Below, one piece after another: positions 1-64,000 of a stretch of DNA of 64,000 bases. The notes under the pieces were generated by a model. It searched no databases, was not told the DNA's origin, and saw only the letters and a program-made list of their open reading frames with translations. The number at the start of each line of letters is the position of its first letter. The stretch's first letter is position 1. The position numbers and the translations under genes are program-made. The stretch lies in NCBI RefSeq assembly GCF_019977735.1, contig NZ_AP025018.1, positions 7,940,580 through 8,004,579 on the forward strand, in the 5' to 3' direction. Origin of the DNA: Calothrix sp. PCC 7716 (GTDB lineage: Bacteria; Cyanobacteriota; Cyanobacteriia; Cyanobacteriales; Nostocaceae).

Positions 1-1
1 A

Positions 2-862
2 GTTAAATCAATGGTTGCAGGTATTGGCATTGATAATGAAGGCGTGCGGATGAAAGCTGTAGCGAACATTGACCCCAAACTTTTAAAGTATAAATATGAA
101 CCAAGTTCTTCTAAAATAGTTTCTCAGTTCCCAGCAAACACACTCGCTTTGGTCAGTGGGCAAGGAATTAGCCGCTGGTGGAAAGCAGTTAGCGAAGAAT
201 CTAAAAATTATCCAGAACTAAACCAAGCACTTCAGCAAGCGCGGGGACAACTTCAATCTGTAAGTCTAGATTTAGACAAAGATGTTTTTGGTTGGATGGA
301 CGGCGAATTTGGATTAGCAGCAATACCTTCTGACCAAGGAGTTTTAGCAGGTTTTGGATTTGGTGGCGCCTTTGTATTTGACACAAGCGACCGCAAAACA
401 GCCGAAGCAACTTTTTCAAAAATCGACAATATAGTTAAAACACAAAACGTAAATGTGCAAGCGCGTAAAATAGGTGATAGAGACATAACCGAATGGCAAA
501 TACCCAACCAAGGTGGACTACTAGCACATGGTTGGCTTGACCAAGACACAGTTTTTATCGCATTAGGTGGCCCCATCGCCGATACCCTTGCAGTTCAAAG
601 CAAACAGCCATTAGACAATAGCGACTCATTTAAAGCCATCACAGGGTCATTACAAAAGCCCAACGGTGGATACTTATATATAGATATGGATAAAACCATG
701 TCGATAGTCAACAAATTCGCAACCGCAGCAGCTCCAATACCACCCGTCACAGCAGCAATTCTCAACTCAATTCGTGGAATAGGGATAACAGCCAATAGTA
801 ACAACGAATCAACAACCCAAATGGAAATGTTGTTATCACTCAAACCAAAAACTCCAAAATAG
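2..862 (+). CDS. DUF3352-type protein, C-terminal part (cut by window edge)
   Basis: The reading frame is open to the left edge, so the ATG at 11 is probably internal and the protein is partial. The visible 280-odd residues resemble the C-terminal half of cyanobacterial DUF3352 proteins, which are usually about twice as long. Features include the segment FPANTLALVSGQGISRWW, a central DVFGWMDGEFGLAAIPSD stretch and a Gly-rich block GFGFGGAFVF. No catalytic motif is visible and the biochemical role of the family is unknown. The gene stands alone, with a hairpin repeat just downstream. The family assignment comes from recognising the sequence pattern, not from a search. Confidence 0.6.
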   Translation, partial: VKSMVAGIGIDNEGVRMKAVANIDPKLLKYKYEPSSSKIVSQFPANTLALVSGQGISRWWKAVSEESKNYPELNQALQQARGQLQSVSLDLDKDVFGWMDGEFGLAAIPSDQGVLAGFGFGGAFVFDTSDRKTAEATFSKIDNIVKTQNVNVQARKIGDRDITEWQIPNQGGLLAHGWLDQDTVFIALGGPIADTLAVQSKQPLDNSDSFKAITGSLQKPNGGYLYIDMDKTMSIVNKFATAAAPIPPVTAAILNSIRGIGITANSNNESTTQMEMLLSLKPKTPK

Positions 863-873
863 GCAATGGATAC

Positions 874-906
874 AACGGATGAGTAATAATAAATAACTCA
901 TCCGTT
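874..906. repeat. Inverted repeat with AACGGATGAGT arms
   Basis: AACGGATGAGT (874-884) and ACTCATCCGTT (896-906) are perfect 11-base arms around an A/T loop, 12 bases after the preceding stop codon. There is no clean T tract. Related AACGGAT/ATCCGTT hairpins occur at 42213-42269 and 47343-47413, so this is probably a dispersed palindromic repeat that may also help end transcription. Confidence 0.6.
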
Positions 907-1015
907 ACATCTGTTTATTCACATACATGCTTTTTTAACTTTTTGATGAAGCGGCTTTAGATTAGGATTGATTTTATTGAGATTTTACATCCTCGTCGTC
1001 AAAGAACCGAATTTT

Positions 1016-1933
1016 ATGACTGCTGCGCTTAAAAACACTCCAGATATAGCATCACGTTTAGTAAACAGGGTACTAGCGATTAAACCATTGGCTCACTTTG
1101 CCAAACACCAAGCGCGTCAAATGATGATAAAACGCGCGCATGAACTTGGTGTACCCTGGAAAAACGAAGTTGACACATTAAAAGCCCGTGACTGGCAATC
1201 TGATCTAGTTCAAGTCAAAAATCCCGATTTATCATACCCAGAGTATTATCTAACTTCTTTTCATGCTTACGAAAGTGGTAATATGAGTTGGTTAGCAGCT
1301 TTTGAAGTCGAATCTGCTGCATATGCTGTCCATGCAAAAATCTGGCAAGATGCAGGTGCCCAAGGTGATACAAAACTGCGCCAAAATTATCACAATATTC
1401 TTAAAAAGCATATACCAAACCCACCTCAAACTATTCTCGACATCGGGTGTAGTGTTGGTATGAGTACTTTTGCACTGCAAGATTTATATCCAAACGCACA
1501 AGTTACAGGTTTAGATTTATCACCTTACTTTTTGGCTGTTGCTCATTATCGCGCGCAGGAACGACAAAGCAAAATTAACTGGGTTCATGCAGCAGCAGAG
1601 TCAACTGGTTTACCTGATGCTTCGTTTGATTTAATTTCAATATTTCTTGTTTGTCACGAATTACCACAAACTGCCACAAAACAAATTTTTGCTGAAGCGC
1701 GAAGGCTACTACGTCCGAACGGTCATTTAGCAATAATGGACATGAATCCGAAGGCAGAAGCGTTTAAAATGATGCCTGCTTATGTATTCACGTTGCTCAA
1801 AAGTACAGAACCTTATTTAGACGATTATTTTGGCTTGGATATAGAACAAGCATTAATTGAAACAGGTTTTACGGCGCCTGTCATTGCTTCTAATAGTCCT
1901 CGTCACCGTACTATTATCGCTAAAGTTGTATAA
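1016..1933 (+). CDS. Class I SAM-dependent methyltransferase
   Basis: This is a predicted soluble methyltransferase of about 305 residues. The SAM-binding glycine motif is ILDIGCSVGMSTFAL, followed by the acidic ribose-binding strand VTGLDLS; the later HAAAESTGLPDASFDLI and LLRPNGHLAIMDM are typical motifs II-III of the Methyltransf_11/25 fold. An N-terminal helical extension of about 130 residues precedes the fold. The substrate cannot be told from sequence. I chose the ATG at 1016 over an upstream TTG at 968, because the TTG extension (MILLRFYILVVKEPNF) looks non-coding. It converges on a small minus-strand gene, with a repeat hairpin between them. Confidence 0.8.
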   Translation: MTAALKNTPDIASRLVNRVLAIKPLAHFAKHQARQMMIKRAHELGVPWKNEVDTLKARDWQSDLVQVKNPDLSYPEYYLTSFHAYESGNMSWLAAFEVESAAYAVHAKIWQDAGAQGDTKLRQNYHNILKKHIPNPPQTILDIGCSVGMSTFALQDLYPNAQVTGLDLSPYFLAVAHYRAQERQSKINWVHAAAESTGLPDASFDLISIFLVCHELPQTATKQIFAEARRLLRPNGHLAIMDMNPKAEAFKMMPAYVFTLLKSTEPYLDDYFGLDIEQALIETGFTAPVIASNSPRHRTIIAKVV

Positions 1934-1950
1934 ATTAAATTATTTTTTTG

Positions 1951-2033
1951 TGTCATGCTGAACGCAGTGAAGCATCTTAACATATAGTTGTATATAGCGA
2001 ACGTCTAGATTCTTCGCTACGCTCAGAATGACA
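1951..2033. repeat. Dispersed inverted repeat (TGTCAT..CTGA family)
   Basis: The unit begins TGTCATGCTGAACGCAGTGA and ends with the near-complement TTCTTCGCTACGCTCAGAATGACA, so it can fold into an imperfect hairpin. It fills the gap between two convergent genes. Related units are at 3315-3451 and 55247-55381. Confidence 0.65.
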
Positions 2034-2036
2034 TAT

Positions 2037-2231
2037 TTATACGTTCTTTAACTTTTGAACCATCGCCTCGCTCAATTCTTCACGGATAGCTTCTAAGTAT
2101 ATAATGTCATTCGCTACATAAAAATTTTCATCCGAGTCAGTATCTATATTATTGAGGTTTTCTTCATAAGCTTTGATACGATATTCTAGTGCTTCAATGA
2201 TGAAACGAACAGCTTTAGGTGATAATTCCAT
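2037..2231 (-). CDS. Small conserved-looking hypothetical protein
   Basis: This encodes about 64 residues beginning MELSPKAVRFIIEALEYRIKAYEE, an acidic, mostly helical protein with no recognisable domain. The frame stays open 17 codons further upstream to 2282, but that part is encoded by the palindromic repeat at 2259-2280, so I take the internal ATG at 2231 as the start. It lies just downstream of the PTPS gene on the same strand and may share its transcript. Function is unknown. Confidence 0.55.
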   Translation of the reverse strand: MELSPKAVRFIIEALEYRIKAYEENLNNIDTDSDENFYVANDIIYLEAIREELSEAMVQKLKNV

Positions 2232-2258
2232 CCAACTTTCTCCGATAGTAGAATTGCT

Positions 2259-2280
2259 GAACAGGCAGGATGCCTGTTCC
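2259..2280. repeat. Short palindrome GAACAGGCAGGATGCCTGTTCC
   Basis: This 22-base palindromic unit, followed by ACA, recurs nearly unchanged at 56209-56231 as part of a larger composite repeat. It belongs to a dispersed REP-like family and adds codons upstream of the small gene ending at 2037. Confidence 0.65.
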
Positions 2281-2289
2281 ACATTGGAA

Positions 2290-3162
2290 TTATACTTGTG
2301 CTAACACTGGTTGGTTTTGTGTTTTTGGTGAGATGTCTTGTTGAAAATTATTGCAATATATCTCACAGGAGTTGTTAGGACTCTCGATGAGTTTAATTTT
2401 GTGAAGACTGGCGCCTATATTTTGGATTGGTGCCCGTAATACATTACTTATATAGAGTGCAATGTTTTCGGCAGTAGGTACTACTTCGCTAAAGTAAGCA
2501 ATATCTTTATTTAGGAAGGTATGGTCAAAGGGTTCTACTACATAATCGTCAATTACTTTTTGTAGGGCGCCTAAATCAACTAGCATACCTGTACGTTTGT
2601 CAATATCACCTTTAACGGTAACATCTAAATGGTAATTATGACCATGACCGTTAGGACGCGCGCATTTGCCGTAAATCTCAAAGTTTTTTTCGTCACTTAA
2701 GCTTGGATGTGCTAAACGGTGTGCAGCACTAAAGTGAGTACTGACGGTAAGATAACCTTCCATTGCATTGCCCATATAATCTGCCCAAAGTTCAGGATGT
2801 TCAAATAGCTGTATACGAACCACAGGTAAATGCGGTGTTAGTTTTTGCCAAATTACCCGTGCAATATTTTCTGTTGTTGGTAAAGTTTCTTGAAACTCCG
2901 ACCACACATCATTAAGAAACGAGTAGTCTAGTTGACCTGTGACTTCTCGCTTGATTACGTGTTTGACATCAGATAAATTTAGCACCATGCCATATTCATC
3001 AAGTTCCCCAAGCAAGGAAACGAATAAAACATAGTTATGTCCATGTCCCGGAAACTTGGCACATGCGCCAAATTTCTCAAAATTTTCGGCTTCGCTCAAC
3101 TCCGGCAACCAATAGCGGTGACTTGCCGAAAACTGCGCGCGGCGATTAACAATGCATTGCAT
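2290..3162 (-). CDS. Tandem 6-pyruvoyl tetrahydropterin synthase / QueD-family protein
   Basis: This 290-residue protein carries two complete PTPS/QueD-type domains in tandem; family members usually have one domain of 120-150 residues. Domain 1 (about 1-125) has SASHRY with His15, Cys34, and GHGHNY with His40 and His42. Domain 2 (about 135-270) has the equivalent FSAAHRL and a Cys-Ala-Arg-Pro-Asn-Gly-His-Gly-His run. Both keep the three zinc-binding histidines and the Cys-X5-His-X-His spacing typical of 6-pyruvoyl-tetrahydropterin synthases rather than the CxxxHGH of E. coli QueD. The product could act in tetrahydropterin or queuosine-precursor synthesis from dihydroneopterin triphosphate; sequence alone does not decide which. 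A pterin-4a-carbinolamine dehydratase lies about 5 kb away. Confidence 0.85.
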   Translation of the reverse strand: MQCIVNRRAQFSASHRYWLPELSEAENFEKFGACAKFPGHGHNYVLFVSLLGELDEYGMVLNLSDVKHVIKREVTGQLDYSFLNDVWSEFQETLPTTENIARVIWQKLTPHLPVVRIQLFEHPELWADYMGNAMEGYLTVSTHFSAAHRLAHPSLSDEKNFEIYGKCARPNGHGHNYHLDVTVKGDIDKRTGMLVDLGALQKVIDDYVVEPFDHTFLNKDIAYFSEVVPTAENIALYISNVLRAPIQNIGASLHKIKLIESPNNSCEIYCNNFQQDISPKTQNQPVLAQV

Positions 3163-3314
3163 GAGTACCTTGGCAGCAGAATTTAAAATTTCTTAACGTT
3201 TCACTGCTACTAGCATAAACCAATAAGAGAGTTAGTAGTTAGTTGTATTACCACTACTTACGATTGTGCTGACAGTATGTTGATGTTTATGCTGGCTATG
3301 CTCGCTGCTGCCAT

Positions 3315-3451
3315 TTGTCATGCTGAACGTAAACGTAAGCGAATCTTTCCCGCAGGGTAGTTTTCCCGAAGGGAAACGCGGTGCAGTGAAGCATCTTAGA
3401 GATTCTAGCCTGCGGCAAATGCTCCGCCAGAGCGCTACGCGACTAATGACA
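3315..3451. repeat. Composite dispersed repeat in 378-bp gap
   Basis: The 3163-3540 gap has no gene. It holds a composite repeat starting TGTCATGCTGAACG, with inserted palindromic pieces (CCCGCAGGG..., TTTCCCGAAGGGAAA) and ending CTAATGACA. It is related to the units at 1951 and 55247. Confidence 0.6.
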
Positions 3452-3540
3452 TTTCTAAACCGTTATTAGTATACAACTATATCAATAGTATCTTGTTTAA
3501 TCCCAAAAGTGCTGATGGGTTCGCTCTGTAGTTTTTTAAC

Positions 3541-4230
3541 CTATTTATAAATATCTACGGACTCTTGTGCTTCATATAACAGTTGTTCTGCGATCCGAAA
3601 CATTTCTTGTCCTGTGTGCAAATAGTTTTCGTCGTAGTTGAGTGGAAAATATTTGAATTCGTCTAAACCATCACTAACTTGGTTCAAACTGTAATAAAGA
3701 TGTGCTGCTGCTCTCGCTAATAATGGTGGGTTTGGGAGTGAGCGAAATGAGGTTTGCGCTTGTTTGAGTTTTGCACGACATTCGTCTAAATATTCTTGGA
3801 ATGCTTCTAACAAGTCATCATCGAAGGGGTCTGCCGATAAATTATCGATTTGTTCTTGCAGCGATTCTAAAATCCAAGTCAGTGTATCATTTACTGGAAA
3901 ATAGATTCTTTGCAGCCATTGTTCGACTAATTCGTCAATATCTCGCCCTGTTTGGCGCTTGCCTTGTTGTTTTGTTCGTTTTGGCTGACTATAATCATTC
4001 TCATCAGGTCGCGAATTCCTATTTAACCCACGGTCATAGCTTTTGCGACTTTTTTCGTCACCTAATACTTCATAAGCTGCATTAATACGAATAATTTCTT
4101 CAGAGTCAGAAGTTTCTGGATTAGTATCTGGGTGAAACAATTTAACCAAGCGGCGATAAGACTGTTTAATCTCCGCTTGGCTAGCATTTTTACTGACTTT
4201 CAGGGTGTCGTAGTGATTTGTATCAGGCAT
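3541..4230 (-). CDS. J-domain (DnaJ-like) protein
   Basis: Residues 5-70 form a J domain: NHYDTLKVSKNASQAEIKQ, the HPD tripeptide in KLFHPDTNP, and AYEVLGDEKSRKSYDR. The J domain stimulates Hsp70/DnaK ATPase through HPD. The remaining 150 residues have a basic linker and an acidic helical C-terminus with no zinc-finger or Gly/Phe region, so this is a type III J protein with a specialised, unknown client. It is a single gene, read in the same direction as the upstream cysK. Confidence 0.85.
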   Translation of the reverse strand: MPDTNHYDTLKVSKNASQAEIKQSYRRLVKLFHPDTNPETSDSEEIIRINAAYEVLGDEKSRKSYDRGLNRNSRPDENDYSQPKRTKQQGKRQTGRDIDELVEQWLQRIYFPVNDTLTWILESLQEQIDNLSADPFDDDLLEAFQEYLDECRAKLKQAQTSFRSLPNPPLLARAAAHLYYSLNQVSDGLDEFKYFPLNYDENYLHTGQEMFRIAEQLLYEAQESVDIYK

Positions 4231-4315
4231 TAACTAAATAAGTGCTTGTGCAAAATAAATTATATACTCCTGAATTTTGCGTAACTACTTATATCAAACC
4301 TTTGTGGGGCTAAAG

Positions 4316-5269
4316 TTATTGACCCACTTTTGATTCTAAATCTTGGAATAAAGGTGTGCTTAAATATCTTTCACCAAAGCTAGGTTGAACCATTACAATT
4401 AAACGTCCAGCGTTTTCTTGACGTTTACCTACTTGAATTGCAGCATATAATGCGGCGCCAGTAGAAATTCCAGATAATAATCCTTCTTCGCGTGCTAAAC
4501 GGCGCCCATAAGCTATTGCTTGCTCATCGCTGACGGTAATAACCTCATCAATTAATTTTACCTTAAGGACTTGCGGGATAAAACCGGCGCCAATACCTTG
4601 AATTTTATGAGGTCCTGGTTGTCCTCCTGAAAGCACAGGACTATTGCTTGGTTCTACAGCAATTGCTTTAAAACTAGGTTTAATAGCTTTGATAACCTCA
4701 GCAACACCCGTAATTGTTCCTCCAGTACCGATACCAGCAACTACCATATCAACCTTTCCATCGGTATCTTGCCAAATCTCCAGAGCGGTTGTCTCGCGGT
4801 GTATTTGGACGTTTGCTGGGTTACGAAACTGCTGTAACATATACGCATAAGGTGTAGTATCAACTATTTCCTGCGCGCGCCGAATGGCGCCACCCATACC
4901 TTCAATACCAGGTGTTAATACTAACTCGGCGCCGTATGCCCGTAACATTGCTCGCCGTTCACCACTCATTGTCTCAGGCATTGTCAAAATTAACCGATAA
5001 CCTTTAGCAGCAGCAGCCATTGCTAGCGCAATTCCAGTATTTCCAGATGTAGGTTCAACAAGTACAGTCTTTTCTGGGAAAATCAAGCCTTCTACTTCAG
5101 CAGCATTAATCATACTCACCCCTATCCGGTCTTTCACTGAAGCAGAAGGGTTCATACTTTCCATTTTGACGACAATTTTCGCCACACATCCTTCAGCTTG
5201 AGGTATTCTATTTAACTGCACCAAAGGAGTGCGACCAATCAGTTCCGTAATATCACAAGCAATGTTCAT
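4316..5269 (-). CDS. cysK: Cysteine synthase (O-acetylserine thiol-lyase)
   Basis: This encodes a 317-residue PLP enzyme that makes cysteine from O-acetylserine and sulfide. Lys46 in the SASVKDRIG motif is the expected Schiff-base lysine; [11 protein letters not shown] (from residue 74) binds the substrate carboxylate; [10 protein letters not shown] binds the PLP phosphate. Length and motifs fit CysK, although CysM or a cystathionine beta-synthase-like paralogue cannot be fully excluded. An Rrf2-family regulator gene lies just upstream on the same strand, separated by an STRR hairpin, which suggests sulfur-dependent control. Confidence 0.9.
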
Positions 5270-5284
5270 AGTTAATAGTTAAAA

Positions 5285-5427
5285 GTGCTGAGTGCTGAGT
5301 GCTGAGTGCTGAGTAAGGAGTTGGGAGTTGGGAGTTGGAAGTAAGGAGTTAGAGAGAATTAAATAAAAATTATTTAACTAATAACTTATAACTCACGACT
5401 CAGCACTCAGCACTCAGCACTCAGCAC
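5285..5427. repeat. STRR heptamer arrays forming a 30-bp inverted repeat
   Basis: Four-fold tandem GTGCTGA units at 5285-5314 face their exact reverse complement at 5398-5427, giving 30-base perfect arms around an 83-base loop that contains GGGAGTT repeats. The right arm starts at the rrf2 stop codon and the left arm lies 15 bases before cysK. Such short tandemly repeated sequences are typical of heterocystous cyanobacteria. Confidence 0.85.
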
Positions 5428-5864
5428 TAAATGTAGTACATAATATCCAATTGTTTGCGTGCATCACGCTTCTCGCACAAATCAGCAAGAGTGTAATTCT
5501 GTAAAACTACATTTGCAGCTTGACGAGCTTCTTGCCAAACTTCTTCAATAACAGAGCTATCTGCTGTCTTTGGTTTAACCTCTTCTTCAGAGCTTCTAAT
5601 ATCAAAACCTTCCAAACAAATTAAAACCTCGTATATTGAAATCTTCCAAGGTTCGCGCGCTAAAAGGTAGCCTCCTTTGGAACCGCGTTGGCTTCTGAGA
5701 ATACCTCCACGTCTAAGAGTCGCTAATAATTGCTCCAAATAACGGTCAGGTATATTTTGCTGTGCCGCAATTTGTCGAATTTGTAATGGTTCTCCGTTTT
5801 GGTACTGGGATGCCAGTTCCAATAATGCTAATATCGCATATTCCGATTTACAAGATAGTTCCAC
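5427..5864 (-). CDS. Rrf2/CymR-like transcriptional regulator
   Basis: This 145-residue protein is an Rrf2-family winged helix-turn-helix regulator: MELSCKSEYAILALLELA, IRQIAAQQNIPDRYLEQLLATL as the recognition region, and RGSKGGYLLAREP as the wing. It lacks the three clustered cysteines that hold the [2Fe-2S] cluster in IscR, so it resembles the cysteine-metabolism regulator CymR. CymR senses O-acetylserine through a complex with CysK, and cysK is the next gene here, which fits that role by inference. A close paralogue is at 35865-36302. An inverted repeat and a box shared with the paralogue lie upstream (5880-5904). Confidence 0.85.
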   Translation of the reverse strand: MELSCKSEYAILALLELASQYQNGEPLQIRQIAAQQNIPDRYLEQLLATLRRGGILRSQRGSKGGYLLAREPWKISIYEVLICLEGFDIRSSEEEVKPKTADSSVIEEVWQEARQAANVVLQNYTLADLCEKRDARKQLDIMYYI

Positions 5865-5879
5865 AGGCGGCCAATTTAT

Positions 5880-5904
5880 TATAGGTATTTCCTATAGTAT
5901 ACTC
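5880..5904 (-). promoter_or_regulatory. Candidate Rrf2 operator upstream of first rrf2 gene
   Basis: Two overlapping signals lie 16-40 bases upstream of the rrf2 start. One is an inverted repeat TATAGG-TATTT-CCTATA (5880-5896). The other is CCTATAGTATACTC (5891-5904), which matches CCTATACTGTATACTC upstream of the second rrf2 gene apart from a 2-base gap. An autoregulatory operator is inferred. Confidence 0.45.
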
Positions 5905-5939
5905 CGGTTCTCCACTGGGGTTTGTTCGGTTTCCCCACA

Positions 5940-5973
5940 AAATAAAATAATTCCCCGCGATATCGCAGGGAAT
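5940..5973 (-). terminator. Probable terminator of the porin gene
   Basis: Read on the minus strand, ATTCCCTGCGATATCGCGGGGAAT forms a GC-rich stem followed by TATTTTATTTTG. It lies about 90 bases after the porin stop codon. Confidence 0.6.
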
Positions 5974-6059
5974 CCCAAATTTTGTTACGTTTTGCTATCT
6001 ATTAGTTTTTCCAAGCAGTTTTGAGCAGAAAGACTAATGATTAGAAACTGCTAACAATT

Positions 6060-7943
6060 TTAGAATGTGAAAGTGGTTCTCAAAGTACCAATGATGGCAT
6101 CATCGTTATTGTTGCTTTGACCAGGAGAGGTCAACCAAATCACACCAGGAGTGATGGAGATATTATCACTAACACGGTATTTATAGAAACCTTCGATGTG
6201 ATATGGTACATCTCTTTGACCACGACCTGCACGATTAAACGAATAAGGTTCGGCGCCTGCGAATATACCAAGTACGTTACCTTTTCTGCCAAAGTCAGGT
6301 AAAGCAATACCAGCACCGTAACTCCAAGCTTCACGGTCATTGTTAGCACCTTGGCTATTTAAGTCGTGGTAAGAAACGAAACCACTGATAGATAATCTAT
6401 CGCTAGGTCTAAATGCAACCGAGGCGCCGTAAGAGTTACTCGAAGTTGCAGTTTCATTAAAGTTAGCTTGGCGAGTACCAACAAGAGGAATATTTGTGTT
6501 TCTTGTCAGACCAGTAGTTGGGCTAGCTATGTCGCCAGTACCACCAAAACCCCCTGCATCGAATAATGTGCTACCTGCACCATGATAACCGTGTACGTAG
6601 GTTGCAGCTAAAGCGATGCGCTCACCCAAATTGAAATTTAATTGTCCTAGCGCTGCATAATTACCACCAAATAAACCTGAGCCAGGGGTAGGAACATTTG
6701 GTCCTTGATTACCACCATTGGGAGTAGGATTATCTGATGCTAAATAACCAACAGTGATAGAACTAGGCTTAAGAATACCGCCACTTCTACCAAATGGAAT
6801 ATTTAACGCTGCACCAGCACCACCACCAATTCGGTATATGGGGTTTTGAGATGCAAAAGTTGATAGGGCACCGTTGCCACCGTCGTAGTCTTCAAAGTAT
6901 GGATTGTTGGTTGCTGCATAGTCTGCATGAACACCACCCGTTGCTGCTACATACAATTGAGCAGGTCCAATAGGCACATAGTAAGCTAACCAATCTAAAG
7001 CTACGCCATTACTGGCATTGCTGCCTCCTATTACGTTAAAGGTTTGAGTTCCTTCAAAAGTACTGTTAACGTCATTTACGTTGCCAGCACCCAAGTCGAA
7101 ACGTCCCGCGTTTCCAGCAGCCAAGCGAGTGTGCAATACATCTCTACCAGTAAAACTGGTTTGTAAGTCAAGACGAATGCGGTTTTGCAGAACTGTGTTG
7201 TTACGACTGTCTACTTGGTCGCCAAATGCGTCGGTTACAGCAAAGATCGCTTCACCCACTAACTTGGTAGTAGTTGAAAACTGGTTTGCTTCTAATTCAG
7301 CAGTGCGTGCTTCTAAGTTGTCAACGCGACCACGTAAGGTTGCTAGTTCTGCCGAGAACTCTTCTTGCAAGCGCTGTAAGGTTGCTAAATCTTCTTTTCT
7401 TACCAAATCAGCGGTTGCGGTTGCAATCAACTCATTAACACGGTCTAAACAAGCGTTTAAACCTGCTGCGAATTCATAACGAGTTAATGCACGGTTTCCA
7501 CGATAAGTACCATTAGGATAACCAGCAATACAACCATAACGTTCTACCAACGATTGCAATGCTTGGAAAGCCCAATCTGTTGGCTGTACATCAGAAAATT
7601 GAGAAACCGATGTTACTTGTCCTTGGGAGTTTCCTTTTCCTTCGTTACCGTACTTATTGATTTGGTCAAGACTGTTGACATTAGTTTGTTGTGGTTGCGC
7701 TTGTGCCAACAAGTCTGTTTTTTGAGCAGTTTCGATGGGGGTAACTGCTGTAAAGACTGATGTTGTCTTTGTTGTGTTGTCTGTGGATGCTGTTAATGCA
7801 GCTTCGTTTGAAGCTACTTTTGACTCTGGTGCATTCACTTGAGTTGTTTTGCTACCAGCTGCAAATGCGGACGTTGACACCAAAAGCGTCGCGCCTAGGA
7901 CTGCTGGGCTTACCACCAAAGATTTCCACAATATATTTGACAT
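6060..7943 (-). CDS. SLH-domain iron-uptake-type outer-membrane porin
   Basis: This encodes about 627 residues of a cyanobacterial SLH/OprB porin. A signal peptide (MSNILWKSLVVSPAVLGATL...AFAA) is followed by a low-complexity linker and an SLH domain (VSQFSDVQPTDWAFQALQ, ALTRYEFAAGL). Then come a coiled coil (EEFSAELATLRGRVDNLEA) and a beta-barrel of alternating residues that ends in the outer-membrane signature TTFTF. The SLH domain anchors the barrel to peptidoglycan, and the pore admits ions or small solutes. I chose the ATG at 7943, because GAGGAG lies 10 bases upstream and the frame above it (MSTRGVRRTIT) lacks signal-peptide character. The ribosome-binding site matches the Yfr1 target sequence. 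Confidence 0.88.
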   Translation of the reverse strand: MSNILWKSLVVSPAVLGATLLVSTSAFAAGSKTTQVNAPESKVASNEAALTASTDNTTKTTSVFTAVTPIETAQKTDLLAQAQPQQTNVNSLDQINKYGNEGKGNSQGQVTSVSQFSDVQPTDWAFQALQSLVERYGCIAGYPNGTYRGNRALTRYEFAAGLNACLDRVNELIATATADLVRKEDLATLQRLQEEFSAELATLRGRVDNLEARTAELEANQFSTTTKLVGEAIFAVTDAFGDQVDSRNNTVLQNRIRLDLQTSFTGRDVLHTRLAAGNAGRFDLGAGNVNDVNSTFEGTQTFNVIGGSNASNGVALDWLAYYVPIGPAQLYVAATGGVHADYAATNNPYFEDYDGGNGALSTFASQNPIYRIGGGAGAALNIPFGRSGGILKPSSITVGYLASDNPTPNGGNQGPNVPTPGSGLFGGNYAALGQLNFNLGERIALAATYVHGYHGAGSTLFDAGGFGGTGDIASPTTGLTRNTNIPLVGTRQANFNETATSSNSYGASVAFRPSDRLSISGFVSYHDLNSQGANNDREAWSYGAGIALPDFGRKGNVLGIFAGAEPYSFNRAGRGQRDVPYHIEGFYKYRVSDNISITPGVIWLTSPGQSNNNDDAIIGTLRTTFTF

Positions 7944-7953
7944 TGTTATTGTT

Positions 7954-7963
7954 CTCCTCACAC
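7954..7963 (-). promoter_or_regulatory. Porin RBS complementary to sRNA Yfr1
   Basis: The minus strand reads GTGTGAGGAG, 10 bases before the porin ATG, and includes its Shine-Dalgarno GAGGAG. This is an exact complement of ten bases of the conserved Yfr1 loop ACUCCUCACAC. In Prochlorococcus MED4, Yfr1 is known to pair with porin (som) mRNAs at this type of site. Regulation here is inferred. Confidence 0.55.
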
Positions 7964-8413
7964 CTCGTGTAGACATTTTGTTTGCTGCAACTAATTGTTT
8001 AGTTAATGCTACTTCTGTTTTTGACTGCTAGATTCAGGCAAAAGTGCCCGCATCTACAATTCTAGTTTTAGCAAATTTAATAGAGTTACGCTAACTGTTC
8101 TCACAGTTAACTTATGCAATAAAGCTGCTTATAACTTTTACATTATAAAGCAACTGTTTTGCCTTCTGACAAGATGATAGCGTTCACATGTCTAACTGTC
8201 ACATACCCAATAAACGATATTTTTAATTACGAATCCATTACTGTCAGTAGATGTTTCTAAAACTGTTTCTCAATTTTTATACATCCGTATCAGTCTAAAT
8301 ACTGAACAATTTTTGATTGCCGTACCATTAATTCGATTATTTTTGATATTTGCTGCAAATTTATATTAAATACTCATCAAAAACACTGATTTTAGTACGG
8401 CGCCACGTCTATT
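7964..8413. other. Porin upstream region, about 450 bp without a gene
   Basis: This AT-rich stretch between the porin start and the pterin dehydratase stop has no supportable gene. The inverted repeat TAACTGT-TCTC-ACAGTTA at 8092-8109 is the only clear structure and could be an operator for the porin promoter. The long interval suggests a long 5' leader or several regulatory sites. Confidence 0.4.
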
Positions 8414-8695
8414 TCAAATTATTTGCGAAATAACTTGAGCTAAGTCAAAATCTTTCTGCGTCAACCCACCTGCATCATGGGTAGTTAAGGTTATTTTTAC
8501 TGTATTATAAGAAATTTCTATATCTGGGTGATGTCCTGCTGACTCCGCAGGCGCCACCAGCTTATTGACAAAATCTATTGCTTGAATAAAATCTTTAAAC
8601 TTACGTGTTGCACATAGCGTCTTTGATTCAACGCTCCATCCATTTAGAACTTGCACACGCTCTTGAATCTCTGATTCGTTTAATAATGGCGCCAT
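8414..8695 (-). CDS. Pterin-4a-carbinolamine dehydratase
   Basis: This is a 93-residue single-domain protein of the PCD/DCoH family (PhhB type), which dehydrates 4a-hydroxytetrahydropterin to quinonoid dihydropterin. The family motif is clear: ESAGHHPDIEISYNTVKITL followed by TTHDAGGLTQKD, with the histidine pair and the downstream His expected at the active site. Many cyanobacteria and plastids carry this protein without an obvious aromatic-amino-acid hydroxylase, so its physiological role may differ from amino-acid recycling. It lies downstream, on the same strand, of a structured RNA region, and may be under that leader's control. Confidence 0.9.
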   Translation of the reverse strand: MAPLLNESEIQERVQVLNGWSVESKTLCATRKFKDFIQAIDFVNKLVAPAESAGHHPDIEISYNTVKITLTTHDAGGLTQKDFDLAQVISQII

Positions 8696-8790
8696 CTTTT
8701 ACATACCTTCTATCTAGTTTGCACTTCATCCTGATATAGGCATTTTACAGCGATTTGTTAATGTTTATGTAAAACAATCCATAAAACTAT

Positions 8791-8828
8791 CCGCCCTTAC
8801 TTAAATCAGGTGACTTAAGCAAAGGCGG
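8791..8828 (-). terminator. 17-bp hairpin at the 3' end of the structured RNA
   Basis: The minus strand folds CCGCC...GUC around an ACCU tetraloop with GAU...GGCGG, 17 pairs including three G-U. The following sequence ATAGTTTTATGG has only a short T run, so it may be a conditional terminator or simply an RNA 3' end. The pterin dehydratase start lies 96 bases further on. Confidence 0.45.
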
Positions 8829-8931
8829 TCTAGTCGGGTCTTCAGGTTGCAACCAGACTGCCGGAAGGAACTCCAAGCATAATCTAGCCACTTAAGCTAA
8901 CTTAGTCAGATAAGCAGACTAAGAGTAACTC

Positions 8932-9003
8932 CTAGAGAACAGCCCCGGCACACAGCCGGCTAACTGCAACCTGATGACCCATGCGTATACTACTTTCTAT
9001 CAT
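8932..9003 (-). CDS. 23-codon ORF in structured RNA (candidate leader peptide)
   Basis: The ORF encodes 23 residues beginning MIESSIRMGHQVAV and ending LCAGAVL. It starts 7 bases after AAGGAGGT (9011-9018), a full-length match to the 16S rRNA anti-Shine-Dalgarno tail. An in-frame ATG two codons earlier (9009-9007) is too close to that site. Codons 8-13 form one arm of the long-range helix, so translation would have to unwind the RNA. This layout is like attenuation or arrest leader peptides. The peptide is not one I recognise. Confidence 0.45.
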   Translation of the reverse strand: MIESSIRMGHQVAVSRLCAGAVL

Positions 9004-9086
9004 GGGCATCACCTCCTTGTTGCCTAAACGGTCTTAGTCTTAAAAGGCAGAAACTTAAAGCTTCCGGGTGTTTATTCCTGTAAACA

Positions 9087-9117
9087 AATATAGCACATAC
9101 GAACGCTAGATTGTCTA
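9087..9117 (-). promoter_or_regulatory. Candidate promoter of the structured RNA
   Basis: On the minus strand, TAGACA (9117-9112) and TATATT (9092-9087) are 19 bases apart, and TGC directly before the -10 makes it an extended -10. It lies just downstream of the psbD terminator, so the RNA would have its own start near 9080. Confidence 0.45.
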
Positions 9118-9141
9118 GACTTTTTTAGGAAAATTCCACAA

Positions 9142-9168
9142 AAAAACCCTACCTTTAAGGTAGGGTTT
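9142..9168 (-). terminator. psbD terminator
   Basis: AAAACCCTACCTT-AA-AGGTAGGGTTTT is a near-perfect hairpin followed on the minus strand by T7, about 45 bases after the psbD stop. This is a textbook intrinsic terminator and marks psbD as ending alone. Confidence 0.85.
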
Positions 9169-9211
9169 TCCTCTTTAACGCTCGTAGCGTTACTGTTTAA
9201 CATTACCAAGC

Positions 9212-10270
9212 TTACAGCGCGTTACCACGAGGTAATACTTCTTCTGGGAATATGAACTTCTCGTGAGGTTGGTCTTGAGGCGCCATCCAAGCACGAATAC
9301 CTTCGTTAAGAAGAATGTTCTTGGTGTAGAAGGTTTCAAATTCGGGGTCTTCTGCAGCACGTAACTCTTGTGATACGAAGTCGTAAGCACGTAGGTTAAG
9401 CGCAAGACCAACGATACCAACTGCACTCATCCATAACCCTGTTACAGGTACGAATAACATAAAGAAGTGCAACCAGCGTTTGTTAGAGAAAGCAATACCG
9501 AAAATCTGTGACCAGAAACGGTTTGCAGTCACCATCGAATAGGTTTCTTCTGCTTGAGTTGGGTTGAACGCACGGAAGGTGTTCGATGCGTCACCATCTT
9601 CAAATAATGTGTTTTCTACTGTTGCACCGTGAATAGCACATAACAACGCACCACCAAGTACACCTGCCACACCCATCATATGGAAGGGGTTGAGTGTCCA
9701 GTTGTGGAAACCTTGTAAGAACAGTAAGAAACGGAAAATTGCTGCGACTCCAAAGCTAGGAGCAAAGAACCATGATGATTGACCCAAGGGGTACATCAAG
9801 AATACACTGACAAATACAGCGATAGGCGCACTAAAAGCAATTGCGTTGTAAGGACGAATTCCTACCAAGCGAGCAACTTCAAACTGACGTAGCATAAAGC
9901 CAATCAATCCGAAGGCGCCGTGCAATGCTACGAATGCCCACAAACCACCCAATTGACACCAACGGGTAAAATCACCTTGTGCTTCAGGTCCCCACAGCAG
10001 TAACAATGAGTGTCCCATTGCATCTGCAGGAGTTGAAACAGCTACTGTTAAAAAGTTACAACCTTCTAAATAACTAGATGCTAACCCGTGAGTATACCAA
10101 GAAGTTACAAAAGTTGTTCCAGTTAACCAACCGCCAAGCGCTAGGAAAGCACAGGGAAATAGTAAAATCCCTGACCAACCTACAAATACGAAACGGTCAC
10201 GCTTTAACCAGTCGTCGAGTACGTCAAACCACCCACGGCTTCTGGGGGCACGTCCTACTGCAATGGTCAT
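9212..10270 (-). CDS. psbD: Photosystem II D2 reaction-centre protein
   Basis: This is a full-length 352-residue D2 protein of the photosystem II core in the thylakoid membrane, with five transmembrane helices. Expected residues are present: Tyr160 (TyrD), His189 next to it, His197 (chlorophyll PD2 ligand), and His214 and His268 (non-haem iron ligands). The ATG at 10270 has GGAGA 9 bases upstream. The gene is monocistronic: no psbC overlaps its 3' end and a terminator follows. In cyanobacteria with two psbD genes, psbDI overlaps psbC and psbDII stands alone and is induced by high light, so this is probably the psbDII copy (inference). An inverted repeat at 10357-10381 lies upstream. Confidence 0.97.
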
Positions 10271-10356
10271 GACTAGAGAATCTCCAGGATATTATAATTA
10301 CAAGAATTTTACCTATCTATGTGCCGAAATAAAAGTATTGGCTTTTAGACAGATAA

Positions 10357-10381
10357 TTAACTGAACGTCAAATTCAGTTAA
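10357..10381 (-). promoter_or_regulatory. 9-bp inverted repeat in psbD upstream region
   Basis: TTAACTGAA-7 bases-TTCAGTTAA is a perfect inverted repeat 87-111 bases upstream of psbD. The loop on the minus strand contains TTTGACG, a possible -35 element. A TATAAT at 10296-10291 is too close to the start codon to be convincing as the main -10. An operator or promoter role is inferred. Confidence 0.4.
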
Positions 10382-10549
10382 CAATTTTTTACTCTCTCTA
10401 ATATAGTAAAGCCTATTTACTTATTTTTCCAGGGGGGTTTTTAATATAACTCAGCACTAAACAGGGCAATAATGCATACGTAGCATACAATACAGCAATT
10501 GTAGAGAAATATTAAGAATAAGTAAAATATATTTATGAAGTTAAAAGTT

Positions 10550-10631
10550 GTAGAGACGTGACATGTCGCGTCTCTACAGGAGGCGCGGAGTTGTAAAGAC
10601 CGTACATGTACTGTCTCAACTCTGCGCGCTA
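10550..10631. repeat. Two adjacent hairpins including a dispersed GTAGAGACGTGACATGTC repeat
   Basis: GTAGAGACG...CGTCTCTAC (10550-10577) is followed at once by a second stem, GCGCGGAGTTG with CAACTCTGCGCGC (ending near 10630). The first unit recurs at 49672-49699, and AGACGTG/CACGTCT relatives occur at 35426 and 48419. They sit 36 bases before a small gene, and the rest of the 10271-10666 gap holds only psbD upstream DNA. Confidence 0.6.
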
Positions 10632-10666
10632 GAATGATGGCTGAGATTTAATGAAGTAAAGCTGAA

Positions 10667-10939
10667 ATGTTCACCATCGATTTAACTGTAAAAAATACCG
10701 CTTTCCCTCTTTCGATACAACGTAAGTCTTCTGAAGATGCTGAGGCAGTTTACCAACTGATTACAACAGCTATGCGCTCAGGTACCCCAGATATTATTGA
10801 GCTAAAGTGTGAAGGTAAGACAGAGAAGAAAATTGCCGTTCGAGCAAGTGAAATTTCTGGGTTACAAGTTACTCAGAAAGAAGGTTCAGCAATTGGTACT
10901 GGTAGACCTCCTGGTTTCTTTGCGGTTACTGCTGAATAA
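10667..10939 (+). CDS. Conserved cyanobacterial small protein (UPF0367-like)
   Basis: This 90-residue protein begins MFTIDLTVKNTAFPLSIQRK and ends GRPPGFFAVTAE. I recognise the pattern as the UPF0367 family, found in most cyanobacteria, with unknown function. It has no signal peptide, membrane segment or catalytic motif; the fold looks like a small alpha/beta domain. It is followed 21 bases later by an ABC ATPase gene on the same strand, and the two probably form an operon. Confidence 0.7.
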   Translation: MFTIDLTVKNTAFPLSIQRKSSEDAEAVYQLITTAMRSGTPDIIELKCEGKTEKKIAVRASEISGLQVTQKEGSAIGTGRPPGFFAVTAE

Positions 10940-10960
10940 GCGGCACGCAAAAACAGCAGC

Positions 10961-11632
10961 ATGGTACAACTAGGTATTGAAGTCAAAGATTTAAACTTTA
11001 ACTGGACTTCTGGGCAAGAAGTTATTAAATCTTGTTCGTTGCAAGTGCCCAAAGGTGAGTTTTGGATGCTTTTAGGCACTAATGGCAGCGGTAAATCAAC
11101 TATATTAAGGCTGCTAGCTGGACTATTGGCGCCATTGTCGGGTGAAATTAAACTAAGGCAACCCGTTGGTTTTGTCTTCCAAAACCCCGACCACCAATTA
11201 GTCATGCCTACAGTCGGTGCTGATGTTGCATTTGGACTGGTAGAAGAAAAACTACCGTCCAAAGCTGTGAAAGCTAGAGTTGAAGAAGCATTAAATGCTG
11301 TCAACCTACTTTCGTTACAAAGGCGCCCAATTTATGCATTGAGCGGTGGACAAAAGCAGCGCGTTGCTATCGCTGGCGCCTTGGCACGTCATTGTGAAGT
11401 TCTATTATTAGATGAACCAACGGCATTACTTGACCCTGATAGCCAACTTGAACTTGTTGATGGTGTTCGTCGCTTAGTTAAAAGTAGAGGTATCACCGCT
11501 CTGTGGGTGACACACCGCTTGGACGAATTAAATTACTGTGATGGAGCTTTTTTACTCGAAAAAGGTGTACTCGTTGATAGTGGCTCTTCCCAACGACTTA
11601 AACAACGATTAATCGAAAGTGCTGAGTGCTGA
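10961..11632 (+). CDS. ABC transporter ATP-binding protein (ECF/CbiO-like)
   Basis: This is a 223-residue ABC ATPase with Walker A GTNGSGKST, Q-loop region VFQNPDHQ, signature LSGGQKQRVAIAGAL, Walker B VLLLDEPTA and H-loop VTHRLDEL. The VFQNPDHQL segment resembles energy-coupling-factor and cobalt/biotin-type ATPases (EcfA/CbiO). Its membrane partner is not in the window, so the substrate is unknown. The last codons (ESAEC) are encoded by the STRR repeat beginning at 11617, so the original C-terminus may have been altered by repeat insertion. Confidence 0.85.
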   Translation: MVQLGIEVKDLNFNWTSGQEVIKSCSLQVPKGEFWMLLGTNGSGKSTILRLLAGLLAPLSGEIKLRQPVGFVFQNPDHQLVMPTVGADVAFGLVEEKLPSKAVKARVEEALNAVNLLSLQRRPIYALSGGQKQRVAIAGALARHCEVLLLDEPTALLDPDSQLELVDGVRRLVKSRGITALWVTHRLDELNYCDGAFLLEKGVLVDSGSSQRLKQRLIESAEC

Positions 11633-11684
11633 GTAATGAGTGCTGAGTGGTGGTTTCTAATTCAGCACTCACCACTCAGCACTT
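11617..11684. repeat. STRR heptamer repeat with inverted arms
   Basis: Tandem GTGCTGAGT units are followed, after a short spacer, by ACTCAGCAC-type complements, so the block can form a hairpin. It overlaps the last codons and stop of the ABC ATPase gene and resembles those at 5285 and 57606. Confidence 0.8.
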
Positions 11685-11782
11685 TTAACTTAATTTGTAA
11701 CATGATGTTACAATAGGGACTTGGATTATGATAAGAGTTATGAACGATTTTGTTAACTCTAGAAAATTTGTGAATAAAAACC

Positions 11783-12331
11783 ATGTCCCGTTCTCTTGCA
11801 CCAGCCGTTCTATTAGTGGACGGCTACAATATAATAGGCGCCTGGTCTTGCCTAAAAAAGACTCGTGATACAGCTGGTCTTGAGGCAGCACGTGGTGAAT
11901 TAGTAGAATCTATGACTAATTACAGTGCTTTTAAAGGCTATCAAACCCAAATAGTTTTCGATGCTCAGTATCAAAATACTTGCAGCAATCGAGAGGTAAT
12001 AACAGAGCTTTTATCTGTTCATTACACTGAGTTTAACCAAACAGCAGATACTTATATAGAAAAAAGTTGTGCATCTTACCGTCATCACATTGCCCAGTCT
12101 TTAATATCGCGTGTCATTGTCGCTACATCAGACCGCGCACAGCAATTGATGATACAAGGTTACGGCGCCGAGTGGATGTCCGCTTTACAACTTTGTCACG
12201 ATGTTCAAACAAACGTTTGTCGTGCGCGTCAGAAGTATAATCCACGTAAACAATCTAACGGTAGATTTTTAGCTAATTCCATTGATGATAAAGCACGTCA
12301 GCGTTTAGCTGAGTTGCGTATGTTACCTTGA
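11783..12331 (+). CDS. NYN-domain (YacP/Rae1-like) RNA endonuclease
   Basis: This 182-residue protein has the NYN/PIN-fold acidic motifs of the YacP (DUF901) family: VLLVDGYNIIGAW near the N-terminus, TQIVFDAQY in the middle, FNQTADTYIEK and VIVATSDRAQQ. These aspartates are expected to bind the metal at the active site. Bacillus Rae1, a member, cleaves mRNA within the ribosome. No signal peptide is present, so it should act in the cytoplasm. A tRNA-Asn gene follows 244 bases downstream. The substrate in this organism is unknown. Confidence 0.82.
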   Translation: MSRSLAPAVLLVDGYNIIGAWSCLKKTRDTAGLEAARGELVESMTNYSAFKGYQTQIVFDAQYQNTCSNREVITELLSVHYTEFNQTADTYIEKSCASYRHHIAQSLISRVIVATSDRAQQLMIQGYGAEWMSALQLCHDVQTNVCRARQKYNPRKQSNGRFLANSIDDKARQRLAELRMLP

Positions 12332-12575
12332 TTCCTCGACCAGTATTCAACAATATGAACTTAACCGATAACTACGGTTGCGTGACTCTCTAATATTACT
12401 ATTAGGGAGTTACTGCTTTTATATCATTATATAGTCAAGTAATAATCTTTATTGCAACATCTGAAATGCTTTATTTGTAAGCCTTTCAATAAAAAATCGG
12501 AAAAAGCAAAAAAAAATTCAAAAACACTTGCCATTTTTAAACTTTACCTCTACTATTATTAATTGTGCGCCACAT

Positions 12576-12647
12576 TCCTCAGTAGCTCAGTGGTAGAGCG
12601 GTCGGCTGTTAACCGATTGGTCGCAGGTTCGAATCCTGCCTGGGGAG
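12576..12647 (+). tRNA. tRNA-Asn (anticodon GTT)
   Basis: The 72-base gene folds into a full cloverleaf. The acceptor stem TCCTCAG pairs with CTGGGGA (one G-T), the D arm contains AGCTCAGTGGTAGAGC, the anticodon loop is CTGTTAA, and the T arm is GCAGG-TTCGAAT-CCTGC. The 3' CCA is not encoded. There is no integrase or duplicated 3' end nearby, so it does not look like a used attachment site. Confidence 0.97.
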
Positions 12648-12691
12648 TATTCAAGATAACAAATAATTATAGAGAGGTTGAGGTTTGTAAG

Positions 12692-13888
12692 ATGATGAAT
12701 TTTAAGCCTCATGCTTCTTATTTTCAAAGGTACTGGTTACTTGAGAGAAATATAAACTTTTTAAATCATGCTTCATTTGGTGCCTGTCCACGACCTATTC
12801 TAGAAGTGCAAGCAAAGTTACGTTCGCAATTAGAAAATGAACCATTAAGGTTTTTTGGTAGAGAATGGGAACCGTTATTAGATGATTCGAGAAATAAACT
12901 TGCTTGTTTTTTAGGTGTAGAACCACAAGATTTAGTATTTGTACCTAATGCGACGACAGGAGTTAACGCTGTACTGCGTTCGCTAAAGTTTTCACCCAAT
13001 GATGAGTTATTGACTACAAGCCATGAGTATAACGCTTGTCGGAATGCGCTTGATTTTGTGGCAAATTGTGCAGGTGCAAAGGTGATAGTAGCAGATGTTC
13101 CTTTTCCTATTGAGTCATCAGAGCAAGTTATTAAAGCAGTTATAGAAAAAGTTTCACCAAAAACGCGGTTAGCACTTTTAGACCATATAACAAGTCAAAC
13201 TGGGTTAATATTTCCAATTCAGCAATTAGTCAAAGAATTACAAGCGCGCGGTGTTGATGTACTAGTCGATGGCGCCCATGCACCCGGAATGTTGTCTTTA
13301 AATTTGAGTGAAATAGGCGCCACTTACTATACAGGAAATTGTCATAAATGGTTGTGCGCTCCAAAGGGTGCTGCATTTTTGTACGTTAAGCGTTCAAAAC
13401 AGCCACAAATACGTCCTTTAACTATAAGTCATGGCGCCAATTCTAAGCTCACACATAAAAGTCTGTATCAATTAGAATTTGACTGGATGGGTACAGACGA
13501 CCCAACGGCTTACATGTGTGTAGGTGAAGCTATACAATTTATGGGTTCGCTTTTAGATGGTGGTTGGAATGAATTAATGCAACGCAACCACGATTTAGTA
13601 ATGCATGGAAGACAGATAATTTGTGAAATGCTAAATATGGCACCACCCTGTCCAGAAGAAATGATTGGCTCAATGTCAAGTTTAACCGTTCCTAAAATAT
13701 TAGATAAATATACTTATATATCACTTCATGATGAATTATTTGATAAGTATGGAATTGAAGTGCAAGTAGTTCCGTGGCAGGGAGAATCAAAGTTATTATT
13801 TAGAATTTCAGCACAGATTTATAATTCAATCGAACAGTATAATAGCTTAGGTGAAGCACTCCAAGAAATTATTAAAAGTTTAACTTGA
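12692..13888 (+). CDS. Class V aminotransferase (isopenicillin-N-epimerase-like)
   Basis: This is a PLP-dependent fold-type I enzyme of about 398 residues. Key parts are LNHASFGACPRPI at the N-terminus, VFVPNATTGVNAVLRSL (PLP phosphate region), VDVLVDGAHAPGM (PLP-ring Asp) and TGNCHKWLCAPKGAAFLYV, where the Lys after His is the Schiff-base residue. This pattern matches the CefD/isopenicillin-N-epimerase-like group of class V rather than IscS cysteine desulfurases; the substrate is unknown. The frame is open upstream through the tRNA gene, but the real start must be the ATG at 12692 (or 12695), after an AGAGAGG ribosome-binding site. Confidence 0.85.
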   Translation: MMNFKPHASYFQRYWLLERNINFLNHASFGACPRPILEVQAKLRSQLENEPLRFFGREWEPLLDDSRNKLACFLGVEPQDLVFVPNATTGVNAVLRSLKFSPNDELLTTSHEYNACRNALDFVANCAGAKVIVADVPFPIESSEQVIKAVIEKVSPKTRLALLDHITSQTGLIFPIQQLVKELQARGVDVLVDGAHAPGMLSLNLSEIGATYYTGNCHKWLCAPKGAAFLYVKRSKQPQIRPLTISHGANSKLTHKSLYQLEFDWMGTDDPTAYMCVGEAIQFMGSLLDGGWNELMQRNHDLVMHGRQIICEMLNMAPPCPEEMIGSMSSLTVPKILDKYTYISLHDELFDKYGIEVQVVPWQGESKLLFRISAQIYNSIEQYNSLGEALQEIIKSLT

Positions 13889-14189
13889 TAACTTTTTATT
13901 TAATATATTGTTTTTGTATATGGTGCGTAACAGCTTTTTGTTTTTGCGTTTTATTCCAGGATTTTTCATACTGTTACATACCCTACGTCATACCAAAGAA
14001 TAAATAATTTTAATTTATGTCTTTTGGTAGATTTGTAAGCAATGCGAATCATGCGGTAGGCAGATTAAAAATAATCATGCTGGAGACGTATTGCGAATAT
14101 GTAGTAATCTTATCAAAATAAAGTTAACAAATTAAATAATTTCTAAATTTGAATGAACGCAATCTGTTTATTCTTCTGGAAAGGAAGCA
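13889..14189. other. Intergenic, about 300 bp, no gene seen
   Basis: This AT-rich stretch has no plausible ORF, RNA fold or repeat that I can support. GGAAAGGAAG just before 14190 is the ribosome-binding site of the next gene. Confidence 0.5.
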
Positions 14190-15455
14190 ATGTTTTTTAT
14201 GGAAAGTAAGCTTTTACAAGTAGTTGCTGACTTTCCAGCGGCAAAACTTAACCACGTTTTACCTACATTCTCACCTGTATTAGTTCAAAAGGCGCCGTTG
14301 TTCAGTTGCGAGGTTTGTGTAATTGTTCCGGTTCGCAATGAAGCTCAAACTTTGGTGCATACGCTAAAAGCTTTGCTACACCAATTTGACCTAGAAGGGC
14401 AACGTTTAGATACCAAACGCTACGAAGTCATAGTACTCTTGAATAATTGCAGCGATAACTCAGCAGATATTGCAAAGAGTTTTGCCGAACAACATCAAGA
14501 ATTAGAGTTGCATCTTGTAGAAATGACTCTTCCTCCAGAGCAAGCTTATATTGGCAGAGTGCGCCAGATTTTGATGGATGAAGCATATCGTCGTTTAAGC
14601 ATTATTGGGCGCAAGCGAGGAGTTATTGCTTCAACAGATGGAGATTCACAAGTCAGTCCTACTTGGATTGCTGCTAACCTTTATGAAATATCTTGCGGCG
14701 CCGATGCAATAGGAGGAAGAATAATCACAAGTTATGATGGTCGTAAGAAGTTAGACCCTTATGCAAAAGCTTGTTTTTTGCGTGAGGTCGGTTATCGGTA
14801 TTTAATTGCAGAGTTAGAAAGTTATCTTGACCCTGACCCCTTTGACCCTTTTCCTAGGCACTATCAACACTACGGTGCTTCTTTAGCTGTCACCGCAGAA
14901 ATGTATGCACTTGCTGGTGGTTTACCACCTGTGCGAACTCCTGAAGATGTAGCTTTTTACCATGCTTTAGTACGAGAGAACGCGCGATTTCGTCACAGTC
15001 CATTAGTCCGCGTAACAACTTCAGCTAGACAAACTGGACGTACAAATAACGGTTTGGCTAATCAGTTGAATGAGTGGACAAAAATGGGAAGGCAAAATCA
15101 AGTGTTTCTTGTTGAGTCTTTTCAAGCTATTGAGACACGTTTACGCGCACGTCACCAACTCCGAAAAATATGGAAAGGTGTTCTAAATGGTTATCAGGTG
15201 ACTTCAAATCAGGTGGCGCCTATTTCAGATACTTTGGGAATTGATACTCAATGGTTGCTACAGGAATTAACGCAACCAAATACGTTTGGACATTTATTTG
15301 AACAAGTAGAACAGCGTATGTCCGATGAGGGAGTTTGGAACGCGCGGTTTATGTATGTAGATATTCAGGAAGCGATTATTGATTTGCGGAGGTGTGTAGA
15401 GAGATTGAGACCTCATGCCACCGCAAATGCTCCTAATTCACTGTATTGCCAGTAG
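14190..15455 (+). CDS. Family 2 glycosyltransferase
   Basis: This 421-residue protein has a GT-A fold: CVIVPVRNEAQTLVHTLKAL as the nucleotide-binding strand and helix, VIVLLNNCSDNSADIAKSF, and the acidic STDGDSQVSP as the DXD-like motif. There is no transmembrane segment. GT2 enzymes transfer sugars from nucleotide donors, often to lipids or polysaccharides; donor and acceptor cannot be read from the sequence. A second ATG lies 12 bases into the frame; the GGAAAGGAAG site fits the first better. It converges on the 1500-residue exoprotein gene with a shared terminator between. Confidence 0.8.
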   Translation: MFFMESKLLQVVADFPAAKLNHVLPTFSPVLVQKAPLFSCEVCVIVPVRNEAQTLVHTLKALLHQFDLEGQRLDTKRYEVIVLLNNCSDNSADIAKSFAEQHQELELHLVEMTLPPEQAYIGRVRQILMDEAYRRLSIIGRKRGVIASTDGDSQVSPTWIAANLYEISCGADAIGGRIITSYDGRKKLDPYAKACFLREVGYRYLIAELESYLDPDPFDPFPRHYQHYGASLAVTAEMYALAGGLPPVRTPEDVAFYHALVRENARFRHSPLVRVTTSARQTGRTNNGLANQLNEWTKMGRQNQVFLVESFQAIETRLRARHQLRKIWKGVLNGYQVTSNQVAPISDTLGIDTQWLLQELTQPNTFGHLFEQVEQRMSDEGVWNARFMYVDIQEAIIDLRRCVERLRPHATANAPNSLYCQ

Positions 15456-15457
15456 AT

Positions 15458-15483
15458 AAATAGGGGTTTTAAAATCCCTATTT
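15458..15483. terminator. Bidirectional terminator between convergent genes
   Basis: AAATAGGG-GTTTTAAAAT-CCCTATTT is a perfect stem with A/T-rich flanks on both sides, placed 3 bases after one stop codon and 13 before the other. It can serve both convergent genes. Confidence 0.75.
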
Positions 15484-15495
15484 ATTTATTATAAA

Positions 15496-18400
15496 TTAAA
15501 CGATGGGCACCAAACTTACTTTGACGATGACATCGTTATAATCTAAATCACCACCACCAACTAAATCTTCAAATCCAAAGGTGTTATCTCCAAGTAACCG
15601 CAAGTGGTCAACTTTATTGATATTAGCTCCTAAGTATGGGAAGAAAACAGCGGGGTTATTATTGGGATTAGTATCTGTTAATTGCTCAATCGTACCATTG
15701 GCAATTAACATTGGAGCTAGAATCGAACCAGCATCAACGATGGCTGTAATTGTTGATTCTCCCTGATTGGCAACTTCCAGTTTGACCGCTTTTCCATCTG
15801 CACCTGTAACTAGATTTCTAAGTGCAGCATCAAGATAAACTGAGCTATTAGTAGTATCAGGGTTCAAATTACCAATTAAACCATCAGCGTTATTGACTTT
15901 GTAGAAGTAAACTTGGTTATTGAATGCAGCTTCCCGGTTCATTGTAAAGGTTGCTTCTACCTTACCAGAAATGCCACGTAAGTCAATTAATTCACCTTGG
16001 TCTCCTGATTGTAAAGCAGTTCCCAAAGGGCGAATATCGCTTACTGTTTCGGCTCTAATGCTCAATCCTTCAACGGCTAAATTAAAGCCACTTGTGGAGA
16101 TATTGGAAACAAAATTATTAGAAGTGGAAAGAACAACTTCCTTGGTTTTTCCAGCTTGAATATCATCTGCAGTACCGTTTTTAATTAAGGCAAAACCTAT
16201 TCTAGTATTAGCAGCAAACCCTATAGTTCGAGCAGACTCTCCCTCAAAACGAGTAGGTCGGTTACTAATAACAGAAGAAATTACCTTAGCTTTACCACTA
16301 TCCAATAGTTGTTTCAAGTTAACATTACTTGAACCATCAAACTCAAAAGCAACCAATTCGCTAACCGCAGCGCTAGGATTATTGGCATTAACGGTGAAAC
16401 GGACTTGATTTATTGCTACTCCTCCCTTGAGAGTGACAACTCCCGCAGCACCACCTTGCTCAACAGTTGCTTTAGCGAAAACACTATCGTTACGAGCATC
16501 TAAACGTTGAATGCGGGTGTCTAAATTAGCTCCAACGTCGGCAACATTATATGGAGTAGTAGCAAAATTAGCTTGGAGATATTCTGCAAATGCATCTTGC
16601 TCAGTTCCTGAAGTAGCAAAGTTAGCTTTTCCTAAGTCAAATTTTGCTGGGTCAACAGGTGCATCAATTTTACCGTTAAGGTTAGAGTCTGTAGTTGTCT
16701 CACCGATTAAATCAACTCGATTCGCGAAGGTGGGATTAGCTTTAATAAAATCACCTAAAGGATAACCATCACCACCGTCAGCCAAGAAACCAAGGGTGAC
16801 AATGCGAATTCCTCGGTCTTTATTTCCTTGCAATTGACCATCTTTGACCAAAATATCCCTGTAACTACCATCTTCGTTGAGGATAGCTGCATTTTGAATG
16901 CGTTGTTTTGCAGGTTTGGTTGCATCAAAACTGAAGGATACACCACCAACTTGAGGAAACTGACCGGGAGTTGCACCAGGTGCGCTAGCTGCTACACCAT
17001 GTTCGAGAATCTGCTTGAGTTGGTCAGCAGTAACTGTAACCAAGGTCAGTGCATTATTAAATGAGAGAGCATTTTGCAGGTCAGGTTGGGAAATACCACC
17101 TTCGGGTCTTCCTGACAACGGGTTTCCTTCAGGGGGAATTCTCACTGACTCGGTTGCACCAGTTGGGGTGAAGATACTACCGATATTGTTGCGAATACCA
17201 CCACCGTTTTTCACTGAAACAACAACAGTGGGGTCAAGTTGCTTCCCGTAACTGAGATTTGCATCCGCAGTTAAATTTCCCAAGTTTGTTTCTTGGGTAC
17301 GCACATCGGAGCGGATACCATTGAGGAATTGTTTGGTAATCCCAAAAAAGTTACCGTCCTGCTTGACAATTACCTGACGAAGTGCATCAGTAATGGCTTT
17401 AATTTCTGGATCTACTAAGTTTTGTGCGTTAAGTGCAGCAACCCCTTGGTCATCGGTTGCATAGGCGCCACTAATGACAGGGTCGATGCTGGTGGGGATA
17501 ATTTTTCCTTGGGCATCAAAATCAACGACTAAACGACCAACGTATTTATAGTTACCATCGGTGTTGACAATTACCATATCTTCACCCGTAGCAGATTTGG
17601 TAAAAATGGGGTAATCGCCTTGCTTGATGTCTCCAGATCGCAAACGGTCGGTGCTATCAACTAAGCGGGTATTTGACCCACCTGCCATAATAATATCAAC
17701 GTCTTTGAGCAAACCAGCCAGTTGCTGCTCAATGGCGATTTGTTGCATGTGAGCCAACAAAACAATTTTATTGATACCTTGAGCTTTCAGGGCATCTACT
17801 GACTTTTGAATTTCCGCAGCCAGGGCAGCGATATCTGCTGAATTTGTTGGCAAGACACCGACGCTACCAGGAGAGGAGATTCTTGGTAGGGTAGGTGTGG
17901 TAGCACCAACAACACCTATTTTTTCTCCGTTAACTGTAACTACTGTGCTTTTGGCAATTTTTCCAGGGATAGTGCTAGCTTCTTGACCGTCAGCAGTTAC
18001 CAATGGCGCCAAATTTGTGTCGGGAGCAAAATTAAGGTTGGAACTCAGGTAGGGGAATTTAGCACCCGGATAAGCACCGTCGGGCGCAAGTACACTTCTA
18101 ATAAACCCAGTACCAAGGTCAAACTCGTGGTTGCCAAATGCGATCGCTTGAAATCCTAACTCATTCTGAACGGCAATATCAGCCCGTCCAGTACCGACTT
18201 TACCCAATAAAGGAGTTAGGGAAGCATCTGCTGCTGCATTTAGAAATAAACTGGGAATGTAAGCATCACCAGAAGAAAGTAGAATCGTATTTGCGTAATC
18301 AACTCTACCATCTTTATTTGCATCCTGATTTTTCAACGCATTTAGAACCGCAGAAAAACGGGGTGCATCATCGAGAGCAGGAACAGCAGCTTCTTGGTCG

Positions 18401-19998
18401 GAAGCGTGGAGAAGTTGGAGGGTGAAATTTGGAGCTTCAATTTCGTATAAGGTCGCAGTATTACTAACCTCGTTGGAAACTGTAAGCATGGGTTTCCCAT
18501 TTGGACTATCTGCCGCAGAGATGAATTTTAACCCTTCAGGACTAATGTCACCATCAGTACGAATATACTGTACAAACTGAGGTGCTGTCGGGTTACTGAG
18601 GTCATAAACCATTACACCACCACCAGCACGCTCTAAACCAATAAATGCGTAAGGTTTGCCGCTGACATAACCGATAGTTGCAGCTTCCGGTTCGGGTCCC
18701 TTGTCATCAGAACGAGTGTCAACATCAGCAGCAAGTCCATTGTTCGCATTAAACAGCGTTGGTGTTTGGGTTTTGGTAATTTGTTCTAACTGGTCACCAC
18801 TGTCAAAAACTAATTTACCAGCATCATCCCATATAGAGAAGGAGCGAGCGCCAAAGGAGTACAGTTTATCATAGTCTCCATCCCCGTCGGTATCGCCAAG
18901 GGTATTGGTGATTCTCAAACGACCAAGATTCGCGTTATTTTTTAGTGCAGCAGCATTGGGAAAAACTGTAGGGTCAAGAACAACTGCATTGCTACCAATT
19001 CTAACTTCTTCGTTAAAGATACTTCCTTCGGTGGCATTGGGAGCAGGTAAAACTCCATCTGCTGTGGGACGGATGCGCGAATCCCCTTCGTTGGCAGTGA
19101 TGTAGTAGGTTTTACCAGCTACTTCAAACGAGGATATTGCATCTGGTTGGTACATCCCCAAAACAGGATGAGGTTTAATATCACCAACAATAGTATCGCG
19201 ATCGCTAGCGTCAAAACCATTCCCTCCTAGACTGTGGTCTTTGAAGCCTAATGGTAAAACGCTGGTGATTGTGGAAGTAGCAATGTCGAGAACTGCTAGA
19301 GCATTACTTTCCTGTAGAGTTATAAAAGCTCGCTTTCCATCGGGAGAAACAGCAATATACTCTGGTTCCAAATCTTGTGCAACCGAGGAAGCAGTACCAT
19401 CAGCAAGCTTACCAAAAAGTTTTACACCTTGCTGTTTTAAAGTAGCAGCTTGAGCGTTAAAAGCTGTAAAAGAAGCAGTAGTAACCTTAGTATTATCTAA
19501 AGCTGTAATACTTCCAGATACATCAATAATGCTTATCGAACCTTCTGGATCGACAGTATAGGTTTCGTTTGGTTCTCCCTCATTTGCTACCAGGACTTTT
19601 GTCCCGTCGGGGGTAAAGGTAAGCATGTCAGGTAATGCACCGACTGTCACCTGGGAAAGTGGTGTTGGATTGGCAATACTAACAGTCGCATCGAAAAATA
19701 CGACTTTACCAGGGTCAGTAGCAGTTGCAGCAGAAATTGAGATCGCAACAATACTGTTATTACTACCTGTACCTTTCCTAACTGCTACGCTTTGAATTCC
19801 CGCACCAAAACTAGAGAGGTCAATATTACCGATTCTTGTGGGTTTGGTAGGGTCGGAAACATCAGTAATTTGAAGTACAGGTTTACCTGCTACTTCTCCA
19901 GTTGTAAACAGACGCTTAGTTTTGGGGTCAAAATCAGAAATCTCAGCACCGTCTAACTTAACAGTACCAGCAAATTTTAGTTGAAGTTGATTAGCCAT
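15496..19998 (-). CDS. Giant secreted 5'-nucleotidase-type exoprotein (choice-of-anchor I, metallophosphatase, DUF4114)
   Basis: The 1500 residues divide into three parts. Residues 1-520 are a beta-propeller-like choice-of-anchor I region (GNIDLSSFGAGIQSVAV, PDGTKVLVANEGEPNETY, DTDGDGDYDKLYSFGARSF). Residues 523-1150 are a 5'-nucleotidase/UshA-type metallophosphatase (LLHASDQEA, LSSGDAYIPS, GNHEFDLG, LLAHMQQI, IMAGGSNTR) with its C-terminal domain. Residues about 1390-1500 are a DUF4114 domain ending NTFGFEDLVGGGDLDYNDV. The usual His in HTNDxHG is Glu here and the GHxH motif is GGSN, so metal binding may differ. There is no signal peptide, which with the DUF4114 end fits type I secretion. 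It is predicted to release phosphate from nucleotides outside the cell. A PHO-box-like site lies upstream. Confidence 0.85.
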   Translation of the reverse strand: MANQLQLKFAGTVKLDGAEISDFDPKTKRLFTTGEVAGKPVLQITDVSDPTKPTRIGNIDLSSFGAGIQSVAVRKGTGSNNSIVAISISAATATDPGKVVFFDATVSIANPTPLSQVTVGALPDMLTFTPDGTKVLVANEGEPNETYTVDPEGSISIIDVSGSITALDNTKVTTASFTAFNAQAATLKQQGVKLFGKLADGTASSVAQDLEPEYIAVSPDGKRAFITLQESNALAVLDIATSTITSVLPLGFKDHSLGGNGFDASDRDTIVGDIKPHPVLGMYQPDAISSFEVAGKTYYITANEGDSRIRPTADGVLPAPNATEGSIFNEEVRIGSNAVVLDPTVFPNAAALKNNANLGRLRITNTLGDTDGDGDYDKLYSFGARSFSIWDDAGKLVFDSGDQLEQITKTQTPTLFNANNGLAADVDTRSDDKGPEPEAATIGYVSGKPYAFIGLERAGGGVMVYDLSNPTAPQFVQYIRTDGDISPEGLKFISAADSPNGKPMLTVSNEVSNTATLYEIEAPNFTLQLLHASDQEAAVPALDDAPRFSAVLNALKNQDANKDGRVDYANTILLSSGDAYIPSLFLNAAADASLTPLLGKVGTGRADIAVQNELGFQAIAFGNHEFDLGTGFIRSVLAPDGAYPGAKFPYLSSNLNFAPDTNLAPLVTADGQEASTIPGKIAKSTVVTVNGEKIGVVGATTPTLPRISSPGSVGVLPTNSADIAALAAEIQKSVDALKAQGINKIVLLAHMQQIAIEQQLAGLLKDVDIIMAGGSNTRLVDSTDRLRSGDIKQGDYPIFTKSATGEDMVIVNTDGNYKYVGRLVVDFDAQGKIIPTSIDPVISGAYATDDQGVAALNAQNLVDPEIKAITDALRQVIVKQDGNFFGITKQFLNGIRSDVRTQETNLGNLTADANLSYGKQLDPTVVVSVKNGGGIRNNIGSIFTPTGATESVRIPPEGNPLSGRPEGGISQPDLQNALSFNNALTLVTVTADQLKQILEHGVAASAPGATPGQFPQVGGVSFSFDATKPAKQRIQNAAILNEDGSYRDILVKDGQLQGNKDRGIRIVTLGFLADGGDGYPLGDFIKANPTFANRVDLIGETTTDSNLNGKIDAPVDPAKFDLGKANFATSGTEQDAFAEYLQANFATTPYNVADVGANLDTRIQRLDARNDSVFAKATVEQGGAAGVVTLKGGVAINQVRFTVNANNPSAAVSELVAFEFDGSSNVNLKQLLDSGKAKVISSVISNRPTRFEGESARTIGFAANTRIGFALIKNGTADDIQAGKTKEVVLSTSNNFVSNISTSGFNLAVEGLSIRAETVSDIRPLGTALQSGDQGELIDLRGISGKVEATFTMNREAAFNNQVYFYKVNNADGLIGNLNPDTTNSSVYLDAALRNLVTGADGKAVKLEVANQGESTITAIVDAGSILAPMLIANGTIEQLTDTNPNNNPAVFFPYLGANINKVDHLRLLGDNTFGFEDLVGGGDLDYNDVIVKVSLVPIV

Positions 19999-20341
19999 TT
20001 TGGTATATTAATTAAGAAATGAAATTCAAGATGCCTTTAGTCTGAACTAGATTAGTTTACATGTGCTTTCAATACCTGATTGAAACCTTCTGGTCGAATG
20101 CTTTCAAAAGTTAAAAAACAACCGATTTTTTTTGTTCGTGATAATTTGAAACAAGTGAACAAAAACAAGATTAAGAATAAATCTCATTTTCACCTTCAAT
20201 ACACGACCTAAGCCTTCGTTGTTTTTTTGAAACCAATCATACTAATCTATTTTTGCTCGAAAGCGCTATTATTAAGTACTTTCCACCAAAAGGTTAAAGA
20301 TAAACACCTAATAAATGGCATTTATTCAATTCTTCAAAGTC

Positions 20342-20374
20342 ATATTATCTGAATATTGTTAAGAACTAGTTAAG
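20342..20374 (-). promoter_or_regulatory. Candidate PHO box and -10 for the 5'-nucleotidase gene
   Basis: On the minus strand CTTAACTA-GTT-CTTAACAA (20374-20356) gives two 8-mers with the 3-base spacing of the cyanobacterial PhoB (SphR) box, consensus YTTAAYYW. TAATAT (20347-20342) follows 8 bases later as a possible -10. The implied 5' leader is about 335 bases, which is long. The second half-site has one mismatch. Confidence 0.4.
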
Positions 20375-20541
20375 AAAATACTAAAACAAACATTAAATGA
20401 AGATTCTTCAATCTGTTAATACTTCTATATATAAGTCATATTATCAATTATAGCTAATGATAATGGTTATAGATACTGTATTTATTTACACTAATAAATA
20501 ACTAAATATTCCGTAAGGGCACGATATATGTTACCCTGAGT

Positions 20542-20574
20542 ATCTGTGAGGTGGGCAATGCCCACCTCACAGAT
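20542..20574. repeat. 16-bp-arm palindrome (GGTGGGCANTGCCCACC family)
   Basis: ATCTGTGAGGTGGGCA and its exact complement meet around one A. The core GGTGGGCANTGCCCACC recurs at 46505, 50754 and 59992. It lies 40 bases past the stop of the 2307-residue gene and could act as its terminator. Confidence 0.75.
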
Positions 20575-20613
20575 GTGGTAGGAAAAATGAACCACAAAGA
20601 AAGAGATAAATTA

Positions 20614-23600
20614 CTAAACGACAGGAGTCAAAGTTGCTTTAACAATGATGTCGTTGTAGTCCAAGTCACCACCACCAGCTATATCTTCAAAGCCAAAGGT
20701 GTTATTGCCTAACAACCGAACGTGGTCAACCTTATCTGAGTTGGCGCCTAGGTATGCAAAGTAAGCTCGGTCAACCTGTCCAGCTAACACCTGATCAACA
20801 GTTCTACCATCGGTAAGCAAGAATGGAGCAAAAATGCTACCACCTGTTAGCAACTTATCATTGAAAGTAGCTGTACCTTGATTAGCAACTGCCAAGTTAA
20901 TATCAGCAACACGCGCGTTCATTGCAGCTTGAGCATAACCAGCCTGTGCTGGGGTGATATCAGCTTTACCATCACCAGTGATATCAATACCGCCGTTTTC
21001 ATCTGCTACTTTATAAAAGCCAATAACGTTGTTGAACGCTGCTTCACGGTTAACTGTAAAATCAACCTTGACTCTACCTGTGGTTGAGCGTAAATCGAAG
21101 ACTTCCCCTTCTTTTTGTCCTTGGAGATTAGTTCCTAAAGGCAATGATGATTGAGTTGAAGATTGAATTTTAACAACTAAGTTGTTATCACTACCTGAAC
21201 CATCTTTGAAATCTAAAGAGTAGCTACCATCAGTATTTGCTATCACTCTCTGTGTGGTTGGGTCAGCAAACACAACGTTACCTAGAAGTGCAGAATTTGC
21301 GCGTACTGCGTCATTAGTGCTATTTTTTACTAAGTAAAATCTGAGCTTATCGCCATCACCAAATTCCAGCAAGCGGTTTAATTCGCTTTGATTAAAGCCA
21401 TTAGGAGCATTGGAAATTACAGATAAAATTGTTTTGCTGCGTGCTAATGCTGCTTCGGCATAACCAGCGGCGCCAGGAGCTAAGTTCCCAATTTTACCTG
21501 TAGTCGCATCATCAACGGTAAATACTCCCAGTTCGTTGACTAGACCGGAATTACGACCTGTCAAACTAACTTGAAGCTTAGGTTTACCGCGACCACCTGT
21601 GAGTGTAAAAGTATCACTATCAGTTGCTTTTGTTAGGTAGACATTATTAGGCAAAGCAGATTGAGCAACAGGTAAGTTATTGGGTAGTTCCAGAATGCCT
21701 AGTCTCTCAACTGGCGTTGTTCCTGTAACGTTAAAATCATTATCGTTGATCAAAGCAAGAGTGTTAGGCGCCACTAGTGCCAAACCTTCTAATTTTTCAA
21801 CCCCCGTGTAACCCAATTGAGCAGCATTTGCAATTAAGCTCTTCGTAACAGGGCTAATTTTGGCAGTAGTTAACTCAGCTTCTGTAAGCTGTTCGATGGT
21901 TTTACCAGTTGGCAAGGTAAAATTAGCAGGGTTATTGATGTTGGTTGCCTTAGCTAAATCAATTTGGTAAATTAGTTTGTTTGAGGCAGTTGTAGAGATA
22001 TCATCTCGTTCGACAACTGCGAATTTACCATTGCCCAGAGAAACTGCATCGCCGATTTTGTCTGTTCTGGCAAGACCACTAGCTGTAATATCATCAAGAA
22101 GATATAAATACTCGCCAGTCACCGCTTTAGAAACAATGTCAAATTCCAGAATTCTAAGATTGCGAGAATTTCTGGATGTTGTATCTCCAGTGCTATCTGG
22201 GTTATCGATGCCACTTTGAATAAACGCATAAAGTTTATTACCTTCCAAAGCTACAGCTTCAAACCCGCGATTATTGCGGCGTTGAGCATAAACCTCTGGT
22301 AATACTTCAGTACCATATGTTCCAGCAGGTTGGTCGGGTTCGGGAGCGGTGGCAGTTCCTTTGGGGATAAAGCGGTTAAGCAACTTACCGTTAATATCAA
22401 AGTGGTAAATTGCCGGACGGTATTCATCTACCATCCAATAGTCACCATTTTCAGCTACAACGATACCCTCTAAATCGGCGCCTAAAGGATCGTTAGGTAG
22501 AGTTTTGCCATCTAAATCAACGCCAATTTCATCGGTGTAAGCCAAACCACCTGCCGCAGCTTGCAAGTTAGGTAGTCCAGTTAACTTGGTTGTACCATCT
22601 TGACGGAACAATCCCGTTCTCTTGGTAATGGTAATCTCACCAGTGCTACGTTTGAGTTCAAAGCTGACGATTTCTGGTTGGAAGTTGGGTAATAGGAATG
22701 GTCTATTTTGACCAGTTGGTTCGCCATTTGGACCTCTGTCTGTGTGAGTGACAAACTTGAGGTTGCCATTCGGCGCCAGTCCTTGGAAGTATAATCCAGA
22801 GAAACCACCTAAGAAAATATCTTGACCTTTGCTAGTAGTTCCTAACTTAGGTAGGTTGGTAAAGTCGTAATTTGTAATTTTGGGTTGGTTGGCAGGAGTC
22901 TTGATGTTAAATCTGGCAACACTTGGATCATGGTCACTATCTTGGTCAGCAAACTCTGAGTTGATATGCACCACATCAAAACCATCAAGGTTGTTGAACA
23001 AGTTGTTGCTAACCATAATGTGGTCAAGGGATTGAGCGTTGCCCTCAAAGTTATAGGTATAGCGCTCATTTTCGGGAAGACTTTCAATTAAAGTTTTCAA
23101 ACCTGCACTTTCTAAAGTGTTGATGGGGTTAGAAAACTCGAAATCGTTAAGGTCACCCATTACCACAACATTCGCGTTGGGGTTAATCGTTAAAATACTC
23201 TGAACAAAGTCTTTAACTATCGTTGCTTGCTGGTTGCGCTGGGTTTCGCTAGTCAGAGTTGGAGGTTGAAAGCGTCCAAATAGAGGTTGATCACCACCCT
23301 TAGAATTGAAGTGATTTCCAACTATATATATAGTCTGACCTTGGAAAACAAATTCTCCTACTAGCGGTTTACGACTAGCATTAAAAGCTGTATTTGTTGG
23401 GTCAAGACGACCGGGACTAGCTGAAAGTTGGGGTACACCACCAACGTTATTAACCGTGGTGTTAGAAGTAGAAGTGCCACCAGAACGCTCTACAAAAAGG
23501 ACACGATTGGGATTAAACAAGAAACCAACGCGAATATTGCCACCAGGTTCACCACCATCTTGATCGTCTACTGGGTTGATTTGTCGGAATTGATAAGTTG

Positions 23601-26600
23601 GACCACCAGCAGCAGCTATTGCACTAATTAACTTGTTATAAGTTTGGCTAGCATCAACAACAGTATCGTTAGTCGCCCCATTATTATCCTGAATTTCTTC
23701 GATGGTAATAATATCCGGCGCCTTTAAATTATTTACAATTCGGTTAGCAATGTTATTAAACTTGGTGTCACCGTCATTGGGGTCGAGATTTTCGACGTTG
23801 AATGTACCAACAGTTAGCTGATTAGGATTAGGAGTCAAACCAGTGACTTCTTTTTGTAAACTACCAGAAGTAACACTAGGCAAAGCTTGGGTGTTGAACA
23901 ACTTAAAGTTACTGAAACTGTAGTCCATTACACCTACAACCGACCCATTAAATTTATCTCCTACATTCACCTGCGGTGGGTTAGCAACTAGAGTATCATC
24001 AATGAGAATTCTTTCTGGATTAAAATCTGTAGGCTGAATAATTATGCCACCACGAGCGGTACGAGTACTAGCATTGGCGCCATTATCTGCCAAAACAGGG
24101 ATTTCACCAAAGTTATTTGTTGGACCAACAGCAACAGGGTTATTAACCTGTACCAGCATTCCTTCCACACTTTCGTAGAAGTCAATACCATCTTGAGCAG
24201 GGTCGAACACTGTACCAGGATTTTCTACAGTACCACCCACCGCATCATTACTAATTACCTGGTTAGGAATCGCGCGTCCACCGTTACCAAGAATCGTAGC
24301 GATAGGTAAAGCATTACCACTCGATAGTTTTATAATCGTTGGGCTACTAATTTGAGTAGTTGTCAGGTTATTAGATGTAGAACCACCAGGACGGAATTCT
24401 GATACTGTACCGCTAACTTGTACTGAGTCTCCAACAGCTACCGTAGGCGCCGAACTTGTGAAAACAAAAATCCCCTCAGATGTAGCGTCGTTGCTATCTG
24501 GGTTAGGGTCTTGTAAGTAAAAACCGTTGGTTCTTAATGCTGTAACGATACCAGGGACATTTCTTACAGCTTGACCGTTGAGAGGGGAAGTATGTGCGGC
24601 GCCTTGAATATTGCTAATCCGTGTTTGTGGATTTACCTCAAACACTGCAACAGTATTGCTTACCTCATGGGAAAGCACGAGTAAATTCTTGCCATTTGGA
24701 CTTTCAGCCGCAGGAATAAAGCTTACACCTTCAGGACTCAGGTCTCCAGTTTGATTGGGTAAATATTGTACAAATAAAGGCTTTTGAGGATTGGTAACTT
24801 CATATACCATGACCCCACCAGTCCGCTCTAGCCCAACAAAAGCGTAAGTTCTACCATCAATAACACCAATAGCTGCACCTTCTGGCTCTGGGCCTTTATT
24901 ATCGCTGCGGGTGTCAAAGGTAACGGCAGTACCTTCGGCATTGAAAAGGCTTGGAATTTGACTTGCAGTTATTCTTTCAAATTGGTCGCCACTGTTGTAA
25001 ACTAATTTTCCTTGGTCATCCCAAATTGTGAAAGAACGGGCACCATAAGCTAACAAACGGTCATAATCACCATCACCATCAGTATCACCACCAATGGTGG
25101 AAACATCCAACCGACCTAAATTTGTTTCCAGTTTGAGGGTAGCTGCATCTGGGAACTTGGTTGCATCAAGATTTAAAGTTGATACACGCGCGTTTTCGTT
25201 GCGAGTGTCTCCTTCATTGGCTGTAATGTAGTAAGTGCGACCACCAGCTTCAAAAGAAGCAATAGCATCCGGCATATACATTCCGAATACTGGATAATTC
25301 TTGATGTTGATACTGCCATCTCTATCGCTAGCATCCAAGCCATTCTCAGGTTGGCTATAATCAACCAAACCCAAAGGCACAATACTATTAACAGTTGCAG
25401 TCGCAATATCTACCACTGCCACAGCATTATTTTCTTGCAGTGTCACCCAAGCTTTGGCGCCATCTTTAGAAAAGGCAATATATTCAGGTTCAACATCTTC
25501 TGAAACTTTCTTATTAGGGAAAATGCGAACACCTTGACTTCGCAGAGTAGCTTCCTGACCATCAAAGCTGGTAAAGCTTGCTGTCGTAACGGTGGCATTT
25601 GCTGCTCCATTGGCAATATTAATAATGCTTACAGAACCAACAGGGTCGATAGTATTACCTGGTTGACCTTCGTTAGCTGTGAGTACTTTAGTGCCATCAG
25701 GACTAAAAGTAATCATATCAGGTAAGGCGCCAACGGTAACATCCTTGATAAAGTTACCAGCAGCATCGTAAAAAACAACCTTACCAGGGTCAGTCTCAAC
25801 ATTAGCAGCTACAGAAAAAGCTACCAAACCATTTTTAATAGCAACGCTAGTAGCTGCTGCACCATATGCAGAAAGATTAATTGTTGAAATTAATGTTGGA
25901 TTAGTGGGGTCGCTAAAATTCAGAATTTGTGCTGCTGAAGAACCATCAATTACGAACAACCGCTTAGACACAGGGTCATAGCTGGAAATCTCTGCTCCTA
26001 ATGTGCCAGCAGCAAAACCACCGATTTTCTTTAGAATACCAAAATCATTGTCGGTAATAGCAGCAGCAACGCTAGGTACGCTAATACCGTTGTAGCTTGT
26101 ATCAGTGCTAGTGGCAGTATGAGTAATTATACTAGAATGGTCGCCTTCTATTGCTGTATCATTAACAGCAGTAACTGTTACTGTTTGAGCTACATTCCAG
26201 TTAGCAGTAGTGAAGGTGAGAGAAGTTGGCGCCGTAGTGGTTTGCGTACTTGAGTTGATGGCAATAGTAACATTAGCTGTTGGCTGCTTATTTAGAACCA
26301 AAGTATAAGTATCAGTGGCGCCTCCCTCAGCAATTCTCGTTGTACCATCCGTCTGAGTAATGGTGACACCAGTAATTGGTGTAGAAGTGGTAACGTAAAA
26401 TCCTGGATTGCCTATTTCACTACCATTAGACTGATTAGAATTTTTAGCATCACCTACAGTTGAAAGAACCCAGTCAGTATTGATGACTTCGCTATTCAGG
26501 TTTTCAGTTCTAGTCCAACCGCTAGTATTTTGGGTACGAATAGTTCCAGTATATATTTGGTCACCGTAAGTTAGGCGATCGATAAGTTGACCATTATTAT

Positions 26601-27537
26601 CGTAAAGGTTAATTTCATCAGCCCGTGCGAGATTCTGTGTCAGTCCACCAATCACCTTAACTGAACTAGCTAAGTTCCATGCTGTACGGAAGCCTGCCGC
26701 AGCACTTTCGGTAAGGATAACCGATTCGTTTGGCTGTACAATCCCAAAACCACTTAACGAAAATGAACCTGAAGTACGGGAATTATCGTCAAAACTCCAA
26801 CCCGTCATGTCTACTGGGGTAGTACCAAGGTTTGTAAACTCGACAAATTCACCATTTGTACCATCGTACATATACTCGGTGATTTGAATATTGGGTCTAG
26901 CAGGCGCCGCTGATATATTGATATCATCAATTCCTATCCACTCATCGTTACCCAACGCATTGGCAGTCATAATCCGCAACTGTACCTGCGATTGATTTTC
27001 CGCTGCTGCTGGTAGTGTAGCGTTAACTGTCGTGGTCTGAGTTGCTAGGCTTGGCCCAGAACTCGCATCTGTGACAAAAGCAGCAGGGATATTGATAAAA
27101 TTGCCTGATGTACCAACACGATATTGCAAAGCAACTGGTTGGATGGAGTTGTCTGCTGACCCATCAATGTCGCGTAATGTATAGGAAATATTGACGTTTG
27201 TTACACCCGATGTGTCAAGGTGAATAAGTAAAAAAGGGGCATCTGCCGCTCCGGAACCCTGAAGGGCAACCACCGGGTCAGTCAGAGCAAACTCAGCGAC
27301 ACCACCATCGGTTAAAGTATTGGGATTATTCTGATTGGCAATGATATCTACAGGAGTAGTCGTTCCATCAGCGATAACTGTTTGTGGGTCTACACCAGTT
27401 GTGGCTGTTAAATCATCTCCACGGTAGCCAACAATGCTAGAAACAGCGCTCCAATTATCGTTTACTGTTATTAAACCCGTATTAGTCCAATTTTGTGTGA
27501 AGGCACTAGTAGATAGTTTATGGTATTCGTTAGCCAT
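20614..27537 (-). CDS. Giant multidomain exoenzyme: LTD, Calx-beta-like, choice-of-anchor I, nuclease, phytase-esterase, DUF4114
   Basis: The 2307 residues carry, in order: an N-terminal beta-rich region; a lamin-tail-like domain (about 216-330, ITEYMYDGTNGEFVEFTNLG); a Calx-beta-like domain (about 400-495); choice-of-anchor I (about 497-970); an OB-like region of extracellular nucleases (about 975-1235); an endonuclease/exonuclease/phosphatase domain (about 1239-1542: VGTFNVENLD, IITIEEIQDNN, VVMGDLNDFEF, SDHDP); an esterase-like phytase domain (about 1566-1940: GGFSGLYFQG, VTHTDRGPNGEP); and DUF4114 at the end (NTFGFEDIAGGGDLDYND). All expected nuclease catalytic motifs are visible. There is no signal peptide. 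It is predicted to be a type I-secreted enzyme that degrades extracellular DNA and phosphate esters. The secretion genes are divergent from it. Confidence 0.88.
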   Translation of the reverse strand: MANEYHKLSTSAFTQNWTNTGLITVNDNWSAVSSIVGYRGDDLTATTGVDPQTVIADGTTTPVDIIANQNNPNTLTDGGVAEFALTDPVVALQGSGAADAPFLLIHLDTSGVTNVNISYTLRDIDGSADNSIQPVALQYRVGTSGNFINIPAAFVTDASSGPSLATQTTTVNATLPAAAENQSQVQLRIMTANALGNDEWIGIDDINISAAPARPNIQITEYMYDGTNGEFVEFTNLGTTPVDMTGWSFDDNSRTSGSFSLSGFGIVQPNESVILTESAAAGFRTAWNLASSVKVIGGLTQNLARADEINLYDNNGQLIDRLTYGDQIYTGTIRTQNTSGWTRTENLNSEVINTDWVLSTVGDAKNSNQSNGSEIGNPGFYVTTSTPITGVTITQTDGTTRIAEGGATDTYTLVLNKQPTANVTIAINSSTQTTTAPTSLTFTTANWNVAQTVTVTAVNDTAIEGDHSSIITHTATSTDTSYNGISVPSVAAAITDNDFGILKKIGGFAAGTLGAEISSYDPVSKRLFVIDGSSAAQILNFSDPTNPTLISTINLSAYGAAATSVAIKNGLVAFSVAANVETDPGKVVFYDAAGNFIKDVTVGALPDMITFSPDGTKVLTANEGQPGNTIDPVGSVSIINIANGAANATVTTASFTSFDGQEATLRSQGVRIFPNKKVSEDVEPEYIAFSKDGAKAWVTLQENNAVAVVDIATATVNSIVPLGLVDYSQPENGLDASDRDGSINIKNYPVFGMYMPDAIASFEAGGRTYYITANEGDTRNENARVSTLNLDATKFPDAATLKLETNLGRLDVSTIGGDTDGDGDYDRLLAYGARSFTIWDDQGKLVYNSGDQFERITASQIPSLFNAEGTAVTFDTRSDNKGPEPEGAAIGVIDGRTYAFVGLERTGGVMVYEVTNPQKPLFVQYLPNQTGDLSPEGVSFIPAAESPNGKNLLVLSHEVSNTVAVFEVNPQTRISNIQGAAHTSPLNGQAVRNVPGIVTALRTNGFYLQDPNPDSNDATSEGIFVFTSSAPTVAVGDSVQVSGTVSEFRPGGSTSNNLTTTQISSPTIIKLSSGNALPIATILGNGGRAIPNQVISNDAVGGTVENPGTVFDPAQDGIDFYESVEGMLVQVNNPVAVGPTNNFGEIPVLADNGANASTRTARGGIIIQPTDFNPERILIDDTLVANPPQVNVGDKFNGSVVGVMDYSFSNFKLFNTQALPSVTSGSLQKEVTGLTPNPNQLTVGTFNVENLDPNDGDTKFNNIANRIVNNLKAPDIITIEEIQDNNGATNDTVVDASQTYNKLISAIAAAGGPTYQFRQINPVDDQDGGEPGGNIRVGFLFNPNRVLFVERSGGTSTSNTTVNNVGGVPQLSASPGRLDPTNTAFNASRKPLVGEFVFQGQTIYIVGNHFNSKGGDQPLFGRFQPPTLTSETQRNQQATIVKDFVQSILTINPNANVVVMGDLNDFEFSNPINTLESAGLKTLIESLPENERYTYNFEGNAQSLDHIMVSNNLFNNLDGFDVVHINSEFADQDSDHDPSVARFNIKTPANQPKITNYDFTNLPKLGTTSKGQDIFLGGFSGLYFQGLAPNGNLKFVTHTDRGPNGEPTGQNRPFLLPNFQPEIVSFELKRSTGEITITKRTGLFRQDGTTKLTGLPNLQAAAGGLAYTDEIGVDLDGKTLPNDPLGADLEGIVVAENGDYWMVDEYRPAIYHFDINGKLLNRFIPKGTATAPEPDQPAGTYGTEVLPEVYAQRRNNRGFEAVALEGNKLYAFIQSGIDNPDSTGDTTSRNSRNLRILEFDIVSKAVTGEYLYLLDDITASGLARTDKIGDAVSLGNGKFAVVERDDISTTASNKLIYQIDLAKATNINNPANFTLPTGKTIEQLTEAELTTAKISPVTKSLIANAAQLGYTGVEKLEGLALVAPNTLALINDNDFNVTGTTPVERLGILELPNNLPVAQSALPNNVYLTKATDSDTFTLTGGRGKPKLQVSLTGRNSGLVNELGVFTVDDATTGKIGNLAPGAAGYAEAALARSKTILSVISNAPNGFNQSELNRLLEFGDGDKLRFYLVKNSTNDAVRANSALLGNVVFADPTTQRVIANTDGSYSLDFKDGSGSDNNLVVKIQSSTQSSLPLGTNLQGQKEGEVFDLRSTTGRVKVDFTVNREAAFNNVIGFYKVADENGGIDITGDGKADITPAQAGYAQAAMNARVADINLAVANQGTATFNDKLLTGGSIFAPFLLTDGRTVDQVLAGQVDRAYFAYLGANSDKVDHVRLLGNNTFGFEDIAGGGDLDYNDIIVKATLTPVV

Positions 27538-28229
27538 TTTTGAGTTAGTCTCCGTATATCAACCAGAAATAGCGACTACTCAACTATCAAACAGCACAAA
27601 AGTACATTTTGCGTGACTATACGATAACAATTCAATAGAAATATAAATTTACTCTAAGGAATTAACAAAAATTAAATTAATCTTAACCATCTTGTGGGAT
27701 GGAGAGAACTTGCCAGGAGATTATTCTTCTGGCAAAGTTCGGAGCATCGCAAGCCCCGTCCTAATACCATAATAATGTTGTAAACCCACAAGAAATGAAT
27801 GAAGATTTTTATATTTGGAAGTTCCGAATAGCTGTTTAAAAAATTTTATGAATATACTGTACATTCAAACCTAAAAGCAAGACAACTAGAATACATTATT
27901 TAAATTTTTAGAGAAATATTTTTTGAATAGATTTTTGGTGAGGCACATACTTGTTTTTTAAACTAATCTTAATTAAATGATAATATTAAGATAAACTATT
28001 GTTAAAATCTAATTTCAAAAAATCTAATATATTGAGTGAATCACTGTAAACGTAAATAAAAAATATGCAAAGCAGATTCATATAGTCCTGCTTACTTTTA
28101 AAACTTTAATAAAATTGTTTTTGATACAATTCTGTCAAGACAAGTTTATACAAAATTTTAATTAATTTTTTAGGATATTTATGATTGCAAATTTATTAAA
28201 ATCCTTATCTTGTAAATCTAAAATCGTAC
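27538..28229. other. 692-bp divergent intergenic region
   Basis: This AT-rich region separates the giant exoenzyme from the secretion transporter and must hold both promoters. It contains a degenerate composite repeat (27691-27791) and, on the plus strand, ATTAAATT-AAT-CTTAACCA (27671-27689), a weak PHO-box-like pair. No gene is seen. Confidence 0.45.
27691..27791. repeat. Composite repeat bounded by CTTGTGGG/CCCACAAG
   Basis: CTTGTGGG (27691) and CCCACAAG (27784) bound a unit that contains a second stem, CTTGCCAGGAG with CTTCTGGCAAAG. CTTGTGGGATGGG-type starts also occur at 32895 and 56171. Confidence 0.5.
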
Positions 28230-31200
28230 ATGACTTATATTAAAACTTCCTTCAAAGAATTTCTTGCTTCCCTAGAGGGATTTAATGAGTTGCCAGCAGA
28301 TGTTCTCGTGCGTCTTGCAGAAAAGGTTCAACCACTGCGTTATCGAATCGGGCAAAAGATTATCGGTAAAGACCGCGCGACTAACAGTGTTGCGATTATC
28401 TATGAAGGTAAGGCAAGATTGCTAGGGTATGACTCACGGACACAACTGCCTATCACCCTCAAGTTACTAGAAAAAGGGTCTGTCATTGGCGCCGTTAATG
28501 TGTTGCGCTCTACAGCTTGCGAAACTGTGATTGCTTCGAGTGAGTTGACTTGTTTAACCTTCAGCTTAACTGAGTACTCGCGTTTGCTGAACAATTATCC
28601 TGCTTTTGCAAAGGTTGTACAGAATCAATGCCATATCGCAGAAGTATTTGATATTCTCGCAGCACAACCAGAAGTTCAAGCTAATAGCAATATTAACCTT
28701 AAGGAACTCACTGAAGAAGTTTACAAAAATGCGCGTGTTTTTTATCCTTCGTCAAATATTCAACTGAAACACCTTGACAATAATACTTTAAACTGGTTTG
28801 TTAGCAGCGGCGGAAATGATAGTAAATATTCTGCTGGCGCCCGTTTAAAATCACTTAAAGCTCCTGATACTATCAACGTGCAGGGCAACGCTCAAGTTCG
28901 TTTAATTGGTTTATTGCCTGAAAATTTAGAATTTCTTGACCAACCACAAACTAGTAATACTCCAAAAGATCCATCGATAGTACCGCAAAGTACAGAGGTA
29001 GATATATATATACCTTATGCACCTGACGAAGAAGTATTGCCACCAAGCAATACATCCAGCAATCAAAAATATCCTTTCTTTGGTGGAAAAGGTGAACTAA
29101 ACAGTATTTATGTGTGTTTCCAAATGGTGTCAAAGCATTTGGGAATACCTTTTCGCAAAGAAGTTGTGCGTCGGATATTAAATGAGCAAATTAAACGTCA
29201 TGGAACAATATCGTTTCAGATGTGCGCGTACTTAGCACAGCTAATTGGTCTAAAACCCCAACTTATAGATATACCTGCTACTTCTGTTACCCGCCTTCCT
29301 ACACCTGCGCTTGTTAGATATGGTGGTAGCTACGCAGTTTTATACGAAGCAACCGAACGTCAAATAGTTGTCGGTATTCCATCAGAAGGTATAAAACGCA
29401 CGTTACCAAATGATTTTATCACAAAATTAGAAGTGGAAGAAAGTAGCTATCCACCACAAGCACGGATATTATTACTTTCGACTACCAAGGAGACACCACA
29501 ACAGCGCTTTGGCTTAAGTTGGTTTCTTCCTTACTTATCACAACATAAGCGTGTACTAACCGAAGTTTTTGTCGCTTCATTTTTTGTCCAGCTAGCTGCA
29601 CTCGCTAACCCACTTGTCGTTCAACTAATTATCGATAAGGTAATTACTCAAAATAGTATTGGTACGTTACATATTTTAGGCGTTCTTTTAATAGTTATAA
29701 GTTTATTTGAATCAATATTAACTACGCTTAGAACATATCTATTTGTCGATACTACTAACCGTATTGATATGGGTTTGGGGTCACAAATTATTGACCACAT
29801 GTTACGGTTGCCACTACGATACTTTGAAAAACGACCTGTAGGTGAAATTTCTACTCGTATCAATGAGTTAGAAAATATACGTCAGTTTCTTACTGGTACT
29901 GCATTAACGGTAGGATTAGACGCGATATTTTCAATAGTCTATATCGTTGTTATGCTGTTTTATAGCTGGCAATTGACTTTAGTGGGTTTGGGAACTATCC
30001 CGATATTTATCTTGTTGACAATTGTTGCCTCTCCTTTAATAAGTCGTCAACTGCGTGCAAAAGCTGAACGCAATGCTGAAACACAGTCATATTTAGTAGA
30101 GGTGATGTCAGGTATTCAAACTGTGAAAGCGCAAAATATCGAGTTACATTCACGGTTTACTTGGCAGGAAAAATACGCGCGGTTCGTTGGTGCTGGGTTC
30201 CAAACAGTTATTACATCAACACTCGCAAGTTCTGCTAGTAATTTTCTCAACAAGCTCAGTGCCTTGTTGGTACTATGGGTAGGCGCCTATTTAGTTCTTC
30301 AGGGTGAGCTAACCCTAGGTGAATTAATCGCTTTTAGAATTATCTCTGGTTATGTAACTAGTCCCATATTACGTTTAGCCCAACTTTGGCAAAGTTTTCA
30401 AGAGGTCGCATTATCTTTAGAACGTTTGAGCGATATCGTTGATACACCTCAAGAAGCAGAACAAGATAAAGGCAATATTCCTCTTCCTGCTATTGAAGGT
30501 ACAGTTAAATATGAAAACGTTTCGTTTCGATTTAATCCTAACACAGCGCTACAGCTAAATAACGTTAGTATCGAATTTCCGGCTGGTAAGTTTGTGGGAA
30601 TTGTTGGGCAAAGCGGCGCCGGAAAAAGTACACTAACTAAATTACTAATTCGTTTATACGAACCTGAAGCTGGCAGAATATTAATTGACGGTTACGATGT
30701 TTCTAAGGTTGAACTTTATTCATTACGACGCCAAATTGGTGTAGTTCCGCAAGATACATTATTATTCGACGGCACTGTTCAAGAAAATATTGCCCTAACC
30801 AACCCTGATGCAAGTACCGAAGAAATTATTGAAGCAGCGAAAATAGCAGTCGCCCATGATTTTATCATGAGTTTACCCAACGGTTATAATACCCGTGTTG
30901 GAGAAAGAGGCGCCTCATTATCTGGAGGACAAAGACAGCGAATAGCTATCGCGCGTTCAGTTTTGCAAAAACCCAGACTTTTAGTGATGGACGAAGCAAC
31001 TAGTGCCCTCGATTATCCCACCGAACGGCAAGTTTGTCTTAACTTAGCAGGCGCCTTCAAAGGGACAACAGTATTTTTTATTACACATAGATTAAATACA
31101 GTCCGTAACGCCGATATTATCCTTGTAATGGAAGCAGGAAAAATAGCAGAATACGGCAACCACGAAGAATTAATTGCTAAAAAAGGTAATTATTATTACT

Positions 31201-31232
31201 TATACAATCAGCAACAGGTTGGGGCAAATTAA
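28230..31232 (+). CDS. Type I secretion ABC transporter with cyclic-nucleotide-binding and degenerate C39 domains
   Basis: The 1000-residue protein is a HlyB/PrtD-class exporter. Residues 20-130 are a cNMP-binding domain (VQPLRYRIGQKIIGKD...IYEGKARLLGYDSR). Residues about 288-420 are C39-peptidase-like, but the catalytic Cys position aligns with Ser (NSIYVCFQMVSKHLG against ECGLACLAMI), so it is probably a non-cleaving docking domain. Residues 430-720 are the membrane domain, then Walker A GQSGAGKST (about 793), signature LSGGQRQRIAIARS, Walker B LLVMDEATSALD and H-loop ITHRLN. It is followed by its HlyD adaptor. It probably exports the neighbouring DUF4114 exoproteins; a TolC-type outer-membrane partner is not in the window. 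Confidence 0.9.
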   Translation: MTYIKTSFKEFLASLEGFNELPADVLVRLAEKVQPLRYRIGQKIIGKDRATNSVAIIYEGKARLLGYDSRTQLPITLKLLEKGSVIGAVNVLRSTACETVIASSELTCLTFSLTEYSRLLNNYPAFAKVVQNQCHIAEVFDILAAQPEVQANSNINLKELTEEVYKNARVFYPSSNIQLKHLDNNTLNWFVSSGGNDSKYSAGARLKSLKAPDTINVQGNAQVRLIGLLPENLEFLDQPQTSNTPKDPSIVPQSTEVDIYIPYAPDEEVLPPSNTSSNQKYPFFGGKGELNSIYVCFQMVSKHLGIPFRKEVVRRILNEQIKRHGTISFQMCAYLAQLIGLKPQLIDIPATSVTRLPTPALVRYGGSYAVLYEATERQIVVGIPSEGIKRTLPNDFITKLEVEESSYPPQARILLLSTTKETPQQRFGLSWFLPYLSQHKRVLTEVFVASFFVQLAALANPLVVQLIIDKVITQNSIGTLHILGVLLIVISLFESILTTLRTYLFVDTTNRIDMGLGSQIIDHMLRLPLRYFEKRPVGEISTRINELENIRQFLTGTALTVGLDAIFSIVYIVVMLFYSWQLTLVGLGTIPIFILLTIVASPLISRQLRAKAERNAETQSYLVEVMSGIQTVKAQNIELHSRFTWQEKYARFVGAGFQTVITSTLASSASNFLNKLSALLVLWVGAYLVLQGELTLGELIAFRIISGYVTSPILRLAQLWQSFQEVALSLERLSDIVDTPQEAEQDKGNIPLPAIEGTVKYENVSFRFNPNTALQLNNVSIEFPAGKFVGIVGQSGAGKSTLTKLLIRLYEPEAGRILIDGYDVSKVELYSLRRQIGVVPQDTLLFDGTVQENIALTNPDASTEEIIEAAKIAVAHDFIMSLPNGYNTRVGERGASLSGGQRQRIAIARSVLQKPRLLVMDEATSALDYPTERQVCLNLAGAFKGTTVFFITHRLNTVRNADIILVMEAGKIAEYGNHEELIAKKGNYYYLYNQQQVGAN

Positions 31233-31263
31233 TTTAACAATACTCACTCAAAACAATTAATTT

Positions 31264-32781
31264 ATGAAAACTAAACAAAACGCTTCAATACGTGATGCAC
31301 GCGATTTAGCAATGGTGACAAAAAACCATAATTTGACCTCTGAACAATCCGTTGTATTGCGTCAATCTCCAATATGGTCACGTGCGATAATGGTATCCTT
31401 GGTGGGTGTAGCTTGTTTTAGTATTATCTGGGCTTGTGTCGCCAAAATTGAGCAAGTTGTACCAGCAGTCGGACAATTAAAACCCAAAGAAGCTATTAAA
31501 GAAGTTCAGGCACCGTTTAGTGGAATAGTCAAACAACTTTCTATTAAAGATGGACAACAAGTCAAAGCTGGAGATTTACTATTAACTTTTGACTCTGGCG
31601 CCAACAGAGCAGAAATAGAATCATTACAAAAAATTCGTGCAAGTATATTACAGCAAAACCAGCTTTACCGTAGTTTGACAGTTTCAGATTCATTGGCGCC
31701 TACTCAAATAGAATTATTACAAAAAAAATTACCGCGCGAAGTTATTTTTCTACTCAAAAGTCGCACTGCACTACTAGCCGAAAATCAATTACTGCGGAAA
31801 GAGTTAGATAATACGGGTGAAGGGCAACAATTTGATAACGACTCTCAACAACGCTTACAATTTGCAAAAAAAGAACTTGATACTCGTACAGCTGCTGCAC
31901 GTTTAGAAGTAGAGCAAGTCAAAAAAGAGCTAGCACAAAATCAAGTTAAAATCGAAGACTCACAAGCTAGTTTAAAGATAGAACAAAGTATTTTAGATAA
32001 ACTCAAACCTTTAGCTGAACAAGGTGCTATTGCTCAACTTCAATATTTGCAACAGCAGCAAAAAGTGCAAAACCGCAACGCTGAAATTGCTACACTAATA
32101 CAAGAGCAGCAGCGTCTTCAATATAAAATTGAACAAGGGCGCCAGCAAACTGACAATACTGTAGCTGTTTCTGGTAAAAATATTCATGATAAAATCACCA
32201 ATAATAAGAAAAATATTGCGGAAATAGATACTCAATTTACCAAAATTATGCTAGAGAACGAGCAACGTTTAGCTGATACCAACAGTAAACTAGCTCAAGC
32301 AAAATTAAATATGAAATATCAGGAACTACGGGCGCCTATTGCCGGAACTATATTTGACCTACAAGCTAAAAATGCCGGGTTTGTTGCAAGTCCGACACAG
32401 CAGCTATTAAAAATTGTCCCCAATGATAACTATGTAGCAGAGATTTACATTACTAATAAAGATATTGGCTTTGTCAAAGAAGGAATGAAAGTAGATGTAC
32501 GAGTTGATTCATTTCCATATAGTGAGTTTGGAGAAATTAAAGGTAAAATATCATGGATAGGTTCTGATGCATTACCACCTGACCAAACGCATCAATTCTA
32601 TCGTTTTCCTGCCAAAGTCGTATTAGAAAAACAAAAGCTCAATATTAAAGGTAGGGAAGTTGGTGTACAATCTGGTATGTCAATAACCGCAAACGTTAAA
32701 ATTCGTGAAGAACGAAGAGTCATCAACTTAATTACCGACATGTTTACAAATCAAGCTGATAACCTTAAACAAGTTCGATAG
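31264..32781 (+). CDS. HlyD-family periplasmic adaptor of type I secretion
   Basis: This 505-residue membrane-fusion protein starts 31 bases after the transporter stop, clearly in one operon. It has a cytoplasmic N-terminus and one transmembrane helix (about 42-62, SRAIMVSLVGVACFSIIWAC). A lipoyl-like half-motif follows (VQAPFSGIVKQLSIKDGQQV), then a long coiled-coil hairpin (about 140-350), the second lipoyl half (YQELRAPIAGTIFDLQAK) and a C-terminal beta domain. It would bridge the inner-membrane ABC exporter to a TolC-like outer-membrane channel encoded elsewhere. Length and layout are normal for the family. Confidence 0.9.
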   Translation: MKTKQNASIRDARDLAMVTKNHNLTSEQSVVLRQSPIWSRAIMVSLVGVACFSIIWACVAKIEQVVPAVGQLKPKEAIKEVQAPFSGIVKQLSIKDGQQVKAGDLLLTFDSGANRAEIESLQKIRASILQQNQLYRSLTVSDSLAPTQIELLQKKLPREVIFLLKSRTALLAENQLLRKELDNTGEGQQFDNDSQQRLQFAKKELDTRTAAARLEVEQVKKELAQNQVKIEDSQASLKIEQSILDKLKPLAEQGAIAQLQYLQQQQKVQNRNAEIATLIQEQQRLQYKIEQGRQQTDNTVAVSGKNIHDKITNNKKNIAEIDTQFTKIMLENEQRLADTNSKLAQAKLNMKYQELRAPIAGTIFDLQAKNAGFVASPTQQLLKIVPNDNYVAEIYITNKDIGFVKEGMKVDVRVDSFPYSEFGEIKGKISWIGSDALPPDQTHQFYRFPAKVVLEKQKLNIKGREVGVQSGMSITANVKIREERRVINLITDMFTNQADNLKQVR

Positions 32782-32818
32782 AATTAAATTCGACATAAGT
32801 TTGAAAGTAACGTAGTTT

Positions 32819-32960
32819 TTTTACCACAGAGACACAGAGTACACAGAGACAGGAGACGATCGAGAATATCAACTCCCCAAAAGCTCCAAAATTTTCTTGT
32901 GGGGTGGGCATCCTTGCCCGCCTTAGATAATGGAACTCTAGAGGGTGCTCATTCCACAAG
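32819..32960. repeat. Two dispersed repeats downstream of the HlyD gene
   Basis: TTACCACAGAGACACAGAGTACACAGAG (from about 32820) is repeated with one change at about 55486. It is followed by a composite CTTGTGGGGTGGGCATCCTTGCCCG...CATTCCACAAG unit (32895-32960), whose ends pair. The rest of the gap up to 33136 has only the inverted repeat at 33074. Confidence 0.6.
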
Positions 32961-33073
32961 ATGGTTAATTTAATTTTTGCCAGTCTCTAAGATAATCTGT
33001 AATATGCATATATCTAAAATATGATAGACAAACCGTAATTTTAAACCTTGCTTACGGTGTAAACTTATGTCAT

Positions 33074-33088
33074 ACTGTAAAATACAGT
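33074..33088. promoter_or_regulatory. Inverted repeat ACTGTA-AAA-TACAGT
   Basis: These are perfect 6-bp arms 49 bases upstream of the next start codon, a size and position typical of a dimeric repressor operator. It shares the ACTGTA core with the box upstream of the second rrf2 gene. Function is inferred only. Confidence 0.35.
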
Positions 33089-33136
33089 AAATCTATCGGA
33101 TTAATGTATTTTAGTAAGGATGCAGGGGTAATCGAA

Positions 33137-33388
33137 ATGACAGTAGCTAATCAAAGTGCGGCGCCATCGTTAGTAATTAGTATTGATAAGCAAAGCCCAA
33201 AAGCAAGGTGGCAGTGGAAATTACATATAATATCGTTGGTACAGAAGACATGGTGGCGCCTTTATGCTCATGGGGTAGTTTTTAAAGTTATGCTGTTAAC
33301 TTTGGGAAGTTTGGCGTTTCTGTATGTCCACTGGATGAGCCGTAATGTATTATCTGTTGTGAGTAAGCATGATGCGAGTACACGGTGA
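33137..33388 (+). CDS. Small single-pass membrane protein preceding PhnD-like gene
   Basis: This encodes about 83 residues with one predicted transmembrane helix (VFKVMLLTLGSLAFLYVHW) near the C-terminus and no known domain. I chose the ATG at 33137 (AGGGG lies 9 bases upstream); an ATG at 33104 would add 11 residues. Its stop overlaps the start of the next gene by 20 bases in another frame. Because that next protein is a binding protein without a signal peptide, this ORF may once have been its membrane anchor, now separated by a frameshift, or the two may be translationally coupled. Confidence 0.5.
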   Translation: MTVANQSAAPSLVISIDKQSPKARWQWKLHIISLVQKTWWRLYAHGVVFKVMLLTLGSLAFLYVHWMSRNVLSVVSKHDASTR

Positions 33389-34196
33389 TAAACAGAATTA
33401 TCTGCGGGTAGTTTCTTATTTGGCACCTAGCTGGTTTGATTTTTATCAAGCTGTTGTTGATTATTTAAGTCGGGTATTAGGAATGGAAACTCAACTTAAG
33501 CAAGGTGAGTACGACCCATTAGAAGACCCAGTGTTATTACAAGACCAACTCGACTTCGTATTTATTTGTGGTCTACCATTAATTCGACGTTGGCAGGTAA
33601 CACCATTACTAAAGCCATTAGTGGCGCCAGTAATGATGTCGGCACGCTATCAACAACGTCCCATTTATTTTTCAGATGTAATTGTTAATGCCAAGAGTCA
33701 CATAGCTAGATTTGAGGATTTGCGAGGTAAAAGCTTTTGCTACAACGACCCTGGTTCAAATAGTGGGTATAATTTACCCATGTATAAATTAATTCAAAAT
33801 GGATATTCAAGTTCAAATTATTTTGGCAAAACAATACAGTCAGGTTCACATCAAAATTCTATACGTTGGGTAGTTGATAGAATTGCTGACTGCGCTGCTA
33901 TAGATAGTGTGGTATTGGAAAAACAACTGTGTGATTTTCCAGAATTATCAACGCAGTTACGAATAGTAGAGGCACTCGGTCCATCTCCGGCGCCTCTTTT
34001 AGCTGCTTCACTACATTTAGATAAATCTTTGATTGAGCAGATACAATTGGCACTGCTTCATCCAGATGCAGAATTGCAAGTAGCAATGGAAAAAATTGGG
34101 GTGAAGTGTTTTACTGTGGTGGAATTAAAAAATTATGAAATACTGGCAGAAATGTATCGCAGTGTTGGCGCCAATTGTAGGTTAGCGTCTTGGTAA
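33369..34196 (+). CDS. PhnD-like phosphate/phosphonate substrate-binding protein
   Basis: This 275-residue protein resembles the PhnD/phosphite-phosphonate binding superfamily: VVSYLAPSWFDFYQAVVDYL, LDFVFICGLPLIRR, FEDLRGKSFCYNDPGSNSGY and DCAAIDSVVLEKQL are the expected blocks. The ligand could be an oxyanion such as phosphonate or phosphite, but the family also includes proteins for other ligands. It lacks a signal peptide, and a stop codon lies three codons before the first ATG, so export would need the upstream membrane ORF or a frameshift. No permease or ATPase is adjacent. Its 3' end overlaps the convergent TPR gene by 64 bases. Confidence 0.75.
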   Translation: MMRVHGDKQNYLRVVSYLAPSWFDFYQAVVDYLSRVLGMETQLKQGEYDPLEDPVLLQDQLDFVFICGLPLIRRWQVTPLLKPLVAPVMMSARYQQRPIYFSDVIVNAKSHIARFEDLRGKSFCYNDPGSNSGYNLPMYKLIQNGYSSSNYFGKTIQSGSHQNSIRWVVDRIADCAAIDSVVLEKQLCDFPELSTQLRIVEALGPSPAPLLAASLHLDKSLIEQIQLALLHPDAELQVAMEKIGVKCFTVVELKNYEILAEMYRSVGANCRLASW

Positions 34197-35386
34197 ACCT
34201 GTTTAAATAATTGTCGTTGAGCATGACTACCACCAATTTCATATAAGCGCGGTAACACAGGTTTGAAGTCAATCACTGTATTTAAGTATTCACCATTCGC
34301 ATAAGCTACTAATCCTCTAGCTGCTGGTATTGCAACTTCTAACCACTGGCGCCTTATATAAGATGGTAATGATAAAGCATGTTGATACATACTCAAACGC
34401 ATTTCATTCGCCCAGTCAGTGTATCCTGCTCGTGCGAGTGCGTAGATATAGTGCAAGTCTTGAAAAGGTAATGCGTGTTCATGAAGACGAGGCAAAAGAT
34501 AGATAGCTAAAGAGTGCCAATACTCACTCACATCTACTCCACGTAACTCCAATCGTAGTAATAACGAGATTGCTCCTACTTGGTCTTTCGGCGAATCTTT
34601 ACGCGCGCGTCCCCAAATATAAGTGTCGTATAGCTTTAAAACATGAAGGTAATTACCACGCTCAATATAATACAGCGCAATATGCCACCAATTATGTGTG
34701 TACAGCATAGAATTACAATCAGCCCAAGTATCAGCTAGACCTTCCATCCAAGCAATCCCTTCATCTATTCTTGCTTGAGTTTCCATTACATGAGCAACAG
34801 CATGATGTGCCCAAGGGTCATTACGATTGATTTTAGTCGCTGCTCTACCCATTGCTTCCGCTTGCTCAAGCTGATGGCACTGCTCTAAACCAAATGCGAG
34901 CATTCCATATAAAAAATGATTGTCTTTATTCTGAGGTAATACTTTTTGAGCAATATTCAATAATTTTTTTTTATCACCCAAGTAAAAATAGTGATATTGC
35001 CCTTGCTGAACTGACACCAAGTCGCACGGGTATTTATCGGTAATTGTTTCATGTAATGCTATCGCCACATCAATCTTTTTTATAGCCCATGCTGAAATTG
35101 CCTTTATATAAAGCTTTTCTCGCTCTGTTATGTTGCCTGAATGCTTAATAGCTGCTTGTAAATAACAAATTGCTTGTTTTCTTGCTTGCTCATTCTCTTG
35201 AGAAAGAAAATAAGCAGCAGCATAAGCATGAAGTATCGCGCAAGTTGGATCTGATAAAAGTCCTGTTTTTACTGCATTCAGAGCTTCTTTTCCATAACTA
35301 AGAGCCTGATTGGTAAAGCTGCTAATTGCATCAACAGCTTCATATGAATCCGTTGAAACCTCAAGCCCTTGAGCATCTTTTAACAT
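34133..35386 (-). CDS. Tetratricopeptide-repeat protein (TTC38-like)
   Basis: This 417-residue, all-helical protein has TPR-like repeats, for example the ALNAVKTGLLSDPTCAILHA and AAIKHSGNITEREKLYIKA regions. The blocks DPWAHHAVAHVMETQARIDE and LYTHNWWHIALYYIERG are hallmarks of the TTC38 family. There is no signal peptide or catalytic motif; a scaffolding role is the usual guess for TPR proteins. The last 64 bases overlap the 3' end of the convergent PhnD-like gene, so both C-termini are encoded on opposite strands of the same DNA. Confidence 0.75.
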   Translation of the reverse strand: MLKDAQGLEVSTDSYEAVDAISSFTNQALSYGKEALNAVKTGLLSDPTCAILHAYAAAYFLSQENEQARKQAICYLQAAIKHSGNITEREKLYIKAISAWAIKKIDVAIALHETITDKYPCDLVSVQQGQYHYFYLGDKKKLLNIAQKVLPQNKDNHFLYGMLAFGLEQCHQLEQAEAMGRAATKINRNDPWAHHAVAHVMETQARIDEGIAWMEGLADTWADCNSMLYTHNWWHIALYYIERGNYLHVLKLYDTYIWGRARKDSPKDQVGAISLLLRLELRGVDVSEYWHSLAIYLLPRLHEHALPFQDLHYIYALARAGYTDWANEMRLSMYQHALSLPSYIRRQWLEVAIPAARGLVAYANGEYLNTVIDFKPVLPRLYEIGGSHAQRQLFKQVYQDANLQLAPTLRYISASIS

Positions 35387-35425
35387 TCTTACTCCTTGAT
35401 AACGGAATATTTTTGTGGAATCCTT

Positions 35426-35480
35426 TGTAGAAACTTGTAAACCGGAGGCTTTCCCGCAGGATAAATCACGTCTCTACGTC
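35426..35480. repeat. Dispersed repeat (inverted copy of 48419-48474)
   Basis: This 55-base unit running from GTAGAAACTTGTAAACC to ATAAATCACGTCTCTACGTC is the near-exact reverse complement of 48419-48474. Its ends can pair. It accounts for a spurious ORF at 35415-35633. Confidence 0.7.
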
Positions 35481-35507
35481 ATTTTTACTAAACTTTTACG
35501 CATAAAG

Positions 35508-35525
35508 TACGGTAAATCGGTAAAC
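35508..35525. promoter_or_regulatory. TACGGTAAATCGGTA box, copy 1
   Basis: TACGGTAAATCGGTA (35508-35522) differs by one base from TACGGTATATCGGTA at 36447-36461, just upstream of the sulfate-binding protein gene. The two flank the second rrf2 gene. Each has CGGTA as an 8-base-spaced direct repeat, suggesting a regulator site. Confidence 0.35.
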
Positions 35526-35596
35526 ATGCAGTATTTTATTATTATGAGTATCTCATATACAATACAAAAATTGCAAGTACACTTGGTTGTAAACAA

Positions 35597-35683
35597 ATGG
35601 CACGACGAAAACGTAGTATGGAACAAGCTCTAGAACGTAAAAGAAGCAGAACATATACTTTAGTATTAAATTTATTTGTATAA
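35597..35683 (+). CDS. Possible 28-codon arginine-rich ORF
   Basis: A short frame encodes MARRKRSMEQALERKRSRTY followed by TLVLNLFV. It is highly basic at the N-terminus with a hydrophobic end. No good ribosome-binding site precedes it. It could be a small peptide, a truncated gene or chance; I do not recognise it. The rest of the 35387-35864 gap holds a repeat and regulatory boxes. Confidence 0.25.
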   Translation: MARRKRSMEQALERKRSRTYTLVLNLFV

Positions 35684-35748
35684 TTAATCACAAATAAATA
35701 AAATTGATTAAATCAACAAAGAAAAACATTTGATTTTATTGTGTGTCG

Positions 35749-35764
35749 CCTATACTGTATACTC
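35749..35764 (+). promoter_or_regulatory. Candidate Rrf2 operator upstream of second rrf2 gene
   Basis: CCTATACTGTATACTC contains the 5-bp inverted repeat TATAC-T-GTATA and matches the site upstream of the first rrf2 gene (5891-5904) except for two extra central bases. It lies about 100 bases before the start codon. Confidence 0.45.
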
Positions 35765-35864
35765 AGGCAGTCATTGTAAGGGTTAGTTTCTCCTAGTGTA
35801 TTTGGGAGTAGCAAAAATAAATGATTACCTTGCACCTGTAGTATAATTTTACACGTATTCGCTT

Positions 35865-36302
35865 ATGGAGCTATCGAGTAAATCAGAATATGCGCTTCTA
35901 GCCCTATTTGAGTTGGCTAGTTGTTACGATAGCGGAGAGTCTCTGCAAATCCAACAAATAGCAGACGCTCAAGATATACCTAAGCGGTATTTAGAGCAAC
36001 TGTTGGCAAGCTTGAGACGTGGAGGATTGATCAAGAGTACGCGCGGGGTTAGGGGTGGTTATGTGTTGGCAAAAGACCCGCGACAAATGACTGTTTTAGA
36101 TGCACTCAAATGCATTGAAGGGTTAGATATAGCTTCTCCACAAGAGGCTAGTAGCGTCTATACTACTGCATCTGGGGTAATTAAACATGTGTGGAAGGAA
36201 GCAACTCATGCACTGTACGAGGTTTTAGAAGATTACACATTGCAAGACCTTTGTGACCTGCATAGTAAAAACTCACCAACTGCTTTGATGTATTATATAT
36301 GA
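35865..36302 (+). CDS. Rrf2/CymR-like transcriptional regulator (second copy)
   Basis: This 145-residue paralogue of the protein at 5427-5864 has the same length and shares MELS-KSEYA-LAL-ELAS, the helix-turn-helix IPKRYLEQLLASLRRGGLI and the wing RGVRGGYVLAKDP. It too lacks the three-cysteine [2Fe-2S] motif of IscR. The next gene encodes a sulfate-binding protein, which supports a sulfur-status regulator by context. Possible operators are the box at 35749-35764 and the TACGGTA boxes on both sides. Confidence 0.85.
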   Translation: MELSSKSEYALLALFELASCYDSGESLQIQQIADAQDIPKRYLEQLLASLRRGGLIKSTRGVRGGYVLAKDPRQMTVLDALKCIEGLDIASPQEASSVYTTASGVIKHVWKEATHALYEVLEDYTLQDLCDLHSKNSPTALMYYI

Positions 36303-36446
36303 CATGTAACATCAATTTTAATGCATCCGGGTGTACCTTTGTAAATTTTCAATAAACACAAGTGAAGAGTTGCGTCTATTACGAAATGTTAACTATAGAC
36401 GCAACTCTTGCATTATAGGTAAATAAACCTTATTATACTTATAATC

Positions 36447-36464
36447 TACGGTATATCGGTAGGT
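36447..36464. promoter_or_regulatory. TACGGTATATCGGTA box, copy 2
   Basis: TACGGTATATCGGTA (36447-36461) ends about 50 bases before the sulfate-binding protein ATG and matches copy 1 at 35508 in 14 of 15 positions. Operator function for a sulfur regulator is inferred. Confidence 0.4.
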
Positions 36465-36512
36465 TTATAGCGCTTAATTAAGCTTAAATAAGGTATTATT
36501 TACAAAGCTACT

Positions 36513-37688
36513 ATGAGTGAGTCAAAAGTTTTTGTATGTCTAATACAAGTGATTACTACGGGAAGTGCGAGTATACAACAAGCATATTACCGTGTGAAAA
36601 GTTTACAGATAATCTCATCATCAAAATCAACGGTAAAAAAATGGAGTTTGAGGCGCCTGCTAGATAACTACTTAAAATTGGTAAGTTTATTTGCAGTTGG
36701 TGTAGCTTTAAGTATCGCATTAGCTGCTTGTGGGAGTAGTTCAGCAAAAGTAGCTGATGTCAAATTAAGACTCGTTTCTTTCTCGGTGACTCAAGCTGCT
36801 CACGACCAAATTATTCCTAATTTCGTTGAGAAGTGGAAGAAAGAGCATAATCAGAATGTCACTTTTGAGACTAGCTACGGCGGAAGTGGCGCCCAAACTG
36901 CTGCTGTTATCGACGGTTCAATAGAAGCGGATATCGTTCACTTAGCACTTCCTTTGGATGTGAATAAAATTCAGCAAGCGGGTTTAATCAAAAAAAGTTG
37001 GGAAACAAGGGCGCCCAGGAATGGTATTGTCACAAGGTCAGTAGCAGCAATAGTAACTCGTGAGGGAAACCCGAAAGGTATTAACTCTTGGGAAGACTTG
37101 GCGAAAGATGGTGTGAAACTGATAGCGGCAAATCCAAAAACTTCGGGAATCGCAATATGGGAGTTTCTAGGATTGTGGGGTTCTGTAACTCAAGCAGGTG
37201 GTGACGAAGTAAAAGCACTTGATTTTGTTACAAGAGTTTATAGAAATACATCTGGTTTGACGAAAGATGCTCGTGAAGCAAGTGACTTATTCTTCCAGAA
37301 AGGTGAGGGAGACGTTTTGGTCAGCTATGAGAACGAAGTAACTTCCGCTTTCCAAAATAATCAGAAGTTACCTTTCAAAATACCTCAGTTAAACATATCT
37401 ATAGATAACCCCGTTGTTATCGTTGATAAAAACGTTGAAAAGCACCGTACAAAAGAAGTCGCACAAGCATTTGTTGATTACTTGTACTCAGAAGAAGCAC
37501 AACGCGAATTTTCTAAACTTGGTTATCGTTCTGTCAACCCTTTAATTAGTCAAGAAGTAGCTCCGCAGTTTCCCAGAGTCGAAACTTTATTCACCGCTCA
37601 AGATTTAGGAGGATGGGACACAATCCAAAAAAAATTCTTTGAACAAGGAGCAATTTTCGACAAAATTCAAGCAAAAAACAAAGCTTAA
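36513..37688 (+). CDS. sbpA: Periplasmic sulfate-binding lipoprotein
   Basis: This is a sulfate/thiosulfate ABC-transporter binding protein of the SbpA/CysP family. After a signal peptide (YLKLVSLFAVGVALSIALAAC, with an LAAC lipobox) the family blocks follow: LRLVSFSVTQAAHDQIIPNF, TFETSYGGSGAQTAAVIDG, DIVHLALPLDVN, KDGVKLIAANPKTSGIA and GEGDVLVSYENE. The start is uncertain: from the ATG at 36513 the signal peptide is preceded by about 50 extra residues, while a GTG at 36594 gives a more usual length; neither has a clear ribosome-binding site. CysT/CysW/CysA genes are absent; phosphate transporter genes follow instead. Confidence 0.88.
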   Translation: MSESKVFVCLIQVITTGSASIQQAYYRVKSLQIISSSKSTVKKWSLRRLLDNYLKLVSLFAVGVALSIALAACGSSSAKVADVKLRLVSFSVTQAAHDQIIPNFVEKWKKEHNQNVTFETSYGGSGAQTAAVIDGSIEADIVHLALPLDVNKIQQAGLIKKSWETRAPRNGIVTRSVAAIVTREGNPKGINSWEDLAKDGVKLIAANPKTSGIAIWEFLGLWGSVTQAGGDEVKALDFVTRVYRNTSGLTKDAREASDLFFQKGEGDVLVSYENEVTSAFQNNQKLPFKIPQLNISIDNPVVIVDKNVEKHRTKEVAQAFVDYLYSEEAQREFSKLGYRSVNPLISQEVAPQFPRVETLFTAQDLGGWDTIQKKFFEQGAIFDKIQAKNKA

Positions 37689-37796
37689 AATCTCTTCTCT
37701 TTTTTCCTTTGCGTTCTACCCTACCCTTCGGATATCCTGCGGATAACGGGAAATCCTTTGGAATATGCGTCCTTTGCGGTTCGTTACATAAACAAT

Positions 37797-38795
37797 ATGA
37801 TAGTAATCAACCAACTTAAAAATAACTTCTTTATTGCATTCCTGATATTACTAAGTCAAAGCATGGTAGCTTGCGGTAATAATCAAAACCAATCTCAAGT
37901 CAGTATCGACGGTGCTGCTGTGGGGTTTCCTATATCTTTAGCCGTAGCAGAAGAATACCACAAAGATAATAAAGATGCAGTAGTTAGCGTTGCATCAAGT
38001 GGAACTGGTGGAGGTATCAGTAAATTTTGCGCTGGAGAAATAGATATAGTCGGCGCCTCGCGTACTATAAAAGAGGAGGAAATAAAAAAATGTAAATCTA
38101 AAGGCATTGAGTTCGTCGAATTACCAATAGCGCTAGATGGAATTGCCGTAATAGCCAATCGCGAAAATGACTTTGCCAAATGCTTGACAATTAAAGAATT
38201 AAGCACAATTTGGAAAGCTAAATCAGATGGAAAAATCTTAACTTGGAATCAAGTCAATCCAAAATTTCCAAATGGAGGGATAAAATTATATGCTCCTGCA
38301 TCAGATACAGGGACATTTGATTATTTTACTCAAGCTGTTACAGGTAAAGCCAAAAATAGCCGCACAGACTATACTCCTAGTCACAACCAAAATACTCTTG
38401 TGCAAGGAGTAGCAGGAGATAAATACTCTCTTGGGTATGTAGGTATTTCTTACTATATTCAAAATCAAGACAGATTAAATTTAGTTGCCGTAGAAAGTCC
38501 AACAGGTAAATGTGAAAAACCTGTCCCAGTTGATAATGTTGTCAAGAACGTCTACACACCATTATCGCGTCCACTCTTTATCTACGTTAGTAAAAAATCG
38601 TTAGATACTAAACCTTCAGTAAAAGAGTTTGTTAGCTTTTATTTAGAGAATTCTTGGAAATGGGTAGATAGCGTAGGTTATGTAGCCCTACCTGATGAAG
38701 CTTATACCAAAACGAAACAAAAATTTATAAAAGGTGAAACAGGTACAAAATTCAAAAAAGCAAAACCAGGTGAACCAATTACTAATTTTATTTAA
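37797..38795 (+). CDS. pstS: Phosphate-binding lipoprotein PstS
   Basis: This encodes about 332 residues. A signal peptide with lipobox SMVAC (Cys26) anchors the protein in the inner membrane facing the periplasm. The phosphate-binding loops are ISIDG-like VSIDGAAVGFPISLAVA, ASSGTGGGISKFCAGEIDIVGASR and APASDTGTFDYFTQ. I chose the ATG at 37797 because the 13 codons above it are encoded by a palindromic repeat region. It heads a complete pstSCAB operon. No PHO box is visible in the 108 bases upstream. Confidence 0.92.
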   Translation: MIVINQLKNNFFIAFLILLSQSMVACGNNQNQSQVSIDGAAVGFPISLAVAEEYHKDNKDAVVSVASSGTGGGISKFCAGEIDIVGASRTIKEEEIKKCKSKGIEFVELPIALDGIAVIANRENDFAKCLTIKELSTIWKAKSDGKILTWNQVNPKFPNGGIKLYAPASDTGTFDYFTQAVTGKAKNSRTDYTPSHNQNTLVQGVAGDKYSLGYVGISYYIQNQDRLNLVAVESPTGKCEKPVPVDNVVKNVYTPLSRPLFIYVSKKSLDTKPSVKEFVSFYLENSWKWVDSVGYVALPDEAYTKTKQKFIKGETGTKFKKAKPGEPITNFI

Positions 38796-38819
38796 ATAAT
38801 TCAAAACTCTAATTGTATT

Positions 38820-39758
38820 ATGCAAGGTACTTATCAGGACGATTTTAATCAGACATTCAGAGAATCACTTGAGAAAAATGCATCTGAGGATATCCGAGAA
38901 AAATTGATAACAACAGCTTTGTTTTGCTGCGCGTTGATTTCTGTATTTACTACCTTCGGGATAGTATTTATTATCTTTCAAGTGACATTTGAGTTTTTCC
39001 AAGAAGTGAGTCTTGCTCAATTCTTTTTAGATACCAAGTGGACACCTTTATTTGCAGAAAGACATTTTGGAGTGTGGCCTTTAATTTGTGGTACTTTTTT
39101 AACTACACTAGTAGCAATGTCTGTTGCAATTCCTTTAGGTTTATCTTCTGCTATTTATCTCAGCGAATATGCTCCACCAAAAGTTGCAACAATTTTACGT
39201 CCTGCGGTAGAACTTCTAGCTGGGATACCTACAGTTGTTTACGGTTACTTTGCGCTGTTATTTGTAACACCATTCCTAAGAAGTTTTCTGCCCTTAGAGA
39301 TTTTTAATGCTTTAAGTGCGGGTATAATGATGGGAATTATGATTACTCCAACTGTAGGGTCAATAAGCTTAGATGCTATTAAAGCAGTTCCTCGCTCTTT
39401 ACGCGAGGGCGCCTATGCTTTAGGTATTACAAAACTTGAGTCAATCTTCAAAGTTGTATTACCAGCAGCGCTCTCAGGGATAACAGCTTCAATTATTCTC
39501 GGAATATCGCGTGCGGTAGGTGAAACAATGACCGTCGTTATTGCTGCTGGACAACAACCAAGATTAACAGTTAACTTAATGGAATCAGTTGGAACCATGA
39601 CAGCTTACATGGCACAAATATCTGGTGGAGACAGTCCGCGCGGAAGTTTAAATTTTAAAACGTTATATGCAGTAGGTGCCGTCTTATTTATAATAACCCT
39701 GCTGCTAAACATAGTTAGCTATTGGATATCCAGACGGTTCAAAGAAAAATATGATTAA
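38820..39758 (+). CDS. pstC: Phosphate ABC transporter permease PstC
   Basis: This is a 312-residue inner-membrane permease with six predicted helices and the BPD_transp_1 EAA-type loop (DAIKAVPRSLREGAYALGITKLESI). The segment YLSEYAPPKVATILRPAVELLAGIP is typical of PstC. It begins 24 bases after pstS and works with PstA as the membrane channel for phosphate uptake. Confidence 0.93.
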   Translation: MQGTYQDDFNQTFRESLEKNASEDIREKLITTALFCCALISVFTTFGIVFIIFQVTFEFFQEVSLAQFFLDTKWTPLFAERHFGVWPLICGTFLTTLVAMSVAIPLGLSSAIYLSEYAPPKVATILRPAVELLAGIPTVVYGYFALLFVTPFLRSFLPLEIFNALSAGIMMGIMITPTVGSISLDAIKAVPRSLREGAYALGITKLESIFKVVLPAALSGITASIILGISRAVGETMTVVIAAGQQPRLTVNLMESVGTMTAYMAQISGGDSPRGSLNFKTLYAVGAVLFIITLLLNIVSYWISRRFKEKYD

Positions 39759-39788
39759 TAGTATTTTAAATTACCGTTGGGGTACTAT

Positions 39789-40685
39789 ATGACAACATAC
39801 AAACAAAACGAATTTCAAAACACCAATACCGAATTTACCGACAACATCGAAAAAAGAGAAACCCTAGGAAAAGTATTTGAATACATATTCCTATTAGGTT
39901 TACTCATCGGTTTATTCGTTCTAGCATTACTAGTCTTTGATATATCAAAAGACGGTTTAGCAAGATTCGTTACACCAGGATTTTTGACAGAAACACCATC
40001 ACGCTTCCCCGAAGAAGGTGGTATACGTCCAGCCATTATAGGCAGCTTATTATTAGGAATCATCGTAATATTAACAGCCGTACCTATTGGTGTAGGAGCA
40101 GCTTTATACCTTGAAGAATATGCACCCAAAGCTTGGTGGACATCTGTTATTGAGATTAACATTAGTAATCTAGCAGGAGTACCCTCCATAGTCTACGGAC
40201 TACTTGGATTAGGTGTTTTTAATTACCTTCTAGGATTTGGACCTAGCTTAATTTCAGGTGCCCTAACTCTTTCCTTGCTATCATTACCAGTAATCATTGT
40301 GACTGCAAGAGAAGCAATACGCTCAGTACCAGACTCACTAAGAAACGCTTCTTATGGATTAGGTGTAACCAAATGGCAAACCATTCGTAGTCACGTTTTA
40401 CCCTATGCTATTCCAGGTATTCTTACAGGAGTAATTATTTCAGTATCCCGCGCGATAGGAGATGCAGCTTGCTTACTAGTAGTTGGCGCCGTAAGTTTTC
40501 TCACTTTTGACCCAGGTTTATTTCAAAGATTTATGGCTCTACCTATCCAGGTATTCAGCTACATTACTCGTCCTGAACCAGGTTTTGGAAATGCTGCTGC
40601 TGCCACTATTATTACCTTAATTCTCTTAATTTTAGCCTTGAACGGAATTGCAATTTATATCCGTCAACGTTTTACATTGAATTAA
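39789..40685 (+). CDS. pstA: Phosphate ABC transporter permease PstA
   Basis: This encodes about 298 residues with six predicted helices. The N-terminal helix is followed by [20 protein letters not shown] and [14 protein letters not shown], typical of PstA; the EAA-type loop is [20 protein letters not shown] chose the ATG at 39789 (GGGG 8 bases upstream) over the TTG at 39777. It is the third gene of the pst operon. Confidence 0.93.
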
Positions 40686-40711
40686 ATTTTTATATAGGAG
40701 ATTCAAATCGA

Positions 40712-41542
40712 ATGACTTATAGTAACGCGAGAAGCACACAAAGCAACACAACTCTTAGTCAATATGACACCCGTGTCTTTAATTTAGAAGGAGTTAAAGT
40801 TTTTTATAATGGTTTTTTAGCGCTTCAAGATGTTTACATGGAAATTCCCGACAAACAAATTATTGCTTTTATCGGACCATCGGGTTGTGGAAAAAGTACT
40901 CTGCTACGCTGCTTCAACAGGATGAATGATTTAATTCCAGGCGCCAAAGTAGAAGGTAAACTCAACTACCGTGGTCGCAATATTCACGACTCTAACATTA
41001 ACTCCGTTAAATTAAGGCGCCAAGTTGGGATGGTATTTCAAAGACCCAATCCTTTCCCCAAATCTATATATGAAAATATTACTTTTGGCCCCCGTTCAAA
41101 CGGTTATAAAGGTAATCTTGATGAACTTGTAGAAACTTCTCTTAAACGTGCGGCTATTTGGAACGAAGTTAAAGATAAATTAAAATCTAAAGGTACAGCA
41201 TTATCTGGTGGACAACAGCAAAGATTATGCATCGCGCGCGCTATTGCCATGAAACCAGATGTACTATTAATGGATGAACCTTGTTCTGCTCTTGACCCAA
41301 TTTCTACTCGTCAAGTTGAAGAACTTTGCTTAGAACTTAAAGAGCAATACACCATTATTATGGTGACACACAACATGCAACAAGCTTCTAGAGTTGCAGA
41401 CCAGACAGCATTCTTTAATACAGAAACCGATAAAAACGGTAAACGCTATGGTAGACTAGTTGAATTTAGTCCTACCAAACAAATATTTGAGGCGCCTAAA
41501 ACTCCAGAAGCTGCTGAGTATATAAGCGGCCGTTTCGGTTAA
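40712..41542 (+). CDS. pstB: Phosphate ABC transporter ATPase PstB
   Basis: This 276-residue ABC ATPase has Walker [10 protein letters not shown], the PstB-specific [15 protein letters not shown] after the Q-loop, signature [14 protein letters not shown], Walker [13 protein letters not shown] and H-loop MVTHNM. A TAGGAG ribosome-binding site precedes it. It energises phosphate import with PstC and PstA. It is the last gene of the operon; a strong terminator follows and no phoU is present. Confidence 0.95.
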
Positions 41543-41565
41543 AAATATTTAACAACACCATTTAG

Positions 41566-41600
41566 ATTCCTAATTTTCTTAAGAAATTGGGAATTTTTTT
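41566..41600 (+). terminator. pst operon terminator
   Basis: ATTCCTAATTT and GAAATTGGGAAT form an 11-bp stem (one G-T) followed by T7, 24 bases after the pstB stop codon. Confidence 0.85.
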
Positions 41601-41730
41601 ATTTGTATCATCCTAATCAAAGAATTATTGCCTGAGCATTATAAAATGCTATATGTTTATCGATATTTAGGGGTATGCACATAATCGATTTAAATTATGT
41701 GTGATATTCATTACTTTAATGGGAGTTCAA

Positions 41731-42225
41731 ATGCTAAAGGCTATTGTTTTGGCTTGGCTACTGCTGTTTATTGGCGACTTCCTTTCAACATTTTTATACC
41801 ATGTACCTGAGCATATTTTTGGTAGCTTGCATTTAAAAACGCATCACTCAGGAAACAAAGATTTTCGTCACTACGCAGTTTTAGCGTTAAATCTTGATGT
41901 TCTTCTAGATGGTGTTTTAGGCGTTATTCCCTACGTTGTAGTAGGGATATTTTTATGGCAATTTTCACCTATTGGGGTTATCTGTGGTTTACTTTTAGGA
42001 CAGCTACATGTTTGGTGGAGACATACAACCGCTCTCGGTTGGCAAACACCAAAATGGTTAGATTTTATATGTCGGTTCCTCTTTATTACCACTCCTGAAA
42101 GGCACTGGTTGCATCATGAAAAAACTAGTGTAGGTTACGGGGACATCTTCACCGTTTTTGAAAAGCCAGCAAAAGCTTGGCAGTCTTGGCTACGTTTAAT
42201 AAGACTCCATTCGCAACGGATATAA
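41731..42225 (+). CDS. Small desaturase/hydroxylase-like membrane protein
   Basis: This encodes about 164 residues with three or four predicted membrane helices. Histidine clusters HLKTHHS, WWRHTT and ERHWLHHEKT resemble the di-iron ligands of the fatty-acid hydroxylase/sterol desaturase superfamily. The protein is shorter than typical members (200-300 residues), so it may be a minimal or divergent member; the substrate is unknown. GGGAG just before the ATG at 41731 supports that start over the upstream one at 41701. The last codons lie in a dispersed AACGGATA repeat (42213-42269). Confidence 0.65.
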   Translation: MLKAIVLAWLLLFIGDFLSTFLYHVPEHIFGSLHLKTHHSGNKDFRHYAVLALNLDVLLDGVLGVIPYVVVGIFLWQFSPIGVICGLLLGQLHVWWRHTTALGWQTPKWLDFICRFLFITTPERHWLHHEKTSVGYGDIFTVFEKPAKAWQSWLRLIRLHSQRI

Positions 42226-42269
42226 CAGAGTTGGTACTTTGCATCCGTTACATCCGCTTTATCCGTTGC
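42213..42269. repeat. GCAACGGATA/TATCCGTTGC inverted repeat
   Basis: Perfect 10-base arms (42213-42222 and 42260-42269) enclose further ATCCGTTACATCCG repeats. The left arm encodes the last codons of the preceding gene. It is related to the repeats at 874 and 47343. Confidence 0.7.
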
Positions 42270-42358
42270 AAGAACTTGCTTTCAAAATATAATATAGTGT
42301 AAAATTACGTATCTGTATCAGCTTACCGTAGATTTAAGTCTAAAATAAGCAATATTAG

Positions 42359-43660
<1,302 letters not shown>

Positions 43661-43663
43661 ACT

Positions 43664-44752
43664 ATGAATTATCAAGAATTTATTTCTCCTCAAACTCAAT
43701 TTTTTAAGTTGCCTCAACCTTTTAATTTAGAGTGTGGCGAAGTTTTGTTTGGAGTTGAGGTTGCTTATCGGACTTGGGGAAAATTAAATTCATCAGGTGA
43801 TAACGCTGTATTAATATGTCATGCTCTTACCGGAGGAGCAGATGCTTCCGACTGGTGGGAACCTTTATTCGGCGCCAATAAAGCTTTTGACCCAGAGGTA
43901 GATTTTATAGTATGTAGCAATGTTTTAGGAAGTTGCTATGGCACAACAGGCCCTATAAGCATTAACCCTCAAACAAATCACATATACGGCGTCGGCTTTC
44001 CGCAAATTACCATCCGCGATATGGTAAACTTACAAGCCGTTTTAATACAAGCTCTGAAAATTCAACGCATTAAATTAGTAGTGGGTGGTTCTCTAGGAGG
44101 AATGCAAGTACTAGAATGGGGGTTATTGTATCCTGATTTGGTTGAAGCAATGGCGCCTATTGCAGTTTCTGGTCGTCATTCTGCTTGGTGTATTGGTTTA
44201 AGTGAAGCACAGCGACAAGCAATTTACGCTGATCCAAACTGGCTTGAAGGAAATTACACTTTAGACAAACAACCATCACAAGGTTTGGCTGTAGCTAGAA
44301 TGATGGCAATGAGTACTTATCGTTCGTGGGGTAGCTTTGAAAATCGGTTTGGACGAAAACAAGATTTAAGCGAATTTGCCATAAGTAGTTATTTGCAATA
44401 TCAGAGTCAAAAGTTTATCGAAAGATTTGACGCGAATACTTACATTACTCTTACCCACGCAATGGATAGTCATGATGTAGCTAGAGGTCGCGATAATTTT
44501 GCTGATGTATTAAGTAATGTAAAGAAACCAACATTAGTAGTAGCTATTGACTCAGATATTCTCTATCCACCACACGAACAGCAGGAACTAGCAACATTAA
44601 TACCAAACTCAAAGTTCGCTCTTGTAAAATCGCTTCACGGTCACGACGCATTTTTAATCGATATGTCAGAACTTAATGACTTAATAGTAAATTTTCGGCG
44701 TGAATTGGCGCCACATTGTAGGTTGGGTGGAGGCACGGAACCCAACCAATAA
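43664..44752 (+). CDS. metX: Homoserine O-acetyltransferase
   Basis: This 362-residue alpha/beta-hydrolase-fold acyltransferase activates homoserine by acetylation and supplies the substrate of MetY encoded just upstream. The nucleophile elbow is GGSLGGMQVLEW (catalytic Ser); the Asp lies in AIDSDILYPP and the His in KSLHGHDAFLI. The N-terminal block VAYRTWGKLNSSGDNAVLICH and ASDWWEPLFG are typical of MetX. Acetyl rather than succinyl use is inferred from the MetY pairing. Confidence 0.93.
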   Translation: MNYQEFISPQTQFFKLPQPFNLECGEVLFGVEVAYRTWGKLNSSGDNAVLICHALTGGADASDWWEPLFGANKAFDPEVDFIVCSNVLGSCYGTTGPISINPQTNHIYGVGFPQITIRDMVNLQAVLIQALKIQRIKLVVGGSLGGMQVLEWGLLYPDLVEAMAPIAVSGRHSAWCIGLSEAQRQAIYADPNWLEGNYTLDKQPSQGLAVARMMAMSTYRSWGSFENRFGRKQDLSEFAISSYLQYQSQKFIERFDANTYITLTHAMDSHDVARGRDNFADVLSNVKKPTLVVAIDSDILYPPHEQQELATLIPNSKFALVKSLHGHDAFLIDMSELNDLIVNFRRELAPHCRLGGGTEPNQ

Positions 44753-45093
44753 TTCCATACCAGCAAAAATAATATTTTTGTTCTCAGTGTAATCGTTGAA
44801 AAAGCTGAAACTTCATAATTTACTCGAAAAGTATTTACAACATCTTTAATAATCTCTAGAATTTTACGTGTATTGTGATACAAGACGCAAAAAAAGGCAT
44901 TCTTATACAATATATAAATCCTAATAGCAAACATAGAAGGATTTAATAATTGTATTCACTAATAAACGTTCTGTGTTGATTGCTATTTATGATTAAATAT
45001 TGAGTCATATATAGCTAATAATTTATATAAATATAATTGAAATGTTCATCTTTTTTGCATCTGCGGCTGACATGTAACAAGATCAATATTTTT
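44753..45093. other. 341-bp AT-rich intergenic region
   Basis: No gene, repeat or clear terminator is seen. A weak upstream frame runs into the next gene from 45037 but looks non-coding. Confidence 0.45.
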
Positions 45094-46263
45094 ATGCTGA
45101 AAAAAATATCTGCTCCCAGTAATCCAGATTCGCGAGTTTTAATGTTATCAATGCGTAATTTGAAATACCATGTTTCTCGCGGAGCGGTTTATGAGCTTGA
45201 GGATGTAATACAAAACTGTGATGAGGTTGATGTAATTGCACCAAATTTTAATCCGACTTTTTTCAAAGTTACTAATAGAATAGCTAATTGCACAGCTAAT
45301 ATTTTCAGAAATGGAAAATATGTACAGTCACTAGTTAATCAAAAAATTGAAGTCAACAAAAATTACGATTTATTTTTCTTTTTTTGTCAGTCAATTCAAG
45401 ATGTTCTGGTTTTAAATGCTATCAAAGGCTGGCGGGAAAGATGCCGTTATGCTGTTTGTTGGTTAGACGAACTTTGGGCAAAAGATATAAAGAGTTGGCT
45501 ACCACAGCTACGGCTATTAGAAGATTTTGACAATATTTTTCTAAATTTTGATGGTAGTATTAGTCCAGTTGCTGATATTGTTCGGCGCCCTTGTCACTCA
45601 CTACCCTACGCTGTTGATGCTATCAAACTGTGCCCTTATCCTAATCTTACCGAACGATGTGTTGATGTATTGAATATTGGGCGCCGTTCTACAGTTACTC
45701 ATAATGCTTTGTTGGATTTAGTGAAGCATAAAAATCTGTTTTACATCTACGACACCATCCAAGATTTATACATGGCTGATTATAGAAGCCATCGTGGTCT
45801 TTATACCAATTTTCTGAAGAGAAGTCGCTACATGATAGTGAATAAAGCAAAATTTGATTTAACTGGTAAGTCTAATCCTCAAGAGGAGGTAGGTCCACGC
45901 TTTTATGAAGCCGCTGCAGCAGGAACTATAATGTTAGGCGTACCTCCTAAATGCACAGCTTTTACACAAAACTTTGATTGGTCTAATGCCGTAATTGAAA
46001 TCCCTTTTGATTGCCCTAATATTGCTGAAATTATTAATGAATTAAATGAACAAAGCACTTTCAGCGAAAGAATACGTAAAGATAATATTACTAATTCTTT
46101 ACTTAGACATGATTGGGTTTACCGTTGGGAAACAATTCTTCAAATAGTAGGATTAGAAACAACTCCTCGAATACAAGCGCGCAAAGCTGTTCTTGAAAAA
46201 TTAGCTTATACAGTAAATGCATCAACTTCAGACAATCACAACCCACAATTAGCTTGGAACTAG
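45094..46263 (+). CDS. Glycosyltransferase-like protein (CgeB/YkvP type)
   Basis: This encodes about 389 residues. The C-terminal third has the CgeB-type pattern of glycosyltransferase family 1: EVGPRFYEAAAAGTIMLGVPP, VIEIPFDCPNIAEIIN and the final RHDWVYRWETIL. The N-terminal half has Rossmann-like strands (VLMLSMRNLKYHVSR, YDLFFFFCQS, YAVCWLDELWA). There is no signal peptide. It probably transfers a sugar in cell-envelope or polysaccharide synthesis, but donor and acceptor are unknown. The start at 45094 is preferred because the longer N-terminus (from 45037) looks non-coding. It stands alone. Confidence 0.7.
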   Translation: MLKKISAPSNPDSRVLMLSMRNLKYHVSRGAVYELEDVIQNCDEVDVIAPNFNPTFFKVTNRIANCTANIFRNGKYVQSLVNQKIEVNKNYDLFFFFCQSIQDVLVLNAIKGWRERCRYAVCWLDELWAKDIKSWLPQLRLLEDFDNIFLNFDGSISPVADIVRRPCHSLPYAVDAIKLCPYPNLTERCVDVLNIGRRSTVTHNALLDLVKHKNLFYIYDTIQDLYMADYRSHRGLYTNFLKRSRYMIVNKAKFDLTGKSNPQEEVGPRFYEAAAAGTIMLGVPPKCTAFTQNFDWSNAVIEIPFDCPNIAEIINELNEQSTFSERIRKDNITNSLLRHDWVYRWETILQIVGLETTPRIQARKAVLEKLAYTVNASTSDNHNPQLAWN

Positions 46264-46326
46264 TGCAGGCTGGCAAAAGGTAGCTCAACAAGTCAGGACT
46301 GTCATTTTAGCGTAAGGTGGGCATTG

Positions 46327-46505
46327 CTAGCCCTGTCAAGGTGAGCATGAGTACTACGCATTTATTCGGGTTTTAGCCTTGCACTGATTAAAATTTGAAA
46401 GCAAAAAATTAAATTTGCGCTCAATTTTATATTTCAGAGTTGGGGGTACAACGTAAAAATAAGGCTTTTGTCTAGTACACAAGTGGTACACCTTGACAGG
46501 GCTAG
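46327..46505. mobile_element. 179-bp MITE with 17-bp terminal inverted repeats and 10-bp target duplication
   Basis: CTAGCCCTGTCAAGGTG (46327-46343) and its exact complement (46489-46505) bound a 179-bp non-coding element. GTGGGCATTG flanks it directly on both sides (46317-46326 and 46506-46515). Removing the element and one flank restores the dispersed palindrome GGTGGGCATTGCCCACC, so it inserted into such a repeat. It encodes no protein and must have been moved by a transposase encoded elsewhere. Confidence 0.8.
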
Positions 46506-46521
46506 GTGGGCATTGCCCACC
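46505..46521. repeat. Palindrome GGTGGGCATTGCCCACC
   Basis: This is a copy of the dispersed palindrome also seen at 20542-20574, 50754-50770 and 59992-60008. It is the target site of the adjacent MITE. Confidence 0.7.
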
Positions 46522-46525
46522 ACAT

Positions 46526-46557
46526 AAAAAAACCCTACTTCTTTGAAAGGTAGGATT
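46526..46557 (-). terminator. Terminator of the pentapeptide-repeat gene
   Basis: On the minus strand AATCCTAC and GTAGGGTT pair (one G-T) and T7 follows, 25 bases after the stop codon. Confidence 0.75.
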
Positions 46558-46581
46558 TTTTATATTTTACACTTGATTGAT

Positions 46582-47211
46582 TTACTGAATCGTCATTCCT
46601 GGAGGAATTATTGCGTCTTCAATATCCGCTCCTCTCAAGTTTGCTCCTTGAATATTGGCGCCGATTAAATTAACCTTTTCCATGTCAGCGTTTTGGAGGT
46701 TTGCACCTGCTAAGTTTGTTCCTTGAAGGTTCGCTTTCTCTAAATCTGCATCTAACAGGTTTGCATTTTCTAAATTTGCTCCTGAGATATTTGTTTTACC
46801 TAAGTCTACTCCCTGTAAGTTTGCACCTGCTAAGTTTGTTCCTTGTAAATTAGCTCTTTCTAAGCTTGCTCCTATTAAATTGGCGCCTTTCAAGTTTGCT
46901 GATTGTAGGTTTGCATCTTTTAATACTGCTCCTGCCAAGTTACATCCGGCACATTCATTAGTTTGTAATAACCGTGCTACGTTTGCTTTAACAGAGTTTA
47001 CAGGCGCCGTAATTTGCGGTGCTACTGGGGTTGTTACTGGAACTTCAACTGGAGCTTCAACTGGAGCAGGTGTAGGTTCTGGTGGTCCGAAATAATTTTT
47101 AGTTACAGCCATTGCGTTGGGCTGGTTAAACAGAGAAATTCCTGCAACAAACACTATAAATACTGCTGTAAAAAACAAGTTTGCTAATTTTTTTGAAATA
47201 GATGTTTTCAT
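46582..47211 (-). CDS. Secreted pentapeptide-repeat protein
   Basis: These 209 residues comprise a signal peptide (FFTAVFIVFVAGISLFNQPNAMA), a Pro/Val-rich linker (PAPVEAPVEVPVTTPV) and about 20 pentapeptide units of the A(N/D)LXX type. These include ECAGCNLAGAVL at the start and GANLRGADIEDA at the end, and form a right-handed quadrilateral beta-helix. The ECAGC pair of cysteines is common in cyanobacterial members. The protein is likely periplasmic or exported; its function is unknown. A CTAGGAG-type ribosome-binding site precedes the ATG. Confidence 0.88.
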   Translation of the reverse strand: MKTSISKKLANLFFTAVFIVFVAGISLFNQPNAMAVTKNYFGPPEPTPAPVEAPVEVPVTTPVAPQITAPVNSVKANVARLLQTNECAGCNLAGAVLKDANLQSANLKGANLIGASLERANLQGTNLAGANLQGVDLGKTNISGANLENANLLDADLEKANLQGTNLAGANLQNADMEKVNLIGANIQGANLRGADIEDAIIPPGMTIQ

Positions 47212-47342
47212 TTCTTTCTCCTAGTGATAAGTCACTAAACGTTCACATAATTCTTTAAGGCACAACTTAAATGTATACTTTATGCTTGATAATAACAAAC
47301 ATTATTTTTTTTCAAATCAATAACTAGAAATTATCTGTGCAA

Positions 47343-47413
47343 CGTATGATGAACGGATGTAACGGATGGTTGATTTTAAGAAACAACTTATCTATTACAT
47401 CTGTTGTATCCGT
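47343..47413. repeat. AACGGATGTAACGGATG/ATCCGTTG repeat
   Basis: GAACGGATGTAACGGATGG faces TTACATCTGTTGTATCCGTTGCC across a short spacer, giving an imperfect hairpin just before the 3' end of the CadD-like gene. It is the same family as 874 and 42213. Confidence 0.55.
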
Positions 47414-47418
47414 TGCCA

Positions 47419-48078
47419 TTATGTGCCAAAACCAGGAAAAAGACGATAGCTTTCACTCTTCATTAAAATTGAGAATCCCAACCATATCAGTACTAATGGA
47501 AAGACTTTACGACCGTAACGAGCTAGAAGTGGTGCCATTAAGGGATTACTAGTCATGCGATAAGAAAGGAAACACCAAACTCCAACTGTTAAGTAGCAGA
47601 TTGCAAGGATTATACCTAAGCTATTGATATTGCTGCTAGCGAATAAAGGTACATAGATTCCGATGTTGTTTCCTCCATTGGCAATGGTGACAGCAGAAAC
47701 GCGATAGGTTTGACGGTCGCGCAGAGTTGCCCACAGTGATTTGTTTGGGCGCCGGGGTTTATCAGGAGTCATATCAAGCGATACATCTTGAATTGCTTCA
47801 TTGTCTTCTCGACTCATAAAGTTAGTGATACCAATGATGATTGGTAAGAAACCAAGCAACCCAATCCACATTTCTGGAATGACTAAACCACCAAAGAAAC
47901 CAGGTAGACTAGCAAGAACTAATGCAGTAAACCCAATAAATTCTCCCATAACAACATGTTTAGGTCGGAAGTGCCGATTGACTTTGCCAAAAAATGCCGT
48001 CAAATATACGTTGTCGTCGAAAGTGGTTGCAAACGCAGCAGAAGCTCCAACAAGTGCTGTACTAAATAGCCAATCCAT
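47419..48078 (-). CDS. CadD-family cadmium-resistance-type transporter
   Basis: This 219-residue membrane protein has five or six predicted helices. It begins STALVGASAAFATTFDDNVYL, the CadD signature with an acidic pair in the first helix, followed by FRPKHVVMGEFIGFTALVLA and RVSAVTIANGGNNIGIYVPLF. CadD belongs to the LysE exporter superfamily and in Staphylococcus confers cadmium resistance. The substrate here is unproven. A Lys/Arg-rich loop (DKPRRPNKSLWATLRDRQTY) is cytoplasmic. No metal-sensing regulator is adjacent. Confidence 0.8.
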   Translation of the reverse strand: MDWLFSTALVGASAAFATTFDDNVYLTAFFGKVNRHFRPKHVVMGEFIGFTALVLASLPGFFGGLVIPEMWIGLLGFLPIIIGITNFMSREDNEAIQDVSLDMTPDKPRRPNKSLWATLRDRQTYRVSAVTIANGGNNIGIYVPLFASSNINSLGIILAICYLTVGVWCFLSYRMTSNPLMAPLLARYGRKVFPLVLIWLGFSILMKSESYRLFPGFGT

Positions 48079-48418
48079 AATTGTTACTCACAATAATTTA
48101 ATAGTTTTTTCCAGTTCTTTCTTGCTTGTAGAAGTGAAGCAAGATTTTGGTTGAATTTGAAGTTTTGCTTCGTATGTTAAGAAACGTTATTATCAATGTT
48201 TAAGAATGTATTTATTTTTGTTAATAATCATAAAAATATTTCCTTATGTCATAACATCTTTATATTTTTTGGAAGCACTAACTGCAAGTTGATTTGTTTC
48301 TCGCTCGTTAGTAGTCTTTGTATCTGATGACATCAATATTAGTGCTTAGACTCTGATAACAGCAAATATTATTTTTTTTTTAAACGATAAATAAAAGTGA
48401 TTAATAACGTTTTTAAAC

Positions 48419-48474
48419 GACGTAGAGACGTGATTTATCCCTGCGGGAAATCCTCTGGTTTACACGTCTCTGCA
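48419..48474. repeat. Dispersed repeat (inverted copy of 35426-35480)
   Basis: GACGTAGAGACGTGATTTATCC...ACACGTCTCTGC is a near-complete reverse-complement copy of 35426-35480 with ends that can pair. Confidence 0.7.
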
Positions 48475-48538
48475 AGGTTAACAGGGTATTAATCAATTAT
48501 CTACGTATAATTGCGTAAATATTCTTTTGCTTATGCTA

Positions 48539-48725
48539 TTAAACAATATCAATAATTAAAGCCGTAATTACTACTAAACCTCGATTTTCAAGCGTATGGC
48601 TATCAATCAGAATGAAAAGAACTAAAGCAATGAGAACAAAATGTACAAAATAACTACCGTAAGGTGTTAAGACTGTGACAAGTGCAGGAATTTTTCTTAA
48701 CCGAATAAGCTGAATAAAGTAGTAC
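48539..48725 (-). pseudogene. Remnant of a small membrane protein
   Basis: The minus frame from 48725 to the stop at 48539 encodes 61 residues without a start codon. It includes YYFIQLIRLRKIPALVTVLT, YFVHFVLIALVLFILIDS and VVITALIID, which read like membrane helices with a basic loop. A hydrophobic run SILTVVLVIVLLYS lies directly upstream in a neighbouring frame, suggesting a frameshift. The family is not recognised. Confidence 0.35.
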
Positions 48726-48998
48726 GATTACCAGTACAACAGTTAGAATACTATATATCGATAAATATTGTGTAGTTTACATTTATTTAAGAGAGTCGTT
48801 GCGATACGTTAAGGTTCGATTACTTGTATTTATTGATTTAAAAACATATTGTGTTTGATTTCGGGATTTGTGAAGGGTAAATTTGTACGTAAGACAGCAG
48901 GCGGAAATACGGGTAAAAACATGAATCTGCGGTAGAAGTCGAAAAGAATCAACATACGCTACATAGTGTGATGACGTTACAAGTCAAGGAGGAAAACC

Positions 48999-49646
48999 GT
49001 GAAATTATTTAACTATCTTTTACTTATTCTAGTCATTGTTGTAAATTTTTTCTTTGCTCAACCTTCATTTGCCGATGCTCCCAAAATTACGAAAACTCCT
49101 GAGTATAAGGAGTTGTCCAAAAAACTCGATACTCTTCAAGACCAACTTGAGGCAGTCAAATCTGGGGAAACACTATCAGAAAATTTCACAGTCGATGACC
49201 TAACGAAGCGAGTTGATGAACTGTCCTTTCAAAAATATGCCTTAGAGAAAGGAATCAACTGGGGTCAATGTCGTAACCAAACTGGAGAAACAATAGCTGT
49301 TTACGGTCCTTTACCCGAAGAATCCAAATCTGAATATGATAACGCACTGTACTTTTTAGGTTCGGGCGAAGTCACAGGAACTGGATGGGATTGTCAAGGT
49401 ATTTTTGTACCAAAGGGGACAAAGGTTACTAGTTTAAATACCGATGGCGCCGTGGCTATAAAAAACTCTAAAGGTACTCAATTAATAGCCAAGACGAATC
49501 CAGATAACAATGCAATAGAATTAAATATCAAGCCTGACAAAGTTTTTAAAGCAGGAGATATTAACTGGTACATTCCTAATGTATCTTCCCAGAATATAGC
49601 ATCTAGAGTTCCTGATGTTCCTTTAGGTGGTGAAGAATCTGATTAA
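48999..49646 (+). CDS. Secreted hypothetical protein
   Basis: This 215-residue protein has a clear signal peptide (LFNYLLLILVIVVNFFFAQPSFA), a charged helical segment (KELSKKLDTLQDQLEAVKSG) and a beta-rich C-terminal half with two cysteines (WGQCRNQTG, WDCQGIF) that could form a disulfide. GGAGG lies 7 bases before the start. I do not recognise a family. A periplasmic or extracellular location is predicted; function is unknown. Confidence 0.65.
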   Translation: MKLFNYLLLILVIVVNFFFAQPSFADAPKITKTPEYKELSKKLDTLQDQLEAVKSGETLSENFTVDDLTKRVDELSFQKYALEKGINWGQCRNQTGETIAVYGPLPEESKSEYDNALYFLGSGEVTGTGWDCQGIFVPKGTKVTSLNTDGAVAIKNSKGTQLIAKTNPDNNAIELNIKPDKVFKAGDINWYIPNVSSQNIASRVPDVPLGGEESD

Positions 49647-49671
49647 AATATAAAATGTAACCGACAAAAAT

Positions 49672-49699
49672 GTAAAGACGTGACATGTCACGTCTCTAC
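49672..49699. repeat. GTAAAGACGTGACATGTCACGTCTCTAC hairpin repeat
   Basis: This is a near copy of 10550-10577, placed 25 bases after the preceding stop codon, where it could act as a terminator. Confidence 0.65.
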
Positions 49700-49719
49700 A
49701 TAATACAATAAAAATTTGA

Positions 49720-49995
49720 TTATGCGTTCAAAACCTGGTCAATGATTTCTTGAAACCTAGGAATAGCTTCTTGTACAAAGCTATTTAATGATTCGGTTGG
49801 TATTGAAAATGAACCATTTGGCACTGTTGAACTTAAACAGAAAATAGCAATAATCAAAGCTATTAATCTCCCAAAAAAACCAGGATTAATTTCAATAAAC
49901 AAAAGTTTTGCTTGCCCAATAATCGCGATTGCCAAGCAGATTATACCTGATACCAAGAACAAGTTATTCACAGCTTTACCTTTCAAACAATTCAT
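49720..49995 (-). CDS. Small two-helix membrane protein, hypothetical
   Basis: This 91-residue protein has two predicted membrane helices (NLFLVSGIICLAIAIIGQAK and FGRLIALIIAIFCLSS) and an amphipathic C-terminal helix. I do not recognise it. It is divergent from the PAP2 gene, with only 20 bases between the start codons, so promoters must overlap. Coding status is moderately likely from its composition and membrane pattern. Confidence 0.5.
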   Translation of the reverse strand: MNCLKGKAVNNLFLVSGIICLAIAIIGQAKLLFIEINPGFFGRLIALIIAIFCLSSTVPNGSFSIPTESLNSFVQEAIPRFQEIIDQVLNA

Positions 49996-50015
49996 TAACT
50001 ACATAATAGCGAATC

Positions 50016-50747
50016 ATGATAGAAAACAACAATCTTCCAGAAATTGAAAAACAAAAGTTTAACTTTGATAACGGTATAAAATTTATCACAAAGTTATTAA
50101 CTAATAACTGGCGCCCATTATTACTGCTAGCGTTAGGAGTTTATATTCCGTTACAAATCTTTGAACTTATGGCTGTAAAGCTTTTGCAATATGAAACAGG
50201 TTTTCCTTTTGACGTACCCATTTTGCTTTCCATTCATGAAACAGCAAATCCACAACTAAATGTTTTTGCTGTTACCTTAGCTAAAATTGGTTCCCCCAAA
50301 ACTTTAGTACCAGTCTTACTCTTAATAAATTTATTACTCGTTTTTAGCAAAAGATGGCGCCTCAGTGCTTATTTATTAACAGCAGGTTTAGGAAGCGCAA
50401 CAATTAATCATGCTGCAAAAGTCTTCTTTCATCGCGTGCGTCCTCACCTCTGGGAGCCAATATATCACGAAGGGAGTTTTGCATTTCCTAGCGGTCATTC
50501 AATGGCAAGTTTTACATTTGCAGCAATTTTAATCGTTCTAGCTTGGCATACTCGTTGGCGCTTACTTGCTTTTATATTTGGCGCGGCTTTTGTACCAGGA
50601 GTAGCTTGGACACGGTTATATTTAGGAGTTCATTTTCCGAGTGATATTATAGCAGGATGGTTGGTTGCGACTGCTTGGGTTGTAGGAGTTTACGCAATAA
50701 TTCAACCACATAAAAGTCAGACTATTTTAACAAATCAAGAGGTTTAG
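50016..50747 (+). CDS. PAP2-family phosphatase
   Basis: This 243-residue membrane protein carries the three PAP2 motifs: KVFFHRVRPH (K-x6-RP), PSGHSMASF and TRLYLGVHFPSDI with the catalytic His. Five or six helices are predicted. Such enzymes hydrolyse lipid phosphates such as phosphatidic acid or undecaprenyl diphosphate on the periplasmic face; the substrate is not determined here. It is probably monocistronic, and a palindromic repeat follows the stop codon. Confidence 0.88.
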   Translation: MIENNNLPEIEKQKFNFDNGIKFITKLLTNNWRPLLLLALGVYIPLQIFELMAVKLLQYETGFPFDVPILLSIHETANPQLNVFAVTLAKIGSPKTLVPVLLLINLLLVFSKRWRLSAYLLTAGLGSATINHAAKVFFHRVRPHLWEPIYHEGSFAFPSGHSMASFTFAAILIVLAWHTRWRLLAFIFGAAFVPGVAWTRLYLGVHFPSDIIAGWLVATAWVVGVYAIIQPHKSQTILTNQEV

Positions 50748-50753
50748 TCGTAA

Positions 50754-50770
50754 GGTGGGCAGTGCCCACC
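50754..50770. repeat. Palindrome GGTGGGCAGTGCCCACC
   Basis: This copy of the dispersed palindrome family lies between the convergent PAP2 and histidine-kinase genes, 7 bases after one stop codon, and may serve as a terminator. Confidence 0.7.
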
Positions 50771-50777
50771 CTACCAA

Positions 50778-52673
50778 TTAAATAGTAAAATAAAAAGTAG
50801 CGCCAAATCCCACAGTACTCTCAGCCCAAATTTTACCTTCATGACGGTTGATGATTCGCTGTACTGTGGCTAAACCGATACCACTACCTTCAAACTCTGC
50901 TTCGGAGTGCAGTCTTTGAAAGGGTGAAAATAGTTTATCGTGGTATTTCATATTAAATCCGACGCCGTTATCGCGGACAAAGTAGATTGGTGATTTGGAT
51001 GCGCTGCCGTCTTTATTTTCAACAATGCCAAACTCTATACGCGCGTATTCAATGTTTCTAGTATATTTCCAGGCATTACCAATCAAGTTTTCTAACACAG
51101 AGTAAATTAGGCGTTTGTCAGCGAAAGCAGTAACACCTTCGGCAATACAAAATAAAACTTGGCGCTTTGGTTCTGTTATAAATAAGTCTTGAGATATAGC
51201 ATATGCCATCTCGCTTAAATTGATTTTTTGTAAGTGTATCTCACTTCGAGTAGCTCGTGAAAGAAACAATAAATCTTGAATAAGTTGTTGCATTTGCTTT
51301 ACTGAATAGCTAATGCGATTTAAATAAACATTGCTAGTTGCATCTAATTGATTACTACATTTTTTGAGCAATATTTGGCTAAAACTTTCAATTCGACGTA
51401 AAGGTGCGCTTAAATCGTGGGAAACTGAATAAGAAAAAGCTTCAAGTTCTTGATTTGCAGCTTCTAACTGTACTGTTCGCTGTTGTACTCGTTTTTCTAA
51501 TTCTTGATTTAAAATGCGTGCCTCTGTCTCTGCTTGTTGACGCGCAATAATATCTTTTTGTAATTCTTCGTTGAGATTTTGCAAAGAAAATTGCTGATTT
51601 TCAAGTGTTTTAACAAGTCGATTAAGCGAAACAGAAAGAGTTGCTATTTCATCACGTCCTCGTATTACAGGAATGTTAACTCGGTTCTGACCAGCACGAA
51701 TTTTTTCAGCAGCACTAGAAATTGCCAAAATAGGTTTTACTATACGATTCGCAACTAACCAAGATAAAAAAGCAGATACTATTCCAAGTACTACACCATA
51801 GATTAAAACTTGTCTTTGTAGTGTAATGGCGCCTGCAAAAGCTATGTCTGTTCTTTGACGTACCAATACTACCCAATTTAAACCAGGATAATCTAGATAA
51901 CCTATACTTGGAGAAAACCCAGTTAAATATTGCTTCCCGTCTGACCAAGTTTCTACTGTGTAACTATTTTTACCTGTTTGGACTAACTGAAAACTTTTTA
52001 GTTGACTTCCTTGTTGCTTAAAACTAAGTGGCGCCAATAATATATCACCATTTTTGCTCAAAACAAGCATTTCTACCTTGTCGCGTTGGGCAACTGCACG
52101 TAATACTGAATCTTGAACTTTTTTTGCCCACTGCCAACTGAGATGCGCTCCTAAAACTCCAATAAAATTATTTTGCTCTTTAACTTGTGCAGTTACATCA
52201 ACAAACCGCAGTGGTTCACCTGTAGGGTTAGGTAAAATTTGAGCTAGCATCAAAGCTTGGTGAACATCTCCTACATATGCATTTTGGTTTTTGCCGTTGA
52301 TAAACCAAGGACGAGTTGAAACGTCAAAACCTTCTAAAATTCCACCAGTGCTGACAAGGACTTTACCATCTGGACTTGCCAGACCAATCCAGGCATAATC
52401 GTTATAGGTATTTTGTAATTTTTCTAAAAGCGCGCGCTTGGCATCCTGACTCGAACCAGATTTATATAATGTTTCTAAAGTAGCCGCAATTTGAATATCG
52501 CGATACCGCTCAAACATTCCCCTGTCAAGCTTATCTGCCATTTGGTAAGATAAATCCGTAAAAAATTTTCCTGTCGAAGCTTCTAACTGCTTACTCGCAG
52601 TGTAGCCAACAAGTAAACTGAGCAATATTGAAAGTATTAATACTACACTGCCAATTGCTAGACCCAGACGCAA
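50778..52673 (-). CDS. Membrane sensor histidine kinase (dCache-HAMP-HisKA-HATPase)
   Basis: These 631 residues comprise a transmembrane helix (about 5-25), an extracytoplasmic dCache-like sensor (about 30-275, with YAWIGLASPDGKVLVST and DVSTRPWFING), a second helix (about 285-305), HAMP (about 306-360) and a coiled coil. The kinase core follows: SYSVSHDLSAPLRR (phospho-His about 416), LENLIGNAWKYTRN (N box), VRDNGVGFNM and GSGIGLATVQRI (G boxes). It resembles bacteriophytochrome-type kinase cores. The ligand is unknown. No response regulator is adjacent, so the partner is encoded elsewhere. Confidence 0.88.
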   Translation of the reverse strand: MRLGLAIGSVVLILSILLSLLVGYTASKQLEASTGKFFTDLSYQMADKLDRGMFERYRDIQIAATLETLYKSGSSQDAKRALLEKLQNTYNDYAWIGLASPDGKVLVSTGGILEGFDVSTRPWFINGKNQNAYVGDVHQALMLAQILPNPTGEPLRFVDVTAQVKEQNNFIGVLGAHLSWQWAKKVQDSVLRAVAQRDKVEMLVLSKNGDILLAPLSFKQQGSQLKSFQLVQTGKNSYTVETWSDGKQYLTGFSPSIGYLDYPGLNWVVLVRQRTDIAFAGAITLQRQVLIYGVVLGIVSAFLSWLVANRIVKPILAISSAAEKIRAGQNRVNIPVIRGRDEIATLSVSLNRLVKTLENQQFSLQNLNEELQKDIIARQQAETEARILNQELEKRVQQRTVQLEAANQELEAFSYSVSHDLSAPLRRIESFSQILLKKCSNQLDATSNVYLNRISYSVKQMQQLIQDLLFLSRATRSEIHLQKINLSEMAYAISQDLFITEPKRQVLFCIAEGVTAFADKRLIYSVLENLIGNAWKYTRNIEYARIEFGIVENKDGSASKSPIYFVRDNGVGFNMKYHDKLFSPFQRLHSEAEFEGSGIGLATVQRIINRHEGKIWAESTVGFGATFYFTI

Positions 52674-52797
52674 CCTAAAATTTCTGCGCTTTTTAATATA
52701 TTATGTCGTTTTTACACAAGCTGTGATCGGCTCCAATTGTAAAGAAATATATATTAAAAATCTTAGACTGGTGAGTGCAACTTTCAACACATGTAGA

Positions 52798-54813
52798 TTA
52801 ATTATTTTTAATGCGGCGCCATATTCGTAACGTTCTGTCGGCGCCACCACTAATTAATATATTACCGTCTTTGCTAAATACGAATGTTTCTACAGTATCT
52901 CCGTGTTTGGCAAGGGTACGAATATTCTTTGCTGTGATGTAGTTCCAAATTTTGATGGTTTTATCGGTACTGCTACTCGCGAGTATCATCCCATCAGGGC
53001 TAAAATTGAGTGCGGTTATTTCTCCTGTGTGTCCTTCTAAACTACGAGCGAATTTTAAGGTTTCAAGGTTCCAAATATTAATCGTTTTGTCACTACCACT
53101 TGCCAGGTATCTACCATTAGGGCTAAAAGCAAGTGAGTTTATTTTAGCGCTGTTGCCTGTAAATGTATGAATGAGGCGCCCGGTTTCGGTATCCCAGAGT
53201 TTGATGCTCGAATCATCGCTACCACTAGCTAAAATTTTACCATCAGAGCTAAAATTTACTGCCCGTACTGCCTGAGTATGTCCATTAATAGTGCGAATAA
53301 GTTCACGTGTTGAAAGGTTCCACAATTTAATAGTTTTATCATCGCTCCCTGAAGCCAGTATTTTTCCATCTGGACTAATAGATAAAGTCTTAACTGAAGC
53401 AGCATGTCCAGTTAATGTGCTGATTTCCTGACCATTGCCCAAATTCCAAAGTTTGATAGTACTGTCTTCACTACCTGTAGCTAAAGTTTGTCCAGAAGGA
53501 CTAATTTTAATGACATTGACACGGTTATTGTGACCGAACAACGTTGAAATAGCTTGTCCTGTTGCTAAACTCCATAACTGCACTGTCCGGTCATTTGTAC
53601 TAGCAAGTGTGTTACCATCTGGTGTTATTGCTGTTGAGATAACGCTACTTTCATAACCCCTAACTGTCACAGCAAGATTAAAATTGGGCATAACGCTGCT
53701 CATCGAGTCTAACTGTCCTTCTGTTAATGCTTGGTTTGGGTGACTGTTATATGGGTTAAGCGCATTAAAATAAAACTGCTTGTACCAGAATTGCCCTAGT
53801 ACTAAAAGCAGTACGCCAGCAACAATTGTAAAGCCAAGTTGAAGCTTAATATCACGAGTTAAAAATATTGATGGAGAAGTTGGTTTTAATTGAGGTGATC
53901 TAGAGTGCAAATCTTGAAGAACCTCATCAGCAGATTGATAACGCTGATGTATATCTTTTTTGAGTAATTTCTCTAACACCTTTGCAAAATTATTACTAAC
54001 AGGAGCTTTTAAATAATTCTGCCAGCTACTTACCCAAGCATAACCATGTTCTGACCAGAGCTTAAAAGGAGAAATTCCTGTTAACAAGTGAAAAGCTGTT
54101 GCACCTAAGCTAAATAAATCACTTGCTGGATGTGCTGTTCCATCGCGAATTTGCTCAATAGGGGAATATCCATGTGAACCTATCGAAGTTCCTGTTTTAG
54201 AATATACTCGTGCTGTTAATTGTTTTGACGAACCAAAATCTATCAATATTAACTTTCCATCGCTTTGACGACGCACTATATTTTGCGGTTTAATATCGCG
54301 ATGAATTACTGAGCGTTCGTGAATGAATTTGAGAATCGGTAGTAAATCTAGCAATAAATTACGTATATCTTCTTCATTATAAGGCGAATTTGATGCTCTT
54401 GCTTGGCGCCGTGAATTTAACTCACGTAATAAATTTTGCCCATCAATATATTGTTGAACTAAATATAAATAACTTTTTTCTTCAAAATAAGCAATTAGCG
54501 TTGGAATTTGCCCGTGTTCTCCCAACTGTTGTAAACGTTGTGCTTCTTGTTGAAACAATTCAATTGCTTTTTTAAATGCCCAACTACTATCAGCTTTTGG
54601 TGCTAATTGCTTGATAACACACAGTTCATTTAATTTATCAATATCCTCTGCTAAATAAGTTCTACCAAATCCACCTTCATTACTAAGTACTCGTAGTACC
54701 TGGTAACGATAGCGTAATAATTCTACTAGCGGGGCGCCGCAAGTTAAGCAAAACTTCTCACTATTCGGATTTAGCGGGTTAGGACAATCGGGATTTAAGC
54801 AGCAGATTGTCAT
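52798..54813 (-). CDS. Ser/Thr protein kinase with zinc ribbon and WD40 repeats
   Basis: The 671 residues contain an N-terminal four-cysteine zinc ribbon (CCLNPDCPNP...KFCLTCGAP) and a kinase domain (about 36-310). The kinase motifs are LSNEGGFGRTYLA, VIKQL (Lys), VIHRDIKPQN (catalytic loop) and LIDFGSSK (DFG). A membrane helix (about 330-350) follows, and then seven WD40 repeats (about 383-671) that end in LASGSDDKTIKLW-type blades and form a full propeller. This is a characteristic cyanobacterial architecture. The propeller lies on the far side of the membrane from the kinase, so it may sense periplasmic signals (inference). Substrates are unknown. Confidence 0.93.
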   Translation of the reverse strand: MTICCLNPDCPNPLNPNSEKFCLTCGAPLVELLRYRYQVLRVLSNEGGFGRTYLAEDIDKLNELCVIKQLAPKADSSWAFKKAIELFQQEAQRLQQLGEHGQIPTLIAYFEEKSYLYLVQQYIDGQNLLRELNSRRQARASNSPYNEEDIRNLLLDLLPILKFIHERSVIHRDIKPQNIVRRQSDGKLILIDFGSSKQLTARVYSKTGTSIGSHGYSPIEQIRDGTAHPASDLFSLGATAFHLLTGISPFKLWSEHGYAWVSSWQNYLKAPVSNNFAKVLEKLLKKDIHQRYQSADEVLQDLHSRSPQLKPTSPSIFLTRDIKLQLGFTIVAGVLLLVLGQFWYKQFYFNALNPYNSHPNQALTEGQLDSMSSVMPNFNLAVTVRGYESSVISTAITPDGNTLASTNDRTVQLWSLATGQAISTLFGHNNRVNVIKISPSGQTLATGSEDSTIKLWNLGNGQEISTLTGHAASVKTLSISPDGKILASGSDDKTIKLWNLSTRELIRTINGHTQAVRAVNFSSDGKILASGSDDSSIKLWDTETGRLIHTFTGNSAKINSLAFSPNGRYLASGSDKTINIWNLETLKFARSLEGHTGEITALNFSPDGMILASSSTDKTIKIWNYITAKNIRTLAKHGDTVETFVFSKDGNILISGGADRTLRIWRRIKNN

Positions 54814-55738
54814 TTGAATTTATTAAAATTAGATTATGGTCAACTTAGATTTGAAAATGAGAATCAGAAATTAGGCTTTGGGTAAAGAGAACCTTTTAAA
54901 TCATTCTCTGTTCCCAATTCACTATTCTCTGTATCAAAATTAACTTTATACATGTCGCATCGAAACACCGACATTTATTAAGTAAGATAATTTATCTTTG
55001 TATTATACAAAAACATTTTAAAAAACAAGTCTTTTTCTTCGTACAATTTTCACAATAAAATATTCATATTTTTCAAATTAATTTGTATCCAAATCAACAA
55101 AATTTGGATGATAGTCAAAAATGTATAATTTTAATCCAGATACAAGCAAAACATCATATTATTTTCTTCATTCATTTTTACAAAACCGCAATCTTTTAAT
55201 TAAAAAAATCTAAATTATATTTTTGAAAAATATTTACAAGCCCCAACAAGTATAAAAATGTCATTCTGAGCATAGCGAAGAATCTAAAAATATACTCGAC
55301 AAGTCAAACACAAGTATAAAAATGTCATTCTGAGCGTAGCGTAATGCGGAGCATTTGCCGAAGGCTAGAATCTTAAATATTTAGTGTAGAATAAGATACT
55401 TCATAACGTTCAGCACAACATTATGTTACTTTTTTACTCTATAACTTTTGAATATTTTATAAATAGTAAACTCTAAATATTTTTACCACAGAGACGCAGA
55501 GTACACAGAGAAGAGAGAAATCAGAGGTTTAGGACAGGCGCCATTTAATTCTGTACTTTCTGATAAATTCGGGAGATGAGGTAATAAAAATTACCTTTGA
55601 CTCTAATATTTCCGAAATTTTTAGTAGATACAGGAAATTTAAGGCGCCTAATAAGCCTTTTCTCTCGTTTACAAGAGAAAATATTGATTAAAGGACTAGG
55701 ATTGCCCACGTAATTTATTATAAATAAGCGAGGGAAGT
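54814..55738. other. 925-bp non-coding stretch
   Basis: This very AT-rich DNA has no ORF I can support. It contains a 25-base direct repeat CAAGTATAAAAATGTCATTC... (55247 and 55311), a CACAGAGACGCAGAGTACACAGAG copy (about 55486-55512), and the leader of the Fic-remnant gene. Confidence 0.5.
55247..55381. repeat. Direct repeats of the TGTCATTCTGAGC family
   Basis: Two identical 25-base units starting CAAGTATAAAAATGTCATTC begin at 55247 and 55311. Both run into GCGAAGAATCT or GCGTAATGCGGAGC variants related to 1951-2033 and 3315-3451. Confidence 0.65.
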
Positions 55739-56101
55739 ATGGTACAAGCTACTTATATTTGGCAGCCAATTGAGGATTTACCAGAGAATTGGGCAGAATT
55801 TGCTTCTGCTGAGTTAGAAAATCTTGCTGAGATTTGGAATGCTCAAGCCAGTAACCTTCAAAAATCGAATGCGTTAAATAATTTTAATAAAAAGCTGAGT
55901 AGAGAGTGGGCAATTGAAACTGGTATCATTGAGAACATTTATTATATTGATGAACCAACAACACAGCTTTTAATTGAAAAAGAAATCAATGTTGATTTGA
56001 TTCCTTTTGGTACAACGGACAAACTAGCATTAAAAATTGTTCCAGTTTTGAATGCTCATCAAGAAGCTTTAGAAGCGTTGTTTGATTTAGTACAGCCTTA
56101 G
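55739..56101 (+). pseudogene. Truncated Fic protein: N-terminal inhibitory module only
   Basis: This 120-residue ORF matches the N-terminus of cyanobacterial Fic-domain proteins: IWQPIEDLPENWAEFASAEL, LSREWAIETGIIENIYYIDEPTTQLLIEK and LIPFGTTDK. TGIIEN fits the class II inhibitory-helix motif (S/T)xxxE(G/N). The catalytic core with HPFxxGNG is missing: the frame stops after ALFDLVQP, and no Fic sequence follows in any frame before the repeats at 56171. It is either a remnant after deletion or a free-standing antitoxin-like module. GAGGGAAG upstream gives a good ribosome-binding site, so it may still be translated. Confidence 0.7.
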
Positions 56102-56170
56102 TGGGAATAGACCAATGGAGAAAACAACTTTAATTAATTAAAATTTATTAGTACAATTTTTGATATAACT

Positions 56171-56235
56171 TCTTGTGGGATGGGCATCCTTGCCCGTCTC
56201 TATATGAAGAACAGGCAGGGATGCCTGTTCCACAA
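56171..56235. repeat. Composite REP-like repeat
   Basis: CTTGTGGGATGGGCATCCTTGCCCG is followed by GAACAGGCAGGGATGCCTGTTCCACAA; both contain stems and the ends pair. Parts recur at 2259 and 32895. Confidence 0.65.
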
Positions 56236-56361
56236 TTTTACAATTTGCAAATTACAATCCACAATGCACTATCCACAATTCTACAATGTATTTAATTTTT
56301 GAATTTTATTATATTTCGTTAGCAAGGAGTTAATGTTTAAAATCAAGCGGAGTTAATGTTA

Positions 56362-57438
56362 TTACGGTAATTGGTTGCGCTTTCGCATGGCTTGTTTTTG
56401 TTTTAATTTTTCTCGCCATTCACGAATTGCTATTGCAGTTCTTGTAACATGTGTTTTATATCCTTCTGGAATTTCTAGGCTGTTACTGCTGCTATTGGCG
56501 CCTAAACGTTGGCTTGTCATACAGTTGTTTAAGGTTGGTAAATACGATTCCATCCCTAAGTCCCACATTACGTCTTCTGCGTTTTTGTAACGTTCTTCAA
56601 GAGGTATTTTTACCATTTTGGATAATACTTTGGCGAAGTGGTCACTAATTTGCACTTCTTTTTGCCAAGCTATTTCTCCATTGTGAGCATCATAATCAAA
56701 TTCTAACGGTGCCTTGCCTGTTAACATGAATAAACAAGTTACCCCAACTGCGTAAACGTCGCTTGCGTAAACTGGACGTAGCGAAAATTGCTCTGGTGGT
56801 GCAAAACCCATTGTTCCAACAAAATTTGTTGTCGCGCTTTTAGAGTTACCATCACTGCTTTTTGCTAGCTCCTCTTTAACGGCGCCAAAATCTATAAGTA
56901 CTAATCTACCATCGTCATCGCATCGTAATAGGTTGTGTGGTTTAATATCACGGTGAATTACTTTGTGTTTGTGAATGTACTGTAATACTGGCAGTAACTC
57001 GCGTAAAAATTGTTTCACAACTCCTTCGCTTTTTGGCCCGGTTCTACGAATTTCGCGTGCGAGTGTTGAACCACGTACATATTCTTGCACGAGGAAAAAC
57101 TCACCATTCATATCAAAATAATCTAATAACATTGGTATTTGAGAATGATTACCAAGTTTTCCGAGAGCTTTCGCTTCTTTCTCAAACCGAACACAAGCAC
57201 GTTGCCAGCTTTTTGGTTTTGTTACCTTTGGGCAAAGCTGTTTAATTACGCAAAGTGGGTTTCCTGGTAAAGTCATATTCTTAGCTAAAAATGTGACTCC
57301 AAAACCACCTCTACCTAAAACTCGTTGAATTTCGTAGCGGTCACGAAACAGTTGCTTGGTACCGCATAATTGTCCAAGCTGGGTTTCGTGCAAAACATCA
57401 TCGTGAAAATCGGACACTTTGTGAGATAAACGATTCAT
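56362..57438 (-). CDS. Ser/Thr protein kinase
   Basis: This 358-residue cytoplasmic kinase has P-loop LGRGGFGVTFLA, Lys in CVIKQLCPK, catalytic loop VIHRDIKPHN, DFG in LIDFGAVKEE and the activation-segment end GTMGFAPPEQFS. The catalytic domain spans about 32-300. A basic tail (REWREKLKQKQAMRKRNQ) follows, with no membrane helix or sensor domain. It shares the CVIKQL and HRDIKP style of the WD40 kinase nearby, both of the cyanobacterial Pkn type. Targets are unknown. Confidence 0.92.
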   Translation of the reverse strand: MNRLSHKVSDFHDDVLHETQLGQLCGTKQLFRDRYEIQRVLGRGGFGVTFLAKNMTLPGNPLCVIKQLCPKVTKPKSWQRACVRFEKEAKALGKLGNHSQIPMLLDYFDMNGEFFLVQEYVRGSTLAREIRRTGPKSEGVVKQFLRELLPVLQYIHKHKVIHRDIKPHNLLRCDDDGRLVLIDFGAVKEELAKSSDGNSKSATTNFVGTMGFAPPEQFSLRPVYASDVYAVGVTCLFMLTGKAPLEFDYDAHNGEIAWQKEVQISDHFAKVLSKMVKIPLEERYKNAEDVMWDLGMESYLPTLNNCMTSQRLGANSSSNSLEIPEGYKTHVTRTAIAIREWREKLKQKQAMRKRNQLP

Positions 57439-57605
57439 TAGAGTATTGCTGGTAATAAGTTAACAGCTACTTTGCAATGTCTTTAATTTATCCGCGATTT
57501 GAGCTTGGCGCCAGTAGCATTACCGTATCTTTGCAAAAACCTAATATTTCTCCGAAGTATCCGGATTTCAGCACTTTTGAAATGTAAATTATACAACAAG
57601 AGAAT

Positions 57606-57676
57606 AGTGCTGAGTAATGAGTGCTGAGTGCTGAGTGCTGAGTTTACTTATTACTCAGCACTCAGCACTCAGCACT
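57606..57676. repeat. STRR heptamer hairpin
   Basis: GTGCTGAGT tandem units and their reverse complements face each other around TTACTTATT, giving a perfect 23-bp stem. It lies between two co-directional genes, 10 bases from the 3' end of the GH57 gene. Confidence 0.85.
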
Positions 57677-57685
57677 TTCCACTTT

Positions 57686-59920
57686 TTATGGGACTTCTAT
57701 AGGAACTAGGGTATTTTCTGGCAAGTAACTGTGAAATTTTCCTTCTTCGGTAAGTATTAATACTAGCCGTAAGGGGTAATCGGGAGGTACTTGTAAATCT
57801 GCCCAAGGTACTGCGATTTCTAAGCAGTTATCCATTGCTACTTGCGCTCGACTGCTACGACTGTGCCATTTAAAGTTTTCTCCAGCTTCCTGGAATTGAA
57901 TTGATTGTGTGATTAAATTAACTTCTAAATGGTGGTGGTAGTGGTAGTTTAATGGCGCCGTGTTTGGGACGGATGTTAAGGGTATGGGGCTGTTATGCAT
58001 GGTGCGTTCTGGATAAAACCATAGTAGGTTTAATTCAGCAGGTATATCTTGTCCTGGCTGTACTCCAACTTTGAAGTCTAAGCGTAGGTAAAAGTTGAGG
58101 TGGTCGGCGCCATACCACAATCTTTGTATTGCACTACTGTTGTGCATTGTACCTCTGGCGCCGCCAATTTCCATGCGTCCAGCTTTATCCCAGTCTTGTT
58201 CGTCACCTTTACCATTAATAACAGGATGAATAAAACTGGCAGGACGACAGTCTCCACGCGCTGCATGACTTTCTAGCGGTTGGCGTAAATAAGAGGGTAT
58301 TGGTTCATTGAGTGCTTTGTATATACCGTAAAGGTGTTCGCGGAATAACTGGTCAAAAATTGCATCTTGGTTCGAGGAATGTCCTTCACCAAACCACCAA
58401 AACCAATCTGAACCTTCGGCAGCATACAGCGCTTCCCAAGCTTCGGGGTTACTTTCCTCGGTTGCTTCTGGATGGCTTGCTAAGACTGCACGCGCTTCTT
58501 TAAGATAATCCCACGCACGGTTTTTTACTGGGTCGCCTATCCAAGTTGTAAAACTTCCGTCAACCCATGAACCACTATGAAGTTGGGCGCCTGGTATTGT
58601 CGCAGTTGCAGGAAATTGGTCTAAAAATTCGGCGACGGTAACAAGTTTGATATGAGGTTCGTTACTCAAACTTCGATACAAAGCTTCTAAAAACGGTTTA
58701 CCATCTTGCTGGTAATATTCCCAACAATTTTCACCATCTAAGGCAATTGTTACTAACCAAGGCTGTTCGGGTTGCCGTTCACGCTGCATTTTGGCGATGG
58801 CGTCAAGATGTCCTATTAAATCTGCCGCTGCCTGTTTAGGAGGCATTGAACCATAAGTAAAACCTATCAAATCTGATAAGCGATGGTCACGAAAAACTAT
58901 TGCTAAATCTCCTGCTGGTGTTTGCAAGCGATATGGTCGATATAGCAATTCGGGTTCTAAGACATTTCCCGCTGCGTTACGGTTAAAAAATCTTTTTAAA
59001 GTCCAACCTAAAACTGCTTCATCCGAGCAAATCCATTTAAAGCCCTGTTTGATAATATACGGTAATACTGCTGGACTAACCGATTGTTCTGAAGGCCATA
59101 GACCGCGCGGTTCACGTCCAAATCTATCTAAATATAAATCCCAAGCTTTACGTAAATGTCGAGGAATATCTTCTGCCCACTCAAATCGAGATTGCGGTAG
59201 TGTCATATTTGGAACTGCCACACGTCCCGAATTTGTATCAGCAAGCAAGGGCATAATTGGATGAGTGTAGGGAGTAGTTGTAACTTCCAACTGTCCCGCC
59301 GCTTGCATTTTACGATGTTGAGGAATAATTTGAGCTAAAATTTCGCGCTGTTTCGAGTAAATGCGCTGACGGTCACTCAATGTAAAATTACGATCTTGCT
59401 TTAACCAAGCTGCTATTTCGGGGTCATCCCAAAATAAAGGGTCAATCCATGCTAAGTTGTGCCAAGCTAGCAAATCACCATATTCTGATAACTGCCAATT
59501 TTCAAAACACCAATTTACACCATTGTTATTACGTTGCTCGTATAACTCTGAGTAACGAGGATGAGGGTCAATTAGGGTGTGGTGATTGGCATCAAAAAAA
59601 TGTTCAATAATAAACGCGCGTTGTTCGCGACTAAGATTTTCTGTAGGTGTGAGAGTCGCTTCTAAATAAGGGTCAAATGCAGTTCCCGCGATATAATCTT
59701 CTAGTTGCAATATCAATGACGGTACTAAATTGACAGTTTGGTGCAACTTTGGATACTTCTCTAAAAGTAGCACTAAGTCCAAATAATCTTTTGTACCGTG
59801 CAATCGTACCCAAGGAAGGCGGTATTTTTGAGTACTGGTACTACTAATACCAATCTGAGGGGATTTGTACAGAGGTTGATGCTGATGCCAGATAAAAGCT
59901 ACGTGGAGAGGATGAGGCAT
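57686..59920 (-). CDS. Glycoside hydrolase family 57 (alpha-glucan enzyme)
   Basis: This 744-residue protein has the GH57 barrel. Motif 1 is HVAFIWHQHQPLYKS at the N-terminus, motif 2 GDLLAWHNLAW, motif 3 PRGLWPSEQSVSP with the expected nucleophile Glu, and motif 4 TIALDGENCWEYY. A beta-rich C-terminal domain follows (about 560-744). There is no signal peptide, so it probably acts on intracellular glycogen as an amylase, amylopullulanase or glucanotransferase; the exact activity is not decided by sequence. It probably stands alone. Confidence 0.9.
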   Translation of the reverse strand: MPHPLHVAFIWHQHQPLYKSPQIGISSTSTQKYRLPWVRLHGTKDYLDLVLLLEKYPKLHQTVNLVPSLILQLEDYIAGTAFDPYLEATLTPTENLSREQRAFIIEHFFDANHHTLIDPHPRYSELYEQRNNNGVNWCFENWQLSEYGDLLAWHNLAWIDPLFWDDPEIAAWLKQDRNFTLSDRQRIYSKQREILAQIIPQHRKMQAAGQLEVTTTPYTHPIMPLLADTNSGRVAVPNMTLPQSRFEWAEDIPRHLRKAWDLYLDRFGREPRGLWPSEQSVSPAVLPYIIKQGFKWICSDEAVLGWTLKRFFNRNAAGNVLEPELLYRPYRLQTPAGDLAIVFRDHRLSDLIGFTYGSMPPKQAAADLIGHLDAIAKMQRERQPEQPWLVTIALDGENCWEYYQQDGKPFLEALYRSLSNEPHIKLVTVAEFLDQFPATATIPGAQLHSGSWVDGSFTTWIGDPVKNRAWDYLKEARAVLASHPEATEESNPEAWEALYAAEGSDWFWWFGEGHSSNQDAIFDQLFREHLYGIYKALNEPIPSYLRQPLESHAARGDCRPASFIHPVINGKGDEQDWDKAGRMEIGGARGTMHNSSAIQRLWYGADHLNFYLRLDFKVGVQPGQDIPAELNLLWFYPERTMHNSPIPLTSVPNTAPLNYHYHHHLEVNLITQSIQFQEAGENFKWHSRSSRAQVAMDNCLEIAVPWADLQVPPDYPLRLVLILTEEGKFHSYLPENTLVPIEVP

Positions 59921-59930
59921 AAAAATTTGT

Positions 59931-59973
59931 ATGAGTTATGAGTTATGAGTTGTGAGTTATGAGTTATGAGTTC
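59931..59973. repeat. GAGTTAT heptamer tandem repeat
   Basis: About six imperfect ATGAGTT-type heptamers lie in tandem just upstream of the GH57 start codon. It is an STRR variant distinct from GTGCTGA. Confidence 0.8.
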
Positions 59974-59991
59974 TAACTCCGCTCCTTGTAA

Positions 59992-60008
59992 GGTGGGCAC
60001 TGCCCACC
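59992..60008. repeat. Palindrome GGTGGGCACTGCCCACC
   Basis: This fourth clean copy of the dispersed palindrome lies 20 bases downstream of the Nfu stop codon. Confidence 0.7.
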
Positions 60009-60027
60009 CTACTCCTAACCCCTAACT

Positions 60028-60258
60028 TTAAATGACTTGTTCAACTTCGGCAATTTCGGGAATCATTTCTCGAAGACGACGCTCCAAACCCATACGCAGG
60101 GTCATTGTCGAACTGGGACAACTACCGCAGGCGCCTTGTAAACGTAGTTTAACAATAGGACCATCGAGTTCTACAAGTTCCACATTACCACCGTCTGACA
60201 TCAGGTAGGGGCGCATTTCATCTAGTACTGTTTCAACGTTTTCAACTGTAAGTTCCAT
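60028..60258 (-). CDS. nfu: NifU C-terminal-like iron-sulfur scaffold (Nfu/CnfU)
   Basis: This 76-residue protein consists only of the NifU C-terminal domain: [40 protein letters not shown] and the final EVEQVI. The CxxC pair in CGSC would hold a [4Fe-4S] or [2Fe-2S] cluster in a dimer for transfer to target apoproteins. In cyanobacteria and chloroplasts the equivalent Nfu serves photosystem I and other Fe-S proteins. Length is normal for the cyanobacterial form. Confidence 0.93.
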
Positions 60259-60381
60259 AGTTTTAGACCTGGTAAGTTAATTGTGGTGCTTTAACAAAAA
60301 TTATCTCTTCAGGAATTGATGACAATTGATATTCTAAGTTCCATATTCCATTCTATGAAAATATCAACGATTTTTGGCAGT

Positions 60382-62103
60382 TCAACTCAATACTGGCTGT
60401 TGGTACAAAGGAACTGTAAATGTTACGGTAGAACCTAATCCTTCACCTAGACTGTAAAAATGAACCTCTCCACCCATTGCTTCAACAAGTTTTTGAGAGA
60501 TGGCAAGTCCTAAACCTGTACCACCATACTGACGAGTACGTGAGCCATCAACTTGTGAGAATGATTGAAATAGTTTATCTTGCTTATCCAATGATACACC
60601 AATACCAGTGTCAGCGACTCGAACTTTTACAATGCCTGGAAATTCTCGGTCTTGGAATCGCATTTTTTTACGCACAACATCCGCACTCAGTGTTATACCA
60701 CCTTCATGAGTAAATTTAATCGCGTTTCCGACTAAATTAATCATTACCTGCTTTAAGCGCAAATAATCGCCAAAAACCACAATTTTATCGGCTGTATCGG
60801 GCAATTGCATTTGGAAGCTAAGATTTTTTTGCTCAGATTGCAACCGCATTGAATTACTTACGTCTGTGAATAATTCGTCTATATTGACTGAACTTAGCTC
60901 TAAATCATTTTTTCCTGCTTCTATTTTGGCAAAATCAAGAATATCTTGAATTATGTCAAACAAATGTAATGATAATTTATGAGATTCTTGTAAGTACTCT
61001 CGTTCTTCTTCAACGCTGTCGGTCATATCATCAAGGATAAGCTTTAGAAAACCCATTATTCCATTTAAGGGAGTTCTAATTTCATGAGAGACGTTTGCCA
61101 AAAATTCGCTTTTGCGTCGCGTAGCTTCTTCTGCCTGGAATCGAGCGGCGCCTAGTTCTTTATATAATGTTGCATGTGCGATTGCAGTTCCTAGTTGGTC
61201 AGCTACTTCTTTAGCTAATTCAAGTTCTTCAGCGGTTAGAGATTTACACTCGTCGCGCAAAGTTATGGCAATAATTCCGTTTGGCTGGTCTTGGTGACAT
61301 GTAACAGCAACCAAAATACGTCCCTGTCGAAAATATGGATGCTGAGAGTCAACGACAACTGGTTTGAGCGTTAAGAGTGTTTCTACCAGTCCAGGTTCAG
61401 AGTTAATATCGATTTCTAAACCCAACATTGAGGTAATATTTGGCTTGTGATACTCGGCTATAACTTTAACACTCTTGGCGCCTGGTTTGTAAGGACAAAT
61501 AATACACCTGTCCAAACGTAACGCTTCACCCAAGCTATCAACCGTTTGTTGCCAAATTACATCTAAATCAAGAGTACGACGTATACTACTTGTAATACGA
61601 TTCAGTATTTTTTGGTGCTGTTGTGACCGTAACGCTAAATCTGAGATAGATGTCGTTGATAATGGTGGTAATACTTCATGATTTTTTTCTGCCACTTGTA
61701 AAAGTCTTCCCATTACCAATACAGTAGTTGGGGCATCACCTAATGATGGCATTACAGGGGTAATTGCTAAATCGAACTCGTATAAATACTGTCGATAACC
61801 AAACCAAATTTGACACCGCTCAGGCGCCAGTGCCGTCATAACTCGCTGTAAACGTTGTAAATAAGTAACTTTATCAACAGGAGCTAATGAATCATCTTGA
61901 TTCAAAGAAGCAACAATTTGTTCAGTATTAATACTTAAACTATCAGAAGGCTGCCAATAAAAGTTTAAAAAGCGTCCAGCCCAATCTTGGGTATAGACAA
62001 GTTCGGCTCCTAAATTTGCCCATGAGCCATCAGTGTTACTAGCAATCGATTCCAAATTTCTTGACAATACTTTTGAGAGTTGGGAATTGGCAGTAATGCT
62101 CAT
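60382..62103 (-). CDS. GAF-domain sensor histidine kinase
   Basis: These 573 residues are cytoplasmic. An N-terminal region of about 160 residues of unclear fold is followed by a GAF domain (about 175-320; RSQQHQKILNRITSSIRRTL, LDRCIICPY). HisKA follows, with LANVSHEIRTPLNGIMG (phospho-His about 338), and then HATPase with LVGNAIKFTHEGG (N box), VADTGIGVSLDKQDKLF and GGTGLGLAISQKL. There is no receiver domain and no chromophore-binding Cys-His pair that I can identify, so light sensing is not indicated. No response regulator is adjacent. Confidence 0.88.
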   Translation of the reverse strand: MSITANSQLSKVLSRNLESIASNTDGSWANLGAELVYTQDWAGRFLNFYWQPSDSLSINTEQIVASLNQDDSLAPVDKVTYLQRLQRVMTALAPERCQIWFGYRQYLYEFDLAITPVMPSLGDAPTTVLVMGRLLQVAEKNHEVLPPLSTTSISDLALRSQQHQKILNRITSSIRRTLDLDVIWQQTVDSLGEALRLDRCIICPYKPGAKSVKVIAEYHKPNITSMLGLEIDINSEPGLVETLLTLKPVVVDSQHPYFRQGRILVAVTCHQDQPNGIIAITLRDECKSLTAEELELAKEVADQLGTAIAHATLYKELGAARFQAEEATRRKSEFLANVSHEIRTPLNGIMGFLKLILDDMTDSVEEEREYLQESHKLSLHLFDIIQDILDFAKIEAGKNDLELSSVNIDELFTDVSNSMRLQSEQKNLSFQMQLPDTADKIVVFGDYLRLKQVMINLVGNAIKFTHEGGITLSADVVRKKMRFQDREFPGIVKVRVADTGIGVSLDKQDKLFQSFSQVDGSRTRQYGGTGLGLAISQKLVEAMGGEVHFYSLGEGLGSTVTFTVPLYQQPVLS

Positions 62104-62283
62104 GGCTCAAGTTCAATAGTTTAACGGCAACCAAAGGTTATTTAGCTAAATAGCTCCCTAAAGTTTGGCATAAATTTTTACAGATGAGGTATGGTAAAGC
62201 TGAAAAATTTTGGTTGCTCTTGAATCAAGCATTACACGGTTTAAACGTAAATAATATTCTCCTTTTAATAAAAATTAAGGAGT

Positions 62284-62520
62284 TTAATCATTCCACTCAC
62301 CACGTGGGGGTATGGCTCGACGCACAGGGTTGCGCGTCAGCTCGTCATCTCTTGGCACATCCCCACGTAACCACTGACGAATGGCTACTTCTATGACTTT
62401 ACTAGGGTCATTAGTCAGATGCTGAATTTGCTCAAGCAATTCTGAGTCAAGACGAATTGCTATCTCAACTTTCTGTGCGGGTCGCTGGTCAACATCTGTT
62501 GGTCTATCTTTCATATTCAT
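62284..62520 (-). CDS. Ribbon-helix-helix (CopG-like) DNA-binding protein
   Basis: This 78-residue protein has an RHH core, KVEIAIRLDSELLEQIQHL then PSKVIEVAIRQWLRG, with a polar N-terminus and a basic C-terminal tail (NPVRRAIPPRGEW). Such proteins bind DNA as dimers and often are antitoxins. No toxin-like ORF lies on either side, so it is more likely an orphan regulator. The start may be the second Met, at 62514. Confidence 0.65.
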   Translation of the reverse strand: MNMKDRPTDVDQRPAQKVEIAIRLDSELLEQIQHLTNDPSKVIEVAIRQWLRGDVPRDDELTRNPVRRAIPPRGEWND

Positions 62521-62894
62521 AGGTTGATGTACCTGAAACTGGTTTTACTATATAAATGCTGTTACAAGCGGCGGACATTCAATGTTTATTGTACGCCTCT
62601 GATTGGCAAATGCCAGAATCTATAGGCTAGGTTTAATATACCCCCCATAGTCGCGCAAATGAAGAGTAGAACCCCACTCTTCATTGATATTACCGTTCAA
62701 ACTGTAACTTTTGCTACAGATTTGAAAAACTTAACTTTATCCAAACTCACCCAAAGGAGAGAGGATTATGTCAAATTTTCTATTTTGCGTTTTTTAAGGA
62801 AATTGGACATGAAGGGTCGTTCAAAAGCCAGATACAAGAAATAAACAAACTACGGCTAATCCAAAAAAGCTATAACCAACCCAAATATGTAAAC

Positions 62895-63206
62895 CTAGTT
62901 TTTCCATTCATAGATAAAGCCAATGGCAACAAAAATAATACTAAGTAAGTTCCACGGCAAAGAATTTTTGATTGAGATAAATTTGGGTTTTTGAGACAAG
63001 CGAATTTCTGCTGCCAGCATTCCCAAACTAAAAATACTTATATAAAAAGCAGGCTCAAAAAATCCATCAAAAGTAATAGTTGGGATTAAGCCAGTGATAT
63101 AAGCAACAGCTATAGTAGCAACAATACCAAAACGGCGCCGCACAGGTAGTAAAAGTAAAGGAAATATAAAGTATATTTGCCATGTAGATATAAGTTCTTG
63201 CTGTAA
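62895..63206 (-). pseudogene. C-terminal fragment of a membrane acyltransferase-like protein
   Basis: The open frame from 63206 to the stop near 62895 encodes about 103 residues with three or four helices. The first part, ISTWQIYFIFPLLLLPVRRR, resembles the W-x-[IV]-x-x-Q-F-Y-L-x-x-P segment of acyltransferase-3 (OafA-like) proteins, followed by IVATIAVAYITGLIPT. A GTG at 63143 is the only usual start, and a stop codon precedes 63206. The N-terminal two-thirds expected for the family is absent, so this looks like a gene remnant; the assignment is tentative. Confidence 0.4.
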
Positions 63207-63606
63207 TCATAATAATACGCAAAAAAATAATACCTATAAATTGATTTTATAGTTTGAAGCCAAAATTAATTTGATTACGTATTAGTAAATTTATCTAATA
63301 TTCGTTCAACATAGATAAAGACTTCATCAAGTATTAATAAACTATTATGAAAATTTGATATTTTCTTAAGATTTATTGCAAATTATATAAGTAAGCATAA
63401 ATAAGAAAAGGTAGTACATATTTACGGAAAGGGATAAATACTATTATTGCCTGTTTGCTACCTGCCAAGTGCGAATCGTGAATCGAGGCGCCTAAGTGCG
63501 AAGAGCGATTAAAATGCGTATAGCAGCGTTTGGGCAAATAAAGCATTAAAATACGTTAAGTATCTTCTTTTTTATCTTGGTTGCTAAAAACGGCAAATAA
63601 AAGTAT
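63207..63606. other. 400-bp intergenic region before lepA
   Basis: This AT-rich DNA has no gene. One GGCGCC lies at about 63488. Promoters for lepA must lie here but none is clear. Confidence 0.45.
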
Positions 63607-64000
63607 ATGACTGACGTTCCCGCAGCGCGCATTCGCAATTTTTGCATTATTGCTCACATCGACCACGGGAAATCCACCCTTGCTGACCGCTTACTACAAG
63701 CCACCGGGACTGTAGAACAGCGGCAAATGAAGGAGCAATTTCTTGACAACATGGACTTGGAACGGGAGCGCGGCATTACAATTAAGCTGCAAGCTGCCCG
63801 GATGAACTACAAGGCAAAAGACGGTCAAGAGTATGTACTCAACTTGATTGATACTCCTGGACATGTGGATTTTTCGTATGAAGTATCCCGCAGTCTTGCC
63901 GCTTGTGAGGGGGCTTTATTAGTTGTAGATGCTTCTCAAGGTGTTGAAGCACAAACCTTGGCAAACGTTTACCTTGCCCTAGAACATGATTTAGAAATTA
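63607..64000 (+). CDS. lepA: Elongation factor 4 (LepA), N-terminal part, cut by window edge
   Basis: The frame from the ATG at 63607 stays open to the window end (131 codons). It has the GTPase G1 motif AHIDHGKST, the switch region [15 protein letters not shown] with the G2 Thr, and G3 DTPGHVDF. The GITIK sequence and the short N-terminus ([20 protein letters not shown]) identify LepA rather than EF-G or TypA. LepA acts on the ribosome in translation initiation or elongation under stress. The rest lies outside the window. Confidence 0.95.

Follow-up and report, generated by a model that had tools for sequence, protein, structure and literature searches.

In dual-function RNAs such as RNAIII/hld a structured RNA also carries a short translated ORF, and in ribosome-mediated attenuators the translation of a mini-ORF refolds the RNA. 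SgrS/SgrT and SR1 are described as dual-function RNAs of this kind (PMC5126843) and the cysS uORF motif as an example of an attenuator (PMC8632094). For cyanobacteria, the sections of the report on Synechococcus elongatus UTEX 2973 that deal with Sye_sRNA1 describe an abundant sRNA, responsive to light and darkness, with 53 homologues that have conserved secondary structures and lie mostly downstream of psbD or cobB; some of these homologues are reported as confirmed, in Anabaena PCC 7120, S. elongatus PCC 7942 and Synechocystis PCC 6714 and 6803 (PMC6091082). For ncl0160, the corresponding section of a paper from 2016 gives 83 homologues among the genomes compared and a peptide of 23-25 aa with an RBS, and the homologue alignment is read there as that of a conserved, likely translated peptide (PMC4734099). 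As far as these sections go, neither paper names the other's RNA.

The window analyzed here is a stretch of 64,000 nucleotides from Calothrix sp. PCC 7716 (contig NZ_AP025018.1, positions 7,940,580 to 8,004,579). An RNA gene, present in one copy in its own genome, spans approximately 9080-8783 on the minus strand of this window, and its parts are collected in Table 1. Read along the minus strand, psbD (10270-9212) is followed by a terminator-like hairpin, the promoter TGTGCTATATT, the Shine-Dalgarno sequence AAGGAGGT, the ORF, the 3' arm of a long-range helix and a 17-bp hairpin. Located 3' of the RNA are genes for a pterin dehydratase (PCD; 8695-8414; Pfam Pterin_4a), an SLH/OprB porin (7976-6060; NCBIfam por_somb, iron uptake porin) and an Rrf2 regulator (5864-5427).

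Table 1. Sequence features of the RNA gene, in window positions.
Feature	Positions	Strand	Remarks
Extended -10 promoter TGTGCTATATT	9087..9097	-	transcription start expected near 9080
Leader motif CCGTTTAGG	9023..9031	-	alignment A1; kept in many lineages, not all
Shine-Dalgarno AAGGAGGT	9011..9018	-	7 bases 5' of ATG 9003; GGAGGTGATG invariant in A1
23-codon ORF MIESSIRMGHQVAVSRLCAGAVL plus TAG	8932..9003	-	codons 9003-8935, TAG 8934-8932
Possible start-codon hairpin GAUGCCCAUG / CAUGGGUCAUC	8973..9010	-	mutually exclusive with the base of the long-range helix
Long-range helix, 5' arm	8935..8980	-	third base of codon 8 to codon 23
Long-range helix, 3' arm	8836..8873	-	covariation in A1
Variable apical region between the arms	8874..8931	-	poor conservation in A1
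3' terminator hairpin CUA-GA-CCGC...GCGG-A-UAG plus U run	8783..8833	-	terminator scan; A1 covariation

The initial annotation could match this RNA to no known family, which holds for Rfam: no family of Rfam 15 reached its gathering score on the RNA or on 15 homologous loci, nothing credible was seen on the RNA at E up to 10, and the scan of the window at gathering score returned one tRNA, located elsewhere in the window. Identity with 6S RNA was ruled out, the 6S match sitting elsewhere in the genome. It does not hold for the literature. Like Sye_sRNA1, the RNA is a free-standing gene with its own start, and the window copy likewise lies 3' of psbD (PMC6091082). In a locus taken to be S. elongatus (L251) the gene order, with genes named by Pfam, is psbD, RNA, PCD and two porins, and the ORF of the second porin begins 2,732 nt 3' of the Shine-Dalgarno sequence, compared to a published spacing of 2,714 nt from the Sye_sRNA1 start site to that of somA (PMC6091082). 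From the Shine-Dalgarno sequence to the end of the U run this locus measures 219 nt, leader extra, and the main Sye_sRNA1 transcript is given as about 200 nt, so that the main band in print may be a processing product or may have been sized roughly (PMC6091082). The published description differs from ours in that its sections on Sye_sRNA1 mention no ORF, peptide or overlap between ORF and helix. Matched on locus, gene order and spacing rather than on sequence, the window RNA is almost certainly Sye_sRNA1 (PMC6091082).

The match to ncl0160 follows from the description of its ORF rather than from sequence or location. Besides the length of 23-25 aa and the RBS, the stop codons are distributed in a similar manner: 47 TAA, 34 TAG and 2 TGA for ncl0160 (PMC4734099), and 78 TAA, 67 TAG and 2 TGA among 147 loci (repeats included) in the present set. 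A few GTG starts are reported for ncl0160, whereas we counted 146 ATG and 1 GTG, the near-absence of GTG being partly due to a search pattern that required ATG. We conclude that the window RNA is very probably ncl0160 (PMC4734099), and that it is a real RNA, published earlier as an abundant and conserved sRNA of cyanobacteria, apparently under two names. Searching the literature for the locus tag, the sequence string or the peptide returned nothing useful, and later papers on the RNA may be missed.

A match beyond chance was obtained by blastn in 57 of 60 related genomes, and none to the RNA in phages or plasmids; the exact pattern had 0 matches in viral contigs. A pattern scan of named genomes gave at least 117 stretches, and among the 80 listed ones that were examined 73 were homologues and 7 were judged to be chance matches. 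The covariance model R1 detected the RNA in 122 of the 386 phylum genomes, including 39 of 43 from the window's family (its own genome counted), 59 of 62 from the other families of the order (98/105 for the order in the phylum sample, own genome included and counted from rows) and 23 genomes in the rest of the class. The sole R1 match outside the class (L228) was taken as chance, as was a 0.003 match in another genome (L233 in G217), which by eye may resemble the release-factor gene prfB. A shorter form is present in 6 of 13 genomes of one family, apparently picocyanobacteria, with none found by the reversed-pattern control. The one-contig genome G019 of the same family as the window had no match at E up to 10; together with G273 it makes up the sampled genomes of one genus of that family (3.8-4.1 Mb), neither of which has a credible match, an apparent loss. 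Some of the matchless draft genomes may owe this to assembly gaps.

Alignment A1 contains 51 rows, omitting three loci without GCGGATAG (L059, L061, L064) and three near copies (L009, L010, L012), and alignment A2 contains 58 rows hand-picked for spread among 122 distinct loci. The 149 loci counted in total include genomes met twice, and the promoter, neighbor and terminator counts were redone on the 139 distinct ones. Two loci (L121 and L142) are shortened, with 137 and 155 nt from the Shine-Dalgarno sequence to CCGC compared to about 195 in the window, and have little apical region; the variable middle part of the RNA thus seems dispensable.

The extended -10 promoter that the initial annotation placed 3' of psbD recurs across the homologues: GTG[CT]TANNNT was found 5' of the Shine-Dalgarno sequence in 95 of 139 distinct loci (102/149 with repeats kept) vs 1.8 expected from shuffles. 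The annotated 17-bp hairpin (8828-8791) with its T run was also detected by a terminator scan. Both halves of the terminator motif were found in 105 of 120 distinct loci and one or both were missing in the other 15; Pseudanabaena-type loci have a different terminator (by eye). The leader motif CCGYUUAGG (9023-9031 in the window, with its homologues) is retained 5' of the Shine-Dalgarno sequence in many loci, not in the most distant ones, several of which have it altered or absent, and it has GACCGC-like bases in common with the 5' arm of the terminator.

The nearest upstream gene was psbD in 35, cobB in 6 and another gene in 49 of 90 loci, so the location mostly downstream of psbD or cobB given for Sye_sRNA1 (PMC6091082) is not reached in this wider set. 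Downstream, the common same-strand order is PCD (where present), a GAF-HD protein (where present), porin, Rrf2 and cysK, with families named on examples; the order of PCD, SLH/OprB porin and Rrf2 (5427-8695 in the window), with cysK in relatives, is common to the S. elongatus-like L251 and heterocystous genomes. In 90 of 112 distinct testable loci, the fetched DNA has one or more of PCD, porin, Rrf2 or cysK downstream of the RNA and in the same orientation. This arrangement, the AGT/TGT codons 5' of the helix and the presence of cysK within the cluster would suit ribosome-mediated attenuation, or a leader function, for the dehydratase-porin-Rrf2-cysK genes in which the Ser/Cys codons 4-5 serve as control codons, and as in known attenuators translation of the mini-ORF would refold the RNA. 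We nevertheless regard such a role as improbable. Of 111 distinct testable loci, 14 have a convergent gene as their next sizeable neighbor (19/112 counting short predicted ORFs), and these 14 loci have the 3' arm motif in 14/14 and the terminator motif in 8/14 cases. The dehydratase start is approximately 0.2 to 1.7 kb away, or no dehydratase is seen, and the Thermosynechococcus-like and picocyanobacterial forms have other neighbors. Convergent loci and differing neighbors indicate that the RNA does not need the PCD-porin-Rrf2-cysK genes. The covarying helix does not overlap the terminator and so offers no evident antiterminator. Unlike an attenuator, the RNA is its own terminated unit without a constant downstream gene. 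The earlier suggestion of an attenuation leader for the pterin dehydratase is therefore mostly unsupported, whereas the alternative raised with it, an independent RNA gene that additionally codes for a peptide, is supported. Judged on these sequence features, the RNA is a stand-alone unit with its own putative promoter and terminator.

The minus strand folds with a z-score of -4.7, none of 100 shuffles being equally stable, and the plus strand more weakly (z -2.5, also 0/100). The comparison of homologues proposed with the initial annotation as a check for compensatory changes did reveal such changes. In the 51 sequences of A1, the 45 pairs of the long-range helix and the terminator are paired in 98.8% of cells, falling to 27-46% when one strand is slid; two-sided changes occur in 21 of the 45 pairs (139 cells), and 0 of 500 shuffles attained any of the five measures. 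The clearest covariation is that of column pair 83/242, with five standard pair types, and the terminator stem covaries as well (A1 columns 262-277/336-349). The annotated 16-position helix between codons 8-13 (8980-8965) and 8836-8851 is real, and it extends further than described (8980-8935 with 8873-8836), its 5' arm consisting of ORF codons 8-23 and stopping just 5' of the stop codon. As the ORF is one arm of the main stem, translation and folding should compete.

An additional local hairpin (CCGGC/GCCGG), also part of the initial annotation, occupies the same bases as part of the long-range helix. It is formable in 98.4% of cells, although its covariation (one two-sided change, equaled by 86 of 500 shuffles) is not above that of shuffles, and it is accordingly neither supported nor excluded. 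The segment 8900-8950 alone folds no better than shuffles (z 0.67). By eye, the helices of the picocyanobacterial forms differ in sequence but share the layout, down to the GA/A internal loop of the terminator stem. This loop is retained while the flanking pairs of the stem (8833-8787 in the window) vary between CUA/UAG, CCA/UGG and GCGA/UCGU (by eye), as if it were read by a protein or engaged in a tertiary contact.

The perfect Shine-Dalgarno sequence in front of a 23-codon ORF was annotated correctly, and both GGAGGTGATG and the ATG are invariant in 51/51 rows of A1. The distance from the ATG to the GGG of the helix is 23, 26 or 32 nt, all 2 mod 3, and this phase is kept in all 137 of 139 distinct sequences possessing the GGG, which is lost in L082 and L127; the automated count was 134/139 before L053, L062 and L108 were corrected from the sequence to 23, 23 and 32 nt. 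Linker insertions were seen by eye in at least three lineages. In the draft-genome locus L062 a 1-nt deletion in the helix shifts the frame.

Codon conservation in the ORF, also raised as a check at the outset, was found for the frame and only weakly for the amino acids. The pN/pS ratio was 0.80 in frame vs 1.16 and 1.13 in the other frames, and 1.01 in codons 2-8 (109 distinct ORFs from 148 loci, with 19 of other spacing dropped; the 148 include the chance locus L228, which is absent from the 109). Amino acid changes were conservative in frame 0, with a mean BLOSUM62 score of +0.37 vs -0.52 and -0.95. The ORF length ranges from 17 to 25 codons and the residues preceding the stop vary by lineage; 17-codon ORFs lacking the last six residues occur in the Thermosynechococcus-like, S. 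elongatus-like and picocyanobacterial forms. The variable C-terminal residues and the shifting position of the stop argue against a sequence-specific arrest peptide and, with it, against the arrest leader considered initially. The Ser-Ser codons 4-5 (8994-8989 in the window) are AGT in 103 and 104 of the 109 ORFs and AGT TGT in picocyanobacterial forms; going by these counts, the two codons are under nucleotide-level constraint, in a stretch without consensus pairing. The kept frame and the conservative replacements, taken together with the weak amino acid constraint, suggest that translation appears to be under selection, the peptide itself less so.

These data bear on two further explanations. 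The locus may be a micro-protein gene that has the peptide as its product, with the RNA structure serving only to tune expression. This is consistent with indels that keep the phase, with conservative replacements in frame 0 and with the published reading of the ncl0160 alignment (PMC4734099). We consider it unlikely given the pN/pS values over the ORF and in codons 2-8, the almost complete lack of synonymous change at the Ser codons, which points to the RNA, and the last six residues missing from the 17-codon forms; furthermore, for the versions tried no relative of the peptide was found in Pfam, NCBIfam or PDB. Secondly, the RNA could be an sRNA that acts in trans by base pairing, its ORF being incidental or hardly used, as might be expected for a free-standing gene with reported abundance and response to light and darkness (PMC6091082), and with leader and AGUAGU conserved at the nucleotide level. 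An incidental ORF is quite unlikely in view of the invariant GGAGGTGATG and ATG and of the phase-keeping indels, and no complementarity to porin, PCD or psbD starts (porin n=16, recognized starts only) was found for the leader or for the Shine-Dalgarno sequence plus linker. The present RNA resembles SgrS/SgrT and SR1 in combining structure and a short ORF on one RNA, (PMC5126843), and differs from them in its weakly constrained peptide and in a main helix that has the ORF itself as one of its arms.

The start codon can be covered by a local hairpin in which GAUGCCCAUG pairs with CAUGGGUCAUC, consuming the GGG needed by the long-range helix. In the alignment 95.3% of its cells are paired, with no two-sided change, and the stability of the window's own hairpin is not above shuffles (z -0.6); L225 is without the CCC of this hairpin (by eye). 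In computed ensembles the mean probability of the AUG being unpaired was 0.11 in the 5' fragment vs 0.58 in the full RNA, and among 127 loci (repeats included) the AUG was more open in the full RNA in 98 and less open in 3. The start codon is thus predicted to be hidden in the nascent 5' end and freed in the finished RNA.

The reading we favor, at a probability of roughly 0.45 and hence tentatively, is that of a stand-alone sRNA gene of the Sye_sRNA1/ncl0160 family that acts in trans through a translation-gated helix switch. The nascent 5' end is predicted to fold into the hairpin that covers the start codon. After synthesis of the 3' arm, the long-range helix would draw GGGUC from the start hairpin, opening the AUG mainly on the finished RNA. 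A ribosome would then enter, melt the helix as far as the stop codon and release the 3' arm, so that ribosome supply would decide whether the RNA stays closed in the helix or is translated and open. Action in trans could proceed via the freed arm, the peptide or both. A ribosome decoy, in which the Shine-Dalgarno sequence of an abundant RNA sequesters 30S subunits, would fit AAGGAGGT as the perfect complement of what we take to be the 16S tail. The reported abundance (PMC6091082) would fit a decoy as well, but a decoy would leave the retained frame, its stop codon and the helix covariation unexplained, and we hold it to be very improbable.

The favored reading of a translation-gated switch draws on the anatomy of the RNA, which supports a stand-alone molecule whose translation and folding are mutually exclusive. 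Two published names, one with a peptide (ncl0160; PMC4734099) and one without (Sye_sRNA1; PMC6091082), apparently for one RNA, are joined here. New in this analysis are (i) the covariation of helix and terminator, (ii) the ORF as the 5' arm of the helix, with a frame that is kept while the amino acids drift, (iii) the conserved promoter, (iv) the 17-codon forms in three other lineages, and (v) the predicted unmasking of the start codon. An orphan RNA is hereby turned into a testable model, and an Rfam family could be built straight from alignments A1 and A2. A bolder and rather unlikely extension is that in this phylum-wide RNA translation itself, and not the peptide, would be the signal, with the finished transcript unmasking its start and the ribosome freeing a trans-acting 3' arm. 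If true, this would make an RNA that is among the most abundant in cyanobacteria a reader of ribosome supply.
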